A stretch of 58,687 bases of DNA from Herpetosiphonaceae bacterium (GTDB lineage: Bacteria > Chloroflexota > Chloroflexia > Chloroflexales > Kallotenuaceae). Positions 1 through 58,687 of this stretch are shown one piece after another. The stretch is taken from NCBI GenBank assembly GCA_036374795.1, contig DASUTC010000267.1, positions 1 to 58,687 on the forward strand, read 5' to 3'. Within the stretch, counting starts at the first letter, position 1, and every line of letters starts with the position of its first letter. The position numbers and the translations under genes were made by a program. The notes beneath the pieces are model-generated. The model searched no databases. It was not told the DNA's origin and saw only the letters and a program-made list of their open reading frames with translations.

Positions 1-330
1 GCGACGGTGCAGCCGCTCGACCGCCGCCAGCGCGATCATCACGCCGAGCGGCCCGTCGTACTTCCCGGCATCGCGCACCGAGTCGAGATGCGAGCCGAGC
101 AACAACGTCTTGGCTCCGGGCTGAGCGGCCTCGTACCGCCCGATCAGATTGCCGATATTGTCGCGCCGCGTGGTCATCCCGGCGGCCTCCATCCACGCCG
201 CGACCGCATCGCGCGCCTGTCGTAGCGCCGACGATCCGTAGCGCCGCGTCAGCCGATCGGCCTCTTCGCTAAACGCCGCCAGCGCGTCGATGCGCGCCAT
301 GACGCGGCGGGCGCTCTCAAGCTCACTCAT
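1..330 (-). CDS. allantoate amidohydrolase / N-carbamoyl-L-amino-acid hydrolase (M20 family), N-terminal part
   Basis: The first 110 codons of a gene that runs off the left edge. The reading frame contains GSHLDSVRDAGKYDGPLGV (residues about 79-97), the metal-binding signature of the M20 allantoate amidohydrolase / carbamoylase family, in which the His and Asp are di-metal ligands. Family members hydrolyse allantoate or N-carbamoyl amino acids in the cytoplasm. The ATG at 328-330 has GGAG about nine bases upstream and starts 3 bases after the HIU hydrolase stop, so it is probably the last gene of the urate-degradation run. Position beside uricase, HIU hydrolase and OHCU decarboxylase favours allantoate as substrate. 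The exact specificity cannot be read from this fragment. Confidence 0.85.
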   Translation of the reverse strand, partial: MSELESARRVMARIDALAAFSEEADRLTRRYGSSALRQARDAVAAWMEAAGMTTRRDNIGNLIGRYEAAQPGAKTLLLGSHLDSVRDAGKYDGPLGVMIALAAVERLHRR

Positions 331-333
331 GGC

Positions 334-696
334 TTAGCTCCCTCGATACGTGCTGTAAGACCAGGGCGACGCCAGCAGCGGCACGTGGTAGTGGGCCTGC
401 GGATCGGCGATGCCAAAGCGCACCGGGACGCGATCCAGAAACGGCGGCGCGGTCGCCGTCACCGGCTGCGCGGCGAAATACTCGCCCACGGCAAAGACCA
501 GCTCATAGACGCCGACCGCCAGCTCATCGCCCGTTAGCAGCGGCCCGTCCGTGCGTCCATCGGCGTTGGTGCGGACGGTCTTCAGCAGCGTCCGCTCGGC
601 GCTGTCTGGATCAAGCCGCCACAGCTCGATCGCCAGATGTGCCGCCGGACGGCCCTGGGCGGTGTCGAGGACATGCGTGGTAAGACGACCTGCCAT
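334..696 (-). CDS. uraH: 5-hydroxyisourate hydrolase (HIUase, transthyretin-like)
   Basis: A protein of 120 residues, the usual size for the transthyretin-related HIU hydrolases. It begins [18 protein letters not shown], with the conserved LTTHVLD block that supplies an active-site His, and ends in the family tetrapeptide YRGS. It hydrolyses 5-hydroxyisourate, the product of urate oxidase, to OHCU. It sits 11 bases downstream of the urate oxidase gene and 3 bases upstream of the allantoate amidohydrolase start, so co-transcription with both is very likely. Confidence 0.95.
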
Positions 697-707
697 AGTC
701 TCCCCCG

Positions 708-1637
708 CTACGCATCGCGCGTCAGCTTCAGCCGGATCGAGCCGTAGGGCGGTCGCGGATCGGTGTAGACCTTGAGCCTGGGATCGTCCTCAGCGACGAA
801 CGCGGTATCCCACAGCCGGTTCTGCGCCGCGAACGAAACCTCCGCCATCTGCGGGAAGCGCTCCAGCAGCCGCACGCCGATCTCATGTACGAGATGCTGG
901 ATCGACATGCTGACGAACTGGTGAAAGACCGCCTGCACGACATCGCGGACCTGCTCGGCGGCAATGTAGCCCGCGTGGTCGGCGGCGAGCATCTGCGCGG
1001 CGTCGGCGTACTTCCAGAACACGTCGAGATAGATAAACAGCGGTCGGTCGGTCACTTCCGGCAGCGTCGTGTACGAGTCGCGGGCGAAGCTGGCAAACGC
1101 GCTGCCGGTCAGCTTGATCAACTGCATGCCCACGCGACCGCACTCGTGGCTGGTGACAACGATCTCATCGCCCCGGCGCTCCAGATCGATCGCCGCGACC
1201 GCCGCGTCGTCGTGGGAGCGGCTGAAGAGCACGCCGCTGTCGGCGAAGCCCTGGGCGTCGTCGGCGGGCACGCGCGCCGCGACAAAGGGCTGCTCCCGGC
1301 CAGACACCCGCAGCGATTGCATCACGGGATAGGTCGTCAGGAATTGCCGCCCCAGAAACTCAAGCCAGCCCTCAAGCGTCGCGCCGTCGAACGCTAGCGC
1401 CTGCCTCAGCACAAAGTTCTTCATCGTATCGGTCGCGACCACGTTGGAGTTATCGCCCTGGGTGTAGGCTGGGAGGAAATTATCGCCAAAGACTTCGACC
1501 TCGACGTTCACCGCGAAGAGCGTGTTGGGCCTGCCCGCGTACGGCGATTCGGGAATCACGGCCAGCCCGGTCAGAGGCCGGGCGTAGGTGCGGTAGAGGC
1601 GTATATCCGCCTTGCCATAGCTAATCTGAGTACCCAC
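708..1637 (-). CDS. urate oxidase (uricase)
   Basis: A protein of 309 residues, the normal length for a cofactor-free uricase of two tandem T-fold domains. Recognisable blocks are [12 protein letters not shown] near the start (the catalytic Lys/Thr region), [31 protein letters not shown] (about 45-75, with the substrate-binding Thr-Asp pair) and the C-terminal half around [15 protein letters not shown]. The enzyme oxidises urate with O2 to 5-hydroxyisourate and H2O2. HIU hydrolase follows 11 bases downstream and OHCU decarboxylase lies 45 bases upstream, so the three steps from urate to S-allantoin are encoded together. Confidence 0.95.
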
Positions 1638-1682
1638 AGTCTGCTCCTTTGCGACGATGAAAGCCTGTGCGTTTTGCCCGGT

Positions 1683-2204
1683 TCAGTCGGCGACGGCATC
1701 GCGCAGCCGCAGATAAGCGATCCTGGCGATCTCGCGCAGCGCCGCCTCGATCTCCTGCTCGCGGGTATGCTGAAGCCGCTCGTCGAAGCCTGCCAGGATG
1801 CTCGCTTTCTTGTTCTCGCGGGCACAGATCACGAATGGAAAGCCGAACCGCTCGCGGTAGGTCTGATTCAGCCGGTTGAACGTGGCGATCTCGTCTGGCG
1901 TCAGCCGGTCCAGCCCCGCCGCCGCCTGCTCGCCGGTCGACTCGGGCGTGAGCGTGCCTGCCAGCGCCGCCCTGCCGACCAGATCGGGATGCGAGCGGAT
2001 CAGCGCGATCTTTTGCTCCGTCGGCGCGCTTTCCATCACCTGGCAGAGCGCCTGATGCATGTGCGCGAGATCGCGGAATGGACGAGCGTGCCAGGCTTCG
2101 GCGACGATCCAGGGCGGCCCCTCAAAGACAAAATCGAGCGCTGCGACAAACGGCTCGTGATCGAGCGCGTTGAGCTCCGGCACTGTGAGCCGCGTTCCGG
2201 GCAT
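1683..2204 (-). CDS. uraD: 2-oxo-4-hydroxy-4-carboxy-5-ureidoimidazoline (OHCU) decarboxylase
   Basis: A protein of 173 residues, the normal size for UraD. The block LIRSHPDLVGRAALAGTLTPEST (about 68-90) is the family signature, and RFGFPFVICARENKKASIL (about 119-138) is the second conserved segment. The enzyme decarboxylates OHCU stereospecifically to S-allantoin. It is the first gene of the minus-strand purine run, and CAGGAG precedes its ATG. Its 5' region is shared with the divergent 8-oxoguanine deaminase gene. Confidence 0.95.
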   Translation of the reverse strand: MPGTRLTVPELNALDHEPFVAALDFVFEGPPWIVAEAWHARPFRDLAHMHQALCQVMESAPTEQKIALIRSHPDLVGRAALAGTLTPESTGEQAAAGLDRLTPDEIATFNRLNQTYRERFGFPFVICARENKKASILAGFDERLQHTREQEIEAALREIARIAYLRLRDAVAD

Positions 2205-2249
2205 AGCTACTCCTGATGGCGCGGGCGATCAACCGCTGAGCGTGGCCGA

Positions 2250-2278
2250 TTGACGCTGTCAGGCCGCGCGAGTATAGT
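2250..2278 (+). promoter_or_regulatory. sigma70-type promoter of the 8-oxoguanine deaminase gene
   Basis: TTGACG (2250-2255) and TATAGT (2273-2278) are separated by 17 bases. The predicted start of transcription is near 2286, about 40 bases before the deaminase ATG. The complement of the -10 reads TATACT, so the divergent uraD promoter may share this site. Confidence 0.55.
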
Positions 2279-2324
2279 TGCGCCGATCAGTTTAGCATAC
2301 CTGGCAACCAGGGGAGCATCCCAC

Positions 2325-3689
2325 ATGGCCTCACTTCTGCTTAAGCATGCCGCCCTGCTCGTGACGCTGGACGCCGCCGATACGCGCTGGGCCGACGGCG
2401 GCATCTATGTCGTCGACAACGTGATCCGGCAGGTCGGTCCCACCGATCAGTTGCCGCAGCAGGCCGATCGGATCATCGACGCGCGCAGCATGATCGTGCT
2501 GCCGGGCCTGGTCAACACGCACCATCATTTTTACCAGACGCTCACGCGCAACGTTCCGGCGGCGCAAAATGCCAATCTCTTCAACTGGCTGCGCACGCTC
2601 TATCCGATCTGGGCGGGCATGACGCCTGAGGCAATCGCCGTCAGCACCAAGATCGCTATCGCCGAGCTGATGCTGTCGGGCTGTACCACGGCCAGCGATC
2701 ACACCTATATCTGGCCCAACGGCGCGCGCATCGACGACCAGATTCAGGCGGCGACGGAGATGGGCTTTCGCTTTCATGCCGCGCGCGGCTCGATGTCGGT
2801 CGGAGAGGCGCAGGGTGGCCTGCCGCCCGACCGCGTGGTGGAGGATGAGGCCGCCATTCTGCACGACTCGCGCCGGGTGATCGAGACGTATCACGATCCT
2901 GAGCGCTACGCGATGCTGCGGATCGTGCTCGCGCCGTGCTCGCCGTTCTCGGTTTCGCCCAACCTGATGCGCGAGAGCATCGCGCTGGCCCGCGCCTACA
3001 GCGTCCACTCGCACACGCATCTGGCCGAGACGCTGGACGAGGCCGACTACTGCGCGGCTGCGTTTGGTCGCACGCCCGTGGAGCTGGCCGAAGACCTGGG
3101 CTGGATCGGATCGGACGTGTGGCACGCCCATATGGTCCACCCCGCTGCCGACGAGATCGCGCGGCTGGGAAGCAGCCGCACCGGCGTTGCGCACTGCCCA
3201 AGCTCGAATATGCGGCTGGCCTCAGGCATCGCGCCGATCCGCCCGCTGCAACAGGCGGGCGCGCGCGTCGGGCTGGGCGTGGACGGCTCGGCCTCCAACG
3301 ATAGCTCGCATCTGCTGGCCGAGGCGCGGCAGGCGCTCCTGCTTCAGCGCGTCACCGGCGATCCTGCGGCGCTCAGCGCGCTCGACGCCCTGCGCCTGGC
3401 GACGGTCGGCGGCGCTGCCGTGCTCGGACGCGACGACCTCGGCGTGCTCGCGCCGGGCATGGCGGCAGACTTCATCGGCTACCGGCTGGATACGCTGGCA
3501 TTCGCTGGCGGCGCGGTCCACGATCCGCTGGCGGCGCTCGTCTTCTGCCAGCCGCCGACGGTCGATCTCAGCGTGATCAATGGGCGGGTGCGCGTTCAGG
3601 AGGGTCGTCTGCTCGATCTGGATCTGCCGGTGCTGATCGAGCGCCACAACGCTATCGCGCGCGCGCTGGTACGCGGCGAGCAGCAATAG
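2325..3689 (+). CDS. 8-oxoguanine deaminase / guanine-deaminase-like amidohydrolase
   Basis: A protein of 454 residues with the metal-dependent amidohydrolase fold. The metal motif NTHHHFYQTLTRN is near residue 65, further ligands are in HTHLAE and WHAHMVHP, and the catalytic Asp is in VGLGVDGSASND. The N-terminal composite beta-sandwich segment (LLLKHAALLVTLD) and the overall pattern match enzymes annotated as 8-oxoguanine deaminase. The chlorohydrolase group (AtzB/guanine deaminase) is the main alternative. The ATG at 2325 is chosen because GGGGAG precedes it and homology begins there; in-frame codons before it overlap the promoter. Deaminating 8-oxoguanine yields urate, which would feed the divergent uricase pathway. 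Confidence 0.85.
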   Translation: MASLLLKHAALLVTLDAADTRWADGGIYVVDNVIRQVGPTDQLPQQADRIIDARSMIVLPGLVNTHHHFYQTLTRNVPAAQNANLFNWLRTLYPIWAGMTPEAIAVSTKIAIAELMLSGCTTASDHTYIWPNGARIDDQIQAATEMGFRFHAARGSMSVGEAQGGLPPDRVVEDEAAILHDSRRVIETYHDPERYAMLRIVLAPCSPFSVSPNLMRESIALARAYSVHSHTHLAETLDEADYCAAAFGRTPVELAEDLGWIGSDVWHAHMVHPAADEIARLGSSRTGVAHCPSSNMRLASGIAPIRPLQQAGARVGLGVDGSASNDSSHLLAEARQALLLQRVTGDPAALSALDALRLATVGGAAVLGRDDLGVLAPGMAADFIGYRLDTLAFAGGAVHDPLAALVFCQPPTVDLSVINGRVRVQEGRLLDLDLPVLIERHNAIARALVRGEQQ

Positions 3690-3714
3690 TGCGGAACAGT
3701 CGAGGGTCAGGAGT

Positions 3715-3832
3715 CGCGGAGCCGGGAACAAGGGAACACGGGCAGAAGCGAAAACAAGAGAACAAGGGAACAAGGGAACAAGGAAATTAAGCCTTTGTTC
3801 CTTTGTTTCTTTGTTCTTTTGTTCAGGCCCTT
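3715..3832. repeat. dispersed GAAC/AAC-rich repeat, copy 1
   Basis: Reiterated GAACAAGG units are followed by their complement (CCTTTGTTTCTTTGTTC), giving a long imperfect inverted repeat after the deaminase stop. It could fold as a terminator-like hairpin. Related AAC-rich stretches recur at about 7222, 8245, 19462, 38309, 45398, 51608 and 58240. Confidence 0.7.
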
Positions 3833-4012
3833 TCGCTTTAACCCTTTTTGACATCATCACCCCGATCGGCTAGACTGAGCCATATTGGAAAAGCAGCTTG
3901 CCTCGACGACTCAGCCCTTCGAGCCGTGTACCCCTCCGGGCCTGCCTTGCGATCCTCTGCCGCGCTGCCCCATCCCCCCGCCTGGGGCTACCCGCCGAAA
4001 GGAGAGTCCGCC

Positions 4013-5323
4013 ATGCTTCGTCGCGCTTCTGGTTTCGCCCGTCTTCCTGCCTCCCGCCGCCTGCCGCGCTCCCGGCTGCTCGTTCTGCTCGTCGCCCTCC
4101 TCAGCGGCCTTGCGCTGGCCCCCGCCGTAACCTCCGCCGCCCTCAGCCCGGACCGGCAGCAGCTCAGCGATCCCGTGCTCGGACTCACGCTGAGCTACCC
4201 GGCGAGCTGGTCCGTCGTCCACGATCCCTACCTCTTCCCGACCTACGGCTTCATCCTGCGCTCAGCGCCCGCCGATGCCGCCAATGGGCATGGCCGCTCG
4301 CCGGTCGCGCGCGTCGCCATGCACGAGCAGACCATGCCCGATCAGCTCGACGCCGTGGTGCAGGCCAAGCAGGCCGAGTATCCCGATGTGCCGATGCAGC
4401 GCTGGACCGTGCCGCTGGGCGCGGGTCTGACCGGCGTGGCGCTTGGGCCGGTGCCGGGCGGCCAGGTGTCGATCAACGTCTATGTCGCGGCCAACGGGCG
4501 GGTCTATCAGATCAACTATTACGGCGAGAAGCTGGACGCGCAGGCGCACGCGCTGCTGGCAAGCCTCCGCTTCAGCCGCCCGACGCGCTCGGTCGCCTCG
4601 CTCAATCTGGCGGACGCTAGCTCGGACGAGGCGCTCTACGGCGGGCCGCGCCCGGCACAGCCGGAGGCCGATCCGAAACGCGAGGCGGCAGCGGCGGCAG
4701 AGGGCGATCCGTGGATCACGGAGGGCGAGTACCAGCTCTCGAACGGGTGCTGGGCACAGCCGACGACCTTCTTTATTCAGACGACACACAGTTGGGACGC
4801 CAACTCGCACGAGAATCCAGGCTGGAGCAAGATGGGCACGCCGAACTTCTGGGGCGACAACACCCATGGGAACTGGGGCCTCGGCAAATGCACCCATGAC
4901 TACTACACCAACGACTACTACGCGATCGACTACTACCTGAACAGGGGCGATCGGCTATACAACCCGTTCAAAGAAGGCTACGTCACCTACGCGGGCTGGG
5001 ACCCCGACAACTGGTGGAACTACGGCAGGATGGTCGTGATCAAAACGCCGAGCGGCAAGTTTTGGAGCCTGTCGGCGCACATGAGCGCGATCAACGTCTC
5101 GAAAGGGCAGTACGTCACCGACGCCACGCTGATCGGGTGGGCCGGATCGTCGGGCTATGCCGATCCGTATCCGCACGTGCATCAGGTCTTCTACCGCTAC
5201 GCTCAGACCTCCGCCGGGCGCCCCTACGGCGGCCAGGGCGTGAAACAGACCGCGCTGACCTATCTCGGCAACGGCGGCGGCGTGTACACCAACTTCTTCC
5301 AGGGCAAGTGGACTAGCTGGTAG
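4013..5323 (+). CDS. secreted M23-like (LytM) peptidase family protein
   Basis: A protein of 436 residues. A basic n-region and hydrophobic core (LLVLLVALLSGLALAPAVTSA, about 22-42) form a signal peptide. The first half is a putative substrate- or wall-associated domain without a clear family. The last 150 residues resemble an M23 fold: DYYAIDYYLNRGD, then LSAHMS, and PHVHQVFYR carrying the HxH zinc motif. Family members cleave peptidoglycan cross-links or act as non-catalytic LytM scaffolds. The first zinc His is not in the usual place (a His lies 11 residues before the conserved Asp), so activity is uncertain. Start chosen at 4013 because AAGGAGAG precedes it and the signal peptide begins there. 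Confidence 0.7.
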   Translation: MLRRASGFARLPASRRLPRSRLLVLLVALLSGLALAPAVTSAALSPDRQQLSDPVLGLTLSYPASWSVVHDPYLFPTYGFILRSAPADAANGHGRSPVARVAMHEQTMPDQLDAVVQAKQAEYPDVPMQRWTVPLGAGLTGVALGPVPGGQVSINVYVAANGRVYQINYYGEKLDAQAHALLASLRFSRPTRSVASLNLADASSDEALYGGPRPAQPEADPKREAAAAAEGDPWITEGEYQLSNGCWAQPTTFFIQTTHSWDANSHENPGWSKMGTPNFWGDNTHGNWGLGKCTHDYYTNDYYAIDYYLNRGDRLYNPFKEGYVTYAGWDPDNWWNYGRMVVIKTPSGKFWSLSAHMSAINVSKGQYVTDATLIGWAGSSGYADPYPHVHQVFYRYAQTSAGRPYGGQGVKQTALTYLGNGGGVYTNFFQGKWTSW

Positions 5324-5351
5324 CAGCCGGGCGCTTGCGATAGCACACGTA

Positions 5352-5381
5352 ACGGCACCAAGCGATCAGGCTCGGTGCCGT
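5352..5381 (+). terminator. hairpin after the M23-like gene
   Basis: ACGGCACC (5352-5359) pairs with GGTGCCGT (5374-5381), followed by TGTTGCTT. It lies 28 bases after the stop. The remaining AT-rich space to 5663 shows nothing else that I recognise. Confidence 0.5.
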
Positions 5382-5663
5382 GTTGCTTAACACGTCTGTT
5401 ATGGCGGTGGGAGGATGCTTAAAAGAGTGATAGGCATCCTCGTAGGGGAGAGTTCGAGAATGCCTATCTGTTCGGAGCAGCTCTTTACACTTAACCAGGC
5501 TAGGCAGCACACATTCTTAACCTGATAGATGGTGTATCGAACCAGTACTGCTATTAAACCAGAGTCGATTGCGTAGCGGAAGGCTCAAGCGATACAATCA
5601 ACCGATACACCGACGATACAGATCAGCGGATGAGCGTCGCCGCGCAAGCCTGCTTGTGCTTCC

Positions 5664-6701
5664 TCAGGGCAAGGCAGCGCGCAGCCAGCGCAGCCAGTTG
5701 CCATACAGCACGCCATCCACATCCTCCTGGCTCCAGCCCGCCGCCAGCAGCGCCTCGCCGATCTTCGGCAGATCGGCGATCGACGCCATGCCCGCCGGTA
5801 GCCACTCGACACCAAGACCGCCATCGAAGTCGGAGCCGATCCCGACGTGGCCGGTATCGCCAGCGATGGCGCAGATATGCTCGATGTGGCGCACGACCAT
5901 CTCCAGCGATACGTTTTTGCCGTCGTCGATCTTCCAGCCGGGAACCAGGAAGATGCTCGCGGGCACGATGCCGATCACGCCGTCGCGCTCCACGATCGCC
6001 CGGATCATGTCGTCGCTCAACTGCCGATCGGTGGGCACCAGCGCGCGACAGTTGGCGTGCGATGCGAGCAGCGGCCCCTGGTAGAGCCGGAGCGCCTCCC
6101 AGAAGCTCTCCTCGCTCAGATGGCTGGTATCCAGCGCTATGCCGTAGCGCTCAAGGCCGCTCATCAGCTCGCGGCCTGCGGGCGTCAGCGGGCCGGGCGC
6201 GCCAGTGCCGCCGCTATAGCGCGTGGCGCTCCACGCAGGCCCGACGATCCGCAGCCCCGCCGCGTGCCAGTCTTCCAGCTCAGCCAGATCGCGGATCGGA
6301 TCGGCACCCTCCATCAGCGGCACCAGGCCCGGCAGCGGCGTCGTGCCATTCAGCGCCGCGTCCAGCTCGGCCCGCCCGCCGATCAGCGCGATCTGCCCCT
6401 GCGCGGCGAGATCGTGGTAGTAGCGCAGTTGTGCCCAGCCCTGCTCGTTGGCCTCGTCGGGCGTGTGATACACCGGCCCGATCAAGTTAAAGAACGTATG
6501 CGGCGCTTGCACAAAGATCGTGCCGAAGACGATGCGCACATCGACCGCGCGCAGCGTCGGCAGTGATACCGTGGGCGTTTCCCGCAGTGATGTTGCCCGC
6601 TGCCCATACGCCGAGGCCCGCAGTTGGTCGAGCGGCAGCCGGAGATCGCCGCCGAGCGCCTGCGCATTGAACGCCAGGTCAAGATGCGCGTCGATCAGCA
6701 T
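5664..6701 (-). CDS. membrane dipeptidase (M19 / renal dipeptidase family)
   Basis: A protein of 345 residues in the M19 zinc dipeptidase family. It opens with LIDAHLDLAFNA (HxD metal ligands) and contains MEGADPI (bridging Glu region), DTSHLSEESFW, ASHANCRAL and GIGSDFDGG. These correspond to the conserved metal and substrate sites of the family. Such enzymes hydrolyse dipeptides, including D-containing ones. No signal peptide is seen, so a cytoplasmic role is likely. The DinB-like gene ends 3 bases upstream of its start, which suggests one transcript. Confidence 0.9.
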   Translation of the reverse strand: MLIDAHLDLAFNAQALGGDLRLPLDQLRASAYGQRATSLRETPTVSLPTLRAVDVRIVFGTIFVQAPHTFFNLIGPVYHTPDEANEQGWAQLRYYHDLAAQGQIALIGGRAELDAALNGTTPLPGLVPLMEGADPIRDLAELEDWHAAGLRIVGPAWSATRYSGGTGAPGPLTPAGRELMSGLERYGIALDTSHLSEESFWEALRLYQGPLLASHANCRALVPTDRQLSDDMIRAIVERDGVIGIVPASIFLVPGWKIDDGKNVSLEMVVRHIEHICAIAGDTGHVGIGSDFDGGLGVEWLPAGMASIADLPKIGEALLAAGWSQEDVDGVLYGNWLRWLRAALP

Positions 6702-6704
6702 AGG

Positions 6705-7181
6705 CTACTCCTCAACTGGCATGGCCGTGCCGCGCACGAGCTCTTCCCGATGCGAGCGGGTGTGGAGAATCAGCACGCGCAGAACATCGCCCGCATTCTG
6801 CGCGCTCGGCACCCACGGGAGCCTGATTGGCTGGGTGCCCAGATCGTTGGTGCTCGCCTCCAGAAACGCCGCTACGTCGTCACGGATATGCTGCCAGTAC
6901 GCCAGCACCTCCGCCCACGGACGGTCGCGATTGCGCTGGAGCCGCTGCGCGTTGATGTCGTGAATATCCACCGGCCCATCAGGCGGCGGCGGCGCGTCGG
7001 GCTTGAGAAAATGCACAAATGAATACGCCGAACTGGCGATGTGTCCCAGCAGATCATGAGCGGTCCAGCCATCTTCGCGCACGGGCTGGCGCGCCGCCTC
7101 CGCGCTCATCGCCCGGACGACCGCATCGATCGCGGCTGACTCGTTCCGCCAACTGGTGCGTACTCGCTCGATGTCAAACAT
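6705..7181 (-). CDS. DinB / mycothiol-dependent-maleylpyruvate-isomerase-like four-helix protein
   Basis: A protein of 158 residues with the DinB/YfiT-type four-helix bundle pattern. The segment GWTAHDLLGHIASSAYSFVHF (about 43-63) places a His in the family metal-site position, and LILHTRSHREELV near the C terminus supplies the HxxxH-type motif. These proteins bind a metal and often act as thiol-dependent transferases or isomerases; the substrate is unknown. The start at 7181 is supported by AAGGAG seven bases upstream. The stop is 3 bases before the M19 dipeptidase start. Confidence 0.75.
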   Translation of the reverse strand: MFDIERVRTSWRNESAAIDAVVRAMSAEAARQPVREDGWTAHDLLGHIASSAYSFVHFLKPDAPPPPDGPVDIHDINAQRLQRNRDRPWAEVLAYWQHIRDDVAAFLEASTNDLGTQPIRLPWVPSAQNAGDVLRVLILHTRSHREELVRGTAMPVEE

Positions 7182-7221
7182 GAGGATGCTCCTTGCGCCG
7201 TCAGGCCGGGGGTGAGGGCCT

Positions 7222-7305
7222 GACCAAGAACGAAACAAAGAACAAAGAACAAGAAACCTTGAACTTTGAACCTGGAACTCGAAGCTCGAAACTCGAAACT
7301 TTGAA
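7222..7305. repeat. dispersed GAAC/AAC-rich repeat, copy 2
   Basis: Tandem variants of GAACAAA, then CTGGAACTCGAAGCTCGAAA-type units, fill the gap between the VOC and DinB-like genes. The second block shares ACCTGGAACTCGAA with the copy near 19500. Confidence 0.7.
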
Positions 7306-7311
7306 CGTACC

Positions 7312-7707
7312 CTATCGCTCATCACGCGCCCAGGCTCCCGGCGCGATCGTCTGCGCTGGCTGCGAGCGAATGCCAATCGGCAAGCCGTCGGGATCGACGA
7401 TATAGAACATGCGCCCGCCATCGCTGGTCGTCGTCAGCTCCGAGGCGATCGTCACGCCCTGGGCTTGCAGCGCGGCATAGGCCGTATCCGCATCGTCCAC
7501 GACCATCACCAGGCCCGTGCGCCGATCGAGATCCGGCTCGGAGTCGCGCCGGTCTTGAAGCAGCTCGACCTGCGCCGCGCCCGCGCTCAGGATCGCGCCG
7601 CCGACCACGCGCTCGACGATCGGCAGCCCCAGCACCTCGCTATAAAAGTGGAACGAATGCGCCAGATCCGTAACATACACAAAGAACCGCGCAGAGTGGA
7701 TCTGCAT
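7312..7707 (-). CDS. VOC superfamily (glyoxalase / bleomycin-resistance type) protein
   Basis: A protein of 131 residues comprising one VOC module pair. It shows the N-terminal beta-alpha pattern SARFFVYVTDLAHSFHFYSEVLGLPI and the C-terminal GGRMFYIVDPDGLPIGI, a common metal-site segment in this superfamily. Members are metal-dependent lyases, dioxygenases or drug-binding proteins. The reaction cannot be inferred here. It is followed downstream by repeat copy 2. Confidence 0.85.
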   Translation of the reverse strand: MQIHSARFFVYVTDLAHSFHFYSEVLGLPIVERVVGGAILSAGAAQVELLQDRRDSEPDLDRRTGLVMVVDDADTAYAALQAQGVTIASELTTTSDGGRMFYIVDPDGLPIGIRSQPAQTIAPGAWARDER

Positions 7708-7794
7708 AGCTTAAAACCTTTCATGTAGCACGCCTGCTGATACGCATCATGTACCGAATCGGTCGACGCTGACCAGGCTGGGGAGCGGCCAAAA

Positions 7795-8166
7795 TTATAC
7801 GGCAAATTCGACCAGCTCGCGATTAAAGGCGGGACGGCAGATCGCCCAGGCGGTACAGCCGCCGGGACCGCCGCGCTCGGCATACAGCGTCAGCGGCGGC
7901 AGCTCCAGCACATCGTCGGGGCCGAGCCGCACCGTGCCGTCGGGCAGATCCACCTCGCAGCTACCCGCGACCACGATCAGCACCTCGTGAAATCGGTTAC
8001 GGCGCAGCGGCTGACCGCCGCCCGGCGGCATCACGATCCGCGCCACACTCATCGACTCGTCTCCGGTCGAGACGCGGCCCAACAGCTCAGAGATCCGCGA
8101 GCCATCGGGGGTGATCAGATCCCGCTGCGGATCGCGACGATACAGCATACCTTGTTCCTTCTTCAT
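7795..8166 (-). CDS. cupin-domain protein
   Basis: A protein of 123 residues with a single cupin barrel. Motif 1 is degenerate (RRNRFHEVLIVVAGSCEVDLPDG, with one clear His) and motif 2 is L.PDDVLELPPLTLYAERG. Most of the metal-binding His residues of canonical cupins are absent, so it may be a sensor or a non-metal isomerase-like cupin. It is separated from the VOC gene by about 90 bases. No substrate can be proposed. Confidence 0.75.
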   Translation of the reverse strand: MKKEQGMLYRRDPQRDLITPDGSRISELLGRVSTGDESMSVARIVMPPGGGQPLRRNRFHEVLIVVAGSCEVDLPDGTVRLGPDDVLELPPLTLYAERGGPGGCTAWAICRPAFNRELVEFAV

Positions 8167-8244
8167 CCCGAATCAAAGAATGTATTCACGAAAGCGTGCC
8201 TGCGATTCTGCCTAAGCAACTATTGGGGCATACTTCGCGGCCCG

Positions 8245-8297
8245 CGGTTCTCTTGCTCGCTTGTTCGCTTGATCCCCTGATCGCTTGTTCTCTACCC
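8245..8297. repeat. dispersed AAC-rich repeat, copy 3 (short)
   Basis: Read on the minus strand this is a run of GAACAAGCGA/GATCAAGCGA-like units between the ABC permease stop and the cupin start. It is shorter and more diverged than the other copies. Confidence 0.5.
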
Positions 8298-8316
8298 CGC
8301 CCGCCCTGTCGTCGCC

Positions 8317-9105
8317 CTAGCTGCTGGCGCTGGTATAAAAGCGCAGCGCGAAGCGCCAGAACCAGACGCTCAGGCCGAACAGGCCGAGCGCCAGCGGACC
8401 GGCCAGCCAGACGTAGCGCCAGTCGAGCTTGTCGATCAGCACCGCCGCCGGAAACGTCGTCATAAAGGCGATCGGCACGATAAACGTAAGCACAAAGCGC
8501 ACAGCGCCCCGGAAGACGTTGACCGGAAAGCGGCCTGCCTCGAAAAACGAGTAGATCAGCTCCGAGATGTTATCGACGCGCACGAACCAGAACGCCGAGG
8601 TGATCAGCGCGATCCACACCGAGTAGAGCATCACCGCGCCCAGCACGAACATGATCACAAACATCGCCAGCGCGCCGATGCCGGGCCGCACTCCCAGTTG
8701 CAGCAGGGCATAGCCTACGACCCCAAAGCCGACCAGCATGTCGAGCAGCTTCCAGAACACGATCTGGCGCGTCGACACAAAGAACTGGCTATCCAGCGGC
8801 TTGAGCAGCACGAAATCGAGTGTGCCTTTGCGAACATGCTCGATGATCGCCTGGATGTTGGGCCGCAGCAGCGCCTCGATCAGCCCGGAGAAGACCTGGA
8901 ACATGCCCACCACCAGCAGCGCCTCGTGGTAGCTCCAGCCCGCCAGCGTCGGACGATGCTGGTAGAAGACCGCCAGGCCAAACCAGACCCAGGCCGTCCA
9001 GCCGATGCTGAACAGGCCGTGGACCACGAAGTTGGCGCGGTACTCAAGCTCGGTCAGCAGGCTGGCCTTGTAGAAGATTTTAAGCAATCGCAGGTAGCGT
9101 AGCAT
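8317..9105 (-). CDS. ABC-2 type transporter permease (PF06182-like)
   Basis: A protein of 262 residues with about six hydrophobic segments, starting LRYLRLLKIFYKASLLTELEYRANF and including ...EHVRKGTLDFVLLKPLDSQFFVS, the cytoplasmic loop typical of the ABC2_membrane_6 family. These permeases form heterodimers driven by a separate DrrA-like ATPase. Its partner permease is encoded at 9640-10434, with a Nudix gene between them. No ATP-binding subunit is present nearby, so the ATPase must come from elsewhere or lie outside the window. Confidence 0.9.
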   Translation of the reverse strand: MLRYLRLLKIFYKASLLTELEYRANFVVHGLFSIGWTAWVWFGLAVFYQHRPTLAGWSYHEALLVVGMFQVFSGLIEALLRPNIQAIIEHVRKGTLDFVLLKPLDSQFFVSTRQIVFWKLLDMLVGFGVVGYALLQLGVRPGIGALAMFVIMFVLGAVMLYSVWIALITSAFWFVRVDNISELIYSFFEAGRFPVNVFRGAVRFVLTFIVPIAFMTTFPAAVLIDKLDWRYVWLAGPLALGLFGLSVWFWRFALRFYTSASS

Positions 9106-9123
9106 CGATGCTCCGGTCGCAGC

Positions 9124-9615
9124 CTACTCGATCAGATCGTACGAGACGAGATAGCGCGTCGGGCCATCCCAGCCTGCCGCCGCACGACTCGGCAGCTCCT
9201 CGCGTAGCCACTGCGGCAGCAGCCGCCCCAGGCCACCCTGGATCGGCAGCCAGCGCGCCTGGATCTTGGCCTCGCGACTCGCCACCTCTGCCGCAGGATC
9301 GACCAGCCGCGCCGCGAAGTACAGCACGACCTCGTGCTGGCGTCGTCCGCGCCGCATGAAAAATCCCTCCGCCACGTACAGCAGTTGGCCGACCTCGACC
9401 GCAGCGCCGAACTCCTCGGCAAGCTCGCGCTTCACACATTCAACCGCTGTCTCGTCGGGCTCCAGCTTCCCGCCGGGCAACGCCTGGTACGGCTGGCCCT
9501 GCCGATCCAGCGCCTCGTGGGTCAGCACGCAGCCGTCGCGCACTACAATCGCCGCGACGCGGTTGAAGAGCCTGGTCGTCGATCCGCCGCTCTCTTGCTT
9601 ACTCACACATCGCAT
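9124..9615 (-). CDS. Nudix hydrolase
   Basis: A protein of 163 residues with a complete Nudix box, GGKLEPDETAVECVKRELAEEFG (about 49-71), matching GX5EX7REUXEEXGU. It hydrolyses nucleoside diphosphates linked to another moiety; the substrate is unknown. It sits between two halves of an ABC-2 permease pair, 18 bases upstream of one and 24 bases downstream of the other, so it is probably in the same transcript. A later start within the first 17 residues is possible. Confidence 0.9.
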   Translation of the reverse strand: MRCVSKQESGGSTTRLFNRVAAIVVRDGCVLTHEALDRQGQPYQALPGGKLEPDETAVECVKRELAEEFGAAVEVGQLLYVAEGFFMRRGRRQHEVVLYFAARLVDPAAEVASREAKIQARWLPIQGGLGRLLPQWLREELPSRAAAGWDGPTRYLVSYDLIE

Positions 9616-9639
9616 CCTTCATCGGTAGAACAACGGCGC

Positions 9640-10434
9640 TTACGCGCCGACCGCGCTGTACTTCTTGATGCCGCGCCGCCAGAGCAGCCGCGTGAGCGCA
9701 TACATCGCCAGAATCCACAGCGCTTGCAGGCCCAGGCTGCGCCATAGCTCGACGCCGTGCAGCCGTCCCATCAGAATTTCGAGCGGCACCGCCAGCTGAT
9801 AGCGGAACGGCAGCCAGTAGGCCGCCTGTCCCACCGCCGCAGGCAGCAGGTCCAGCGGGATCAGATAGCCTGAGAGGATCGTCCACAGCCCAAACCACAG
9901 ATCGAAGACCGCGACCGCCTGGGTGATCCAGAAGGCCAGCAGCCCGTTGATGTACTGGATCAGAAAGCTCAGCAGCCACGCGCCGAACATCGCCGCGAGG
10001 AACGCCAGCAGCGTCGACGGATGGAGATCGTAGCGCACGCCTGTCAGCAGCGCGGCGGTGCCCAGCGTCGGCAGCAGCAGCACCAGGCGCAGGCCTTTGC
10101 TGCCCAGACCCCGCGCCGCCCAGTGGTGGATCGGGTCGAGGGGCCGCAGCAGCATTGTCGAGAACTCGCCCTGGCGAATCTGGTAGTCCATGTCCCACAC
10201 GATCCACACGCCGGTTAACTGTCGCACGAAGATCGCCGCCAGATAGTAGGCGATAAAATCGGTCGGCGTGAACGATCCGACCGGCCCGCCCTCGCCCAGC
10301 GACAGCCACGCCGCAAGCATGATCAGCGGCAGCACGCCCGTCAGCAGCCAGATAATCATCTGCGCGCGATACACGATGACCAGATTCATCTCGCGCCGCA
10401 GCAGCACCCGGTAGATCCGCCAGTATCGCCTCAT
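9640..10434 (-). CDS. ABC-2 type transporter permease (PF06182-like), partner subunit
   Basis: A protein of 264 residues with about six transmembrane segments. It contains WDMDYQIRQGEFSTMLLRPLDPIHHW, the same cytoplasmic signature (x-GxxxxxLLxPLDP) seen in the permease at 8317-9105. The two are therefore paralogous half-transporters likely to heterodimerise in the membrane. It is the first gene of the minus-strand run from 10434 down to 8317. Export of an unknown substrate is inferred from the family. Confidence 0.9.
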   Translation of the reverse strand: MRRYWRIYRVLLRREMNLVIVYRAQMIIWLLTGVLPLIMLAAWLSLGEGGPVGSFTPTDFIAYYLAAIFVRQLTGVWIVWDMDYQIRQGEFSTMLLRPLDPIHHWAARGLGSKGLRLVLLLPTLGTAALLTGVRYDLHPSTLLAFLAAMFGAWLLSFLIQYINGLLAFWITQAVAVFDLWFGLWTILSGYLIPLDLLPAAVGQAAYWLPFRYQLAVPLEILMGRLHGVELWRSLGLQALWILAMYALTRLLWRRGIKKYSAVGA

Positions 10435-10536
10435 ACCATCTGCCCGCCCTCGTTAATCGCCACGGGGATTATAGAGCAGCGCGGTCGGCGTCGCAAACGG
10501 CGGGGCGCGTGAGCGTGCCCGCCTCAGACTCCGCTC

Positions 10537-10650
10537 AACCCTTGTTCTTGGTTCAGGCCCTCACCCCCCGGCCCCCTCTCCCATTGCCATAGGAGCGGGG
10601 GAGGAAATGGTGGGGGTGTCCCCCACACCCCCGGCCTGCGCTGCGCTCGG
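10537..10650. repeat. GC-rich intergenic repeat with perfect hairpin
   Basis: The gap between the divergent permease and ATPase genes holds a GAAC-type fragment followed by C- and G-runs. GTGGGGG (10610-10616) and CCCCCAC (10620-10626) form a 7-bp stem with a 3-base loop. It looks like a dispersed palindromic element rather than a gene terminator. Confidence 0.45.
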
Positions 10651-10845
10651 CGCTTTGTTCTCCTCGTCCTTGACGCCGGGTGTACACTACAAGCAGTGAC
10701 ACTCCCCGGAGCAATCAGATCCTCACGACGTGGAGCGCCGCTCCGCCGGGCATCCTGCGACATATCTTGCGCCTCCGGCCTGCATCAGCCCGGGCGCCAT
10801 GCGCTACCCAGCCTGTTTAACGATAGCACTCAGGAGGAAGAGCCT

Positions 10846-12939
10846 ATGGGCGGGCGTTTGGCAGATCGTCTGAGTGCAGCCCGGCACGATCGGTTTGTAG
10901 GCCGCGCCGCTGAGCTGGCCCTGTTTCGCGACGTGCTGACCGCCGACAGCTTGCCGTTTTGTATTCTGCATGTGTACGGTCCCGGCGGCGTGGGCAAGAC
11001 GACGCTCCTCCAACAGTTCGATCGCCTGTGTCGGCAGGCCGGTATTCTCGTGATCTCGATCGACGGACGCAACGTAGATCCATCGCCGGATGCGTTTCTG
11101 CACGCGCTACGTCTCGCGCTGCGTCTCGATCAGCCCGAGTCGCCGCTTCAGGTGCTGGCAGCCCAGCCGGAGCGCCAGGTGATCATGATCGATACCTACG
11201 AGAAGCTGGCTCCGCTCGACGCCTGGCTACGCGATCACGTTCTGCCCAATCTGCCGGAGCAGGCGCTGATCGTGATCGCTGACCGTAACCCGCCGTCGAT
11301 GGACTGGCGCGCCGATCCCGGCTGGCAGGCGCTGATCCGGGTATTGCCGCTGCGGAACCTCAGCCCCGACGAGAGCCAGCGCTACCTGATGCGGCGGGCC
11401 GTCCCGACGGATCAGCACGACGCGGTCTTGAGCTTTACACACGGCCATCCGCTGGCGCTCTCGCTCGTCGCGGATGTCTTCGCCCAGCGCCACGATATTC
11501 GCTTTCAGCCGGAGGCAGCGCCCGATGTGATCAACACGCTGCTGGAGCATTTCGTCCAGAAAGTGCCGGGGCCTGCTCACCGCACGGCGCTGGAAGCCTG
11601 CGCGCTCGTGCATCTGATGACCGAGACGCTGCTCTCCGAGATGCTGGGCATGCCCGATGCTCATGAGCTGTTCGATTGGCTACGCGGCTTGTCGTTTATC
11701 GAGGCTGGACGACGGGGGATCTTCCCTCACGATCTGGCCCGCGAGGCGCTGACCGCCGACCTGCGCTGGCGTAATCCCGACTGGTATGCCGAGCTGCATC
11801 GTCGCGCACGCGCCTACTACGCCCACAGCTTCCAGCAGGCGGGAGCGCATGAGCAGCAGCGACTCTTGTTCGATTATGTCTTCTTACACCGCGAAAATCC
11901 GGTGCTGCGTCCGTTCTTCGAGTGGCGCGAAAACAGCAGCCTGTTCGCGACAACCGCCGATGCGCGGGAGTGGCCCGCGCTGATCGAGATGGTCGCCCGG
12001 CATGAAGGCTCCGACTCGGCGCGACTGGCCGAGTTCTGGTTTGAGCGCCAGCCCGAAAACCTGATCGTGATCCGCAACGCCGAGCAGCAGCCGGTAGGCT
12101 TCACGCTGCGATTGGCGCTCCACCAGACCACGCCCGACGAGCGCGAGGTCGATCCGGCGACGCGCTCGATCTGGAACTATATCCAGATGCGCGCGCCGCT
12201 GCGCCCCGGCGAGGCCGCGACTCTCTTCCGATTCTGGATGGACCGCGACAGCTACCAGTCGGTTTCGCCGATCCAGAGCTTGCTCGGCGTGCTGAGCGCC
12301 CAGCACTACCTGACGACGCGGAGCCTGGCCCTGACGTTCACCCCGTGTGCCGATCCTGATTTCTGGGAGCCCGTGCTAAGCTACATTGACCTGACACGGC
12401 TGCACGAGGCCGATTTTGTCGTCGATGGACGCTGCTACGGCGTGTACGGTCACGACTGGCGGATCGTGCCGCCGCTGGCCTGGCTTGCGGTGCTGGCTGA
12501 GCGTGAGCTTGCGACCACGCCGCAACTGCCACGACCGCAGAGCGCGCCCACGCTGATCGTGCTGAGCGAGTCCGCGTTTACCGCAGCGGCTCGTCAGGCG
12601 CTGCACCACGTCAGTCAACCGGAGCTGTTGAGCGATAATCCGCTGCTCAAATCGCGGCTGGTCGTCGAGGCGGCGGGCGCTCAGGCCGATCTTCCGGCTC
12701 GTGTCGCCGCGCTGCAAGCGCTGATCAAAGACGCCGCCGAGTTGCTTCAGGCTACGCCGCGCGACGCTAAGTGCTATCGCGCGATCTACCATACGTACCT
12801 GCGCCCCGCCGCTACCCAGGAGCAGGCCGCCGAGCTGCTGGATCTGCCGTTCAGCACCTTTCGCCGTCACCTCAAGACCGGCGTCGCTCGCGTGATCGAG
12901 ATACTCTGGCAGCGCGAGCTGAACGCCGCCCCAAGCTGA
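10846..12939 (+). CDS. NACHT/STAND-like ATPase with C-terminal helix-turn-helix region
   Basis: A protein of 697 residues. Walker A GPGGVGKTT (Lys51) and Walker B VIMIDTYEKL (about 110-119) define a P-loop NTPase, followed by LIVIADRNPP and a winged-helix-like segment, as in STAND signalling ATPases. The middle (about 400-590) has the pattern ...LFRFWMDRDSYQSVSP...FTPCADPDFW, which I cannot assign but which looks like a conserved domain. The last 60 residues (AATQEQAAELLDLPFSTFRRHLKTGVARVIE) resemble a sigma-region-4-like HTH. This suggests an ATP-regulated transcription factor or signalling switch. Start chosen at 10846 with AGGAGG upstream. It is monocistronic. Confidence 0.75.
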   Translation: MGGRLADRLSAARHDRFVGRAAELALFRDVLTADSLPFCILHVYGPGGVGKTTLLQQFDRLCRQAGILVISIDGRNVDPSPDAFLHALRLALRLDQPESPLQVLAAQPERQVIMIDTYEKLAPLDAWLRDHVLPNLPEQALIVIADRNPPSMDWRADPGWQALIRVLPLRNLSPDESQRYLMRRAVPTDQHDAVLSFTHGHPLALSLVADVFAQRHDIRFQPEAAPDVINTLLEHFVQKVPGPAHRTALEACALVHLMTETLLSEMLGMPDAHELFDWLRGLSFIEAGRRGIFPHDLAREALTADLRWRNPDWYAELHRRARAYYAHSFQQAGAHEQQRLLFDYVFLHRENPVLRPFFEWRENSSLFATTADAREWPALIEMVARHEGSDSARLAEFWFERQPENLIVIRNAEQQPVGFTLRLALHQTTPDEREVDPATRSIWNYIQMRAPLRPGEAATLFRFWMDRDSYQSVSPIQSLLGVLSAQHYLTTRSLALTFTPCADPDFWEPVLSYIDLTRLHEADFVVDGRCYGVYGHDWRIVPPLAWLAVLAERELATTPQLPRPQSAPTLIVLSESAFTAAARQALHHVSQPELLSDNPLLKSRLVVEAAGAQADLPARVAALQALIKDAAELLQATPRDAKCYRAIYHTYLRPAATQEQAAELLDLPFSTFRRHLKTGVARVIEILWQRELNAAPS

Positions 12940-12993
12940 GCAAAAAATGAGCATCTTTTGACCTGGAAGCCGAGCAGTTGCCTGCTGCACACT

Positions 12994-13016
12994 ACGACTG
13001 TCATTGCGACAGTCGT
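12994..13016 (+). terminator. intrinsic terminator of the STAND-like ATPase gene
   Basis: ACGACTGTC (12994-13002) pairs with GACAGTCGT (13008-13016) over a 5-base loop, followed by TTGTGTTT. The rest of the 12940-13224 gap contains only a short direct repeat (CCCGCCGATCGCG at about 13034 and 13089). Confidence 0.65.
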
Positions 13017-13224
13017 TTGTGTTTCATGCCACCCCGCCGATCGCGCGTTTCAGATCATCGTAGTCAGGCATACCCGCCCGCTGCCGCCCCGCCGATCGCG
13101 TCCGTCAGCTCGGAATCGTCGTGCTGCCCACCATGGCAGCCGCTGCTCGGCCAGGAGGTGATCACGAACTTATCCATCAGCTCGTCACTGGCGGTAAACC
13201 ACGTTCAGCAAAAGGGTATGCCTT

Positions 13225-14721
13225 ATGCGTAAGCTCGTTAGTATCGTATGTGTGGTGGTAGCGCTGGTTATCGGCGCTACGGGAGCGCTGACCGAGCGCG
13301 TGGGCGCATCCAGCCACCGCGAAGCGCCCTTGATCAGCAACGATCCGCAGGCTGACAACACCGATGTGTATGCGTTTGTCAGCCCCGACCGGCCCGACAC
13401 CGCAACCTTGATCGCCAACTACGTCCCGCTGCAAGAGCCTGCGGGCGGGCCGAACTTCAATAGCTTCGGCGACGACGTGTTGTATGAGATCAAGATCAGC
13501 AACGACATGGATGCGCGGCGCGAAATCTCCTTCCAGTTCCTCTTCCGCACCGAAACCCGCAACAAGAACACGTTTTTGTACAACACCGGCCCGATCAGCG
13601 CGCTGGACGATCCGGACTGGAATATTCGCCAGTTCTATCTTGTCCGGCGCATCGATTACCACAACGGCGACATCAGCAGCACCCGCATCCTGGCATCAAA
13701 CCTGCCGGTGCCGCCGGTCAACGTCGGCCCGCGCTCCACGCCCAACTATCCGGCGCTGGCTGCCGCCGCTGTGCGCGACCTGCCGGGCGGCTACAAGGTC
13801 TTTGCCGGGCAGCGCGACGATCCGTTCTTTGTGGATCTTGGCTCGATCTTCGATCTGGCTGGCCTCCGTCCGTTCAATCCGGCGCATATCATTCCGCTTC
13901 CTGCGAGCGACGGCGTTGACGGTGTCGGCGGCTACAACGTCCACACGATCGCGATCCAGGTGCCGATCACGGAGCTTACCCGCGACGGCAAGGTACCGAC
14001 CGGCCCCAACGATCCGCGCGCGGTGATCGGCGTTCACGCCACCGCCAAGCGGCAGAGCACCCGCGTCCTGCGCTCCGATGGCACGGTTCGCAACAGCGGC
14101 TCGTATGTCCAGGTTTCGCGGCTTGGCAACCCGCTGATCAACGAGGTTGTGATCCCGCTCGGACGCAAGGATTATTGGAACGCCCAGCGTCCGCAGCAGG
14201 ATCAGCAGTTCCTCCAGTATTACACCAGCCCGGAGGTGACAAAGCTGGAAAATCTGCTCTATCCGGCGCTGGATAACGCCGCCGAGAGCAACCGCAATGA
14301 TCTGGTCGCGATCCTGCTCACCGGCGTCAAGATCCCGGCGGGCAAGATCCCAGGCGTGGAAAATCTCAACTTCACCGGCAACCAGAAGGCGGATCTGCTG
14401 CGACTCAACCTTGCCATTCCACCGAGCGACAATCCCAGCCGCCTGGGCGTTCTCGAAGGCGATCTGGCTGGCTTCCCGAATGGCCGCCGCCTGGCCGACG
14501 ACGTGACCGACATCGAGCTACGAGCGCTGGCCGAGGGCTACGGCCCCGTGCTGAACGCTGTGCTGGGGCTGCCCAACCGCGCTCCGAACAACGCGCTCGG
14601 CGATGGCGTCGATGTGAATGATGTGTCATTCCTGGCGACCTTCCCCTACGTTGGCACACCACACCAGGGCTATGAACACATGCATCATGTCGCAATCGGA
14701 GCAAGTCTGAAGGCCGAGTAA
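13225..14721 (+). CDS. DUF4331 family secreted protein
   Basis: A protein of 498 residues. A signal peptide (LVSIVCVVVALVIGATGAL) is followed directly by the DUF4331 hallmark SSHREAPLISNDPQADNTDVYAFVSPD. The remainder (ISFQFLFRTETRNKNTFLYNTG; HMHHVAIGASLKAE at the end) matches this family throughout. Its function is unknown. A TPR protein gene and a Ni/Co-type transporter gene follow on the same strand, an arrangement that suggests a metal- or redox-related surface system. The His cluster near the C terminus (HQGYEHMHH) could bind metal, which is inference. Confidence 0.9.
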   Translation: MRKLVSIVCVVVALVIGATGALTERVGASSHREAPLISNDPQADNTDVYAFVSPDRPDTATLIANYVPLQEPAGGPNFNSFGDDVLYEIKISNDMDARREISFQFLFRTETRNKNTFLYNTGPISALDDPDWNIRQFYLVRRIDYHNGDISSTRILASNLPVPPVNVGPRSTPNYPALAAAAVRDLPGGYKVFAGQRDDPFFVDLGSIFDLAGLRPFNPAHIIPLPASDGVDGVGGYNVHTIAIQVPITELTRDGKVPTGPNDPRAVIGVHATAKRQSTRVLRSDGTVRNSGSYVQVSRLGNPLINEVVIPLGRKDYWNAQRPQQDQQFLQYYTSPEVTKLENLLYPALDNAAESNRNDLVAILLTGVKIPAGKIPGVENLNFTGNQKADLLRLNLAIPPSDNPSRLGVLEGDLAGFPNGRRLADDVTDIELRALAEGYGPVLNAVLGLPNRAPNNALGDGVDVNDVSFLATFPYVGTPHQGYEHMHHVAIGASLKAE

Positions 14722-14730
14722 CGGCTGTGA

Positions 14731-14773
14731 GCGCGGGCTGCGCTGATTCGCTCACAATCGTCGCAGCCCGCGC
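14731..14773 (+). terminator. hairpin between DUF4331 and TPR genes
   Basis: GCGCGGGCTGCG (14731-14742) pairs perfectly with CGCAGCCCGCGC (14762-14773). No T-run follows, so it may attenuate or stabilise rather than stop transcription into the TPR gene. Confidence 0.5.
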
Positions 14774-14802
14774 GATTCATGATCTCAGGCGGAGAAACAA
14801 CG

Positions 14803-16143
14803 ATGCGTAGTTTCCATCTCGATCGTAATCTTCCGTTCGTCGCGCTGGCGCTCCTGGCGCTGGCAGCCGCTCTGGCGCTGCTCCGGCTTGCACAGCCGCT
14901 CGGACCCGCAGCGCTCCTCGGCAACGCGGCGGGACGGCAGCCGCTCAGCCGTACAGAAAGCCAGATTCAGACTTTGCAGAGCCGGATTCGCCGCGCGCCC
15001 GCCAACCCCGACAGCTACGCGCTGCTCGGTCACGCCTATCTTCAGCGCGTCCGCGAAACCGGCGATCCTGGATACTACGGCAAGGCCGAGTCGGTCTTCA
15101 ACGCCGCGCTCAAGCGCGATCCCCGGCATGTCGAGGCGCTGATCGGCAAGGGAACGCTGGCGCTGGCTCGTCACGATTTTCGCGAGGCGCTCTCGCTAGG
15201 CCAGCATGCCCGGTCGCTCAATCCGGCGGTTCCGCGAATCTATGGCGTGATCGGCGACGCGCAGATCGAGCTGGGTCAGTACGAAGCGGCAGTTCAAACG
15301 ATTCAGCAGATGGTCGATCTGCGGCCTGATCTCAGCTCCTACAGCCGGGTTTCGCACCTCCGCGAATTGTACGGCGATCTGCCGGGCGCGATCGAGGCCA
15401 TGCGGCAGGCGGTCGATGCCGGTGGTCCGACCGCTGAAAATACCCAGTGGGTCCGCGTACAGCTTGGCAATCTGTACTTCGCCCAGGGCGATCTCACCGC
15501 CGCCCAGCGAGAGTATCAGCAGGCGCTGGCACGCTTGCCCGCCTACGTCCACGCCCAGGCCGGACTGGCCCGGATTCGCGCCATCCAGGGCCGCTATGCC
15601 GAGGCGATCGAGCTGTACAACGTGGCGACCCAGCGAATGCCGCTGCCGGAGTATCTGATCGCACTGGGCGATGTGTATGCCAAACAGGGCGATCAGCAGC
15701 AGGCGCGGCGGCAGTACGACCTGGTTCTCGCGATCGATCGGCTCTTTAGTGCGAGCGGCGTCAACACCGATCTTGAGCTGGCGCTCTTCTTCGCCGATCA
15801 CACCATCGAGCTACCGACCGCGCTGGCGAAAGCTCGCGCCGCCTATGCAGCCCGGCCCAGCATTCACGCCGCCGATAGCCTGGCCTGGACGCTCTACAGC
15901 ACCGGCAGCTACGCCGAGGCGCAGCACTACGCCAGCGAGTCGCTGCGCCTCGGCACGCACGATCCGCTGAAGCTTTTTCACGCCGGGATGATCGCCCACG
16001 CGCTGGGACAGAACCAGCAGGCGCGGGATTATCTGCAACGAGCCGTGGATCTCAACCCGCACTTTTCGCTGCTCTGGAGCGATCGGGCCATGACCACGCT
16101 CACAGCCTTGGGCGGCCATGTTCCCGCCGAAGGGAGATCATAA
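14803..16143 (+). CDS. TPR-repeat protein, membrane-anchored
   Basis: A protein of 446 residues. An N-terminal hydrophobic segment (FVALALLALAAALALLRLA) acts as an anchor. Tandem tetratricopeptide repeats follow over about 60-440 (for example NPDSYALLGHAYLQ, DPRHVEALIGKGTLALARHDFREAL and AYVHAQAGLARIRAIQGRYAEAIELY). TPRs mediate protein-protein contact, so it may scaffold the DUF4331 protein or the transporter encoded next to it. The ATG at 14803 is preferred over 14779 because GGAG lies upstream and the anchor begins there. The stop overlaps the next ATG by one base (TAATG), indicating translational coupling. Confidence 0.85.
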   Translation: MRSFHLDRNLPFVALALLALAAALALLRLAQPLGPAALLGNAAGRQPLSRTESQIQTLQSRIRRAPANPDSYALLGHAYLQRVRETGDPGYYGKAESVFNAALKRDPRHVEALIGKGTLALARHDFREALSLGQHARSLNPAVPRIYGVIGDAQIELGQYEAAVQTIQQMVDLRPDLSSYSRVSHLRELYGDLPGAIEAMRQAVDAGGPTAENTQWVRVQLGNLYFAQGDLTAAQREYQQALARLPAYVHAQAGLARIRAIQGRYAEAIELYNVATQRMPLPEYLIALGDVYAKQGDQQQARRQYDLVLAIDRLFSASGVNTDLELALFFADHTIELPTALAKARAAYAARPSIHAADSLAWTLYSTGSYAEAQHYASESLRLGTHDPLKLFHAGMIAHALGQNQQARDYLQRAVDLNPHFSLLWSDRAMTTLTALGGHVPAEGRS

Positions 16144-17678
16144 TGCTGCACCAGAGATCAGCGCGTCGCCTGCGCCTGTGGCTGCTCGGCGCGATCGGCG
16201 TGTTCGCGCTTCTGAGCATGCGTCCGCAATTGGCGGCGGCACATCCGCTCGGCAACTTTACGGTGAATCTGTACAGTCGGCTGGCGGTCGGAGCCGAGCA
16301 GATCGACGTAACCTATATCGTTGATATGGCCGAGATTCCTACCTACCAGGAGTTTGGCGGAGCGCCACCCGATGCCGACGCACGGACCGCCTATCTTCAG
16401 CGGATCGTTCCGGCGCTGCGCGATGGATTGCGGCTGCTCGTCGATGGACGCGTGCTCAAACTCCAGGCTGTCGAGCAGCAGATCGACTTCCCGCTGGGCC
16501 AGGGTAGCCTCCCAACAACCCGCATCACGATCCGCCTCGTCGCCGGGCTGCCGGAACTGACAGCCGGTTCACAGCGCTCGATCGAGTACGAGGATCGCAA
16601 CTACACCGATCGACTCGGCTGGCATGAGATCGTCGCGCAGCCAGCAGCCGGAGCCAGCTTCGTTCGCTCTGACGCGCCAGCCGTCGATGTCAGTAACCAG
16701 CTCCGCGCCTATCCCGAAAACATGCTCGCCAGCCCGCTCGACATTCGGGCGGCTCGGCTAGTGATCGCGCCGGGCAGTGCTGCCGCCCCTGGCGCTATGA
16801 GCGCGCAGCCGGTCATCGCGGGCCGTCCAGCCGATCGTTTCGCCGCGCTGATCACAACCGAGGAGCTGAGTCCTCTGGTGCTGCTGGTAGCGCTGATCTC
16901 CGCTCTGGGCCTGGGCGCGATCCACGCGCTTTCGCCCGGCCACGGCAAAACGATCGTCGCCGCCTACCTGATCGGATCGCGCGGCACCGCTCGTCACGCG
17001 CTCTTTCTGGGCATCACCGTCACCGCAACCCACACGATCGGCGTGTTCGCGCTGGGCCTGATCACGCTCTACGCCTCGCGCTACATTCTGCCGGAGCAGC
17101 TCTACCCCTGGCTTGGCATCCTTTCCGGCTGCCTCGTCGTGGCGCTGGGCCTGACCCTGCTGCGCCTAAGGATCGCGGCGTTCCGTAGGGGACGCATGGG
17201 CGCTGATACCTCGGATCACAGCCATCCACACGACCATCGTCACCACGCGCCCGACCATCATCACGATCATCGCCATGAGCTGACGCACTCCCACGGTGGA
17301 CACACGCATACGCACGCAATCCCCGGCGCGGATGGATCGTCCATCACCTGGCGCAGCCTGCTGGCGCTCGGCGTTTCCGGCGGATTGATTCCGTGTCCAT
17401 CAGCGCTGGTGGTCATGTTGAGCGCGATCTCGCTGGGCCGGATCGGCCTCGGCCTGCTGCTGATTGTCATGTTTAGCCTGGGGTTGGCGGGCGTATTGAC
17501 CGGCATCGGCATGCTGTTTGTATATGGCAAGCGCTGGATCGATCGTCTGAATGGCAGCCGCCAGCAGCGGCTGAGCCTGGGACTACGCGCACTGCCGATC
17601 GCCAGCGCCGTGATCGTCACAACCGCTGGCCTTATGATCACCGCTCAGGCGATCGTTCAGACAGGAGTGCTACGCTAA
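16143..17678 (+). CDS. nickel/cobalt exporter-like (RcnA/NicO family) membrane protein with N-terminal extracytoplasmic domain
   Basis: A protein of 511 residues. A signal/TM segment (about 11-33) is followed by an extracytoplasmic domain starting AHPLGNFTVNLYSR. About six TM helices come next. The first carries ALGLGAIHALSPGHGKTIVAAYLIG (the HAxxPGHGK motif of the NicO/RcnA family), and a cytoplasmic His-rich loop follows at about 358-395 with more than 20 His residues. GVSGGLIPCPSALVVML is the second conserved motif. Family members transport Ni2+/Co2+, usually outward. The gene overlaps the TPR gene and abuts the SnoaL gene. Metal specificity is not visible in the sequence. Confidence 0.85.
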   Translation: MLHQRSARRLRLWLLGAIGVFALLSMRPQLAAAHPLGNFTVNLYSRLAVGAEQIDVTYIVDMAEIPTYQEFGGAPPDADARTAYLQRIVPALRDGLRLLVDGRVLKLQAVEQQIDFPLGQGSLPTTRITIRLVAGLPELTAGSQRSIEYEDRNYTDRLGWHEIVAQPAAGASFVRSDAPAVDVSNQLRAYPENMLASPLDIRAARLVIAPGSAAAPGAMSAQPVIAGRPADRFAALITTEELSPLVLLVALISALGLGAIHALSPGHGKTIVAAYLIGSRGTARHALFLGITVTATHTIGVFALGLITLYASRYILPEQLYPWLGILSGCLVVALGLTLLRLRIAAFRRGRMGADTSDHSHPHDHRHHAPDHHHDHRHELTHSHGGHTHTHAIPGADGSSITWRSLLALGVSGGLIPCPSALVVMLSAISLGRIGLGLLLIVMFSLGLAGVLTGIGMLFVYGKRWIDRLNGSRQQRLSLGLRALPIASAVIVTTAGLMITAQAIVQTGVLR

Positions 17679-17726
17679 ATGTTGCATGTCAACTCAGAAT
17701 CGGATGCGCTGATCGAGGAGGACACT

Positions 17727-18140
17727 ATGGAGCGCGCGATCGAGGTCTTGGTCGCTGATCTGCTCGCGGCGTGGAACTCCCACGATGTCGAGCGAGTGGC
17801 GACGTTTTACGCGCCTGACTATCTGGGCGAGGATGTAGGGCAGGGGCAGCCGCAGCACGGGCCACAAGGGCGCATCCGTGTGCTGACAAGCTACATCCGG
17901 GCCTTTCCCGATCTCCATTTCACGGGCGAGGCGATCGTTCAGGACAGCCGGGCGGCGCTCTCTTGGACGATGACTGGCACCCATCACGGCACGCTGATGC
18001 GCATCCCGCCGACTGGCCGACGAATCAGGGTTCAGGGCGTGTCGCTGCTGACGATCGAGGACGGCAAAGTAACGCATGGCCTGAATGTCTGGGATACTGC
18101 TGGGCTGCTGCGGGCGCTGGGCCTGCTCCCTGAGCTGTAG
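17727..18140 (+). CDS. SnoaL-like ester cyclase family protein
   Basis: A protein of 137 residues with the NTF2-like SnoaL fold pattern: AAWNSHDVERVATFYAPDY near the start, YIRAFPDLHFTGEAIVQDSRAALSWTMTGTHHG in the middle, and GVSLLTIEDGKVTHGLNVWDTAGLLRALGLL at the end. Characterised relatives cyclise polyketide esters; most are of unknown role. The ATG at 17727 is chosen because GAGGAG lies just upstream. An in-frame ATG at 17679 directly after the transporter stop would add 16 residues. It is the last gene of the DUF4331 cluster. Confidence 0.8.
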   Translation: MERAIEVLVADLLAAWNSHDVERVATFYAPDYLGEDVGQGQPQHGPQGRIRVLTSYIRAFPDLHFTGEAIVQDSRAALSWTMTGTHHGTLMRIPPTGRRIRVQGVSLLTIEDGKVTHGLNVWDTAGLLRALGLLPEL

Positions 18141-18149
18141 CGCGGAAAC

Positions 18150-18178
18150 GAGCAGGGCTGCCAATCCCAGCCCTGCTC
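18150..18178. terminator. bidirectional terminator between SnoaL gene and protease S8-7
   Basis: GAGCAGGGCTG (18150-18160) and CAGCCCTGCTC (18168-18178) form a perfect 11-bp stem with a 7-base loop between convergent genes. Confidence 0.75.
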
Positions 18179-18205
18179 ACCGTTCTCGCGCGGTTGTAGA
18201 GCAGA

Positions 18206-19366
18206 TTACAGTGGGCAGTAGAGCAGCCGGTTTGGCGTCGGCAGCAGATTATTGCGGATCGCGCCGGTCGTGGCGTTGCTGTTGAGCCACGTCGCGATCG
18301 TCGACGGCGCTGCCTCTCCGTAGGCGCTCTTGTACTTGGCGACACAGCCCAGCACATGCCCCGCCGAGACGATCGTGCTGGTGAAGCTGCTGGTGCCGCC
18401 GTTGTTCCAGGCCGAGGTGATGCTCACGCCGGGCGCGTAGATGTCGACGCACGAGCCATAGTTGGCAAACGCCGGCCTGTAGTCGTTGCGATCGGATGCC
18501 GTCGCGGTATACACGCCGCTGTGACTCGCCAGCGTGCCGGAGCATGCATCGCCGCCGCTATCGCCAGCCGGGACCGTGACGAAGATGCCGGAGGCAAGCA
18601 TCCGCGTCAGCGCATCGTACACCGCAGAGCTAGAAGCGCTGGCAGCCGAAACGACAACCGCCGCCGCCGGTCTGACCGCGTTGGCACTGACCCAGTCGAG
18701 TCCCGTGATCAGCGCGGCATACGTACCCGTCACATCGCCGTAATACGAGCAGTTGAGCACGCGCACGCCGCGCAGATTGACGCTCTTCGCCACGCCGTAG
18801 GTTGTGCCGCCGACGACGCCCGCGAGATGCGTGCCCCAGCCGTTACAGTCCGTGCCGCTGCCGCCGTACGCATCAAAGGCGATGGCCGCCCGTCCGCCGA
18901 AATCGGCGTGGCTGGGAAGAATGCCCGTGCTGATGATATAGGCCGTCACGCCCGCGCCCGTCGCGGTGTAGCTATAGCTGCCGTTGAGCGGCAGCGCGCG
19001 CTGGTCGATGCGATCCAGGCCCCACTGGCCCGCGCCCACCGTCTGCGTCGCGGCAATGGTAAATTCCCGATCCTGCTCGATGTAGTCTACAGAGGGATGG
19101 CGCTGGAGCGCCGCGAGCTGGCCCGCGTTCAGCGCCGCCGCGAAGCCGTTGAGCGCCGACTCGTAGACATGCTTGGGCCGCACGCTCGCCACCGCCGCCA
19201 CCGACCGGGGACTGGCCCCGTCCTTCAGCACCACGATGTACTGATCGGGGATTGGCTTACCGGATGAGGCTGGGAGCATCTTCGCGGGAGCAGCGGCCAA
19301 CGAGTTCGCCGTCAGCGCGCCGATCGCCAGAAAGACGCAGGCAAAAAGACCAACAAAACCCTGCAT
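18206..19366 (-). CDS. S8-7: catalytically dead S8 subtilase paralogue (all triad residues replaced)
   Basis: A protein of 386 residues with signal peptide, I9-type propeptide (DQYIVVLKDGASPRSVAAVA, about 41-60) and a full-length proteinase-K-like domain. Triad positions are all changed: Asp to Ser146 (YIISTGI), His to Trp177 (DCNGWGTHLAG) and Ser to Ile332 (TSTIVSAGHV). The oxyanion Asn is Asp269. The reading frame is intact, with GGAGG before the ATG at 19366, so this is a pseudoprotease rather than a frameshifted pseudogene. It is the most distal of seven tandem paralogues and has its own hairpin downstream. Possible roles are a decoy, chaperone or binding protein; this is inference. Its signal peptide differs from the MKR-type of the other copies. 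Confidence 0.9.
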   Translation of the reverse strand: MQGFVGLFACVFLAIGALTANSLAAAPAKMLPASSGKPIPDQYIVVLKDGASPRSVAAVASVRPKHVYESALNGFAAALNAGQLAALQRHPSVDYIEQDREFTIAATQTVGAGQWGLDRIDQRALPLNGSYSYTATGAGVTAYIISTGILPSHADFGGRAAIAFDAYGGSGTDCNGWGTHLAGVVGGTTYGVAKSVNLRGVRVLNCSYYGDVTGTYAALITGLDWVSANAVRPAAAVVVSAASASSSAVYDALTRMLASGIFVTVPAGDSGGDACSGTLASHSGVYTATASDRNDYRPAFANYGSCVDIYAPGVSITSAWNNGGTSSFTSTIVSAGHVLGCVAKYKSAYGEAAPSTIATWLNSNATTGAIRNNLLPTPNRLLYCPL

Positions 19367-19412
19367 GGTGCCTCCAAAATTGCCAGTTGCGGGCAAGCAA
19401 GCTGCATAGCGA

Positions 19413-19440
19413 GGGCTGCGATTCAAACGAGTCGCAGCCC
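19413..19440 (-). terminator. hairpin downstream of protease S8-6
   Basis: GGGCTGCGA (19413-19421) pairs with TCGCAGCCC (19432-19440). It shares the GGCTGC core with hairpins after the other array members but lies farther from its stop (82 bases), with a repeat in between. Confidence 0.55.
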
Positions 19441-19461
19441 CGCATAGCTCCGAAATGCCGG

Positions 19462-19520
19462 AGACGAAAGAACAAAGGAACAAGAGAACCAAGAACCCGA
19501 AACCTGGAACTCGAAACCAG
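19462..19520. repeat. dispersed GAAC/AAC-rich repeat, copy 4
   Basis: GAACAAAGGAACAAGAGAAC followed by CCTGGAACTCGAAACC-type units, immediately after the S8-6 stop codon. It displaces that gene's hairpin relative to its siblings, which suggests insertion after the array formed. Confidence 0.65.
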
Positions 19521-19521
19521 G

Positions 19522-20586
19522 CTAGATCGGACAGGTAAAGATCCGAATCGTGCCGAACAGCCGCGAGTTGCTGATCACCCAGTTTGAAACCTGGGCAGGC
19601 GTTGCGCCTGGATTCATGCCAAGATACTTGGCGACGCAGCCCGAAACATAGGCCGCCGCGACGCCCGTACCGCTGATCGTATTGGTGCCGCTCGGAGGCC
19701 AGGCTGCGGTTCTGGTTCCAGGCGCGTACACTTCCACACACGATCCATAGTTCGAGTACGCAGCCTTGGTATTGCTGGTCGTCGAAGCGCCGACCGTGAT
19801 CACGCCTGAGGCGCGAGCCGGCGAATAATTGCAGGCGTTGGCGTTGTTGTCGCCCGCCGCAACCACCGTGACAATCCCGCGATTGACCATGTTCGTGACG
19901 GCGGTATCCAATGACGAGTTCGCGGCACCGGCAAACGACATATTCGCCACCGCAGGCCGCACCGCGTTGCTCGCCACATAGTTCACGCCCGCGATCATCC
20001 CCGAATAGCTGCCGCTGCCGCTGCAATCGAAGACCCGCACGCCGCGCAGCTTCACATCTTTCGCCACGCCCCAGGTCGTGCCGCCGAGCACGCTGGCGGT
20101 ATGCGTGCCGTGACCGTTACAGTCCTGACCCGTGCCGCCCAGCGCGTCATACACATTGATCGCGCGACCGCCGAAATCGGGATGCGTGACGTAGATGCCG
20201 GTATCGATTACATACGCCGACACGTTCGCCGCCGAGCTAATCGTGCTGTCCGTCGCCGCGAGCGGCTGGCTGCTCTGCTCGATCCGGCCCTGGCTGCTGG
20301 TCGCGATCGTCTGATCCGATTCAATCGCGACGACCTTGGGATGCTGTTGCAGCGCCGCGAGCTGGCCCGCGTTCAGCGCCGCCGCGAAGCCGTTGAGCGC
20401 CGACTCGTAGATATAGGCTGGGCTGATACCCGCCACTGCCGCCACCGACCGGGGATTGGCCCCGTCCTTCAGCACCACGATGTACTGGTTTTCGAGCACC
20501 TTCCCCTGCGCCTCAGCCTGAGCACCGATCAGCACGCTGGCCGCCAGCATCAAGCCCGCTACCAATAGTCCTGCTATCCGTTTCAT
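19522..20586 (-). CDS. S8-6: S8 subtilase paralogue lacking the catalytic Ser
   Basis: A protein of 354 residues. Signal peptide [20 protein letters not shown]9-like propeptide, then the peptidase domain. Asp128 (YVIDTGI) and His159 (NGHGTHTA) are present. The nucleophile motif reads ISGTGVAAAYV, so Ser is Gly308 and the usual downstream SPHVAG is lost; the oxyanion Asn is Asp246. The WGLDRIDQ element at the mature N terminus is replaced by QGRIEQSSQPL, and the propeptide junction is about 18 residues shorter. AGGAGG precedes the ATG. It is probably an inactive, still-folding paralogue, with an open frame throughout. Confidence 0.9.
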   Translation of the reverse strand: MKRIAGLLVAGLMLAASVLIGAQAEAQGKVLENQYIVVLKDGANPRSVAAVAGISPAYIYESALNGFAAALNAGQLAALQQHPKVVAIESDQTIATSSQGRIEQSSQPLAATDSTISSAANVSAYVIDTGIYVTHPDFGGRAINVYDALGGTGQDCNGHGTHTASVLGGTTWGVAKDVKLRGVRVFDCSGSGSYSGMIAGVNYVASNAVRPAVANMSFAGAANSSLDTAVTNMVNRGIVTVVAAGDNNANACNYSPARASGVITVGASTTSNTKAAYSNYGSCVEVYAPGTRTAAWPPSGTNTISGTGVAAAYVSGCVAKYLGMNPGATPAQVSNWVISNSRLFGTIRIFTCPI

Positions 20587-20630
20587 GGGTCCTCCTTGCT
20601 CATTACGCGCGCAGCGCTGCGTAGCGCAAA

Positions 20631-20652
20631 GCTGCAACATGTGTGTTGCAGC
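20631..20652 (-). terminator. hairpin downstream of protease S8-5
   Basis: GCTGCAACA (20631-20639) pairs with TGTTGCAGC (20644-20652), a 9-bp stem with a 4-base loop, 26 bases after the stop. Confidence 0.6.
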
Positions 20653-20677
20653 CTTGACGTTCCCACTGACCGATCGA

Positions 20678-21829
20678 TTAGAGCGTCGATTTGTAGACCA
20701 GGCGATTGGGCGTGCCCGGCGGATTGTTCTGGATCACCGCGACCGTCGCGTTGGTGTTCAGCCAGTTTGTCACCGTCGCCGCCGAGGCCGCCGGGTTCGT
20801 GCTCACGTACAGCGCGGCCACGCCCGTCACGTGCGATGCCGCCGCCGACGTGCCGCTCAGGGTCATCGTCGCCGTGGGGCTGGTGTACCACGTCGATGTG
20901 ATGTTGATGCCGGGCGAGTAGATGTCGACGCATGAGCCAAAGTTGGAGGCCGAGTGTCGGGTGTCGGTCCTATCCGAGGCCGCAACCGCGTACGCATTGG
21001 CCGCGCGCGCGGGCGAGAAGTTGCAGGCATCGGAATTGTTGCTGCCCGCGATCACTCCGACGAAGACGCCGGAGTTCGCCAGGTTGTTGACGGCGAAGTC
21101 GACCGAGGCGTTCGCGCTGCCACCGGCGGTGATATTCGCGACCGCAGGCTTGACCGCATTGGCGCGCACCCAGTCGATCCCCGCGATCACACTCGACCAC
21201 GAGCCGGAGCCGCTGCAATTGAGCACGCGCACGCCGCGCAGCTTCACACCCTTCGCCACGCCCCAGGTCGCGCTGCCGATCACGCCCGCCATAAAGGTGC
21301 CGTGGCCGTTACAGTCGATGCCGTTGCCGCCGATCGCGTCGTAGGCCACGGTCGCGCGATTGCCGAAGTCGCTGTGCAGGGTGATGCCCGTATCGATCAC
21401 GTAGGCCGATACAGTCGAGGCGGTCGTGTTGTAGGTGTAGGTGCCCGACAGCGGCAGATAGCGCTGGTCGATGCGATCGAGGCCCCACTGGCCCGCACCC
21501 ACCGTCTGCGTCGTGTTGATCGAGACTTCGCCATCCTGCTCGATGTAGTCCACGCTGGGATTGTGCTGCAGCGCCGCGAGCTGGCCCTGGTTCAGCGCCG
21601 CCGCGAAGCCGTTGAGCGCCGACTCGTAGACGTGCTTGGGCTGCACGCCCGCCACCGCCGCCACCGACCGGGGATTGGCTCCCTCCTTCAGCACCACGAT
21701 GTACTGGTTCTCGATCCCCCGCTCTTTGGCCGGGATGATCTTCGCGGTCGCGGCCTCGGCCTGACCGCCGACCGCCATGCTGGCCGCCAGCATCATGCTC
21801 GCTACCAATAGTCCTGCTATCCGTTTCAT
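20678..21829 (-). CDS. S8-5: secreted S8 subtilase (proteinase-K-like)
   Basis: A protein of 383 residues. Signal peptide MKRIAGLLVASMMLAAS, I9 propeptide (about 40-105), then the peptidase domain starting near WGLDRIDQ. Triad: Asp146 (YVIDTGI), His176 (NGHGTFMAG) and Ser328 (LSGTSAAASHV). The oxyanion-hole position, normally AAGN, reads IAGSNN, so it is Ser263 rather than Asn, which usually lowers activity in subtilisins. Cys pairs (DCNGHG, NCSGSG, DACNFS, GSCVD) match the disulfide-rich proteinase K group. AAGGAG precedes the ATG. It is very similar to S8-4, indicating recent duplication. Confidence 0.92.
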   Translation of the reverse strand: MKRIAGLLVASMMLAASMAVGGQAEAATAKIIPAKERGIENQYIVVLKEGANPRSVAAVAGVQPKHVYESALNGFAAALNQGQLAALQHNPSVDYIEQDGEVSINTTQTVGAGQWGLDRIDQRYLPLSGTYTYNTTASTVSAYVIDTGITLHSDFGNRATVAYDAIGGNGIDCNGHGTFMAGVIGSATWGVAKGVKLRGVRVLNCSGSGSWSSVIAGIDWVRANAVKPAVANITAGGSANASVDFAVNNLANSGVFVGVIAGSNNSDACNFSPARAANAYAVAASDRTDTRHSASNFGSCVDIYSPGINITSTWYTSPTATMTLSGTSAAASHVTGVAALYVSTNPAASAATVTNWLNTNATVAVIQNNPPGTPNRLVYKSTL

Positions 21830-21885
21830 AGTTGCTCCTTGCCGGTGATGCACATGTTCTGTTGCGCTGTGACGATGCGTAGCGC

Positions 21886-21913
21886 AGGGCTGCAACACAC
21901 ATGTTGCAGCCCT
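21886..21913 (-). terminator. hairpin downstream of protease S8-4
   Basis: AGGGCTGCAACA (21886-21897) and TGTTGCAGCCCT (21902-21913) form a perfect 12-bp stem with loop CACA, 23 bases after the stop. Confidence 0.65.
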
Positions 21914-21935
21914 GACGTTCCCACTGACCGATCGA

Positions 21936-23087
21936 TTAGAGCGTCGATTTGTAGACCAGACGGTTGGGCGTGCCTGTTGGATTGCTCTTGATCACGCCAG
22001 CGGTGGCGTTGGTGTTCAGCCAGTTTGTCACCGTCGCCGTCGAGGCCGCCGGGTTCGTGCTCAGGTACAGTGCGGCCACGCCCGTCACGTGCGAGGTCGC
22101 TACCGACGTGCCGCTGATCGTGTTGGTCGCGGTGGTGCTGGTGTACCAGGTCGAGGTGATGCTCACGCCGGGCGAGTAGCTATCCACACACGAGCCGTAG
22201 TTGGTGAACGAAGCTTTGGTGTCGGTCCTATCCGAGGCCGAAACCGTGTACGCATTGGCCGCGCGCGCGGGCGAGTAGTTGCAGGCATTCGCGTTGCTGC
22301 TGCCCGCGACTACCGCGACGAAGACGCCGGAGTTCGCCAGGTTGTTGACGGCGGTATCGACCGAGGTGTTCGCGCCGCCGCCAAGGGTGATATTGGCGAC
22401 CGCAGGCTTGATCGCGTTGGCGCGCACCCAATCGATGCCCTCGATCACATCGGCGTATGCGCCGGAGCCGCTGCAATTGAGCACGCGCACGCCGCGCAGC
22501 TTCACACCCTTCGCCACGCCCCAGGTCGCGCTGCCAATGATGCCCGCCATAAAGGTGCCGTGGCCGTTACAGTCGATGCCGTTGCCGCCGATCGCGTCGT
22601 AGGCCACGGCGGCGCGTCCGCCGAAGTTAGTGTGCATCGTGATGCCCGTATCGATCACGTAGGCCGTCACGTTCGAGGCGGTCGTGTTGTAGGTGTAGGT
22701 GCCCGACAGCGGCAGGGCGCGCTGGTCGATGCGATCGAGGCCCCACTGGCCCGTGCCCACGGTCTGCGTCGTCTGGATCGAGACTTCACTGTCCTGCTCG
22801 ATGTAGTCGACATTGGGGTTGTGCTGCAGCGCCGCGAGCTGGCCCTGGTTCAGCGCCGCCGCGAAGCCGTTGAGCGCCGACTCGTAGATGTGCCTGGGCT
22901 GCACGCCTGCCACTGCTGCTACCGACCGGGGATTGGCCCCGTCCTTCAGCACCACGATGTACTGGTTTTCGAGCGCCTTGCCCTGGGCGGGGATGATCTT
23001 CGCGGTCGCGGCCTCGGCCTGACCGCCGACCAGCACGCTGGCCGCCAGCATCATGCTCGCTACCCATAGTCCAGCTATCCGTTTCAT
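21936..23087 (-). CDS. S8-4: secreted S8 subtilase (proteinase-K-like)
   Basis: A protein of 383 residues, collinear with S8-5. Signal peptide [21 protein letters not shown]9 propeptide with [19 protein letters not shown], and peptidase triad Asp146, His176 (NGHGTFMAG) and Ser328 (ISGTSVATSHV). The oxyanion residue is Ser263 (VAGSSN) instead of Asn. The second His of the usual HGTH is Phe, shared only with S8-5. AGGAGG precedes the ATG. Predicted to be exported and self-processing if active. Confidence 0.92.
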   Translation of the reverse strand: MKRIAGLWVASMMLAASVLVGGQAEAATAKIIPAQGKALENQYIVVLKDGANPRSVAAVAGVQPRHIYESALNGFAAALNQGQLAALQHNPNVDYIEQDSEVSIQTTQTVGTGQWGLDRIDQRALPLSGTYTYNTTASNVTAYVIDTGITMHTNFGGRAAVAYDAIGGNGIDCNGHGTFMAGIIGSATWGVAKGVKLRGVRVLNCSGSGAYADVIEGIDWVRANAIKPAVANITLGGGANTSVDTAVNNLANSGVFVAVVAGSSNANACNYSPARAANAYTVSASDRTDTKASFTNYGSCVDSYSPGVSITSTWYTSTTATNTISGTSVATSHVTGVAALYLSTNPAASTATVTNWLNTNATAGVIKSNPTGTPNRLVYKSTL

Positions 23088-23132
23088 AGGTCCTCCTTTG
23101 TTCTGTTGCTTTCCATCGATATGTACCGACAA

Positions 23133-23154
23133 GCTGCAACGTCGTTGGTGCAGC
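23133..23154 (-). terminator. weak hairpin downstream of protease S8-3
   Basis: GCTGCA (23133-23138) and TGCAGC (23149-23154) pair around a 10-base loop, 27 bases after the stop. It is a degenerate version of the stems after S8-4 and S8-5. Confidence 0.4.
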
Positions 23155-23180
23155 CCTGCTGATACGATAACCAATCGATG

Positions 23181-24317
23181 TTAGAGCGTCGATTTGTAGA
23201 GCAGGCGGTTGGGCGTACTGGGCGGGTTGCTCTTGATCACGCCGACCGTCGCATTGTTGATGATCCAGCTATTGACCGTCGCCGGTGACGCGCCTGGATC
23301 GCCTTGCAGGTAGAGCGCGGCAACGCCCGCGACGTGTGGCGCGGCCATCGAGGAGGTGCTGATCGTGCCTGAAACCGAGGTGATGCCCACGCCCGGCGCG
23401 TAGATCTCGACGCAGGGGCCGTAGTTCGAGTACGACGCCCTGGTATCAGTGCGATCCGACGTAGTAACGGTCAGCACGCCGCTGGCGCGGGCCGGTGAGT
23501 AGTTGCAGGCATCGCTGTTACTGCTGCCCGCCGCGACCGCTACGGTGATGCCTTGATTGACCATGTTGGTCGCCGCGCTATCCACCGAGGTGTTCGCAGC
23601 GCTGCCCAGCGATATGTTCGCCACCGCAGGCTTGACCGCGTTGGTCGCCACCCAGTTCATGCCAGCGATCACGCCCGCATAGCTGCCGCTGCCGCTGCAA
23701 TTGATCACGCGCACCGCGACCAGCGTCACACCCTTCGCCACGCCGTAGGTCGCGCTGCCGACGATGCCCGCGACATTCGTGCCTTGGCCGTGACAGTCCG
23801 CTGCCGGGAGCGAGCCGTCGACCGCGTCGTAGCCATCGATCACGCGCCCGCCGAAGTCGGGGTGCTTGTTGATACCGCTGTCGATGACGTAGGCGCGCAC
23901 GCCGTTGCCGGTGGCGTTGTAGGTGTAGGTGCCGTCGAGCGGCAGATAGCGCTGATCGATGCGATCCAGGCCCCACTGGCCCGCGCCCACGGGCTGCGTT
24001 GTGGTGATCGAAACCTCGGCATCCTGCTCGATGTAGTCGACGCTGGGATGGTGCTGGAGCGCCGCGAGCTGGCCCGCGTTCAACGCCGCCGCGAAGCCGT
24101 TGAGCACCGCGTCATACTCATACTTCGGGGTAACACCTGCCACAGCGGCTACTGCGCGCGGGTTGGCACCCTCCTTCAACACCACGATATACTGGTTTTC
24201 GAGCGCCTTGCCCTGCGCCGGGATGACCCTCGCCGGTGAGGCCTCGGCCTGACCACCGACCAGCACGCTAGCCGCCAGCATCAGTCCCGACATAAACAGC
24301 CCTGCCAAACGTTTCAT
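23181..24317 (-). CDS. S8-3: S8 subtilase paralogue with catalytic His replaced by Gln
   Basis: A protein of 378 residues with signal peptide [21 protein letters not shown]9 propeptide and peptidase domain. Asp146 is present (YVIDSGI) and the nucleophile block is [12 protein letters not shown] (Ser323). The His motif reads [11 protein letters not shown]: the catalytic His is Gln178 and two neighbours are swapped as well (Asn to His, His to Asn). The oxyanion position is Ser265 (AAGSSN). It shares the longer [11 protein letters not shown] insertion with S8-1, so S8-1 and S8-3 are sister copies. Hydrolysis is expected to be strongly reduced or lost. The frame is intact. Confidence 0.9.
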
Positions 24318-24391
24318 CGTGACTCCTCCTATAGGTTGATCGACCCGCGCATTTGGGGGGACAGATCCGTCAGGGGGGTTCACTTTTGCGT

Positions 24392-24418
24392 GGCGGGCGA
24401 TGGTGGTCACAGCCCGCC
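24392..24418 (-). terminator. hairpin downstream of protease S8-2
   Basis: GGCGGGC (24392-24398) pairs with GCCCGCC (24412-24418), 17 bases after the stop. Confidence 0.5.
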
Positions 24419-24434
24419 GCTGCTCTGGCGTCGG

Positions 24435-25586
24435 CTACTGGTTGCAGAAGACCAGCGCATTCGGGGTGCCGGTCGGGTTATTCTTGATCACGTTCTTGGT
24501 CGCGTTATTGCTCAGCCAGCCGGCAACCGTGGTCGTCGCCGCGTCGCCATAGACCGCCTTGTACTTGGCGGCACAGCCTGTCACGTGCGCGGTCGCCATC
24601 GAGGTGCCGCTCAGCGTGTTGACGCCGTAGTTGAGCCAGGTCGACTTGATGCTCACGCCCGGCGCGTAGATGTCAACGCACGAGCCGTAGTTGCTGAACG
24701 AGGCCCGGTTGTCATTGCGATCGGAGGCGGCCACGGTGTACGCGCCCGCCGCGCGAGCGGGTGAGTAGTTGCAGGCGCTCCCGCCGCTGCCACCGGCTGC
24801 CACCGCGACGAAGACGCCGGAGTTTGCCAGGTTGTTGACGGCAGTATCGACGGAGGTGTTCGCGCCGCCGCCCAGCGAGAGGTTTGCCACCGCGGGCCTG
24901 ACCGCATTCACGCGCACCCAGTCGATACCGGCGATCACGCCCGAATACGTCCCCGATCCGTTACAGTCGAGCACGCGCACGCCGCGCAGCCTGACGCCCT
25001 TCGCCACGCCCCAGGTCAGGCCGCCGATCGTACCCGCCAGGTGCGTGCCGTGACCGTTACAGTCGTTGCCGGTGCCGCCCAGCGCGTCGTACACGTTCGT
25101 CGCGCGACCGCCGAAGTCGCCATGAGCCGTGTGAATGCCGGTGTCGATCACGTAGGCCGATACATTCGAGGCCAGCGTGTTGTAGGTGTAGGTGCCCGAC
25201 AACGGCAGATAGCGCTGATCGATGCGATCCAGGCCCCACGGATCGCCGTTTGCGTCCATGTATTGCGTCGCATTGATCGAGACTTCGCCGTCCTGCTCGA
25301 TGTAATCGACGCTGGGATTGCGCTGGAGGGCAGTGAGCTGACCCGCGTTGAGTTCCGCCGCGAAGCCGTTGAGCGCCGACTCGTAGACGTAGGTTGGGTG
25401 TACGGCTGCCACTGCCGCCACCGACTGAGGACTCGCGCCCGCTTTCAGCACCACGATGTACTGATTGTCGATGGCCTTGCCCTGTGCCGGGATGACCCTG
25501 GCCGTCGATGCCTCGGCCTGGCCGCCGACCACAACGCTGGCCGCGAGCATGAGTCCCGACACAAACAGCCCTGCAAATCGTTTCAT
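24435..25586 (-). CDS. S8-2: secreted S8 subtilase, triad intact but oxyanion Asn replaced
   Basis: A protein of 383 residues. Signal peptide [18 protein letters not shown]9 propeptide, then WGLDRIDQ at the mature N terminus. Asp148, His179 (NGHGTHLAG) and Ser329 (LSGTSMATAHV) are all present. The oxyanion loop reads AAGGSGGSAC, so the Asn is Gly266. The C terminus ends TPNALVFCNQ instead of the [11 protein letters not shown] of its neighbours. Activity may be low, though some subtilases tolerate changes at this position. The start has an upstream CAGGAGGTACC-type site. Confidence 0.92.
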   Translation of the reverse strand: MKRFAGLFVSGLMLAASVVVGGQAEASTARVIPAQGKAIDNQYIVVLKAGASPQSVAAVAAVHPTYVYESALNGFAAELNAGQLTALQRNPSVDYIEQDGEVSINATQYMDANGDPWGLDRIDQRYLPLSGTYTYNTLASNVSAYVIDTGIHTAHGDFGGRATNVYDALGGTGNDCNGHGTHLAGTIGGLTWGVAKGVRLRGVRVLDCNGSGTYSGVIAGIDWVRVNAVRPAVANLSLGGGANTSVDTAVNNLANSGVFVAVAAGGSGGSACNYSPARAAGAYTVAASDRNDNRASFSNYGSCVDIYAPGVSIKSTWLNYGVNTLSGTSMATAHVTGCAAKYKAVYGDAATTTVAGWLSNNATKNVIKNNPTGTPNALVFCNQ

Positions 25587-25785
25587 GGTACCTCCTGGTA
25601 TCACGGCTTCCTCGGCCTGGAGGAATCCTGGTATTCTTTGTATCCGGCGATGAAACTGGAGATCATCAGCGACTTTATATCTGGCGATGAAACGGAAGAT
25701 CGATCAGCGCCGCCGCACGGTGGAGCGGTGTGGTGCGATCTCGGCCCTCTGTGAGGACACATGGCACTGCTGCGATGCTAAACCA

Positions 25786-25812
25786 AAGAGCCGCAGCAGT
25801 GCTGCGGCTCTT
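25786..25812 (-). terminator. intrinsic terminator downstream of protease S8-1
   Basis: AAGAGCCGCAGC (25786-25797) and GCTGCGGCTCTT (25801-25812) form a perfect 12-bp stem with a 3-base loop; on the minus strand TTTGG follows. It lies 24 bases after the stop. The remaining 25587-25785 gap holds a short direct repeat (GGCGATGAAAC at about 25646 and 25682). Confidence 0.7.
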
Positions 25813-25835
25813 AGCGGTTCCACTAGCCGAACGGA

Positions 25836-26978
25836 TTAGAGGGTCGACTTGTAGAGCAGGCGGTTCGGCGTGCCCGTCGGGTTGCCCGTGATCACGTTCG
25901 TGGTGGCGTTGGTGATGATCCAGTTGTTGACCGTTGACGGCGTGGCGGTGCTGCCTTGCAGGTAGAGCGCTGCAACGCCCGCGACGTGCGGCGAGGCCAT
26001 CGAGGTGCCGCTGATCGTGTTCGTGCCGCCGTTGTTCCAGGTCGAGGTGATGCTCACGCCCGGCGCGTACAGCTCGACGCACGAGCCGTAGTTCGAGAAC
26101 GACGCCTTGGAGTCGTTGCTGGCCGACGCGGCAACCGTTAGCACGCCGCTGGCGCGGGCGGGCGAGTAGTTGCAGGCGTTGGCGTTGCTGTTGCCAGCGG
26201 CCACGACCGTGGTGACGCCCCGGTTGACCATGTTGGTCGCCGCGCTATCGACCGAGGTGTTCGCGCCGCCGCCCAGCGACATGTTCGCCACTGCCGGGAG
26301 CACGCGGTTGTTGGCAACCCAGTTCATGCCCGCGATGACGCCCGACCAGGTGCCGGAGCCGTTGCAATCCAGCACGCGCACCGCTACAATCGTCACGCCC
26401 TTGGCGACGCCGTAGGTCGCGCTGCCGACGGTGCCCGCCACGTGCGTGCCGTGACCGTTGCAATCCGCTGCCGGGAGCGAGCCGTCAACTGCGTCGTAGC
26501 CATCGACCACGCGCCCACCGAAGTTGGCGTGCTTGTAGACGCCGGTGTCGATGATGTAGGCGCGCACGCCGCTGCCCGTGCGAGTATAGTTGTAGGTGCC
26601 GTTGAGCGGCAGATAGCGCTGATCGATGCGGTCCAGGCCCCAGGTCGCGCCCGTCTGCGTCGTGTTAAGCGTGACTTCCGCATCCTGCTCGATGTAGTCT
26701 ACGTTGGGGTTGTTCTGGAGGGCATTGAGCTGACCCGCATTGAGTTCGGCGGCGAAGCCATTCAACACCGCATCGTACTCATACTTCGGGGTCACGCCTG
26801 CCACAGCGGCCACTGCGCGCGGGTTGGCTCCCTCTTTCAACACCACGATGTACTGATTTTCGATTGCCTTCCCCTGAGCCGGAATGAACTTCGCCGTTGA
26901 AGCTTCGGCCTGACCGCCCACCAGAACACTCGCCGAAAGCAACAGACCGGACACGAACAAGCCTGCGAAACGTTTCAT
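25836..26978 (-). CDS. S8-1: secreted S8 subtilase (proteinase-K-like), fully canonical active site
   Basis: A protein of 380 residues and the promoter-proximal member of the array. Signal peptide [21 protein letters not shown]9 propeptide ([18 protein letters not shown], about 39-56, to about 105), then the mature domain. Catalytic Asp144 (YIIDTGV), His176 (NGHGTHVAG), Ser326 ([13 protein letters not shown]) and oxyanion Asn263 (AAGNSN) are all present, the only array copy of which this is true. It is predicted to be exported, auto-processed and active on protein substrates. GGAGG precedes the ATG. A long AT-rich upstream region carries a promoter and a palindromic operator-like site. Confidence 0.95.
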
Positions 26979-27210
26979 GCTGTCTAACCTCCGATATAGG
27001 TATGTCCGTATTAACGCGTGTTCCACCATGTTTTTCAGCACCACCAGGCTTCCCGGGTAGCCAGGGGGTACACGGTTCCAACCCTGCCATACAACATGTG
27101 CATAGAGAGTGACCCGTGGTAGATTGGGGGGATCGTATCTACAACGAGTTGAGATATTCACTTGTTGTAAGTAGGGTGTAGTTGGTAGAACACTCTATTG
27201 GACAAGAACG

Positions 27211-27239
27211 AATCTATCATAGGCAAAAGTAAAAGTCAA
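27211..27239 (-). promoter_or_regulatory. candidate sigma70-type promoter of the protease array
   Basis: On the minus strand TTGACT (complement of 27234-27239) and TAGATT (complement of 27211-27216) are separated by 17 bases inside an AT-rich stretch. This implies a leader of about 225 bases before S8-1. Confidence 0.5.
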
Positions 27240-27370
27240 TAAAAATGGTAGTTCTTTGGTACTAAGCGTTGAATAGTACTTTCAACCAATTTTAAACTCT
27301 TTTAACCGGGACTATCGGTGAACTGATGTGCTTTTCACGCTGCCGGACAAGTCATATTCGGCACAAATGC

Positions 27371-27386
27371 ATGGGAGCGCTCCCAT
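27371..27386. promoter_or_regulatory. perfect 16-bp palindrome resembling a LacI/CelR-type operator
   Basis: ATGGGAGCGCTCCCAT is self-complementary. Its 14-bp core TGGGAGCGCTCCCA equals the operator known for CelR, a LacI-family repressor of cellulase genes in Thermobifida. A second palindrome, GTGTCGACAC, follows at 27393-27402. Both lie upstream of the protease-array promoter. No LacI-family gene is in the window. Confidence 0.55.
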
Positions 27387-27527
27387 TGGATTGTGTCGAC
27401 ACGCCGAAGGTACACGATAGTACGCTGGTCAATCCAGAGTACCACTGCCGTCTCCGCTTCCTTCCTTGAGCAATCTGGAAGCGTGTAGTCCGGCAGCCAG
27501 CGGCGCGCTGCGTTGTCACGACGCAAA

Positions 27528-27556
27528 GGGCCTCCAGATCAAGCGTCTGGAGGCCC
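27528..27556 (-). terminator. glgC: terminator of glgC
   Basis: GGGCCTCCAGA (27528-27538) pairs with TCTGGAGGCCC (27546-27556), an 11-bp perfect stem with a 7-base loop, about 60 bases after the glgC stop. Confidence 0.7.
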
Positions 27557-27614
27557 AGGCGCGCCAGCGCAGATACCGCCGCCGACTGGAGCAGACGAAG
27601 GCGGCACGAGCACG

Positions 27615-28868
27615 TCACCGCTCAGCGCCGACCGCTGCCGCGTGCTGAGCCGCTCCGTATTCTGTGCTCGACTCCACTCGCTCACCCGCCGCAATGGTCG
27701 TGCCCGCCGCGACGCTGGCCCGCGCGCCCACCAGCGTTATGTTTGGTTGGGCTCCCGCCTGTGGCTCCTCGCCGATTCGGGCTCCCTCGCCAATCCGCGC
27801 ATCGCTGTCCAGAATGCTATATGCCACCTTGGCCCCCGTGGCGATCCGCACATCGCTGAACACAATCGCGTGCGACACCTCGGCACCCTGTTCCACGACC
27901 ACACCCGGAGCAAGCACCGAATCAACCACGCGGCCCCGGATCAGGCAGCCGGGCGCGATCAGGCTGTTCTCGATCCGCGCGGGCCGCTCGATCCGTGCGG
28001 GCATTCGCTGCACGCCATAGGTCAAGATCGGCCACTCCGGCTGATCCAGATCGAGCAGCGGCTCATCCGCCAGCAGATCCATATGCGACCGCCAGTACGA
28101 CTCGATCGTTCCCAGATCGCGCCAATAGCCCTCAAGCGGGTACGAGTACGCCCGCCCACGCTCCACCAGCATCGGGATCAGCTCATGGCCGAAGTCTTTG
28201 AGCGCCGAGGATTCTTCGTCGTCGCTCGGCCCACGCGCGGCCAGCTCGTCAAGCGTATCGAGCAGCACGGCGGCGTTATACACGAAGACCTCGGCTGTCA
28301 CCGTGGTGCTGCGCGGCGTGTCGGGCTTGTACTCAAAATCCGTCACCCTGCCCTGCTCGTCGATCCGCACCGTCCCGAAGCGTCCGGCCTCCTCGATCGG
28401 CACTTCGGTTGTCACCATCGTGACATCGGCCTGACGCTCGATATGCCGCTCGATCACGCTGTTGTAGTCGAGCTTGTAGACATGATCGGCGCTGAGCACC
28501 AGCAAAAGATCGGGGTTGAACTCGCGGATAAAGCGCGCGTTGCGGTGGATCGCATCGGCGTTGCCTCGGTGCCAGCCGCCCTCCTGGGTGCCGATATGCG
28601 GCGGCATAATCCGCAGCCCGCCGTAGGTTCGGTCGAGATCCCACGGCCTGCCATTCGCCAGATGATCGTTGAGCGAGTGCGGCAAGAACTGCTCGATGAC
28701 CCACACATGCGAAATGCCGCTATGCATACAATTGCTGAGCGGAAAATCCAACAGGCGGTACACGCCCGCATACGGCAGCGCTGGCTTCGCCCGGTCCTTG
28801 GTCAAGAGTTCCATCCGGTTGCCTTCGCCGCCCGCCATAATCAGTGCCAGAGTCTTTGGATGCTTCAT
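27615..28868 (-). CDS. glgC: glucose-1-phosphate adenylyltransferase (ADP-glucose pyrophosphorylase) family
   Basis: A protein of 417 residues. The nucleotidyltransferase signature MAGGEGNRMELLTKDRAKPALPYAG is near the N terminus, followed by YRLLDFPLSNCMHSGI, then SADHVYKLDY (metal Asp) and the GYWRDLGTIESYW substrate motif. The C-terminal third is a left-handed beta-helix (GRVVDSVLAPGVVVEQGAEV; AYSILDSDARIGEGARIG). The enzyme makes ADP-glucose for glycogen synthesis. Some motifs deviate from classical GlgC (PALPYAG instead of PAVPFGG-like), so a related sugar nucleotidyltransferase is possible. Start at 28868; the longer in-frame upstream stretch has no homology and overlaps the response-regulator terminator. 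Confidence 0.85.
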   Translation of the reverse strand: MKHPKTLALIMAGGEGNRMELLTKDRAKPALPYAGVYRLLDFPLSNCMHSGISHVWVIEQFLPHSLNDHLANGRPWDLDRTYGGLRIMPPHIGTQEGGWHRGNADAIHRNARFIREFNPDLLLVLSADHVYKLDYNSVIERHIERQADVTMVTTEVPIEEAGRFGTVRIDEQGRVTDFEYKPDTPRSTTVTAEVFVYNAAVLLDTLDELAARGPSDDEESSALKDFGHELIPMLVERGRAYSYPLEGYWRDLGTIESYWRSHMDLLADEPLLDLDQPEWPILTYGVQRMPARIERPARIENSLIAPGCLIRGRVVDSVLAPGVVVEQGAEVSHAIVFSDVRIATGAKVAYSILDSDARIGEGARIGEEPQAGAQPNITLVGARASVAAGTTIAAGERVESSTEYGAAQHAAAVGAER

Positions 28869-28985
28869 CGTTGGCCCCTCTCCATCATCTCGATCATCAG
28901 CCGCAAGGCTGGCATAGCAACGCCGATGCCATGCCGCTTTACGGCAGGAGGGCCGCGATGATCGAGGCAGCGCGGATATAAGAAA

Positions 28986-29022
28986 CGCCCCGGCGTACAC
29001 AGGCGTTGTGTGAGCCGGGGCG
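28986..29022 (-). terminator. terminator of the ComQXPA-like operon
   Basis: CGCCCCGGC (28986-28994) pairs with GCCGGGGCG (29014-29022), with a GTACAC/GTGTGA extension inside. It lies 22 bases after the response-regulator stop. Confidence 0.65.
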
Positions 29023-29043
29023 CAGAAGCACGGCGCGGCGGCG

Positions 29044-29721
29044 CTACACCAGGCCCTCACGGACAGCGCGCACGGCGGCCTCCACCCGCGACGACACACC
29101 GAGCTTCACGTACACTTCAGCCAGATGTTTCTCCACCGTTTTTTCGCTGATCCCCAGCGCAATGCCGATCTCTTGATTGGTCTTGCCCTCCACCACCAAA
29201 CGTAAAACATCCAGCCCGCGCATACTCAAGAGCGGCTGCGCCGGTTCTCCTGAGCCGCGCACCCGCTGATCGAACCTACCGCCCGCAACCCTTGAGCTTA
29301 GCCAGGGCTCGCCCCGCGCCACCGAGCGCACCGCAGCGGAGATCGCCGAAGGATCTTCTTCTTTCAGCAGATAGCCGGTCGCGCCTGCGTCCATGAACGT
29401 CTGCACATAGTCCAACTCGGCGTAGGCCGTGAGGATCAGAATGTTGGGCGGTACCGGCAGCGTCCGTGCCCGGCGCACCACATCGACCGCGCGCAGGCCG
29501 GGCATGTTCAGATCCGTCACCAGCACATCCGGCTGGATCATCGACACCAGATGCAGCGCGACATTGCCGTTCTCGGCAGTGCCCAGCACCTCGATATCAG
29601 GCTGTCGCGCCAGCTCGTGGACAATCCCGTTGCGCACAACCGGATGATCGTCCGCTACGACGACGCGAATGACCCGCTGCTGCACCATCGAGCTACTCGA
29701 CGGCTGCCACTCTTCGATCAT
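29044..29721 (-). CDS. ComA-like LuxR/NarL-family response regulator
   Basis: A protein of 225 residues. The receiver domain has the acidic pair ADDH (24-26) and phospho-acceptor Asp70 (VLVTDLNMPG). A C-terminal LuxR HTH follows (VLRLVVEGKTNQEIGIALGISEKTVEKHLAEVYVKLGV). It is the expected DNA-binding output of the kinase encoded just upstream, whose stop it overlaps by 29 bases when started at 29721. I chose 29721 because AAAGGA precedes it; 29739, 29730 or 29688 are alternatives. By family it should activate transcription after phosphorylation; likely targets are this operon and perhaps neighbouring exoenzyme genes (inference). Confidence 0.9.
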   Translation of the reverse strand: MIEEWQPSSSSMVQQRVIRVVVADDHPVVRNGIVHELARQPDIEVLGTAENGNVALHLVSMIQPDVLVTDLNMPGLRAVDVVRRARTLPVPPNILILTAYAELDYVQTFMDAGATGYLLKEEDPSAISAAVRSVARGEPWLSSRVAGGRFDQRVRGSGEPAQPLLSMRGLDVLRLVVEGKTNQEIGIALGISEKTVEKHLAEVYVKLGVSSRVEAAVRAVREGLV

Positions 29722-32140
29722 GTACGGCATCCTTTCCATGTACCTGACGCGCGGCTGATGGGAGCGGCACCCAGACTCGTACCGTCGTCCCCTGTCCCGG
29801 CGCGGACATTACTTCGAGTGTGCCCTGCACCAGCTCCAGACGTTCGCGCAGCCCAATCAGACCAAAATGTTGTTCATCAAGCAATCGCTCCAAATGGCCC
29901 GGCACCCGGAAGCCACGGCCATCATCGGCGATCGACAGCCATACCGCCTCCTCGCCAAGCGCCAGGCAAATCTCAACATGGCTCGCCACCGCGTGCTTCT
30001 GCACGTTGCTCAGCGCCTCCTGTACCACCCGGAAGAGACACAGCGCTACCTCGTCAGGGAGCGGCTGCGCTTCGTCGCCTTGAACGAGCAAGCGAATCGA
30101 GAACGGCGCGTGCTGCTGCACGGCCCGGATGCGAAACCGAATTGCTGCCACCAGCCCCAGGCTATCTAGCGCAGGCGGTCGCAGGTCCGCGCATAAGCGG
30201 CGCACATCCCCGACGATCTGCCGCACATGCTCCTGCAAAGGCGCGAGGTACTGGCTATGCTCCTGTGGCATGATCGACCGTAGCTCGGCCAGGTGATAGT
30301 TCAGCGCGATCAGCTCTTGAATCACCTCATCGTGTAGCTCGCGCGCCATATGGCTGCGCTCCGCCTCGCGCACCCGTAAAAGCTGCTGGTGGACGCGCTC
30401 GCTATCCAGCGCTCGCTGGCGCAGCTCGACGATCAGCTGCACGTTCTGCACGGCTATGCTGGCTTGTCGCGCGATGGTCTGCAAGATTTCGCGATCGGTT
30501 ACGTCCAGGGTATAGCTGCCGCGCTTGGGACCTAACACGAACAGCCCGACCAGCCGATCTGTCGCGACCAGCGGCAGCCACAACTGGGTCTTAGCACAAT
30601 CCAGCATACACCGATCCGCCGAAGCCAGATGTCTGTCGGTCAGCAGCGAGCGCAAGGTGGCGCTATCTACAGGGTGCTGATGCTGGCGAAAAAACTCGAT
30701 GATCTGGCTCCCATCAGACGGCCAGGCCGTACCGATCTCGTGCTCGGCGCAGGCCGTGCCGGAGATCACCGTTGTGCGTAGCGCGCCGCTATGCTCGAAT
30801 ACCAGCAGGCTGGCCCACTCAAGCTGCATCACCGTCTGGACGGCCTCGCACAAGTTTTGCGCCAGCGTTGTGCTGTTCGTCACCTGCTCGAACGACTGGC
30901 TCACGCTTTGCACGGCGGAGCGGTAATCGTACCAGCCGCCATAGAGCAGCCGGTCGACGATCCGCTGAAGGCTGCGATGGGTCGGCCCGACCGTCGCCGC
31001 CAGGAGCATGGCGATCACAAACGTAATCAGTTGGTCGCGCCAGATGCTCAGCGGCAGCAGCGGCAGCAGCACGGCGTACAGCGTCAGGTACATTGCGCCC
31101 AGCAGGGTGATCACCAGGATCACGGCAGCTCCCCGGCTGACATTCCGATCGAGGTGCATCAGCCGGTAGCGGAAGATCGCATAGCCGTACGTCAGCGGCA
31201 GCAGCAGCAGAAACAGAAACGCCAGCTCATACGGCAGTAGCGGCTGTCCCAGCAGCGCGCTCGGCAGCAGCGACAGCATCAGCAGCGGCAAGAAGGCTAC
31301 CGCTCCGCCGACGGCTACCACGCCGATATGTCGCTGGGTCATCGGCGAGGCAGCGCGCCGGTAGGTCTGCACGAGCACCAGCACCATCCCCAGCAGACAC
31401 CCGGCCAGCCACAGCAGGCGTAAGGTGTAGAGCAGCGGCACTTCCGCCCGCAGCACAACCGGATCGCCGAGCAGCTCTGGCAGACTCCCCACGATCGCGA
31501 TGCCGCACAGGATCGGCCATAGCCAGCGCGCAGCACGCCGAAAGAGATACGTTGGAAAATAAAGGTGAAAGAGGATTGCCAGCGGGCCGAACCACCACAT
31601 CAGCACGCCGAACAGCCGGGCCGTCCATAGTGGACCCATCCCCGATACCGAGCCGATCGTCAGCATCAGGCTGGTGACTTGCCCGAAGACGAATACCAGC
31701 CAGCGCTGCCGCCCCTGCGGCGAAAACGCTACCACAAGCACGCTGAGCAGCCAGAAGGGCAGCGCGATCAAGAAGGGCATCAGATCGCGCACGAAGATCG
31801 GCAGCGGCGGCGCGACCAGGCTGACCAGCACAATATGGCGCGCGCCGTCCCGCTCGATCGCGAACTGCAAGCTGTCGCCGACCCGTTTCATCGGTAGGCG
31901 CCGGATCTCCCAGAGCGGCACGTCGTTGATCGCCAGGATCCGATCGCCCGGCAGCACCCAGCCAGCCGCCGGTCCCCGTGGATCGACAACCTCGACGATT
32001 CCGCCCGGCTCAGCCCAGGTTACGCCTGTGTAAGGAAAGGGCGTAAACTGCCACACCACCCATGCGCTCAGGAGCAATGTCGCTAATGCCAGTGTAAACG
32101 GAGCAACCATGCTCCAATATTGGATGCGCAAGTGTTTCAT
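29693..32140 (-). CDS. ComP-like sensor histidine kinase: TM, PDZ, polytopic membrane region, GAF, HisKA_3, HATPase
   Basis: A protein of 815 residues. A first TM (about 13-31) is followed by a PDZ-like extracytoplasmic domain (about 40-108: DPRGPAAGWVLPGDRILAINDVPLWEI). About eight more TM helices run to residue 385. A GAF domain (about 420-575) follows, then a HisKA_3 dimerisation helix with phospho-acceptor His603 (ARELHDEVIQELIALNYHL) and an HATPase_c domain (VVQEALSNVQKHA; IADDGRGFRVPG; GLIGLRERLELV). The many-helix sensor in this HisKA_3 class resembles ComP, the receptor of prenylated ComX. The GAF domain is extra compared with Bacillus ComP. Its ATG overlaps the ComQ-like stop (ATGA). 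Confidence 0.92.
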   Translation of the reverse strand: MKHLRIQYWSMVAPFTLALATLLLSAWVVWQFTPFPYTGVTWAEPGGIVEVVDPRGPAAGWVLPGDRILAINDVPLWEIRRLPMKRVGDSLQFAIERDGARHIVLVSLVAPPLPIFVRDLMPFLIALPFWLLSVLVVAFSPQGRQRWLVFVFGQVTSLMLTIGSVSGMGPLWTARLFGVLMWWFGPLAILFHLYFPTYLFRRAARWLWPILCGIAIVGSLPELLGDPVVLRAEVPLLYTLRLLWLAGCLLGMVLVLVQTYRRAASPMTQRHIGVVAVGGAVAFLPLLMLSLLPSALLGQPLLPYELAFLFLLLLPLTYGYAIFRYRLMHLDRNVSRGAAVILVITLLGAMYLTLYAVLLPLLPLSIWRDQLITFVIAMLLAATVGPTHRSLQRIVDRLLYGGWYDYRSAVQSVSQSFEQVTNSTTLAQNLCEAVQTVMQLEWASLLVFEHSGALRTTVISGTACAEHEIGTAWPSDGSQIIEFFRQHQHPVDSATLRSLLTDRHLASADRCMLDCAKTQLWLPLVATDRLVGLFVLGPKRGSYTLDVTDREILQTIARQASIAVQNVQLIVELRQRALDSERVHQQLLRVREAERSHMARELHDEVIQELIALNYHLAELRSIMPQEHSQYLAPLQEHVRQIVGDVRRLCADLRPPALDSLGLVAAIRFRIRAVQQHAPFSIRLLVQGDEAQPLPDEVALCLFRVVQEALSNVQKHAVASHVEICLALGEEAVWLSIADDGRGFRVPGHLERLLDEQHFGLIGLRERLELVQGTLEVMSAPGQGTTVRVWVPLPSAARQVHGKDAVHDRRVAAVE

Positions 32141-33096
32141 AGGTCTTTGAGCGGTGTGTATGCATCCAGCAGCCGCAGCAATCCATCGCTGGCTGCCGAA
32201 CGTGGCACAGCCTGTAGCAGCGCCGCATGGGCCTGCCGGTGTAGCCGCCGCGCCTCCGTCGTAAGGTAGAGGATCGCTCCTGCCGCCACGATCTGTGATC
32301 GCGCTTCCGCCTCAGCTCCCGAATCCGTGCCGGTCGCGCGCAGCAGCCGGTGTAGCCGCTCGCGTTCGGCGGCGGGTAAGACGCTCATCGCATACGCCAC
32401 GGGCAGCGTCCAGCGGTCGCCCGCCAGGAGATCGCTCGCCTGCCCGTGCTTCGCCCAGAGGCCGTCGATGTCGTCGCCAATCTGGATCAGCACGCCCAGC
32501 GTCTGCCCAAACTCGCTGAGCTGATCGACCACGCCGCGCTCGGCGTTTGCCAGACGAGCGCCGGAGCGGCACGCCAGGCCAAACAACGCGCCCGACTTCG
32601 CCTGCGCGATCCGCCAGCGCTGCTCCAGCGTCGGCTGTTGAAGCGTCAGGTCGGCGTGCTGCCCGGCGGTCAGGTCCAGCAGCGTCTGAAAAAAATCCAG
32701 CCGGACCGCTTGAGCTGTATCAGCGCCGACGCCTGTCTGTTCCAGATTGCTCAGCATCGCGCCCGCGCTGGCAAGCAGGCCAGTCGAAATATTAATCGCT
32801 GGCCCCGCTCCCCACTGCGCCCAGGGCGCGTCGCGCACATCGCCATCTTCAACACTATCGAGCATATAGAGCGCGGTGTACAGTATCTTCCAGGCAAGTG
32901 CAAAGCGCTCAGTTCGCCGCCGATCGCCGCCGGTCGCCAGGCAACACAGCTCAGCAAGGTCGCTCAACGATCCGGAAGGCTGCTGATCCGATGATCGATC
33001 CTCGATCACCGGCTGGAGCGTTGCGCGTATGACAGACAGATAGGCCGCGTCGATTTCCGCCGCAGCCCACAAGGCTTCTAAAGCATCCGCTATCAC
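32137..33096 (-). CDS. ComQ-like class-1 prenyl synthase / isoprenyl transferase
   Basis: A protein of 319 residues with a trans-isoprenyl diphosphate synthase fold. The first Asp motif is short and degenerate, LDSVEDGD (Asp80, Asp84, Asp86), unlike the DDxxD of true polyprenyl synthases and like the reduced motif of ComQ enzymes. GQHADL (146-151) and KSGALFGLACRSGARLA (167-183) follow. The second motif is intact, QIGDDIDGLW (Asp209, Asp210, Asp212), followed by DLLAGDRWTLP. ComQ attaches geranyl or farnesyl to a Trp of the pre-pheromone ComX. The start is GTG at 33096, 12 bases after the small peptide gene. A lipid-producing prenyl synthase is the alternative, but the flanking peptide, kinase and regulator genes argue for pheromone modification. 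Confidence 0.75.
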   Translation of the reverse strand: MIADALEALWAAAEIDAAYLSVIRATLQPVIEDRSSDQQPSGSLSDLAELCCLATGGDRRRTERFALAWKILYTALYMLDSVEDGDVRDAPWAQWGAGPAINISTGLLASAGAMLSNLEQTGVGADTAQAVRLDFFQTLLDLTAGQHADLTLQQPTLEQRWRIAQAKSGALFGLACRSGARLANAERGVVDQLSEFGQTLGVLIQIGDDIDGLWAKHGQASDLLAGDRWTLPVAYAMSVLPAAERERLHRLLRATGTDSGAEAEARSQIVAAGAILYLTTEARRLHRQAHAALLQAVPRSAASDGLLRLLDAYTPLKDL

Positions 33097-33108
33097 GTTA
33101 ATGTACGA

Positions 33109-33336
33109 CTACGCTTTAAGCTGGGGGGTGTACCACTGCCACGCCTCTGGACTGGTATCGAGCGAGCATAGCTGGTGTATACGTGAGCGATCACCGAGCA
33201 TGGCAAGGACCGTAGCAGCGGCTTCGTCGTCCAGCACCAAGCCAGAGGCCATCATCGCTGCCTGTGGCTCCTGAACAAACTGAGCGGCGAAGGATGGGTC
33301 GGAGGCGATGCGGTACACAAGATGGGCCAGGGTCAT
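33109..33336 (-). CDS. candidate ComX-like pheromone precursor peptide
   Basis: A predicted peptide of 75 residues. The N-terminal part, LVYRIASDPSFAAQFVQEPQ (6-25) then AAMMASGLVLDDEAAATVLAML, reads like a helical leader and has the same layout as ComX leaders (hydrophobic helix, P/D-E segment, G-hydrophobic-D, second helix). The tail contains Cys57, Trp66 and Trp68 (SPEAWQWYTPQLKA); a tail Trp is the residue prenylated in ComX. The start at 33336 has a partial AGGTG site; an in-frame start at 33396 would add 20 residues. It is the first gene of the tight four-gene operon. The pheromone role rests on context and layout, not on sequence identity; a RiPP-type leader peptide is the nearest alternative. 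Confidence 0.6.
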   Translation of the reverse strand: MTLAHLVYRIASDPSFAAQFVQEPQAAMMASGLVLDDEAAATVLAMLGDRSRIHQLCSLDTSPEAWQWYTPQLKA

Positions 33337-33380
33337 ATCACACCTGCGAGCTTGGAGGGCGCTCGCCACCCACATACAGG

Positions 33381-33461
33381 TTAACCAGAAAAACACCGGT
33401 TGTGTTCTGCTGCTCGTGTTAACCGTTGGGAACGGAAGTGATCAACGAATAACCATTAACC
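33381..33461 (-). promoter_or_regulatory. three TTAACC repeats in the leader of the pheromone operon
   Basis: TTAACC occurs at 33381-33386, 33419-33424 and 33456-33461, spaced 38 and 37 bases apart, between the predicted transcription start and the peptide ATG. The first is inside the palindrome GGTTAACC. Such phased copies could bind a regulator. Confidence 0.35.
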
Positions 33462-33524
33462 ATCGACGTACCTTAGGGGAACACCACATACGATGGTGCA
33501 TGGATCATCCGGGCCGACACGTTC

Positions 33525-33553
33525 ATTATAGAGTATCGAAATGTTTAACACAA
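33525..33553 (-). promoter_or_regulatory. sigma70-type promoter of the ComQXPA-like operon
   Basis: On the minus strand TTGTGT (complement of 33548-33553), a 17-base spacer and a perfect TATAAT (complement of 33525-33530). The leader to the peptide start at 33336 would be about 180 bases. Beyond it, up to about 34120, I see no convincing gene. Confidence 0.65.
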
Positions 33554-34123
33554 GTAAAAAATTACTCCAACCAGAAGAACTAGGCCCGATTGACCCAAAG
33601 GACTATCTCCTAGCAGCCCTCGTAGCTCTACCAGCGTACGTGCCACCGTTCGACGGTAGGCGCTGTCGTCAACAAGCACCTGCTTCGATCGCGCTCCAGC
33701 TCATCCTCGCAGGCAAATATTGCCCGCTATCTTCGCGCGGGCGGCTGCATTGGTCATACCATCGATTGGAAGATCTGCAACCCCTGGGGGGAAGGGTTGT
33801 GGACACAGGGCGTAGCCGCTGCGCCCTCAGGCAGGGGTGGGTCTATTCCCCAAAGATTCCTTAGTCCTCACGCGGAGTCTCCGAAGCTCCGAAACGGTTG
33901 CTTGATTCTACGCTGAGGACTTAACGCAGCAGAGCGCCAGCCTGGGAGCAGGCGCGCCGCACGATTGCCCGCCCTGCCACGCTGCCGGGCGGACAACCTA
34001 CGCCAGGTTGGGAGTGCTCGTCTCGACCGCAAGCATAGCGCTGCGATCCGGCAGCACAGGCGATCGAAAGTCCTGCTGCCAGATCAGCGCTCATCACGCC
34101 CAACCTTTCGTTTTCAAATCCGA

Positions 34124-34147
34124 AGGGCGGGGGACGTCCCCCGCCCT
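34124..34147 (-). terminator. terminator of the CGTase-like gene
   Basis: AGGGCGGGGGA (34124-34134) is complementary to TCCCCCGCCCT (34137-34147). It starts 10 bases after the stop codon, with a T-rich stretch beyond on the minus strand (GAAAACGAAAG complement). Confidence 0.65.
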
Positions 34148-34156
34148 CGACGACAA

Positions 34157-36394
34157 TCAGTATTGCCACCACACGGTGCTGCTGCCGGTGCCGGAGCATG
34201 GAGCGGTGTACGTATGGTTAGCGCCATTCTCCCACGTCACAGCGCCGCCCGACGTGATCTTGATGAATTTGAACTGAACCGTGGTGCACGCGGGCACGCT
34301 GGTTGTGATGTACCAGTCGGGATAGCTCGGCGCGACCATCGGGCCGATCGCCGTCGAGCGGCTGGTCGACCAGTTGCCCAGCTCATAGACGTTGCCGGTC
34401 AGATAAATGTAATCGCCGAAGCTGGTGGGGCTGGCATTCTTGACTGTAAAGGTGACGGGCACCTGAGCGCCGCTCAGCACCTTGATCTCGTAGGTGTTGC
34501 TGGTGCCGCCCGCCGTTGTCACCTTCACCTGCGTGTTGCCAGACGCGACCGATGGCGCGGTGACGACGATCCGGTTCGCCGACCAGCTTACGACCGATGC
34601 GGGCGTGGTGCCGAAATAGACTGTGCCCGACGTGCCGAAACCCCGACCTTCCAGCGTCACCTTGTTGCCGGAGCGCGTCAGCACCGGCCCGACGCTGCCA
34701 AGCTGCGGCACGGACGGCTCGCCAGCCTTGTACGACCAGACCACAGTTTTGCCCGCGCCCAGGTTGAAGGCCGTGACCGGATTATTGCCGCCGGTGCCGC
34801 TGCCGACAGTAATGCTCGATCCACCCAGCAGGCCGGTTAGCTGATCGGTGTAGGTGCCCGGCGGAAGCGCGGTGTTCAGGCCGGTGACGTTGTAGTTGAT
34901 CGCCGACTTGTTGATCGCCACTAGCACGACATCGTTGTAAAAGCGCCGCTCGTAGATATACACATCGTCGTTGAGCCAGCGCTGCTGATGCCCGCCGAAG
35001 GCCAGCGCGGGCTGATCCTGCCGCAGCGTGGAGAGCTTGTTGAGCACCTGATACGCCGTGGTGGTGGTGCTGAAGCCGGGCATCATCGGGCGGTTGTACG
35101 GATCGCCGCCGCCGTTCGTATCGTTATGGAGATACTGCTCGGTGCCGTAGTAGATGCAGGGCGTGCCGCGCACGGTCATCATAAAGGCGAGCGCCTGATG
35201 CAGCCAGGTGGTGTTGTTCCTGAGCGTCAGAAAGCGCGACATGTCGTGGTTGTCGATGAACGTGATCAGGTTCTCTTTGTACTTGTAGTCCGCGCCGGTT
35301 TTGGTGATGGCATTATCGAGGTTGCGCATGCTCACGCCATTGCCAAAGGTATCGCGCATAGCGATATTGAGGTAGAAGTCCAGCACCGAGATGCCGCTGT
35401 CGTTGGAGAAGCGCACGTTGTCGCTGTAGAGCGGATCGTTGTAGCCGCCCAGGTACCACTCGCCGAACAAGAAATGATCCTTGTTGTTGAGCAGCTTATC
35501 GGCGGCGGAGCGCTGCCAGCCCTGGGTCATATGCTTAACCGCATCCACGCGAATGCCGTCCACGCCGCGATTCATCCAGTAGTTGGCGGCATTCTTGAGG
35601 TAGTTATCGATCGTCGCGTTTTGCTGCTCGAAATCGGCCAGGTCCGCCAGGTTCTTGTACTGCGTCTCGTAGCGGTCGTCCCAGTTGGTGATGCCGCCGT
35701 TGTGGTGGAAGTAGCCGTTGGGATCGTTGATGTAGTCGCCCATGAAGGTGCCGTTATTGTAGAGCGCGCCTTTCTCGGCGAAGTTCGGGTCGCTGGGATT
35801 GGCCGGGCTGGTGTGGTTGGGTGCCCAGTCCATGATCACCTTGATGCCGTTGGTATGAGCAGCCGAGATCAGGCTATCGAACTCGGTGAGCGTCCCGAAG
35901 TGCTCTTCGGTCTTCATGAAGTCGCGCGTCCAGTAGCCGTGGTAGCCAGCGTTGGGCACGCCGCCGTAGACCGCTGCCTTGTCGATGTTGTCGACGTGCG
36001 GCGAGATCCAGATCGCCGTAACGCCCATGCCCTTCAGATAGCTTAGCTTTTGCTGGATACCGGCAAAATCGCCGCCCCAGTAGAGCTTCCAGTTGGATTT
36101 AGTGCTGTCGTAGAGGTTAGGACTCTTGGCGGGGTTGTTGTTGCCGGTATTCCCGTCAAAAAATCGGTCGGTCGCGATCTGGTAGCAGAGATCGGACTTG
36201 AGACTCGCCCGATTCGTCACTGGCGCATCCGCGCGCATCGCGCCGGGGACGATCATGGCGAGCGCCGCCAATACAACCATCAGCCCGCGCAAGCCACGGC
36301 GCTGCCTTGAGGAGCGCGCCCGGTTCATATGCCCTGAGGAGTGAAATGGATCTATCGCCTCGCTCCGACTCCAACGCCGACGTATCCGCATCAT
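34157..36394 (-). CDS. secreted GH13 alpha-amylase / cyclomaltodextrin glucanotransferase-like enzyme with IPT/TIG and CBM20 domains
   Basis: A protein of 745 residues. A long basic N-region then a hydrophobic core (LRGLMVVLAALAMIVPGAM) form the export signal. The GH13 barrel starts LKSDLCYQIATDRFFDGNTGNNN, typical of the CGTase/maltogenic amylase subfamily. Catalytic residues lie in GIRVDAVKH (nucleophile Asp, about 283), GEWYLGG (acid Glu, about 311) and FIDNHDMSRF (Asp, about 382). An IPT/TIG domain (GRGFGTSGTVYFGTTPA, about 560-640) and a starch-binding CBM20 (about 645-745, ending TVWWQY) follow, the A/B-C-D-E layout of CGTases. It degrades or cyclises starch outside the cell; hydrolysis versus cyclisation cannot be decided here. 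AAGGAGG precedes the ATG. Confidence 0.92.
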   Translation of the reverse strand: MMRIRRRWSRSEAIDPFHSSGHMNRARSSRQRRGLRGLMVVLAALAMIVPGAMRADAPVTNRASLKSDLCYQIATDRFFDGNTGNNNPAKSPNLYDSTKSNWKLYWGGDFAGIQQKLSYLKGMGVTAIWISPHVDNIDKAAVYGGVPNAGYHGYWTRDFMKTEEHFGTLTEFDSLISAAHTNGIKVIMDWAPNHTSPANPSDPNFAEKGALYNNGTFMGDYINDPNGYFHHNGGITNWDDRYETQYKNLADLADFEQQNATIDNYLKNAANYWMNRGVDGIRVDAVKHMTQGWQRSAADKLLNNKDHFLFGEWYLGGYNDPLYSDNVRFSNDSGISVLDFYLNIAMRDTFGNGVSMRNLDNAITKTGADYKYKENLITFIDNHDMSRFLTLRNNTTWLHQALAFMMTVRGTPCIYYGTEQYLHNDTNGGGDPYNRPMMPGFSTTTTAYQVLNKLSTLRQDQPALAFGGHQQRWLNDDVYIYERRFYNDVVLVAINKSAINYNVTGLNTALPPGTYTDQLTGLLGGSSITVGSGTGGNNPVTAFNLGAGKTVVWSYKAGEPSVPQLGSVGPVLTRSGNKVTLEGRGFGTSGTVYFGTTPASVVSWSANRIVVTAPSVASGNTQVKVTTAGGTSNTYEIKVLSGAQVPVTFTVKNASPTSFGDYIYLTGNVYELGNWSTSRSTAIGPMVAPSYPDWYITTSVPACTTVQFKFIKITSGGAVTWENGANHTYTAPCSGTGSSTVWWQY

Positions 36395-36483
36395 TGCGTG
36401 GCCTCCTTAGATTCAGGTGTGACCGTTAGAGCACAACTTTCGTTGTCGCTGGCAGTATGTATCTTCCGCGCTCGCTCGATTGC

Positions 36484-36963
36484 TCACTCCCCAGGCTGAG
36501 CCGCTCCATGCTCGATCCTATGGGTTTCGAGATCACTGGTGAGAAGCGTTGCCACGGTTTGCATCAGCGAGTGTAGGCTTTGTTGCGTTGCGGGATCGAG
36601 TGAGCCGAGGCGACGACGAAGCGAGGCCGTATGCGCAGCCTGGGCCTGCTCTAAACGCTGTGAGCCGGTTGAGGTGAGCGAAACCCGCACCAGACGTTGG
36701 TCGCGGCTATCGCCATTGCATTGGACCAGCCCTTGTTGCGCTAGCCGCTGTACCAGCCGCGTAATGTTGCCGCGTGTACAGAGCAGCGCCTGACTCAGCT
36801 CGGTGATCGTCTGGCCTTCGTCGGGCTGGACGCCAAGTTTGAGCAGCAGATTGTATTGGGTGGGGGTAAGACCGACAGCCCGCAGGGTACGACGATCGCC
36901 GTCGTCGAGCAGCACGTAGATCTGCTGAAGTTGATGGTATATCACGAGACTGTGGTCTTCCAT
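36484..36963 (-). CDS. MarR-family transcriptional regulator
   Basis: A protein of 159 residues with a MarR winged helix: LTPTQYNLLLKLG, then TITELSQALLCTRGNITRLVQRLAQQGLV (recognition region) and the wing DSRDQRLVRVSLTSTG. Such repressors respond to small phenolic ligands or oxidants. The ATG at 36963 is taken as start; an in-frame TTG at 36999 would fall inside the operator and is less likely. An 18-bp palindrome just upstream points to autoregulation. No divergent gene is present, so its regulon is unclear; the CGTase gene lies downstream on the same strand, but a gap of 89 bases separates them. Confidence 0.92.
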   Translation of the reverse strand: MEDHSLVIYHQLQQIYVLLDDGDRRTLRAVGLTPTQYNLLLKLGVQPDEGQTITELSQALLCTRGNITRLVQRLAQQGLVQCNGDSRDQRLVRVSLTSTGSQRLEQAQAAHTASLRRRLGSLDPATQQSLHSLMQTVATLLTSDLETHRIEHGAAQPGE

Positions 36964-36981
36964 ATACTCTGGAGCACTTTT

Positions 36982-36999
36982 TTGTTGACTAGTCAACAA
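36982..36999. promoter_or_regulatory. 18-bp MarR-type operator
   Basis: TTGTTGACTAGTCAACAA is a perfect palindrome of the TTGAC-GTCAA type used by MarR repressors. It lies 19 bases upstream of the MarR ATG and just downstream of the promoter -10 box. Confidence 0.7.
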
Positions 37000-37003
37000 T
37001 CTA

Positions 37004-37033
37004 ATCCTAGCATAGATAGCGCCACTTTGTCAA
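37004..37033 (-). promoter_or_regulatory. promoter of the MarR gene
   Basis: On the minus strand TTGACA (complement of 37028-37033), an 18-base spacer and TAGGAT (complement of 37004-37009). The predicted start of transcription falls in the palindrome at 36982-36999. The 37034-37624 space up to the next gene shows no further recognisable feature. Confidence 0.65.
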
Positions 37034-37624
37034 GAGGCAGAACATATTACGAAAGAACGTGAGCGGAAAGCGCCGACCTTGTTTGGATGTGTATTGTAAC
37101 GCCAATCGTTCGCAAGAGCCAGCTTCGCGTGTCTATACCAAAGATAACAAATTATGCCCATGACCCACATCTTTTAGACGATCTCAGCGTTTATTCTTCT
37201 GAAACCACGCTACGTAGTCATGTAAGAGGCAACCTGCACGTCATCTGGTGCGTCGACGACCTCGCCGATTATCGTTCGAGCACCCATCGCAGGATGCCCG
37301 CGCAGACTCTTTGCCGCTAATTGCCACGTGTCAAATAATGCAGCGCGCGATAGTCCGCCGTCAGGCCAAGGGTGTGGGGTGTCGCCCACGTATCCCCTGT
37401 CTCAGGTCCAGGGCACGATAGGAGATGTCCGCAGACGTGTCTTGAGCATGCAGTAGGGATCGAGCACGACAGTCGGGAAGCAGCGGGACGCGCTTTAAGC
37501 TAGACTTGCTCATAGAACGAGCGACAGCGCTGGAAGATTGCGCGGGTTGAATCGCGTAGTGGTGAGCATCAGGCCGCTGTCATCGCCAGCCCGCTCAAGA
37601 CACATGCTCTATGGAGGCATTTTT

Positions 37625-38308
37625 ATGACTACTCTCGATGTCAATACGGTCCGGGTTCTTGTGGTGGATGACCATGCCATCGTTCGGGCAGGCTTACGGA
37701 TGCTGATCGAAAGTCGGCCTGGGCTGACGGTGGTGGGCGAGGCTGCCAGCACAGCCGAGGCGCTGCTGCTCAGCGGTCGCGAGCAGCCCGATCTGATTCT
37801 GCTCGATCTGGATCTGGGCGGCGAGAGTAGCCTTGACATCCTCCCTGAGCTCTTCGCCACTGCCAGCCAGGCGCGCGTGCTGATGCTGACGGGCGTTCGC
37901 GATCCTGAGCAGCATCATCGTGCGGTTCGGCTGGGTGCTATGGGCGTGGTGCTCAAAGAGAAGGCCGCCGACGACCTGCTTAAGGCGATCGAAAAAGTCC
38001 ACGCTGGCGAGGTGTGGCTCGACGGTGCGCTGATGGCGCGTGTCCTCGGTCGCACGCTGCCGGGTAGCGACGCCAGCGCCATCAACCCGGAATCGGCCAA
38101 AATGGCAGCGCTGACCGATCGCGAGCGCGAAGTGATCGCCTTGATCTGCGAGGGCCTGCAAAACAAGCTGATCGGCGAGCGTCTCTTCATCAGCGAAACG
38201 ACCGTCCGCCATCATCTGACATCGATCTTTGATAAGGTAGGTGTTAGCAATCGCCTTGAGCTGGTGATCTACGCCTACCGCCACGGTCTTGCCAAGCTGC
38301 CGCGCTGA
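37625..38308 (+). CDS. NarL/FixJ-type response regulator (orphan)
   Basis: A protein of 227 residues. The receiver has VVDDHAIVRAGLR and phospho-acceptor Asp61 (LILLDLDLGG); conserved Lys is in VVLKEKAADDLLKAI. The C-terminal HTH LTDREREVIALICEGLQNKLIGERLFISETTVRHHLTSIFDKVGV is of the LuxR type. GGAGG lies eight bases before the ATG. No histidine kinase gene flanks it, so its partner is encoded elsewhere; cross-talk with the kinase at 29693-32140 is conceivable but unsupported. Confidence 0.92.
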   Translation: MTTLDVNTVRVLVVDDHAIVRAGLRMLIESRPGLTVVGEAASTAEALLLSGREQPDLILLDLDLGGESSLDILPELFATASQARVLMLTGVRDPEQHHRAVRLGAMGVVLKEKAADDLLKAIEKVHAGEVWLDGALMARVLGRTLPGSDASAINPESAKMAALTDREREVIALICEGLQNKLIGERLFISETTVRHHLTSIFDKVGVSNRLELVIYAYRHGLAKLPR

Positions 38309-38400
38309 AGAGAACAACGGATCAAGGAAAGAGCCAAGAACCGGGGAAGCGAGAAAAGGGTGGAACGCTGCTTCCTGATCCACAACCCCTGATCGCTGGT
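38309..38400. repeat. dispersed GAAC/AAC-rich repeat, copy 5 (diverged)
   Basis: GAGAACAACGGATCAAGGAAAGAGCCAAGAAC and related units follow the regulator stop, with a complementary CTGATCCACAACCCCTGATC tail. It may also act as terminator. Confidence 0.45.
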
Positions 38401-38572
38401 CGTGGAGAATTGAAACCTGGATATAGCTCATTCGATCGCCAGATCCCGCACGCGCTGCTTGTTCGGGCCGGGTCAGCGCTACGCGGCACATTTGTGCCTA
38501 CTGCAATTATCGTATTTGACGATGCGCAGCAGGACCAGGCCCGGTATCATGCGTGCATAGTCGAGCAAGGAC

Positions 38573-38977
38573 ATGGATGCTATGCCGTCACAATCGTTCA
38601 AGCACATGGTCGATACGTTCACACCCACCACGCAGGCAGGGCCGCTTCTTCAGGAGACGGAGCGACGAAGCTTGTTGCGCGTCGAACTCCCCTTCCCAGC
38701 CATCGTACGGGGTCTGGATGTGAACCAGCAATCGTTTGAAGAGCATACCGTGCTCGACAACCTTAGCGCGCATAGTCTGGCCCTCAGGCTGGAGCGGCTG
38801 GTCGAGCCGGGAGCGAAGCTGTTTCTGGTCGTCCGGCTTGCAACCGAGCCCGCCGGTCCCGCGCCCCGTGTTGCCGTGCGGGCCGTGGTCCACCGCGTGG
38901 ATCGGCGTGGCTTCGACCAGTATAGCGTCGCGATGATCTTTACCGCCTATCGTTTTCTCTACGCCAACACGCGGTAG
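38573..38977 (+). CDS. PilZ-like domain protein
   Basis: A protein of 134 residues. ERRSLLRVELPFPAIVRG (about 30-47) supplies an RxxxR-type motif, and DNLSAHSLALRLERLVEPGAKLFLVVRL follows at the D/NxSxxG position, with the Gly replaced by Ser. The pattern fits a PilZ beta-barrel that binds cyclic di-GMP, but the altered second motif may weaken binding. An ATG at 38582 is better spaced from AAGG than 38573. It stands alone, followed by a terminator, and may adjust motility or secretion. Confidence 0.6.
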   Translation: MDAMPSQSFKHMVDTFTPTTQAGPLLQETERRSLLRVELPFPAIVRGLDVNQQSFEEHTVLDNLSAHSLALRLERLVEPGAKLFLVVRLATEPAGPAPRVAVRAVVHRVDRRGFDQYSVAMIFTAYRFLYANTR

Positions 38978-39010
38978 ATCAGCGCTGGGAGCAGCCGGGC
39001 GTTTTAAGCA

Positions 39011-39036
39011 GCAGGGTATGAGGCTTCATACCCTGC
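39011..39036 (+). terminator. terminator of the PilZ-like gene
   Basis: GCAGGGTATGA (39011-39021) pairs with TCATACCCTGC (39026-39036) over a 4-base loop. From here to about 39650 no gene is supported. Confidence 0.65.
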
Positions 39037-39659
39037 ATCGATTATTCCCAACGCAAAGATGCAGCCCTGGTCGGCTAAAGCAGAGCCAAGGCCGGGGTGA
39101 GCGAGGAATCGAGAGCGCTGTTGGTGGCATAGGCTTTGTGGCGCTGAGCAGCTACAGCCGACGAAGTGTTGGCTCGGCAGCCAAAAGTCACAAAACGGGA
39201 TAGTGCTCGATGTCCATTAGCGCAGGACGATCGGCTATGCTGCGGTCGTGCATCGTCCATGCTATGCTATACACAGCCGCTACAACATGCCGTTCGACCG
39301 ACTGGGGGGTGGGCCGAACACATGGGGTAGCGGTTTTTGTATGCTCCCGCTCCGCTGACTCGCCTGGCTTCTGAACAGCTCAGATGCAGCGACTTCTCAG
39401 GAGCCATTATACAGGGGGTAGGGGGGTGTACAGGCGCTACAAGACCTGCTTCGATCCAAACACAGGCAAGGGCTTCGGGCTTGGAGGTATCGTGCAAGGG
39501 GTGGTGACGATACATCTGGAGCCGCAACAGAACGCATCGCTGGAGGGTGTGCTGGCGACACGTCGCGCTGCCTGGTTCGTTGCAGTGTGGGGGTAAGCAC
39601 ACGTGCATTGACCTTAAGATACCACCCCGACCTTACCAGCAACCTTACCGCGCCAGACA

Positions 39660-39923
39660 ATGTTGACATTGCTGCTCGACGATTTCGCGACCGTCGCGGC
39701 GGGCTACGAGATCGACACGCTCCTGCCACAGATCGGCTGTCCGGTGCTGCTGCAAGCCGATCCGGCATCCGGCGGCATCATGACCGATGCCGAGGTGCTC
39801 CATGCCGTGCCGCTGCTCGCGTAGCCCAGCCATGTATGCCTACCGGGCATCAGCCATGTGCTCCACAACGAGCGGAAAGCACCTGTCCTCGACGCGCTCA
39901 CCGCGTTCTTTGCCGCACATTGA
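39660..39923 (+). pseudogene. remnant of an alpha/beta hydrolase (C-terminal part, internal stop)
   Basis: The frame reads LLDDFATVAAGYEIDTLLPQ, then IGCPVLLQADPASGGIMTDAEV, a TAG stop at 39822-39824, and continues in the same frame as PSHVCLPGISHVLHNERKAP to a TGA. This is the C-terminal end of an alpha/beta-hydrolase, with the catalytic His in GISHVLHNE and the acid in ADPASGG. The N-terminal two thirds, including the nucleophile elbow, are absent. The single stop and truncation mark a decayed gene. Confidence 0.65.
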
Positions 39924-39967
39924 TCGCAAGCCACGATCGCCGGATCGAGCGGGCGCGGCAAACAAAA

Positions 39968-39993
39968 ATTCCCCATCTGCTTAGATGGGGAAT
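39968..39993 (-). terminator. intrinsic terminator of the DUF1579-like gene
   Basis: ATTCCCCATCT (39968-39978) and AGATGGGGAAT (39983-39993) form an 11-bp stem with a 4-base loop; on the minus strand it is followed by TTTTTGTTTG, a classic U-tract. Confidence 0.85.
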
Positions 39994-40012
39994 ATATGTG
40001 CGACGGTGCTTG

Positions 40013-40576
40013 TTACTTACGTTTGCAGATCAGATCGTACCTGCCGAGAACCGTGCCGTCCTGCGAGATCGCGCCGTACCAGCGGTAGCGCTCGGCCTTG
40101 ATGCGCTCGATGGTTTCGGTAAACTCCAGCGTGACACCGCCGGTCGTATAGGTGCCGTCCCAGACCATCGTGTCTTGCTGCCACCCGTTTGAGTCGAGCA
40201 CGCCGAACGAGCCATCATTGGTCATAATCGTCCGCGCGTGCTTGCCGGTGGACTCGGTGTAGCCCCAGTACTGGTCTTCGATGAACGGCTCAGGCGTGAT
40301 CGGGTCTTGCTCGACAAAGTGAACCTTCAACCACTGCCCGTCGAGCGTCCACGCATTTTCCATCAGGCCGTAATACGGACGCTCGGTTCCGTGCGGAGCG
40401 GTGGTGATTCCACTACATTGCCAGGTCCCAACCTGCTCATGCCGTCGATCGAGGCTGGTATCGCCTCGCGGCTTTTGACCTGACGCGGCAGCACCGTATG
40501 TTGTGGCAAAACCAACGCCAAGGATCAACAGGACCAGAAGAATATTAAGTTGCTTGCGGATGATGTTTGCGGCCAT
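40013..40576 (-). CDS. secreted DUF1579-like protein
   Basis: A protein of 187 residues. The N terminus LNILLVLLILGVGFATTYGAAA is a signal peptide or anchor. The rest, GTWQCSGITTAPHGTERPYYGLMENAWTLDGQWL...WDGTYTTGGVTLEF...YRWYGAISQDGTVLGRYDLICKR, has the beta-rich pattern of lipocalin-like DUF1579 proteins; Cys54 and Cys184 could form a disulfide. Its function is unknown. It stands alone between an AT-rich gap and a strong terminator. Confidence 0.6.
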   Translation of the reverse strand: MAANIIRKQLNILLVLLILGVGFATTYGAAASGQKPRGDTSLDRRHEQVGTWQCSGITTAPHGTERPYYGLMENAWTLDGQWLKVHFVEQDPITPEPFIEDQYWGYTESTGKHARTIMTNDGSFGVLDSNGWQQDTMVWDGTYTTGGVTLEFTETIERIKAERYRWYGAISQDGTVLGRYDLICKRK

Positions 40577-41505
40577 GCTTTACCCCCTTGAAACACGCCG
40601 AATCCATGCTGTCCACTGCTAGAGAGCCTAAGACGATGAGCTAGCCGGAGGCTACACCCCTATAGCCTCTAAGATGACACCAATCATCGAGATGGGTGGT
40701 GTCTGGCTTACCTGTCGTTTATGTCTCTATATCCGTCGCTATGCTCTGTTTGCGCTGGCTAATCCTACTTGTCGCCAGTTTAGCAATCAGATGCTCCCTA
40801 ACGTTATGGTAGTGTGAATATACACATGGATCAGATCTCTATACAACCCTCGCTGGTCCATTTTTCGCCTAGTATTAACAGATAATTAACTATTTCAAAC
40901 TATTCGATGTATCGCTATATCACGATATGGTCGAATACTCCACGGCATGCAGCCGTAAGCGTAGAACAGGCGCATCAATACAGGGAAATATCACGGATCA
41001 GCGCAGTGGGTCGAGGTACTCGTGTGCTAACTGTCCATCCATTACTTTGGTCCAGAGTACCGCAAGTACTTTTGTTCCCTGGCAACATGTCAGATGCGCG
41101 CGGTCGCGCCAGCGCCACACGACAAAAAGCCAGTCAGGGCCGCTCTGTCGAAGGCGGATCTGTTCGGTTGCGTCAGTCCTATATCATACTCAGCGCCCAC
41201 CACTCAGGACGATTGCAACCGCGGCTCGGCACCAACCCGGTCATTAATTTTTAGATTTTTTAAAGATTCGGCTCTGGTTTGTTTAGCCACGTATAAGATA
41301 TGCCTGCTATACTTGCCACTTAATAACAGATGCTACGCGACTGTCGCCAGGAAACACATCTCTACCACGGCAACAGAGCCATCGCGTACAGGCCTGCAAC
41401 GCCAGCGCTGGCGCTACACTCGAAACAATCCGCACACTCGATCAGCATGGCGATGTGCAACCGATCCAGGCGGGATCGACCCATCGCTCCAGTAGGAGGC
41501 TCCCT
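40577..41505. other. AT-rich intergenic region without supported gene
   Basis: About 930 bases between a divergent pair of secreted-protein genes. Frames within it have atypical composition and no recognisable domain. A 12-base motif AATTAACTATTT at 40884-40895 recurs at 45617-45628 upstream of another cluster of secreted proteins, and both have TTAAC about 8-9 bases before it. Confidence 0.4.
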
Positions 41506-42057
41506 ATGGTTTGGCGTACCCTTCGTGTCGTCTTTTTCGCAACATTGGCCTGGGGCGTATTTGCGCTGGTGCCTAGCGCGCAAGCCACCAACACCGACCG
41601 AGAGCATGCCCAGTGGATCTTGAGCCGCTACAATAACGGCTGGGGCATTAACCTGCTGGAATACACGCTTGGCTGTGGCTGCGACGACGGCGCGACGCCC
41701 GCCGATAACATTCGCGATGCCGCTGCTGGCCGAGCAGCGAACCGGAGCAACTATGGCACCGCGCCCGGCGGAACCGTCACGCTCAAGCACGCTCTGCTCT
41801 TCGGCATGCAAAAGCTCAAGGAGCGCTACAACCACACCTACCGCGTAACGTCGATCGCCGGTGGCTCGCACAGCTCAACCTCGCTGCACTACGCGGGCCG
41901 CGCCTTTGACGTGGACCGCGTCAACGGGCAGGAAGTCAGCTATACCTATCCGCACAACACCTTCCAGCAGCATTGCCGCGAGCTGGGCGCGGACGAAGTG
42001 CTCGGCCCAGGCGACGCCGGTCACTCCACACATATCCACTGCGCATGGCGGCCCTAG
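41506..42057 (+). CDS. secreted M15-type D-Ala-D-Ala peptidase-like protein
   Basis: A protein of 183 residues. Signal peptide (VVFFATLAWGVFALVPSAQA). The zinc motif SxHxxGxAxD is seen as STSLHYAGRAFDVD (His128, Asp135) and the third ligand in HSTHIHCAW (His178). This corresponds to VanY/M15A-type carboxypeptidases that trim peptidoglycan stem peptides outside the membrane. Cys pairs (CGCDD; HCRE; HCAW) suggest disulfides. GGAGG lies six bases before the ATG. The N-terminal 70 residues are family-specific and may bind the wall. Confidence 0.8.
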   Translation: MVWRTLRVVFFATLAWGVFALVPSAQATNTDREHAQWILSRYNNGWGINLLEYTLGCGCDDGATPADNIRDAAAGRAANRSNYGTAPGGTVTLKHALLFGMQKLKERYNHTYRVTSIAGGSHSSTSLHYAGRAFDVDRVNGQEVSYTYPHNTFQQHCRELGADEVLGPGDAGHSTHIHCAWRP

Positions 42058-42201
42058 TGCGCCGCTAGAACAGGCTGCCAGACGCGAGCATGCTACAATA
42101 CGCATAGCTGTCATAGCCGCTGGGTTGCGGGATCTCGGTTCCGCTATCCGGCGGCTTGCTATGCCCGTATCACGACGAACAAGCCGAAGCGGAGGAGCTG
42201 C

Positions 42202-43380
42202 ATGGCGATAAAGAAGCCATCCCGAACACGTCAAATCGTGATCGAGGTGGGGATTGCGCTGCTGTTGGTGATCGTTGCCCGTGTGGCCTGGGATCAGCTT
42301 TATGTCGCAACTCGTCCGGTGGCGCAGGTGGGCGACGAGACGATCAGCCGACGGCAGTACCGGGAGCTTGTCGAGCTTGATCTGGCCCAGCAATTTGCGT
42401 ATCTGCACAGCGAGCTCGGGCGCTACGATGAGCTGATGAGCGGCGCAGGCGATACTACTGCGCTGTTTGAGCAAGATCGGCAGCGGACGATACAGTTGCG
42501 CGATGCGGTCGTAGAGGAGCTGCGACAGGTGCAGGGTAGTCGCCTCGACAGCGCGCTGGTCGACCACTGGATCGGCCAGGAGCTGGTCTTGCAGGGCGCG
42601 GCCCACGAAGGCATCGCCGTCGATGAGCACGAAGTCAACGCGACGCTGATCAAGACGCTGGCCGCGCCGCCCGGTGAAGATGGTCACGGCCACGACGCAG
42701 ACGAAGCGGCAGGCACCAACGCAGGACCAGCGGCGACGGATACGCCCGCGCCTGAGTCGGCGCAGGCACTCCTTTCCAACGCCTACAGCGAGCTGGTGCG
42801 CGTGCTCAAAGCCGAGCATACCATTGCCGTCGGGTTTTCCGAGGCAGCCTTCGCCAGCCATATCCGCCGTCAGCAGCGCGTCGAGCTGCTGAAAGATCAG
42901 ATCGAGACGCGGCTTGTGCCCGACAGCGAGGCGCCACGCTCGCTCCAGGCGCATGCGTACTTCCTGCTACTGCCCGTCACCTCACCGATCACCGGCACGG
43001 ACACAATCACAGCAACCCCCGATCTGAACGATCCGGCATTTGACGCGGCTAAAGTCGAAGTCGATGAGCTGTACCAGCAGCTCAAGCAGGGAGCAGACTT
43101 TCTGAAGCTGGCGCAGGAGCACTCCGCCAATCCCGATGAAACCGTCGATCCCGGCTGGTCGGTGCCCGACACGCTCTGGCCGCCGCTGAAAGAAGCAGTG
43201 CTAAACCAGCCGCTCGGCGAAGCAGGCCAGCCGGTCAAAACACCGTCGGGCTGGTACATCGTCAAGGTGCTGGAGCGGGCGGAGCGACCGGACACGGCGA
43301 AGCTGGAGCAGATGCGCGCCGAGCGGCTTCAGCAGTGGACCGAGCGGCAGCGCGCAGCGCTGGCCGTGAGGCGGTTCTAA
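42202..43380 (+). CDS. parvulin-type (PpiC/SurA-like) peptidyl-prolyl isomerase, membrane-anchored
   Basis: A protein of 392 residues. One TM near the N terminus (IVIEVGIALLLVIVARVAW, about 11-29) anchors an extracytoplasmic chaperone. A SurA_N-like helical region (VGDETISRRQYRELVELDL) is interrupted by a His/Asp/Ala-rich linker (about 155-190). The parvulin domain spans about 250-370 (GADFLKLAQEHSANPDETVDPGW; PLGEAGQPVKTPSGWYIVKVLE). It assists folding of exported proteins, fitting a neighbourhood rich in secreted enzymes. GGAGG precedes the ATG. Confidence 0.88.
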   Translation: MAIKKPSRTRQIVIEVGIALLLVIVARVAWDQLYVATRPVAQVGDETISRRQYRELVELDLAQQFAYLHSELGRYDELMSGAGDTTALFEQDRQRTIQLRDAVVEELRQVQGSRLDSALVDHWIGQELVLQGAAHEGIAVDEHEVNATLIKTLAAPPGEDGHGHDADEAAGTNAGPAATDTPAPESAQALLSNAYSELVRVLKAEHTIAVGFSEAAFASHIRRQQRVELLKDQIETRLVPDSEAPRSLQAHAYFLLLPVTSPITGTDTITATPDLNDPAFDAAKVEVDELYQQLKQGADFLKLAQEHSANPDETVDPGWSVPDTLWPPLKEAVLNQPLGEAGQPVKTPSGWYIVKVLERAERPDTAKLEQMRAERLQQWTERQRAALAVRRF

Positions 43381-43408
43381 CCTCGGCGACGACAGCGCGG
43401 CGACAAAG

Positions 43409-43442
43409 CAGCGCACGGGAGCAGGTTTGCTCCCGTGCGCTG
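43409..43442. terminator. bidirectional terminator between parvulin and catalase genes
   Basis: A perfect 15-bp stem (43409-43423 with 43428-43442) around loop GGTT, with AAA before and TTT after, between convergent genes. Confidence 0.85.
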
Positions 43443-43462
43443 TTTCCGGCGGTGAGTGAGGA

Positions 43463-44989
43463 CTACGCGGTTTCGACCATCGTATCCTTCACGTCGATGC
43501 CCAGGCCCTCGGCGACACGGCGACCATAGTCTTCGTCGCACTTGAGGAAATGACCGATCATACGCTCCTGAATGTGCCGCTCGCACTGGCCCAGCAGCGT
43601 CACCATGTTGAGCACCAGATCCTCGCGCTCCCAATCGGGCATGGTCCGGTAGCGCTCGCCCGCCTGCTTGTAATCGTTGGTCCTGCTGAGCTTGCTGCGG
43701 GTCAGCTTGCCTGAGATCATCGGCTCGTAGGGCGCGCCATTGGGCGCCGCCTCCGCCAGGCCGCCGAGCGACGACGGCTCGTAGTTGACGTGCGGGTTCT
43801 CGCCCTCGCCGTCGACGTAGTAGGCCATCTGCCCATCGCGCTGGTTGGTGCGCGGCTTGACGATCGGCTGGTTGACCGGCAGCTGGAGGTAGTTCGGGCC
43901 GACGCGGTAGCGCTGCGTGTCGGAGTACGAGAAGGTACGCCCGACCAGCATCTTGTCGTCGGAGAAGTCGAGGCCATCGACCAGCACGCCGGTGCCGAAG
44001 GCGATCTGCTCGTTCTCGGCAAAAAAGTTCTCGACATTGCGGTTGAGCGTCATCATGCCGACCGGACGCAGCGGAAACTGATCCTCAGGCCAGGTCTTGG
44101 TATCGTCCAGCGGATCGAAGTCCAGCTCAGGATGATCGTCGTCGCTCATGATCTGCACGCACAGCTCCCACTTGGGATAGTCGCCGCGCTCGATCGCCTC
44201 GAAGAGATCTTTTGAGGCATGGCCCAGATCGGTGGCCTGGATCGCGCTGGCCTGCTCCTGCGTCAGCGACTCGATGCCCTGCTGGGTCTTCCAGTGGTAC
44301 TTGACCAGCACCGCCGTGCCCTCGGCGTTGACCATCTTGTAGGTGTTGACGCCGAAGCCATCCTGAGTGCGGTAGTTCTTGGGAATGCCGCGCGGGCTGA
44401 ACAGCCAGGTCAGCATATGCATCGACTCCGGCGTCATGCTCATGAAGTCGAAGATGCGATTCGGCTCCTGGCGGAACGTGACCGGATCGGGCTTGAGCGC
44501 ATGGATCACATCGGGAAACTTGATCGCGTCGCGGATGAAGAAGACCGGCAGGTTATTGCCGACGAGATCCCAGTTGCCGTCCTCGGTGCGGAACTTGACC
44601 GCAAAGCCGCGCGGATCGCGTGCCGCCTCAGAGGAGTCGCGCCCGCCGATCACCGTGGAGAAGCGAATGCTGACCGGCGTCTTCTTGCCCTTCTGCTGGA
44701 ACAGCTTGGCGCGGGTATACTTCGAGGCAGGTTCGTCGCCGATCGTGCCGTACGCCTCGAACTCGCCGTGGGCGACGAAGCCGCGCGCATGCACCACACG
44801 CTCAGGAATCCGCTCGCGATCGAAGTGGCTGATCTTCTCAAGGAACTGATAATTTTCCAGCGTCGCTGGGCCACGGTCGCCGACCGTGCGAGAATTCTGG
44901 TTGTCATAGACGGGATGGCCCTGGCGGTTCGTCAAGAAGGGCTGCTCCTGTTTATCCCCGTCCTTTTTTCCATTCGTCTGATCGCTCAT
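43463..44989 (-). CDS. katA: monofunctional haem catalase
   Basis: A protein of 508 residues, typical of small-subunit catalases. The catalytic His lies in [16 protein letters not shown], the distal Asn in [18 protein letters not shown], and the proximal haem Tyr in [15 protein letters not shown]. It dismutates H2O2 in the cytoplasm. Uricase in the same window makes H2O2, but the genes are 42 kb apart. It is monocistronic. Between its start and 45790 no other gene is convincing. Confidence 0.97.
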
Positions 44990-45397
44990 GGTCGTCTTTC
45001 GCTCCTTCCATGTGCCTATCTCAATGTGTTCCTAACCATCGAGTGACGGTAAGCTCACCGGCGACGCGCGCAATGATCGTTCGTGTAGGGCATCGAGCAA
45101 AGCCAGTCGCTCATGATCTGTGAAACGTGGACAGCGGGCAAGCCCCGTTGGCATGTGGGCAACCATCCGTATCAAGAGCTGTGATGGGCAGCCCAGGCCC
45201 AGGGGAAATACCAAGGCAAAACGCCGACGACTACAGCGCAGCATCCTGGTTTCGTGCGCCGGTAGGTTTGTCACTCGCGGCTCGCGTGCAGGCCCGTCCA
45301 CACGCCGCGCCTACCACGGTCAGGCCACATTGCCATTGTAATCCCTTGCTTGCCGCACGTCAAAATCAAGCAATCGCCTCCAAAGGGATCAAGATCG

Positions 45398-45515
45398 AGG
45401 GTGGGGTTCAGGAAGAAGAGTTCAGGGCTTCCTTGTTCTTTCACGCCCCTGGTTCTTGATTCTCGGTTCTCCCTTTGTTTCCATGCTCTTTGTTCTTTTG
45501 TGCTTCGCTCAGGCG
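45398..45515. repeat. dispersed GAAC/AAC-rich repeat, copy 6
   Basis: On the plus strand GTTCAGG...CCTTGTTCTTTC...CCTGGTTCTTGATTCTCGG, the complement of the GAAC units. It lies in the 747-base space between catalase and the secreted-protein cluster. Confidence 0.6.
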
Positions 45516-45790
45516 AGGGGTACAACCGAGGGGTACCGTTTTTATCAGATCTTTTTAAGGAGATCGAGCCTGATTTTTAGAAGCGTTTGAGATCGATTGG
45601 ATACACTTTAACCAGCAATTAACTATTTGAATCTACCAGGTCGGGGCCTTCTCTGTCGCCAGGGGAAGCTAGACCAGACAGCACCGCATCGGCCATGAAA
45701 GGAGGAGCGACCGCCGAACGATGAGCCTGCCCACCATTGCATCAACCGTTCTCGTCCCTCGTCATCGCTTCACACAAGGAGCCAAGCGCT

Positions 45791-47134
45791 ATGTTCGGAG
45801 CGTCAACTAGCCCTACGCGCCGCCACCTCAAACAGCTTAGCTTATGGGTCATGGTAGGCTTCCTCGTTGGTCTGATCAGCCTGGTCGTGACTAACGGTGC
45901 CGTCGCCACGCCCGACCTCGATCGGTTCGATCCCGACATCTACCCGGCGATCGACGTCAGCCACAATCCGCCCGTCATCGCCAGGGCCGACGAGAACGTT
46001 CGCCTGGCTTTCACCTTTGCCTGTGGCTTCGCGCTACCCAACCAGCAGCGCTGCCTGCCCTCCGCGACGCTCTTCACCGCCTACGGTGATAGTCAGTTCA
46101 CGCCCGTCGCTCTCGCCGAAGAGAACCACGACTCCTTGCGCGTCCTGGCCGCCACGGTGCCTGCCGCCGATGCCAGCGGCCAGCCGCTCCGCTACTACCT
46201 CGACGTGACCGAGGCCACCACCAGCGTCCAGGGACGGCATCCCGCTGTCGGCGCGATCGAGCCGCTGGTTGCCGCCGACCTGACCCCGGTGCGCCTGGGT
46301 GCCAGCACTGCCGCTACGGCGGAGTCCTACCTCCACCTCGGATGGGGCACCGCGCCCAGCCAGGTTGGTGTCGAGCGTCATGTGGAGCAGGCTACGATGG
46401 CGCCCGACTCCTTTGACGTAGCGCCCAACGGCACCATTGCCCTGCTCGACCACATCAACCAGCGCGTCGTTGTCACCAACCCGGCGCGGGGCAGCTTCCA
46501 CACGTTTGGCGCGCCGCTCAAGGGCGTTGGCGATGTCGCGATCGATGCCGACGGCACGATTACCGTGCTCGACCTCGTCGGCGAGCGTACCGGCGAGAGC
46601 AAGGCGCGCGTGCCGCAGGTCCATCGCTTCGACGCCCAGGGCAAGAAGCTGGGCAGCGCGACAGTCTATGCCAGCCGTCCTACGGGCCTGACCGCCAGCC
46701 GCAGCGTCAACGACCTGCTGGATAACCGCGAGGTCCAGGCGCTCAAAGCGGATGCCAGAGCCGCCACCCGCGAGGAGCAGCGCCAGAGCCGCAGCCGCGC
46801 GGCCTACCTCGTCAAGTTCCTCGACGCCAATCACGCGCGCCTGGCCGACACGCAGCGCAACCTGACCTTCGACGTGACCTCCAGCGAGACGCTCGGCGCG
46901 ATTGCCTACTTTGGCCGCACCGCTCAGGGCTACGTCGCGGTCTTCGAGGATACCAGCCTGCGCGTCGTCTGGTTCGACGCGAAAGGCACCGTGATCAAAG
47001 ACGTGCTCGCGCCCAACCAGCAAGCCTCGACCTTCAACCCGAACGGACGGGTGGCGGTGGACCAGCAGGGCAACGTCTACATCCTCGGCTCGACCGACAC
47101 AGGCATCGAAGTTAGCCGCGTGGCAGCGCGATAA
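45791..47134 (+). CDS. secreted protein with NHL/beta-propeller-like repeats, function unknown
   Basis: A protein of 447 residues. A TM/signal segment (LWVMVGFLVGLISLVVTNGAVA, about 17-38) is followed by an all-beta region. SFDVAPNGTIALLDHINQRVVVTN, GVGDVAIDADGTITVLDLVG and GRVAVDQQGNVYILGSTD resemble NHL/SMP-30-type blades. A charged helix (about 325-350, ADARAATREEQRQSRSRA) separates the blades. I do not recognise a specific function. AAGGAG precedes the ATG. It is the first gene of a cluster with the two NlpC/P60-like proteins 12 bases downstream, so it may bind the same wall or substrate. Confidence 0.7.
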   Translation: MFGASTSPTRRHLKQLSLWVMVGFLVGLISLVVTNGAVATPDLDRFDPDIYPAIDVSHNPPVIARADENVRLAFTFACGFALPNQQRCLPSATLFTAYGDSQFTPVALAEENHDSLRVLAATVPAADASGQPLRYYLDVTEATTSVQGRHPAVGAIEPLVAADLTPVRLGASTAATAESYLHLGWGTAPSQVGVERHVEQATMAPDSFDVAPNGTIALLDHINQRVVVTNPARGSFHTFGAPLKGVGDVAIDADGTITVLDLVGERTGESKARVPQVHRFDAQGKKLGSATVYASRPTGLTASRSVNDLLDNREVQALKADARAATREEQRQSRSRAAYLVKFLDANHARLADTQRNLTFDVTSSETLGAIAYFGRTAQGYVAVFEDTSLRVVWFDAKGTVIKDVLAPNQQASTFNPNGRVAVDQQGNVYILGSTDTGIEVSRVAAR

Positions 47135-47146
47135 GGAGGCACAACC

Positions 47147-47776
47147 ATGAAAGTACGCAGTTTAGGACTGGTGCTGGGTCTGATCATGGGCATGCTGACG
47201 GCGCTGACCGTAGCAGCGCCGACGCCAGCGCAGGCCGGAACAAGCATTAGCTGCTGGAGCCGCTCGCAGGCGTCGAGCTACGCCTACACAGGCCGCTACG
47301 AAGGCTATGAGTGGGGCGGCGGCTGGTGGAACGACAACAACGGCGACGACACGCCCGGCTGCGCCACCGACGGCGGCTCCGGCTGCGAAGGCCCCGACTG
47401 TTCGGGCTTTACCTTCAAGAGCTGGGCGCTGCCCAACTCGACCGGCAGCTCCGGGTATGTCAGGTGGGCCATCGGCGAGAACGTTCACGGCCCCTACAAC
47501 TCGACATCATATCGCGACGGCTGCGGCGGCGCATGCTACGACGTATGTGGCGGCGGTACCGGCGCTGCCTGCGGCTCGGCCTCCTACGGCAGCACGGCAG
47601 CCATGGACGGCTTCGCGCAGAGCGGCCACGTCGGCATGATCTACAGCGAAGGCTCGAACGGCTACGATAACATTATCGAGGCGATCAACAACAGCGCTGG
47701 CACCGGCATCTGGCAGCGCAACTATCGCAACCAGACCGCCTATGACGGTATCCGCCGCCGGAGCTGGTGCGCCTGA
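47147..47776 (+). CDS. secreted NlpC/P60-like cysteine peptidase family protein, copy A
   Basis: A protein of 209 residues. Signal peptide (LGLVLGLIMGMLTALTVAAPTPAQA). The nucleophile motif is GPDCSGFTFKSW (Cys85) and the His motif is SGHVGMIYSEG (His161), the order found in NlpC/P60 and CHAP-type enzymes that hydrolyse peptidoglycan peptides. The aromatic/Gly segment EWGGGWWNDN precedes the Cys, and extra Cys residues may pair. Bases 47345-47439 are identical to 48133-48227 in copy B. GGAGG precedes the ATG. Confidence 0.8.
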   Translation: MKVRSLGLVLGLIMGMLTALTVAAPTPAQAGTSISCWSRSQASSYAYTGRYEGYEWGGGWWNDNNGDDTPGCATDGGSGCEGPDCSGFTFKSWALPNSTGSSGYVRWAIGENVHGPYNSTSYRDGCGGACYDVCGGGTGAACGSASYGSTAAMDGFAQSGHVGMIYSEGSNGYDNIIEAINNSAGTGIWQRNYRNQTAYDGIRRRSWCA

Positions 47777-47806
47777 TCAAGAACGATCGCAGGCACAGCT
47801 CATGTC

Positions 47807-47872
47807 GCAGCCTGTGGGGGGCCACCAGCGTCTCCCGCAGGCGCGCCGTCTCAGCCGCCCGTGAGACGCACC
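47807..47872 (+). pseudogene. lipoprotein 5'-end remnant between the NlpC/P60 copies
   Basis: The frame starting at 47807 reads AACGGPPASPAGAPSQPPV, matching AACGAQPTSPTGPPSQPPV at the lipobox of the intact lipoprotein at 48580-49122. The start codon and the rest of the gene are gone. This shows that the duplication unit was an NlpC/P60 gene plus the adjoining lipoprotein, with one lipoprotein lost. Confidence 0.65.
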
Positions 47873-47940
47873 GATCCAACGTCTGCCCACTCCGAGCGAC
47901 CAGACCAGGCCGCTGCACATCGGCAAGGAGAGGCACACCT

Positions 47941-48567
47941 ATGAACGTACGAACACTTGGATTGCTGTTGGGACTCGTTATCGGCATGCTCGTATCGGCA
48001 ATGATCAACCGTCCGGTCGAGGCGGGCACCAGGATCGATTGCTGGACACGCCAGGACGCTGTTGATTACAGCTATAAAGGCCGTCACGAAGGCTATGAGT
48101 GGGGCGGCGGCTGGTGGAATGACAACGACCAGGACGACACGCCCGGCTGCGCCACCGACGGCGGCTCCGGCTGCGAAGGCCCCGACTGTTCGGGCTTTAC
48201 CTTCAAGAGCTGGGCGCTGCCCAACTCAAGCGGTGCCACGGGCTACGTCAAATGGACGATCGGCGAGAACGTTCACGGCCCGTACAACTCGACATCGTAT
48301 CGCGACGGCTGCAACGGCGCGTGCTTCAACGTCTGCGGTAACGGAACCAGCAACTCGTGCGGCGCTGGCTCGTACGACGAGACGATGAGGATGGACGCCT
48401 TTGCGCAGGACGGTCATGTCGGCCTGCTGTATAACGAAGACTCGAACGGCTACGATCATATTATCGAGGCGATCAACAACAGCGCTGGCACCGGCATCTG
48501 GCAGCGCAACTATCGCGTCCAGACCGCCTACGACGGCATGCGTCGTCGCAACTGGTGTACGCCATAA
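47941..48567 (+). CDS. secreted NlpC/P60-like cysteine peptidase family protein, copy B
   Basis: A protein of 208 residues, paralogous to copy A along its length. Signal peptide (LGLLLGLVIGMLVSAMI), Cys83 in GPDCSGFTFKSW and His159 in DGHVGLLYNED. AAGGAGAGG precedes the ATG at 47941. Differences cluster in the signal peptide and in the 120-155 region (CNGACFNVCGNGTSNSC versus CGGACYDVCGGGTGAAC), while the core is identical at the DNA level, suggesting gene conversion or recent duplication. Confidence 0.8.
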   Translation: MNVRTLGLLLGLVIGMLVSAMINRPVEAGTRIDCWTRQDAVDYSYKGRHEGYEWGGGWWNDNDQDDTPGCATDGGSGCEGPDCSGFTFKSWALPNSSGATGYVKWTIGENVHGPYNSTSYRDGCNGACFNVCGNGTSNSCGAGSYDETMRMDAFAQDGHVGLLYNEDSNGYDHIIEAINNSAGTGIWQRNYRVQTAYDGMRRRNWCTP

Positions 48568-48579
48568 GAAAAAGCGCAG

Positions 48580-49122
48580 ATGCAGAGATCACATTTCTGG
48601 AGCGGCTGTGCCGCTGCAACGCTGCTGATGCTGAGCGGTATGCTCGCGGCCTGTGGGGCACAGCCAACGTCTCCTACAGGCCCGCCGTCTCAGCCGCCAG
48701 TGACGCAGACGGATACAGCCGTCGAAACAGCCACCACACCGCCGGATGGCGAATGCGCCGCTGTCGAGCGGATCGCCCCGGATTCGGAGGAAGGCACAAG
48801 GATCGGCGCGGCGCTCCTGGCGGCGCTTCCCGCCACGCAGAGTCCGGAGCTGCAACGGGCCGCGCCCTACGCCTTCGATGAAGTCTGGGACATGTCCAAA
48901 GTCGGCACCTGGGTGGTGGTTCAGGCCAGCTTCAAGGAAGCGCTGGAGCCGGGCATCTTTGTGCTGCAAGCGACCGACAACGGCTATCGCTACGAGGGGC
49001 TGGCCTGGGCCGGCATGGCAGACAGCGCGGCAGCCGTGCGCGATGGCGTTGCAGGCACGCTCCCAGATGCAGCCAGGGCGCTGGCGGCCTGTATCGACGT
49101 GAGTCGCTGGAGCGTCTCCTGA
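48580..49122 (+). CDS. predicted lipoprotein of unknown function
   Basis: A protein of 180 residues. The lipobox LSGMLAAC places the lipidated Cys at about residue 25, followed by a Pro/Thr/Ser-rich linker (about 26-55). The globular part (VWDMSKVGTWVVVQASFKEALEPGIFVLQATDNGYRYEGLAWAGMA) has no family that I recognise. It starts 12 bases after copy B and is probably co-translated. The neighbours suggest a cell-envelope role. Confidence 0.7.
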   Translation: MQRSHFWSGCAAATLLMLSGMLAACGAQPTSPTGPPSQPPVTQTDTAVETATTPPDGECAAVERIAPDSEEGTRIGAALLAALPATQSPELQRAAPYAFDEVWDMSKVGTWVVVQASFKEALEPGIFVLQATDNGYRYEGLAWAGMADSAAAVRDGVAGTLPDAARALAACIDVSRWSVS

Positions 49123-49131
49123 CGGATCACG

Positions 49132-49167
49132 CAGCCGCAGCGCGAGTCGTAGCGCGTGCGGCGGCTG
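49132..49167 (+). terminator. hairpin after the lipoprotein gene
   Basis: CAGCCGC (49132-49138) pairs with GCGGCTG (49161-49167), with an inner CGC/GCG pairing. The rest of the gap to 49483 includes a GGGTGCCATGCCCGTGCCC-type repeat near 49288. Confidence 0.5.
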
Positions 49168-49483
49168 TGTCGCGTCTCGGCTGATGCGCCTGCCTCCAGC
49201 ACCTCGCACATCACGCTGGTATGACAGCGGACACGCGGTTGCCTAAGCGGATATGCGGCAGATCGCTCGTGCGCCGACAGGCCGGGCGGGTGCCATGCCC
49301 GTGCCCGGGGCGTCCTCCAAACCACCCTCTTTCTGATGCAGCATGGTAGGTGTCGTTTCCCGAAACGGGTACGTCATGCTGCGCCAGGCATCTTGATCAC
49401 GCTGCCTCGCAGCAGCGCCGCGTATCATGCGCTATACTTGCCTCATCAGCGCGCCGCGTGGCTAATTGGCTGGAGGCCCCCCG

Positions 49484-50989
49484 ATGCAAAGCGAACAATC
49501 CCAACTGGCGATCACCGCCCTACAAACCTTTTTGAGCACACCGCTGGAAACGCTGCTTCAGCACCATACGACGATTAGCCCGGAAGCTGCCGCGCTCGAT
49601 CTGTTTCAGCGCGTGGCGGCTACCGTACCGGCCTATCGCGCATTCCTGGCCGAGCGCGAGATCGATCCTGCGTCGATCCGTAGCCTCGCCGATTTCCAGC
49701 GGTTGCCGCTGACGACCAAGGCTAACTATGTCTCGCGCTACCCGCTGGCCGATCTCTGCCGTGATGGTCGCCTCGACCACTGCGATATGATCGCGGTTTC
49801 GTCGGGATCGACCGGGCAGCCGACCTTCTGGCCGCGCTTCTTCGCCGACGAGATGACAGTCGCCGCACGCTTCGATCAGGTCTTCCACGACAGCTTCTCC
49901 GCCGATACGCGCCGCACGCTGGCGGTCGTCTGCTTCACGCTCGGCACGTGGGTCGGGGGCATGTACACCGCAAGCTGCTGCCGGTATCTCGCCAGCAAAG
50001 GCTACCCGATCACGGTGATTACGCCGGGCAATAATCGAGAAGAGATTTTCCGCGTGGTGCAGGAGCTTGGCCCAGCCTTCGAGCAAGTGGTGCTGCTGGG
50101 GTATCCTCCGTTTCTTAAAGACATCATCGACAGCGGCATTGCGCGCGGCATGGCCTGGGAGCGCTACAACATCAAATGGGTCATGGCGGGCGAAGTCGTC
50201 AGCGAGGAGTGGCGACAGCTCGTTGGCGAACGAGCCGGAGCGCACAACCCCTGCTACGATTCAGCCTCGCTCTATGGCACGGCAGACGCGGGTGTGATCG
50301 CGAATGAATCGCCTTTGTCGATCTGCATTCGGCGCTTCCTGGCTAACAATCCCGATGCAGCGCGGACGCTCTTCGGCGAGTCGCGCTTGCCCACACTGGC
50401 GCAGTACGATCCGCTCAGTCGCTTCTTTGAGGTCCATGATCGAGCGCTCTTGTTTACCGGCGATAACGGCATTCCCCTGATTCGCTACAATATTTTGGAT
50501 ACCGGCGGCCTGATCTCCTACGACGACATGCTCGCGTTCTTGGCGCAGTATGGGTTCAACCCGCTCGATCAGCTTGGCGGGGCAACCGCGCGGGGCGTCC
50601 GCCGCCTGCCCTTTGTGTACGTTTTTGGCCGCTCTGACTTCACGGTTTCGTACTTTGGCGCAAACATCTTTCCAGAAAATATAACGGTGGGGCTAGAGCA
50701 GCCAAGCGTGAGCGCCTTTGTCACCGGCAAGTTTGTGCTGCAAGTCACGGAAGATGCAGATCGTAACCGTTTTCTATCGATTGTGGTCGAGCTTGCGCCA
50801 GGCGTTGCAGGAACCACGGAGCAACAGCACGCCATTACTCACTCGATTCTCACCCATCTACTCCGACTCAACAGCGAGTTTGCCAACTACGTCCCGACCG
50901 AATACCGTTTGCCGCAGGTGACGCTCAGACCTAGCGGCGATCCGGAGTATTTCCCCGTAGGCGTGAAGCACCGCTACACCCGTAAATAG
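49484..50989 (+). CDS. phenylacetate-CoA-ligase-like adenylate-forming enzyme
   Basis: A protein of 501 residues in the PaaK-like branch of the ANL superfamily. SSGSTGQPTFWPR (about 108-120) is the P-loop-like adenylate motif, SLYGTADAGVIANE (about 264-277) is the A5-like motif, and GRSDFTVSYFGANIFPENI (about 388-406) is the hinge/C-terminal motif. It is longer than typical PaaK (about 430). It should activate a carboxylate as an acyl-adenylate; the substrate is unknown. The ATG at 49484 has GGAGG seven bases upstream. No pathway genes adjoin it. Confidence 0.82.
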   Translation: MQSEQSQLAITALQTFLSTPLETLLQHHTTISPEAAALDLFQRVAATVPAYRAFLAEREIDPASIRSLADFQRLPLTTKANYVSRYPLADLCRDGRLDHCDMIAVSSGSTGQPTFWPRFFADEMTVAARFDQVFHDSFSADTRRTLAVVCFTLGTWVGGMYTASCCRYLASKGYPITVITPGNNREEIFRVVQELGPAFEQVVLLGYPPFLKDIIDSGIARGMAWERYNIKWVMAGEVVSEEWRQLVGERAGAHNPCYDSASLYGTADAGVIANESPLSICIRRFLANNPDAARTLFGESRLPTLAQYDPLSRFFEVHDRALLFTGDNGIPLIRYNILDTGGLISYDDMLAFLAQYGFNPLDQLGGATARGVRRLPFVYVFGRSDFTVSYFGANIFPENITVGLEQPSVSAFVTGKFVLQVTEDADRNRFLSIVVELAPGVAGTTEQQHAITHSILTHLLRLNSEFANYVPTEYRLPQVTLRPSGDPEYFPVGVKHRYTRK

Positions 50990-51133
50990 GCGCATAAAGT
51001 TATGTCAATATAAAAATCGTGCTACACTGGAACTAAGCCGCTCGTGCGCTTGCCGGGTCTAAAGCGGGGGCATATCACATGGCGCGCGGCGCATACCATG
51101 AATGTTCGGGGTGGATTCCACGGAGGTTCGATT

Positions 51134-51643
51134 ATGACCACTGCCGGAGATCAGGCGAGCACTGGTCGACGTGTCGGGCAATTCGAGAGCTTCATGCAGC
51201 GGTTTATCACCGGATTGCACGTCCTGCTCTATCGGCTCAGCGACGGCAAGATCGGCGGGCGGCTGGTCAACAATTCGATCCTGCTGCTGAGCACGGTAGG
51301 CCGAAAAAGTGGCAAGCTGCGCGTCACGCCGCTGCTCTACCTGCCGGACGGCGATCGCATGGTGCTGATCGCCTCCAACGGCGGCACGCCGACAGATCCC
51401 GGCTGGTACTTGAACCTACAGGCTCGTCCAGAGGTCATCGTGCGCGTTGGCGAGCGGACGCTACACGTCAAAGCCGAGGATGCGACCGGCGAGGAGCGGC
51501 AGCGGCTCTGGGAGCGCGCAGTTCGCGCCTACGGCGGCTATGCCGACTACCAAAAACGCACCGATCGGCAAATTCCCGTCGTGATCCTGCGGCCTGTCGA
51601 AGCATACACGGAGAACAAAGAGCAGAGAGCAAAGAATACATGA
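51134..51643 (+). CDS. nitroreductase/deazaflavin (F420)-dependent (DDN-family) protein
   Basis: A protein of 169 residues. NSILLLSTVGRKSGKLRVTPLLYLPDGDRMVLIASNGGTPTDPGWYLNL is the DDN/F420 split-barrel signature (GRKSG binds the F420 phosphate). Members reduce quinones or nitro compounds with F420H2. The last residues (TENKEQRAKNT) are encoded by a GAGAACAAAGAGCAG-type repeat that continues into the intergenic space, so the natural tail may have been replaced. GGAGG precedes the ATG. Confidence 0.88.
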   Translation: MTTAGDQASTGRRVGQFESFMQRFITGLHVLLYRLSDGKIGGRLVNNSILLLSTVGRKSGKLRVTPLLYLPDGDRMVLIASNGGTPTDPGWYLNLQARPEVIVRVGERTLHVKAEDATGEERQRLWERAVRAYGGYADYQKRTDRQIPVVILRPVEAYTENKEQRAKNT

Positions 51644-51670
51644 ACGAAACGTCCAACTTCTTTGCTCACC
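51608..51670. repeat. dispersed GAAC/AAC-rich repeat, copy 7, overlapping a gene end
   Basis: GAGAACAAAGAGCAGAGAGC units begin inside the last codons of the F420-type gene and end past its stop. Confidence 0.5.
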
Positions 51671-51698
51671 TGTTCCCGCGTTCCCTCGACCCCTGCGG

Positions 51699-52517
51699 CT
51701 ACGCAAGCTCACGCTGCATCACCAGCCGGGTATAGGCGATCTGGAAGCCCGCGCGCTGCACGTTGCGCTGCGAGTCGCTGCCGGGTAAGGGCGCGACCGT
51801 CGCCAGGCCGCAGCCTGCCGACGCAGCCGCCGCCAGCCGCGCGCGAAGCAGCGCTGTGTGCACGCCCCGCCTGCGATATTCTACCCTGGTGCTCGTCGAA
51901 AAGAACGTCGCCAGCCCGTCACGGATCGCCAGGCCCGCCGCGCCCACCGGCTCATCCCCGATCCGCGCCAGAAAACAGGTGACAGTAGGCCGCTGGAACG
52001 CCAGCCGCGCCAGGCTCAGCCCCATAGCATCGGCGGCGAGATCGTCGCGCCCGGAGAAGCCCCGGTCCACGGTCCGCTCCCACAGGTCAATATCATCCGC
52101 CGCCACAGCAGCGACACGGATCGCCGGGTACGGCGCTTCCTGCATGTCTGCCGCCCCGATCGCCCGAATATGCCTGTTGAAAAAGCGCACGATCCGGTAT
52201 CCGCGCCGACCGAGTGCAGCTACCAGCGAGCCATCGGCCAGCGGGCATACATCCACCTGCGCGGGCAGGCCGTAGCCGCGATACAGCGCCTCCAGCGTAT
52301 CCAGATCGGCGTCCGTAACCGGCTGCGACATGCCCAGCCCGATCGCTCGGTTCACCGGAAAGTCGGGCCGGGTAAACGTCGCATAGCCGCCCGCGACCGG
52401 CACCACCTGCGCGCTCGAATCGGGCTGAAGCCGTTTCAGCGTGTGGGCATATTCGGCGTTGTTGAGTGCCTCATTGCGTTCAAGACGCTGCGCAAGAGCA
52501 AGATCGGCAAACAGCAT
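51699..52517 (-). CDS. GNAT-family N-acetyltransferase
   Basis: A protein of 272 residues. The C-terminal half carries the acetyl-CoA motif STRVEYRRRGVHTALLRARL (about 208-227; R/QxxGxG/A variant) preceded by FLARIGDEPVGAAGLAI and followed by NVQRAGFQIAYTR. The first 120 residues form an unassigned or degenerate GNAT-like half. The acceptor is unknown. It is monocistronic. The following gap to 53127 is AT-rich around 52620-52700 and has no supported gene. Confidence 0.85.
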   Translation of the reverse strand: MLFADLALAQRLERNEALNNAEYAHTLKRLQPDSSAQVVPVAGGYATFTRPDFPVNRAIGLGMSQPVTDADLDTLEALYRGYGLPAQVDVCPLADGSLVAALGRRGYRIVRFFNRHIRAIGAADMQEAPYPAIRVAAVAADDIDLWERTVDRGFSGRDDLAADAMGLSLARLAFQRPTVTCFLARIGDEPVGAAGLAIRDGLATFFSTSTRVEYRRRGVHTALLRARLAAAASAGCGLATVAPLPGSDSQRNVQRAGFQIAYTRLVMQRELA

Positions 52518-53127
52518 GTGATGTCCTCCAGCGCCAGTGTAGCATCACGGTCAACACCGTGAGGCCAATATCAAATCGGCTCAAGACAGACGATCTTGAC
52601 ATTGGCAAGCAGCGTATGCTAGTATAGCGCTACGTTTCTTTACACTTTTAAATAATCTCGCATAGCTTGGCGTAGCCTGAAACTGTATCAACGTCTATCG
52701 CCCCCCGAAGCGTAGGCGCATACGATGATTCAGAGGAGCAACCCCTGGGGTAACAACCACGGCACCTCTAGCTTCAGGCTTTGGGCCGATCTTCCTACCC
52801 ATACCCAAGCCACGTACTTCCTCGGCAATTCCCGGCGCTCAACCGATCGCTTGCGTATGCGCGCGCATCGTTTGCTGTCGACTCTCATGGATGATCGCGC
52901 AAACCATGAGGGCTGTCGCGATCCTTTGCGCTGCCGTGCTCCGGGCCGAATCGAAAAGCGGCCCCCGTATGCCGTATCACCTCGCTCGTTCTTCGACATA
53001 GCTCCATCATCCGCCAAGAAGGAGGTCGCGCTGTGAAAGCTTGACGACATTCCCGCGATTCGTCGCTCGTCGGCATCGTTCGTCTGAATGATATTCCAAA
53101 GATCGACAACCTCACAGGAGGAGAGTC

Positions 53128-54711
53128 ATGAGGCTTCGGGCACTCGTCGTTATCGTCGCGCTCTACGTGTTAGCATTTCAGCCTGTGCCCGCTCGCGGCG
53201 CAGGCCAGGCCGAAGGGAATATTCGTCGGGTTCAGCCTGCGATTCCCGATCAGTATGTGGTTGTGCTTAAGGATGACATCGCACCGGCCAGGGTTGCGGG
53301 CGTGGCAGCCGATCTGGCACGTACGCATGGCGGCACGCTGCACCACGTCTATCAGCATGCGCTTAAGGGCTTTTCGCTGCGGCTCCCTGAGGCTGCGGCG
53401 TCCCGCTTGAGCCGCGACCCACGGGTTGCCTATGTGGCGGAGGATGGTCGGGTTGGTTTGGTCGACACCCAGTTCAATCCACCCTGGGGCCTCGACCGCA
53501 TCGACCAGAATAACCGACCGCTCAACAGCGCCTACACCTACAACACGACTGGTGAAGGTGTCAACGTGTACGTGATCGATACCGGCATTCGTCCGACGCA
53601 TCAAGAGTTTGGAGGCCGCGCTGCCATCGCCTATGATGCGTTTGGCGGCAATGGTCAGGATTGCAACGGGCATGGTACGCATGTCGCGGGAACGGTCGGC
53701 GGCAGCACGTACGGCGTTGCGAAACGGGCGAGAATCTACGGCGTTCGGGTGCTGGATTGTGGTGGTAGCGGCTCATTCTCAGGCGTGATCGCGGGCGTGG
53801 ATTGGGTGACAAACAACCGGGCGCTCCCGGCTGTTGCGAATATGAGCCTGGGCGGCTCGGCCTACGACCCGCTGGATACCGCCGTGCGCAACTCCATCCA
53901 GCGCGGTATTACGTATGCCATCGCTGCCGGGAATAGCAATGCAGATGCGCGTGGCTTTTCGCCTGCGCGCGTCGCGCAGGCTTTGACCGTCGGCGCGACG
54001 GATATTGCGGATAATCGCGCCTCGTTCTCGAACTATGGCCCCGTGGTCGATGTGTTTGCGCCGGGCGTGAGTGTTATCTCGGCATGGATCGGCAGCGACA
54101 CCGCGACCAACACGATCTCGGGAACGTCGATGGCGTCGCCGCATGTGGCCGGCGTTGCGGCGCTCTACCTGCAAAGCAATCCAGGTGCCTCCCCGACCAT
54201 CGTGAGCCAGATGATCAAAAGTAATGCCAGCCTGAGCCTCGTCGTCAATCCTGGGGCCGGATCGCCCAACCGGCTGTTGTATTCGGGCTTCGTTCCATCC
54301 TCAGCCATCAATCCGATCGACAATTCACGGTTCTTTGTGTGGCAGCATTACCTGGATTTCCTGGTCAAAGAGCCTGACGAGCCTGGCCTGAACTTCTGGA
54401 CGAGCCAGATCACGCAGTGCGGCGGCGATGCCGCCTGTATCGATCGGGAGCGGGTGCATGTGTCGCGGGCGTTCTGGGAATCGATCGAGTTTCTCCAGCG
54501 CCAGCCGACACTGGCGAGCTATCCCCAGGGCACGCCGGAGTACAATCAGGAGTTTGTGCGGCTGTGCTATGTCGTCTACTTGCAGCGCGATCCTGATGCG
54601 CCAGGCTATAACTTCTGGCTCAACGATCTCAACAGCAACAACGATTACGACCATATCATCAGGGCATTCTTGCTCTCCATCGAATATCGCGCAAGGTTCG
54701 GCCAGACGTAG
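53128..54711 (+). CDS. S8-8: secreted S8 subtilase with I9 propeptide and C-terminal DUF4214 domain
   Basis: A protein of 527 residues. Signal peptide ([19 protein letters not shown]), complete I9 inhibitor/propeptide ([18 protein letters not shown] to about 110) and a proteinase-K-like domain with Asp151, His182 (NGHGTHVAG), Ser334 ([13 protein letters not shown]) and oxyanion Asn269 (AAGNSN). The C-terminal 125 residues ([46 protein letters not shown]) are a DUF4214 module absent from the array copies. It lies far from the array, on the other strand, and is fully canonical. AGGAGG precedes the ATG. Confidence 0.95.
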
Positions 54712-54784
54712 GGAGCGACTGGCTGATCAGGCGGTAGACAGGCGGCGATCGGCAGCATCCGGTGTCGACTCGCCATACGATCGA

Positions 54785-54826
54785 AGCGGGGTGAGCGGCT
54801 TTGCATCGGGCAAGCCCCACCCCGCT
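54785..54826. terminator. hairpin between S8-8 and the DUF302 gene
   Basis: AGCGGGGTG (54785-54793) pairs with CACCCCGCT (54818-54826), with an inner GGCTT/AAGCC pair, between convergent genes. Confidence 0.6.
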
Positions 54827-54855
54827 CCCGCTGCGACCCTGAGCGGCAGCGCGAG

Positions 54856-55263
54856 CTAGCGGGCCTGCAATCGCTCGATCACCCGACGCAGCCGGGCATC
54901 AGCTTCCTGGGCTACCGCCTCGACTTCAGGATTATCCACCAGGCTCAGCATCGCGATCGGATCGGCGATGTCGACGCGGCTGCGCTCGCCGTGGGCATGC
55001 ACCACGACGTTGCAGGGAAGCAGCAGGCCGATCGTGTGCTCCAGCGTCAGGGCACGATGCGCAAGCTGGGGATTGCACGCGCCCAGGATCGCATACGGCT
55101 CGAAATCCACGTCGAGCTTCTGCTTCATCGTCTGGCGCACGTCGATCGTTGTCAGCACGCCGAAGCCCTCCTCTTTGAGCGCGGCAGTTACCCGCTCGAT
55201 CGCCTGCTCGTAGGGCAGATCCAGATCCGCGCCAAACCCATACTCCCGCAACTTACGCTCCAT
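54856..55263 (-). CDS. DUF302 family protein
   Basis: A protein of 135 residues with the DUF302 pattern: LPYEQAIERVTAALKEEGFGVLTTIDVRQTMKQKLDVDFEPYAILGACNPQLAHRAL, then GLLLPCNVVVHAHG. Its function is unknown; members often accompany sulfur-handling or heavy-metal genes. Two Cys residues (CNP, PCN) and His residues (HAH) could bind metal. A TauE/SafE remnant lies upstream, which fits a former sulfur-related pair. Confidence 0.9.
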   Translation of the reverse strand: MERKLREYGFGADLDLPYEQAIERVTAALKEEGFGVLTTIDVRQTMKQKLDVDFEPYAILGACNPQLAHRALTLEHTIGLLLPCNVVVHAHGERSRVDIADPIAMLSLVDNPEVEAVAQEADARLRRVIERLQAR

Positions 55264-55343
55264 GACCGCACCTCCTGTTCAGCGTCGATCGTCCCAGTTG
55301 CGCTTTTGCGACGAACACCATTGGCAGGTTGATCCTCAGCAGC

Positions 55344-55550
55344 ATAACCGCCAGCGCTGAGATGTCTGCACAGACCAGCCGCGCTGTTGATCGCGATCAT
55401 CACCAGCGACGAGCCGACCGCTTCCGGCATATCCATGCCGACCAGCAATACCAGTGCCGGTACGATCAGAAAGCCGCCGCCCAACACGCCGAGCGACAGC
55501 CCGATCAGACCGCCCATCAGCGGAGTCAGGCGCAGAGTTTCAATCACCAG
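55344..55550 (-). pseudogene. truncated sulfite exporter TauE/SafE-like gene
   Basis: On the minus strand the frame shows LRLTPLMGGLIGLSLGVLGG, then GFLIVPALVLLVGMDMPEAV and GSSLVMIAINSAAGLCRHLS, one half of the TauE/SafE motif pair. It then runs into unrelated sequence and across the DUF302 start in another frame. Only about 70 of about 250 residues remain, and no ribosome site or signal is convincing. Confidence 0.6.
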
Positions 55551-55669
55551 TAGGCTACGCCTTGCGCAGAATTCGGAGAAAACGATTGCCGAGGCCGAGG
55601 AAGCGGCAGACAGCAAGCTCGCATATGCTCAACGACTCGCTGAGCCTGCGGGCTGCTCGAAACAGAACA

Positions 55670-55691
55670 CGCCAGGGCATATTCCCTGGCG
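55670..55691 (-). terminator. hairpin downstream of the RRM gene
   Basis: CGCCAGGG (55670-55677) pairs with CCCTGGCG (55684-55691) over a 6-base loop, about 105 bases after the RRM stop. Confidence 0.45.
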
Positions 55692-55797
55692 CGTCATCAC
55701 CCAACCGTGTCTAGCTATATCATCGAGACACGTACGCGGACATGGAGCGTGCTGATCTAGCCGAGGAGCAACGATTCTGCACCCCGGCCAGGCGCCG

Positions 55798-56091
55798 CTA
55801 GTAGCGGTTACGGCGTCCGCCGCCGCCGAAGCCGCGATCACGCTGCGGCTTGTCTTCCGCCTCGTTCACCCGAATAGCGCGACCATCCAGATCCTGTCCG
55901 TCCAGAGCGCGAATGACATCCTGAACATTATCGCTCTCGATCGTCACGAAGCCAAAGCCGCGAGAGCGGCCCGTGTCGCGATCCGAAATGACCTTCGCGT
56001 CTAAAACTTCGGCGTGCGGGGCGACAAGATTGGATAAGTCGGCGTCCGTCGTATTCCACGACAGGTTGCCAATGAATAAGCGAGCTTGCAT
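55798..56091 (-). CDS. RRM-type RNA-binding protein (cold-shock-like, Gly-rich tail)
   Basis: A protein of 97 residues with one RNA recognition motif: RNP2 LFIGNL (5-10) and RNP1 RGFGFVTI (about 44-51), followed by a short GFGGGGRRNRY tail. It resembles the small bacterial/cyanobacterial Rbp proteins that bind mRNA and are often cold-induced. GGAGG lies five bases before the ATG. A leader of at least 100 bases with AT-rich upstream sequence could hold a cold-responsive 5' region (inference). Confidence 0.93.
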   Translation of the reverse strand: MQARLFIGNLSWNTTDADLSNLVAPHAEVLDAKVISDRDTGRSRGFGFVTIESDNVQDVIRALDGQDLDGRAIRVNEAEDKPQRDRGFGGGGRRNRY

Positions 56092-56685
56092 CGGTCCTCC
56101 AAATGTTCCTTCCGTGGAACGCAGTGTATGTCCCACACAGTTCTGTTCGTGCCCGATCGTTGTTTACCGAACAGGCATAGTACACTGTGTCGTACTACCA
56201 AAAAGCAATATAGCCACCGCAGACATCTGCGACGGCCACACGTTTAGTCTAGCACAGATCGATCCACGATGCAAGGCGTAGCGCCGATATTTGTCGATTC
56301 TCATCACAGTTCGTTCAGCGCGATCTCATTTCGACTTCAGCCACAATGGCTTATGCTGGTGCAGAAGGCATGTTTGGGGCATTCCCACCACCCAGAGGGT
56401 GCCCGCCTCGGCCTGGCAGCCCACGATGCCTGCTGAGCGGCTAGATAAAGAGATCTTTCCCTGGCAGAAAGAAATCTTTGCGCTGCACACCGTCGGCGCG
56501 TACTACACTGCGCTTGGGTAGGTGTGTCACGCACCCGGCAGCCCGCGCCGTCCTCGTTCGACACCGGGAATCATCAGCATCCATCGCATACAGCGCGCCG
56601 TGTGATCGAAGCGCACAGCTCTGCAACGTCCGAGACGTGATCCAAAACAGACCGCCCATCACAGCAGCCGATCTTGGAGGTGCCT

Positions 56686-58687
56686 ATGTCGTCCAGCATC
56701 AACGTTCGTCCCAGGCTACAGCGTCCGCGCTGGCTGCGCTGGTTTGCGCGCGGCCTTGGCCTGTGCTGCCTGGCGATCCTGCTGGTCGGCGGCTACTTCT
56801 GGGTGTCCACGCCCTTACCGACGCCGGAGCACCTGCGCGCCCGCGCCGCGATCGGCAACACGCGCATTCTGGATCGGCATGGTCGCCTGCTCTACGAGAT
56901 GCCCGATCCGCTCAGCGGACGGCAGCGCCCGGTACCGCTCGACGAGATTCCGCTGGCGCTGCGGCAGGCGACGATCGCGGTCGAGGATCGTTCGTTCTAT
57001 GCCAATCTCGGCATCGATCCGCGCGGCATCGCGCGGGCCGCCTGGATCGACCTGCGCGCCCGCAAGCTCGTCGCCGGTGGCTCGACGATCACGCAGCAGC
57101 TTGCTCGTAATTTCCTGCTCGATCCGCAGCTTATGCAGCAGCGCACGCTCACCCGCAAGCTCCGCGAGATGGTCCTGGCGCTCAAGCTGACCGCGACCTA
57201 TCCCAAGGATGAGATCCTGGCGCTGTATTTGAATCAGAGCTACTACGGCGGCCTGGCCTATGGCGTCGAAGCGGCAGCGCAGCATTTCTTTGGCAAGCCC
57301 GTGCGCGATCTTGATCTCGCCGAGGCCGCGCTGCTGGCTGGCCTGCCGCAGGCTCCCTCATATTACGATCCCGTCAGCAATCCCGACGCCGCGATCACGC
57401 GCCAGAGCGCCGTTCTCGACGCGATGGTCAGCGCTGGATACATTACGTCAACTCAAGCCGACGCCGCCCGCCGCGAGCCGCTCCAGTTCGCCACCAGCCG
57501 CCCGCCGATGCAAGCGCCGCACTTTGTCCACTACGTGCTCGACCAGCTAGCGGCACAGTTCGGCGCAGACACCGTTGCGCGCGGCGGCCTGACCGTGACG
57601 ACAACGCTCGACGCCAATCTCCAGGCCGCGTCGCAGGCGATCCTGCAACGACAGATCGCCGCGCTGGCGATTCCCACGGGCGGCGGGCCGGATCATCAGG
57701 TGCGCAACGGCGCGGTCGTGGTGCTCGATCCGGCAGACGGCGCGATCCTGACGATGGTCGGCAGCCCCAACTTCGCGGACGCTGCCAGCCAGGGCCAGGT
57801 CAACGCGGCGCTGGCGCGACGACAGCCTGGCTCGGCGATCAAGCCGCTGACCTACGCCGCTGCACTTGAGCGCGGCTTCACGCCCGCGACGACGATTCTG
57901 GACGTGCCGACCTCGTTTCCAACCCGCGAGGGTCGGCCCTACACCCCCGAAAACTACGATCGCGCCTTCCACGGGCCGCTCTCGCTCCGTGAGGCACTGG
58001 CAACCTCCTCGAACGTCTCCGCCGTGAAAGTGCTTAACCAGATTGGCGTTCCCGCGCTGCTGGAGATCGCCGCACGTCTCGGCATCACCACGCTGCAAGA
58101 GGATAGCGGACGCTTTGGGCTGGCGCTCACGCTGGGCGGCGGCGAGGTGACGCCGCTTGAGCTGACCGCCTCCTACGCGGCCTTTGCCAACGGCGGCCAG
58201 CGGGTCACGCCGTACGCGATTGTGAGTGTGGACAGCGAAGAACAAAGAACGGGCGCCATGCGGGTACCCATGCGGGTGCCAAGCCCAGAGGGCACCCGGC
58301 ATGGGCACCCGGCACACCAGGAACCAGGGAAAAACGTTGAACGTGAAACGTTGAACGCGAAACTTGAAACTTGGAACTTGAAACTTGAAACTCAAACCGC
58401 CGTCAGCCCGCAGGTCGCCTATCTGATCAGTGATATGCTGTCGGATCGCTACGCGCGGATGCGGGCCTTTGGCGAGGTCAGCGCGCTGGATGTGGATCGT
58501 CCTGCGGCGGCCAAGACCGGCACCACGAGCGACTGGCGCGACAACTGGACGATCGGCTACACGCCCGATCGGGTGGTTGGGGTGTGGGTGGGCAACGCCG
58601 ACGGCCAGCCGATGGAGGCGATCAGCGGTGTGAGCGGCGCTGGGCCGATCTGGAATGAGGTGATGCTGGCGGCGCATCGTGGCCTGC
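56686..58687 (+). CDS. class A penicillin-binding protein (GT51 transglycosylase + transpeptidase), 3' end outside window
   Basis: At least 667 residues. A TM anchor (LGLCCLAILLVGGYFWV, about 24-40) is followed by the GT51 domain with VEDRSFYANLGID (catalytic Glu), GGSTITQQLARN and LNQSYYGGLAYGVEAAAQHFFGK. The transpeptidase has RQPGSAIKPLTY (SxxK), SSN (TSSNVSAVK) and KTGTTSDWRDNWTIGY. It polymerises and cross-links peptidoglycan outside the membrane. Between TPYAIVSVDS and SPQVAYLISDML, about 50 residues (codons 58231-58395) are encoded by the dispersed GAAC repeat, inserted in frame without a stop. GGAGG lies before the ATG. No stop is reached in the window. Confidence 0.95.
   Translation, partial: MSSSINVRPRLQRPRWLRWFARGLGLCCLAILLVGGYFWVSTPLPTPEHLRARAAIGNTRILDRHGRLLYEMPDPLSGRQRPVPLDEIPLALRQATIAVEDRSFYANLGIDPRGIARAAWIDLRARKLVAGGSTITQQLARNFLLDPQLMQQRTLTRKLREMVLALKLTATYPKDEILALYLNQSYYGGLAYGVEAAAQHFFGKPVRDLDLAEAALLAGLPQAPSYYDPVSNPDAAITRQSAVLDAMVSAGYITSTQADAARREPLQFATSRPPMQAPHFVHYVLDQLAAQFGADTVARGGLTVTTTLDANLQAASQAILQRQIAALAIPTGGGPDHQVRNGAVVVLDPADGAILTMVGSPNFADAASQGQVNAALARRQPGSAIKPLTYAAALERGFTPATTILDVPTSFPTREGRPYTPENYDRAFHGPLSLREALATSSNVSAVKVLNQIGVPALLEIAARLGITTLQEDSGRFGLALTLGGGEVTPLELTASYAAFANGGQRVTPYAIVSVDSEEQRTGAMRVPMRVPSPEGTRHGHPAHQEPGKNVERETLNAKLETWNLKLETQTAVSPQVAYLISDMLSDRYARMRAFGEVSALDVDRPAAAKTGTTSDWRDNWTIGYTPDRVVGVWVGNADGQPMEAISGVSGAGPIWNEVMLAAHRGL
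58240..58395. repeat. dispersed GAAC repeat, copy 8, in frame inside the penicillin-binding protein
   Basis: GAACAAAGAAC, a CATGCGGGTGCC/GGCACCCGGCATG imperfect inverted repeat and then GAAACTTGAAACTTGGAACT-type units. It has the same unit structure as copies 2 and 4, but here it is translated. Confidence 0.7.

Follow-up and report, generated by a model that had tools for sequence, protein, structure and literature searches.

ComQ, the prenylating enzyme of the Bacillus ComQXPA quorum-sensing system, modifies an internal Trp residue. A 2014 census by Dogsa et al. found comQXPA-like loci in Firmicutes only (PMC4008528), in line with the original prediction made from the present DNA that no such system had been described in Chloroflexota. 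None was found in the open-licence literature, where the one paper retrieved on ComQ/ComX and Chloroflexi reports a kinase-regulator pair alone (PMC8895600), and an earlier description elsewhere is possible. The same prediction had named ComQXPA as the only well-known system with such a gene content; the PalX/PalQ/PalP cluster of Paenibacillus alvei is relevant as well. This nearest experimental precedent brings together a Trp-tailed precursor with an NHLP leader, a ComQ-type prenyltransferase and a kinase, and PalQ accepts Trp solely as the last residue (PMC10853753). A further point of reference is the indole prenyltransferase Ord1 (PDB 9v4g-9v4j), which farnesylates Trp and uses free Trp as a substrate (PMC13290415).

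The operon described herein was found in a window of 58,687 nucleotides from a Herpetosiphonaceae bacterium of the phylum Chloroflexota, and consists of four neighbouring genes, X, Q, P and A, all located on the minus strand and preceded by one promoter. X (33109..33336; ATG start, TAG stop) encodes a 75-amino acid precursor peptide; an upstream-extended version of its frame opens with GTG. Q (32137..33096; GTG start) encodes a 319-residue enzyme of the trans-isoprenyl synthase fold (PF00348, 64 bits) and is the proposed Trp prenyltransferase, P (29693..32140) an 815-residue sensor kinase, and A (29044..29721) a response regulator made of REC and LuxR-type (GerE) domains. The tight coupling and single promoter originally reported are all in place, X and Q being separated by 12 bases, Q and P overlapping by ATGA, and the overlap of P and A amounting to 29 bases for an A start at position 29721. 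The sigma-70-type promoter, recognised by sequence match as TTGTGT-N17-TATAAT (33525..33553, minus strand), is the single such match within the window and had none in shuffles (0 matches), and is not a chance expectation. Neither an exporter nor a protease gene could be recognised next to the operon, and a PADLOC search for defence systems yielded no match to X, Q or P. The operon is real and recurrent, and probably encodes a peptide-pheromone system acting through a Trp-prenylated peptide. Like Bacillus ComQXPA, it combines at close spacing a Trp peptide, a ComQ-group enzyme devoid of RRG, a HisKA_3-type kinase with a PDZ/multi-transmembrane (TM) sensor and a LuxR-type regulator. It differs from ComQXPA in its precursor, NHLP-like instead of ComX, in its Chloroflexota host and, as noted from the outset, in the GAF domain of its kinase and in its peptide-first order (X-Q-P-A, as opposed to Q-X-P-A in the Bacillus-type references, where Q precedes X).

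The small peptide with a tail Trp that had been predicted was confirmed in X, whose 75 residues comprise an NHLP-like leader (approximately residues 1-46) and a C-terminal tail, WQWYTPQLKA, with Trp at positions 66 and 68. X is no member of the ComX family: the corresponding profile (PF05952) failed to match the window X and, among seven relatives, matched a single one with an E-value of no better than 0.11. X instead matched the Os1348 NHLP-clan domain NF038399 with 28.3 bits (E 1.4e-6), under the curated cut-off of 40, and, more weakly, TIGR04509. A second group of X peptides, originating from distant genomes, matched NF038399 in seven out of seven cases (best E 2.7e-9). Comparison by hhalign showed the leaders of this group to be homologous to those of the first, distant group (96.1%, E 3e-9). 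Based on these NHLP-model matches and on the homology of the leaders, X looks like a RiPP-type precursor with a helical leader followed by a short Trp-bearing tail. With an NHLP-like leader and no ComX match, the operon is thus not a member of the ComQXPA family in the strict sense; the ComQXPA-like unit first proposed is supported by the gene content, the relation of Q to ComQ and that of the P sensor to ComP.

The NHLP-like leader of X makes PalX/PalQ/PalP as close a relative of the operon as ComQXPA. In the Pal cluster, the precursor is of the NHLP type and carries a C-terminal Trp, its Trp prenyltransferase is trans-isoprenyl-synthase-like, and a histidine kinase is encoded in the same place. 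PalQ requires Trp at the very end, whereas Trp68 of the window X is the eighth residue from the end, which speaks against the prenylation proposed here, although ComQ does act on an internal Trp; in some other X peptides, Trp is nearly last (GGWF, AGWL). The operon further includes a LuxR regulator, none being listed for the three-gene Pal cluster, and belongs to another phylum (Chloroflexota versus Paenibacillus); sensing by PalP was not seen demonstrated in the accessible text of PMC10853753.

A syntenic X-Q-P-A operon is present in a genome of the same genus (JAFAYS01, contig JAFAYS010000127), which supports the original assignment of the host to Chloroflexota. In both settings, the operon has MarR-like and amylase-like genes on its upstream side and a glgC-like gene on its downstream side. 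The promoter hexamers and their N17 spacing recur at the orthologous locus (L058). The two X peptides are of equal length and 53% identical, with identical residues 1-20 and a conserved W-Y-S/T-P motif in the tail (WYTP and WYSP, respectively). Relative to the ortholog, dN/dS was highest for X (0.38), followed by Q (0.26), P (0.23) and A (0.18); these values are rough since dS is near 1. The X frame, whose lack of conservation in relatives had been named as a finding that would speak against the prediction, is thus kept in the ortholog and is under purifying selection. X is the fastest-changing gene of the four, as pheromone genes typically are. Three paralogous loci were found in the host genome besides that of the window. 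One of them (contig C158) repeats the X-Q-P-A order, and in the two others X and Q are fused in frame into one open frame: on contig C112 (L007:9510-10895), the fusion is accompanied by a solo REC protein and a divergent P-A pair; on contig C135 (L008:7562-8842), there is no kinase nearby. The kinases of the window (contig C267), C112 and C158 align over their full length. Trp68 (codon 33133..33135, minus strand), the proposed prenylation site, is kept in the ortholog and paralogs, and is one of four invariant columns in an alignment of four X sequences (A3). Together, the ortholog, the paralogs and the upstream-ORF control presented below rule out that X is a chance small ORF. A polyketide-synthase-like (ketosynthase) frame, possibly a regulatory target, is located a few kb from the C112 copy (the two together at L007:1-1805 and 9510-14893). 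Additional NHLP-type (Os1348) peptide matches were noted in the host at C176:4793-4933 and C60:5943-6125; neither contig yielded a polyprenyl synthase.

In the window and in L058 alike, the X stop (TAG in the window) and the start of Q share one reading frame, such that stop loss would yield an X-Q fusion. When the C135 fusion was predicted as a single chain (pTM 0.87), the leader was modeled with a pLDDT of ~93 and the Trp tail with ~57-67, which fits a leader held on Q and a mobile tail. The C112 and C135 fusions and the in-frame arrangement of the window and L058 could also be taken to mean that Q is a degenerate pseudo-enzyme forming with X an intracellular pair that tunes the kinase, the fusions being the natural form and nothing being secreted. 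We regard this as highly improbable, given that an alignment of Q sequences (A12) shows one lysine and two Asp residues of the first motif to be invariant and that X is a separate gene except in these two fusions.

That Q is a ComQ-like synthase, as originally proposed, was supported both by profile comparison with ComQ (99.8%, E 3.5e-28), where any protein of the fold would align somewhat, and by a tree of 47 proteins in which 17 housekeeping synthases split off at 100/100 with all Q and four ComQ proteins on the opposite side. ComQ references for both analyses were taken from annotated plasmid records. Forcing the window Q among the housekeeping synthases, the placement that would have weighed against the prediction, was rejected (p-AU 6.8e-12). 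The tree, the AU test and the absence of the RRG pair thus rule out that Q is a housekeeping polyprenyl diphosphate synthase; the host genome encodes two clear representatives of the latter in addition to four weaker, Q-type proteins. ComQ was placed inside the Chloroflexota Q rows, with the window Q outside the ComQ subclade, and a Q clade excluding ComQ was weakly rejected (p-AU 0.031), a mere hint since several branches are long. In all housekeeping rows, an arginine pair (RRG/RRH) comes after the first Asp motif. This pair is absent in Q and ComQ, both of which mostly show a KSG-like sequence where housekeeping synthases have KTA. In the window Q, the first Asp motif (FARM), noticed earlier as degenerate, reads DSVED without the RRG pair, and the second, in the SARM region, QIGDDIDGLW, is DDIDG (DDxxG) and not DDxxD, so that its earlier description as intact was too strong. 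Two candidate markers were discarded. The Gln preceding the second motif, a proposed indole-NH reader considered as a marker of Trp prenyltransferases, is non-discriminating since housekeeping synthases have it too, and the lack of the third Asp in the second motif is shared by many Chloroflexota housekeeping rows, which read DDxLG.

Among PDB entries, the best sequence match of Q was Ord1, for which we know of no peptide or kinase partner. Ord1 shares the fold of Q and, unlike Q, acts on free Trp and retains the RR pair; loss of this pair is thus not required for indole prenylation. The best NCBIfam match of Q was to NF041169 (Family 2 encapsulin cargo polyprenyl transferase), with 106 bits, far under the cut-off of 450, and no encapsulin gene was recognised beside the operon. 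A plasmid search for Q relatives returned Acaryochloris and Streptomyces only, with no matches when the Q protein of locus L122 was used as the query; the Acaryochloris marina plasmid (L072:4333-5280) carries a Q-like polyprenyl synthase devoid of the RRG pair, with no adjoining kinase annotated. The trans-isoprenyl synthase fold of Q, its retention of most Asp residues and the activity of Ord1 on free Trp (PMC13290415) would also suit an enzyme that makes a free isoprenoid, whether an allylic diphosphate or a prenylated small molecule, sensed by P, X then being a binding or regulatory protein instead of a substrate. This reading is improbable in our opinion, since Q lacks the RRG arginines and groups with ComQ, and since a near-terminal Trp is recurrent in the upstream peptides.

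Domain searches bore out the prediction of a polytopic HisKA_3 kinase with PDZ-like and GAF domains and of a LuxR-type regulator (REC and GerE in A). P comprises, in order, TM1, a PDZ-like domain (residues ~40-107), approximately eight further TM helices, GAF, HisKA_3 and HATPase_c; HisKA_3, HATPase_c and GAF_3 exceeded their cut-offs and PDZ_6 scored 25.7 bits for a cut-off of 27. The sensor part of P matched the ComP sensor (96.6%, E 6.7e-10), whereas an unrelated membrane kinase used as a control gave 0.1% both times. The PDZ-like domain does not set P apart from ComP, since Anoxybacillus ComP yields a near-threshold match of its own to PF00595 (21.9 bits, cut-off 23.2). In Foldseek comparisons, the P sensor produced weak matches to GPCR-type helical bundles. 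Its PDZ part weakly resembles DegS-type peptide-binding PDZ domains (E 0.006), a type of domain that binds C-terminal peptide tails; this hints that P may read the C-terminus of a peptide, a guess from fold alone.

The search for the same four-gene order in relatives, suggested along with the original prediction, was successful beyond the same-genus genome, as profile searches and fetched neighborhoods revealed X/Q/P or X/Q/P/A loci in other Chloroflexota. One genome (G093) carries two paralogous loci (L060 and L061), in each of which regulator-like and MFS-like genes come after X-Q-P, with kinase and regulator frames that appear split in raw ORF lists; another (G051) has one locus with the X/Q/P set; and a variant in G084 (L066) consists of a regulator, an X ending in MDSVWVSGR, Q, a 973-residue kinase, a GNAT-like protein and an ABC transporter pair. 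Named records with the set are THP_Bin_29, Anaerolineaceae UBA9135, the almost identical SKS3.bin85, and Longilinea arvoryzae KOME-1. In three Anaerolineaceae loci (L075, L076 and L077), X-Q-P-A is flanked by HTH/helicase-like and serine-recombinase-like genes, as if borne on a mobile element. In genus g102 (L114, L116, L117 and L122), each genome is a single contig of 1.75-2.1 Mb and the X peptides end in GGWF, AGWF or AGWL.

The PDZ/multi-TM sensor was detected in 37 of 400 genomes sampled across Chloroflexota. A Q-profile ORF adjoins the kinase in 17 of the 40 sensor-kinase loci fetched, including one seemingly interrupted (L117), one divergent (L149) and one weak (L125) case. Kinases without the synthase, whose occurrence in relatives had been expected to count against the prediction, were thus seen in part (23/40); this sensor type is not tied to the proposed chemistry, and the sensor domain was rejected as a marker of the system. 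In most Q-bearing loci, a small ORF lies upstream and carries a Trp at or near its end (GGWF, AGWF, AGWL, LFWL, LGWWA, DWWWS, EAGWI, SQWF). Such ORFs, defined as 40-125 residues long with Trp within the last 12, precede 23 of 26 Q genes compared to 6 of 32 housekeeping synthases and 61 of 239 other genes. This count serves as a fair, if rough, control, because the ORF differs from the assigned X in four positives (L059, L061, L075 and L138) and because Trp is slightly further from the end in the assigned X of L009, L059, L060 and L061. The GNAT-like and ABC transporter genes of L066, the MFS-like gene following L060 and L061, and the NHLP-type leader, a typical feature of RiPP natural products, would agree with a secreted bioactive lipopeptide, prenylated by Q, whose production P-A would induce or sense within the producing cell, instead of being part of a dedicated quorum-sensing system. 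The ComP-like sensor of P and the composition of most loci, where X/Q was seen together with a kinase but with no further genes for biosynthesis, export or immunity, render this alternative unlikely, if less so than the two considered above.

In the peptide-pheromone reading that we favor, the X precursor would dock on Q via its NHLP-like leader, and the first Asp motif of Q would take up an allylic diphosphate (probably that of geranyl or farnesyl), the prenyl chain of which would be moved onto a Trp near the C-terminus of X, Trp68 in the window. The tail would then be cleaved and exit the cell, where the PDZ/multi-TM part of P may sense the lipidated peptide. P would in turn phosphorylate A, a putative LuxR-type activator whose targets probably include the operon itself. 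The position of ComQ inside the Chloroflexota Q rows raises the more tentative possibility, which we hold to be rather doubtful, that Chloroflexota harbor an old and diverse pool of NHLP-leader Trp-prenyl peptide signaling systems, including one-polypeptide precursor-prenyltransferase forms, from or beside which Bacillus ComQXPA arose.

Longilinea arvoryzae KOME-1, a named strain, carries a copy that lends itself to testing. If the peptide-pheromone reading is true, the Q proteins would add to the peptide prenyltransferases known so far, in some cases as natural fusions of precursor and enzyme. Lipidated-peptide quorum sensing would then extend beyond Firmicutes into a phylum for which no pheromone system was found described, and the ComQXPA and PalXQ lines would merge into one wider NHLP-leader family.
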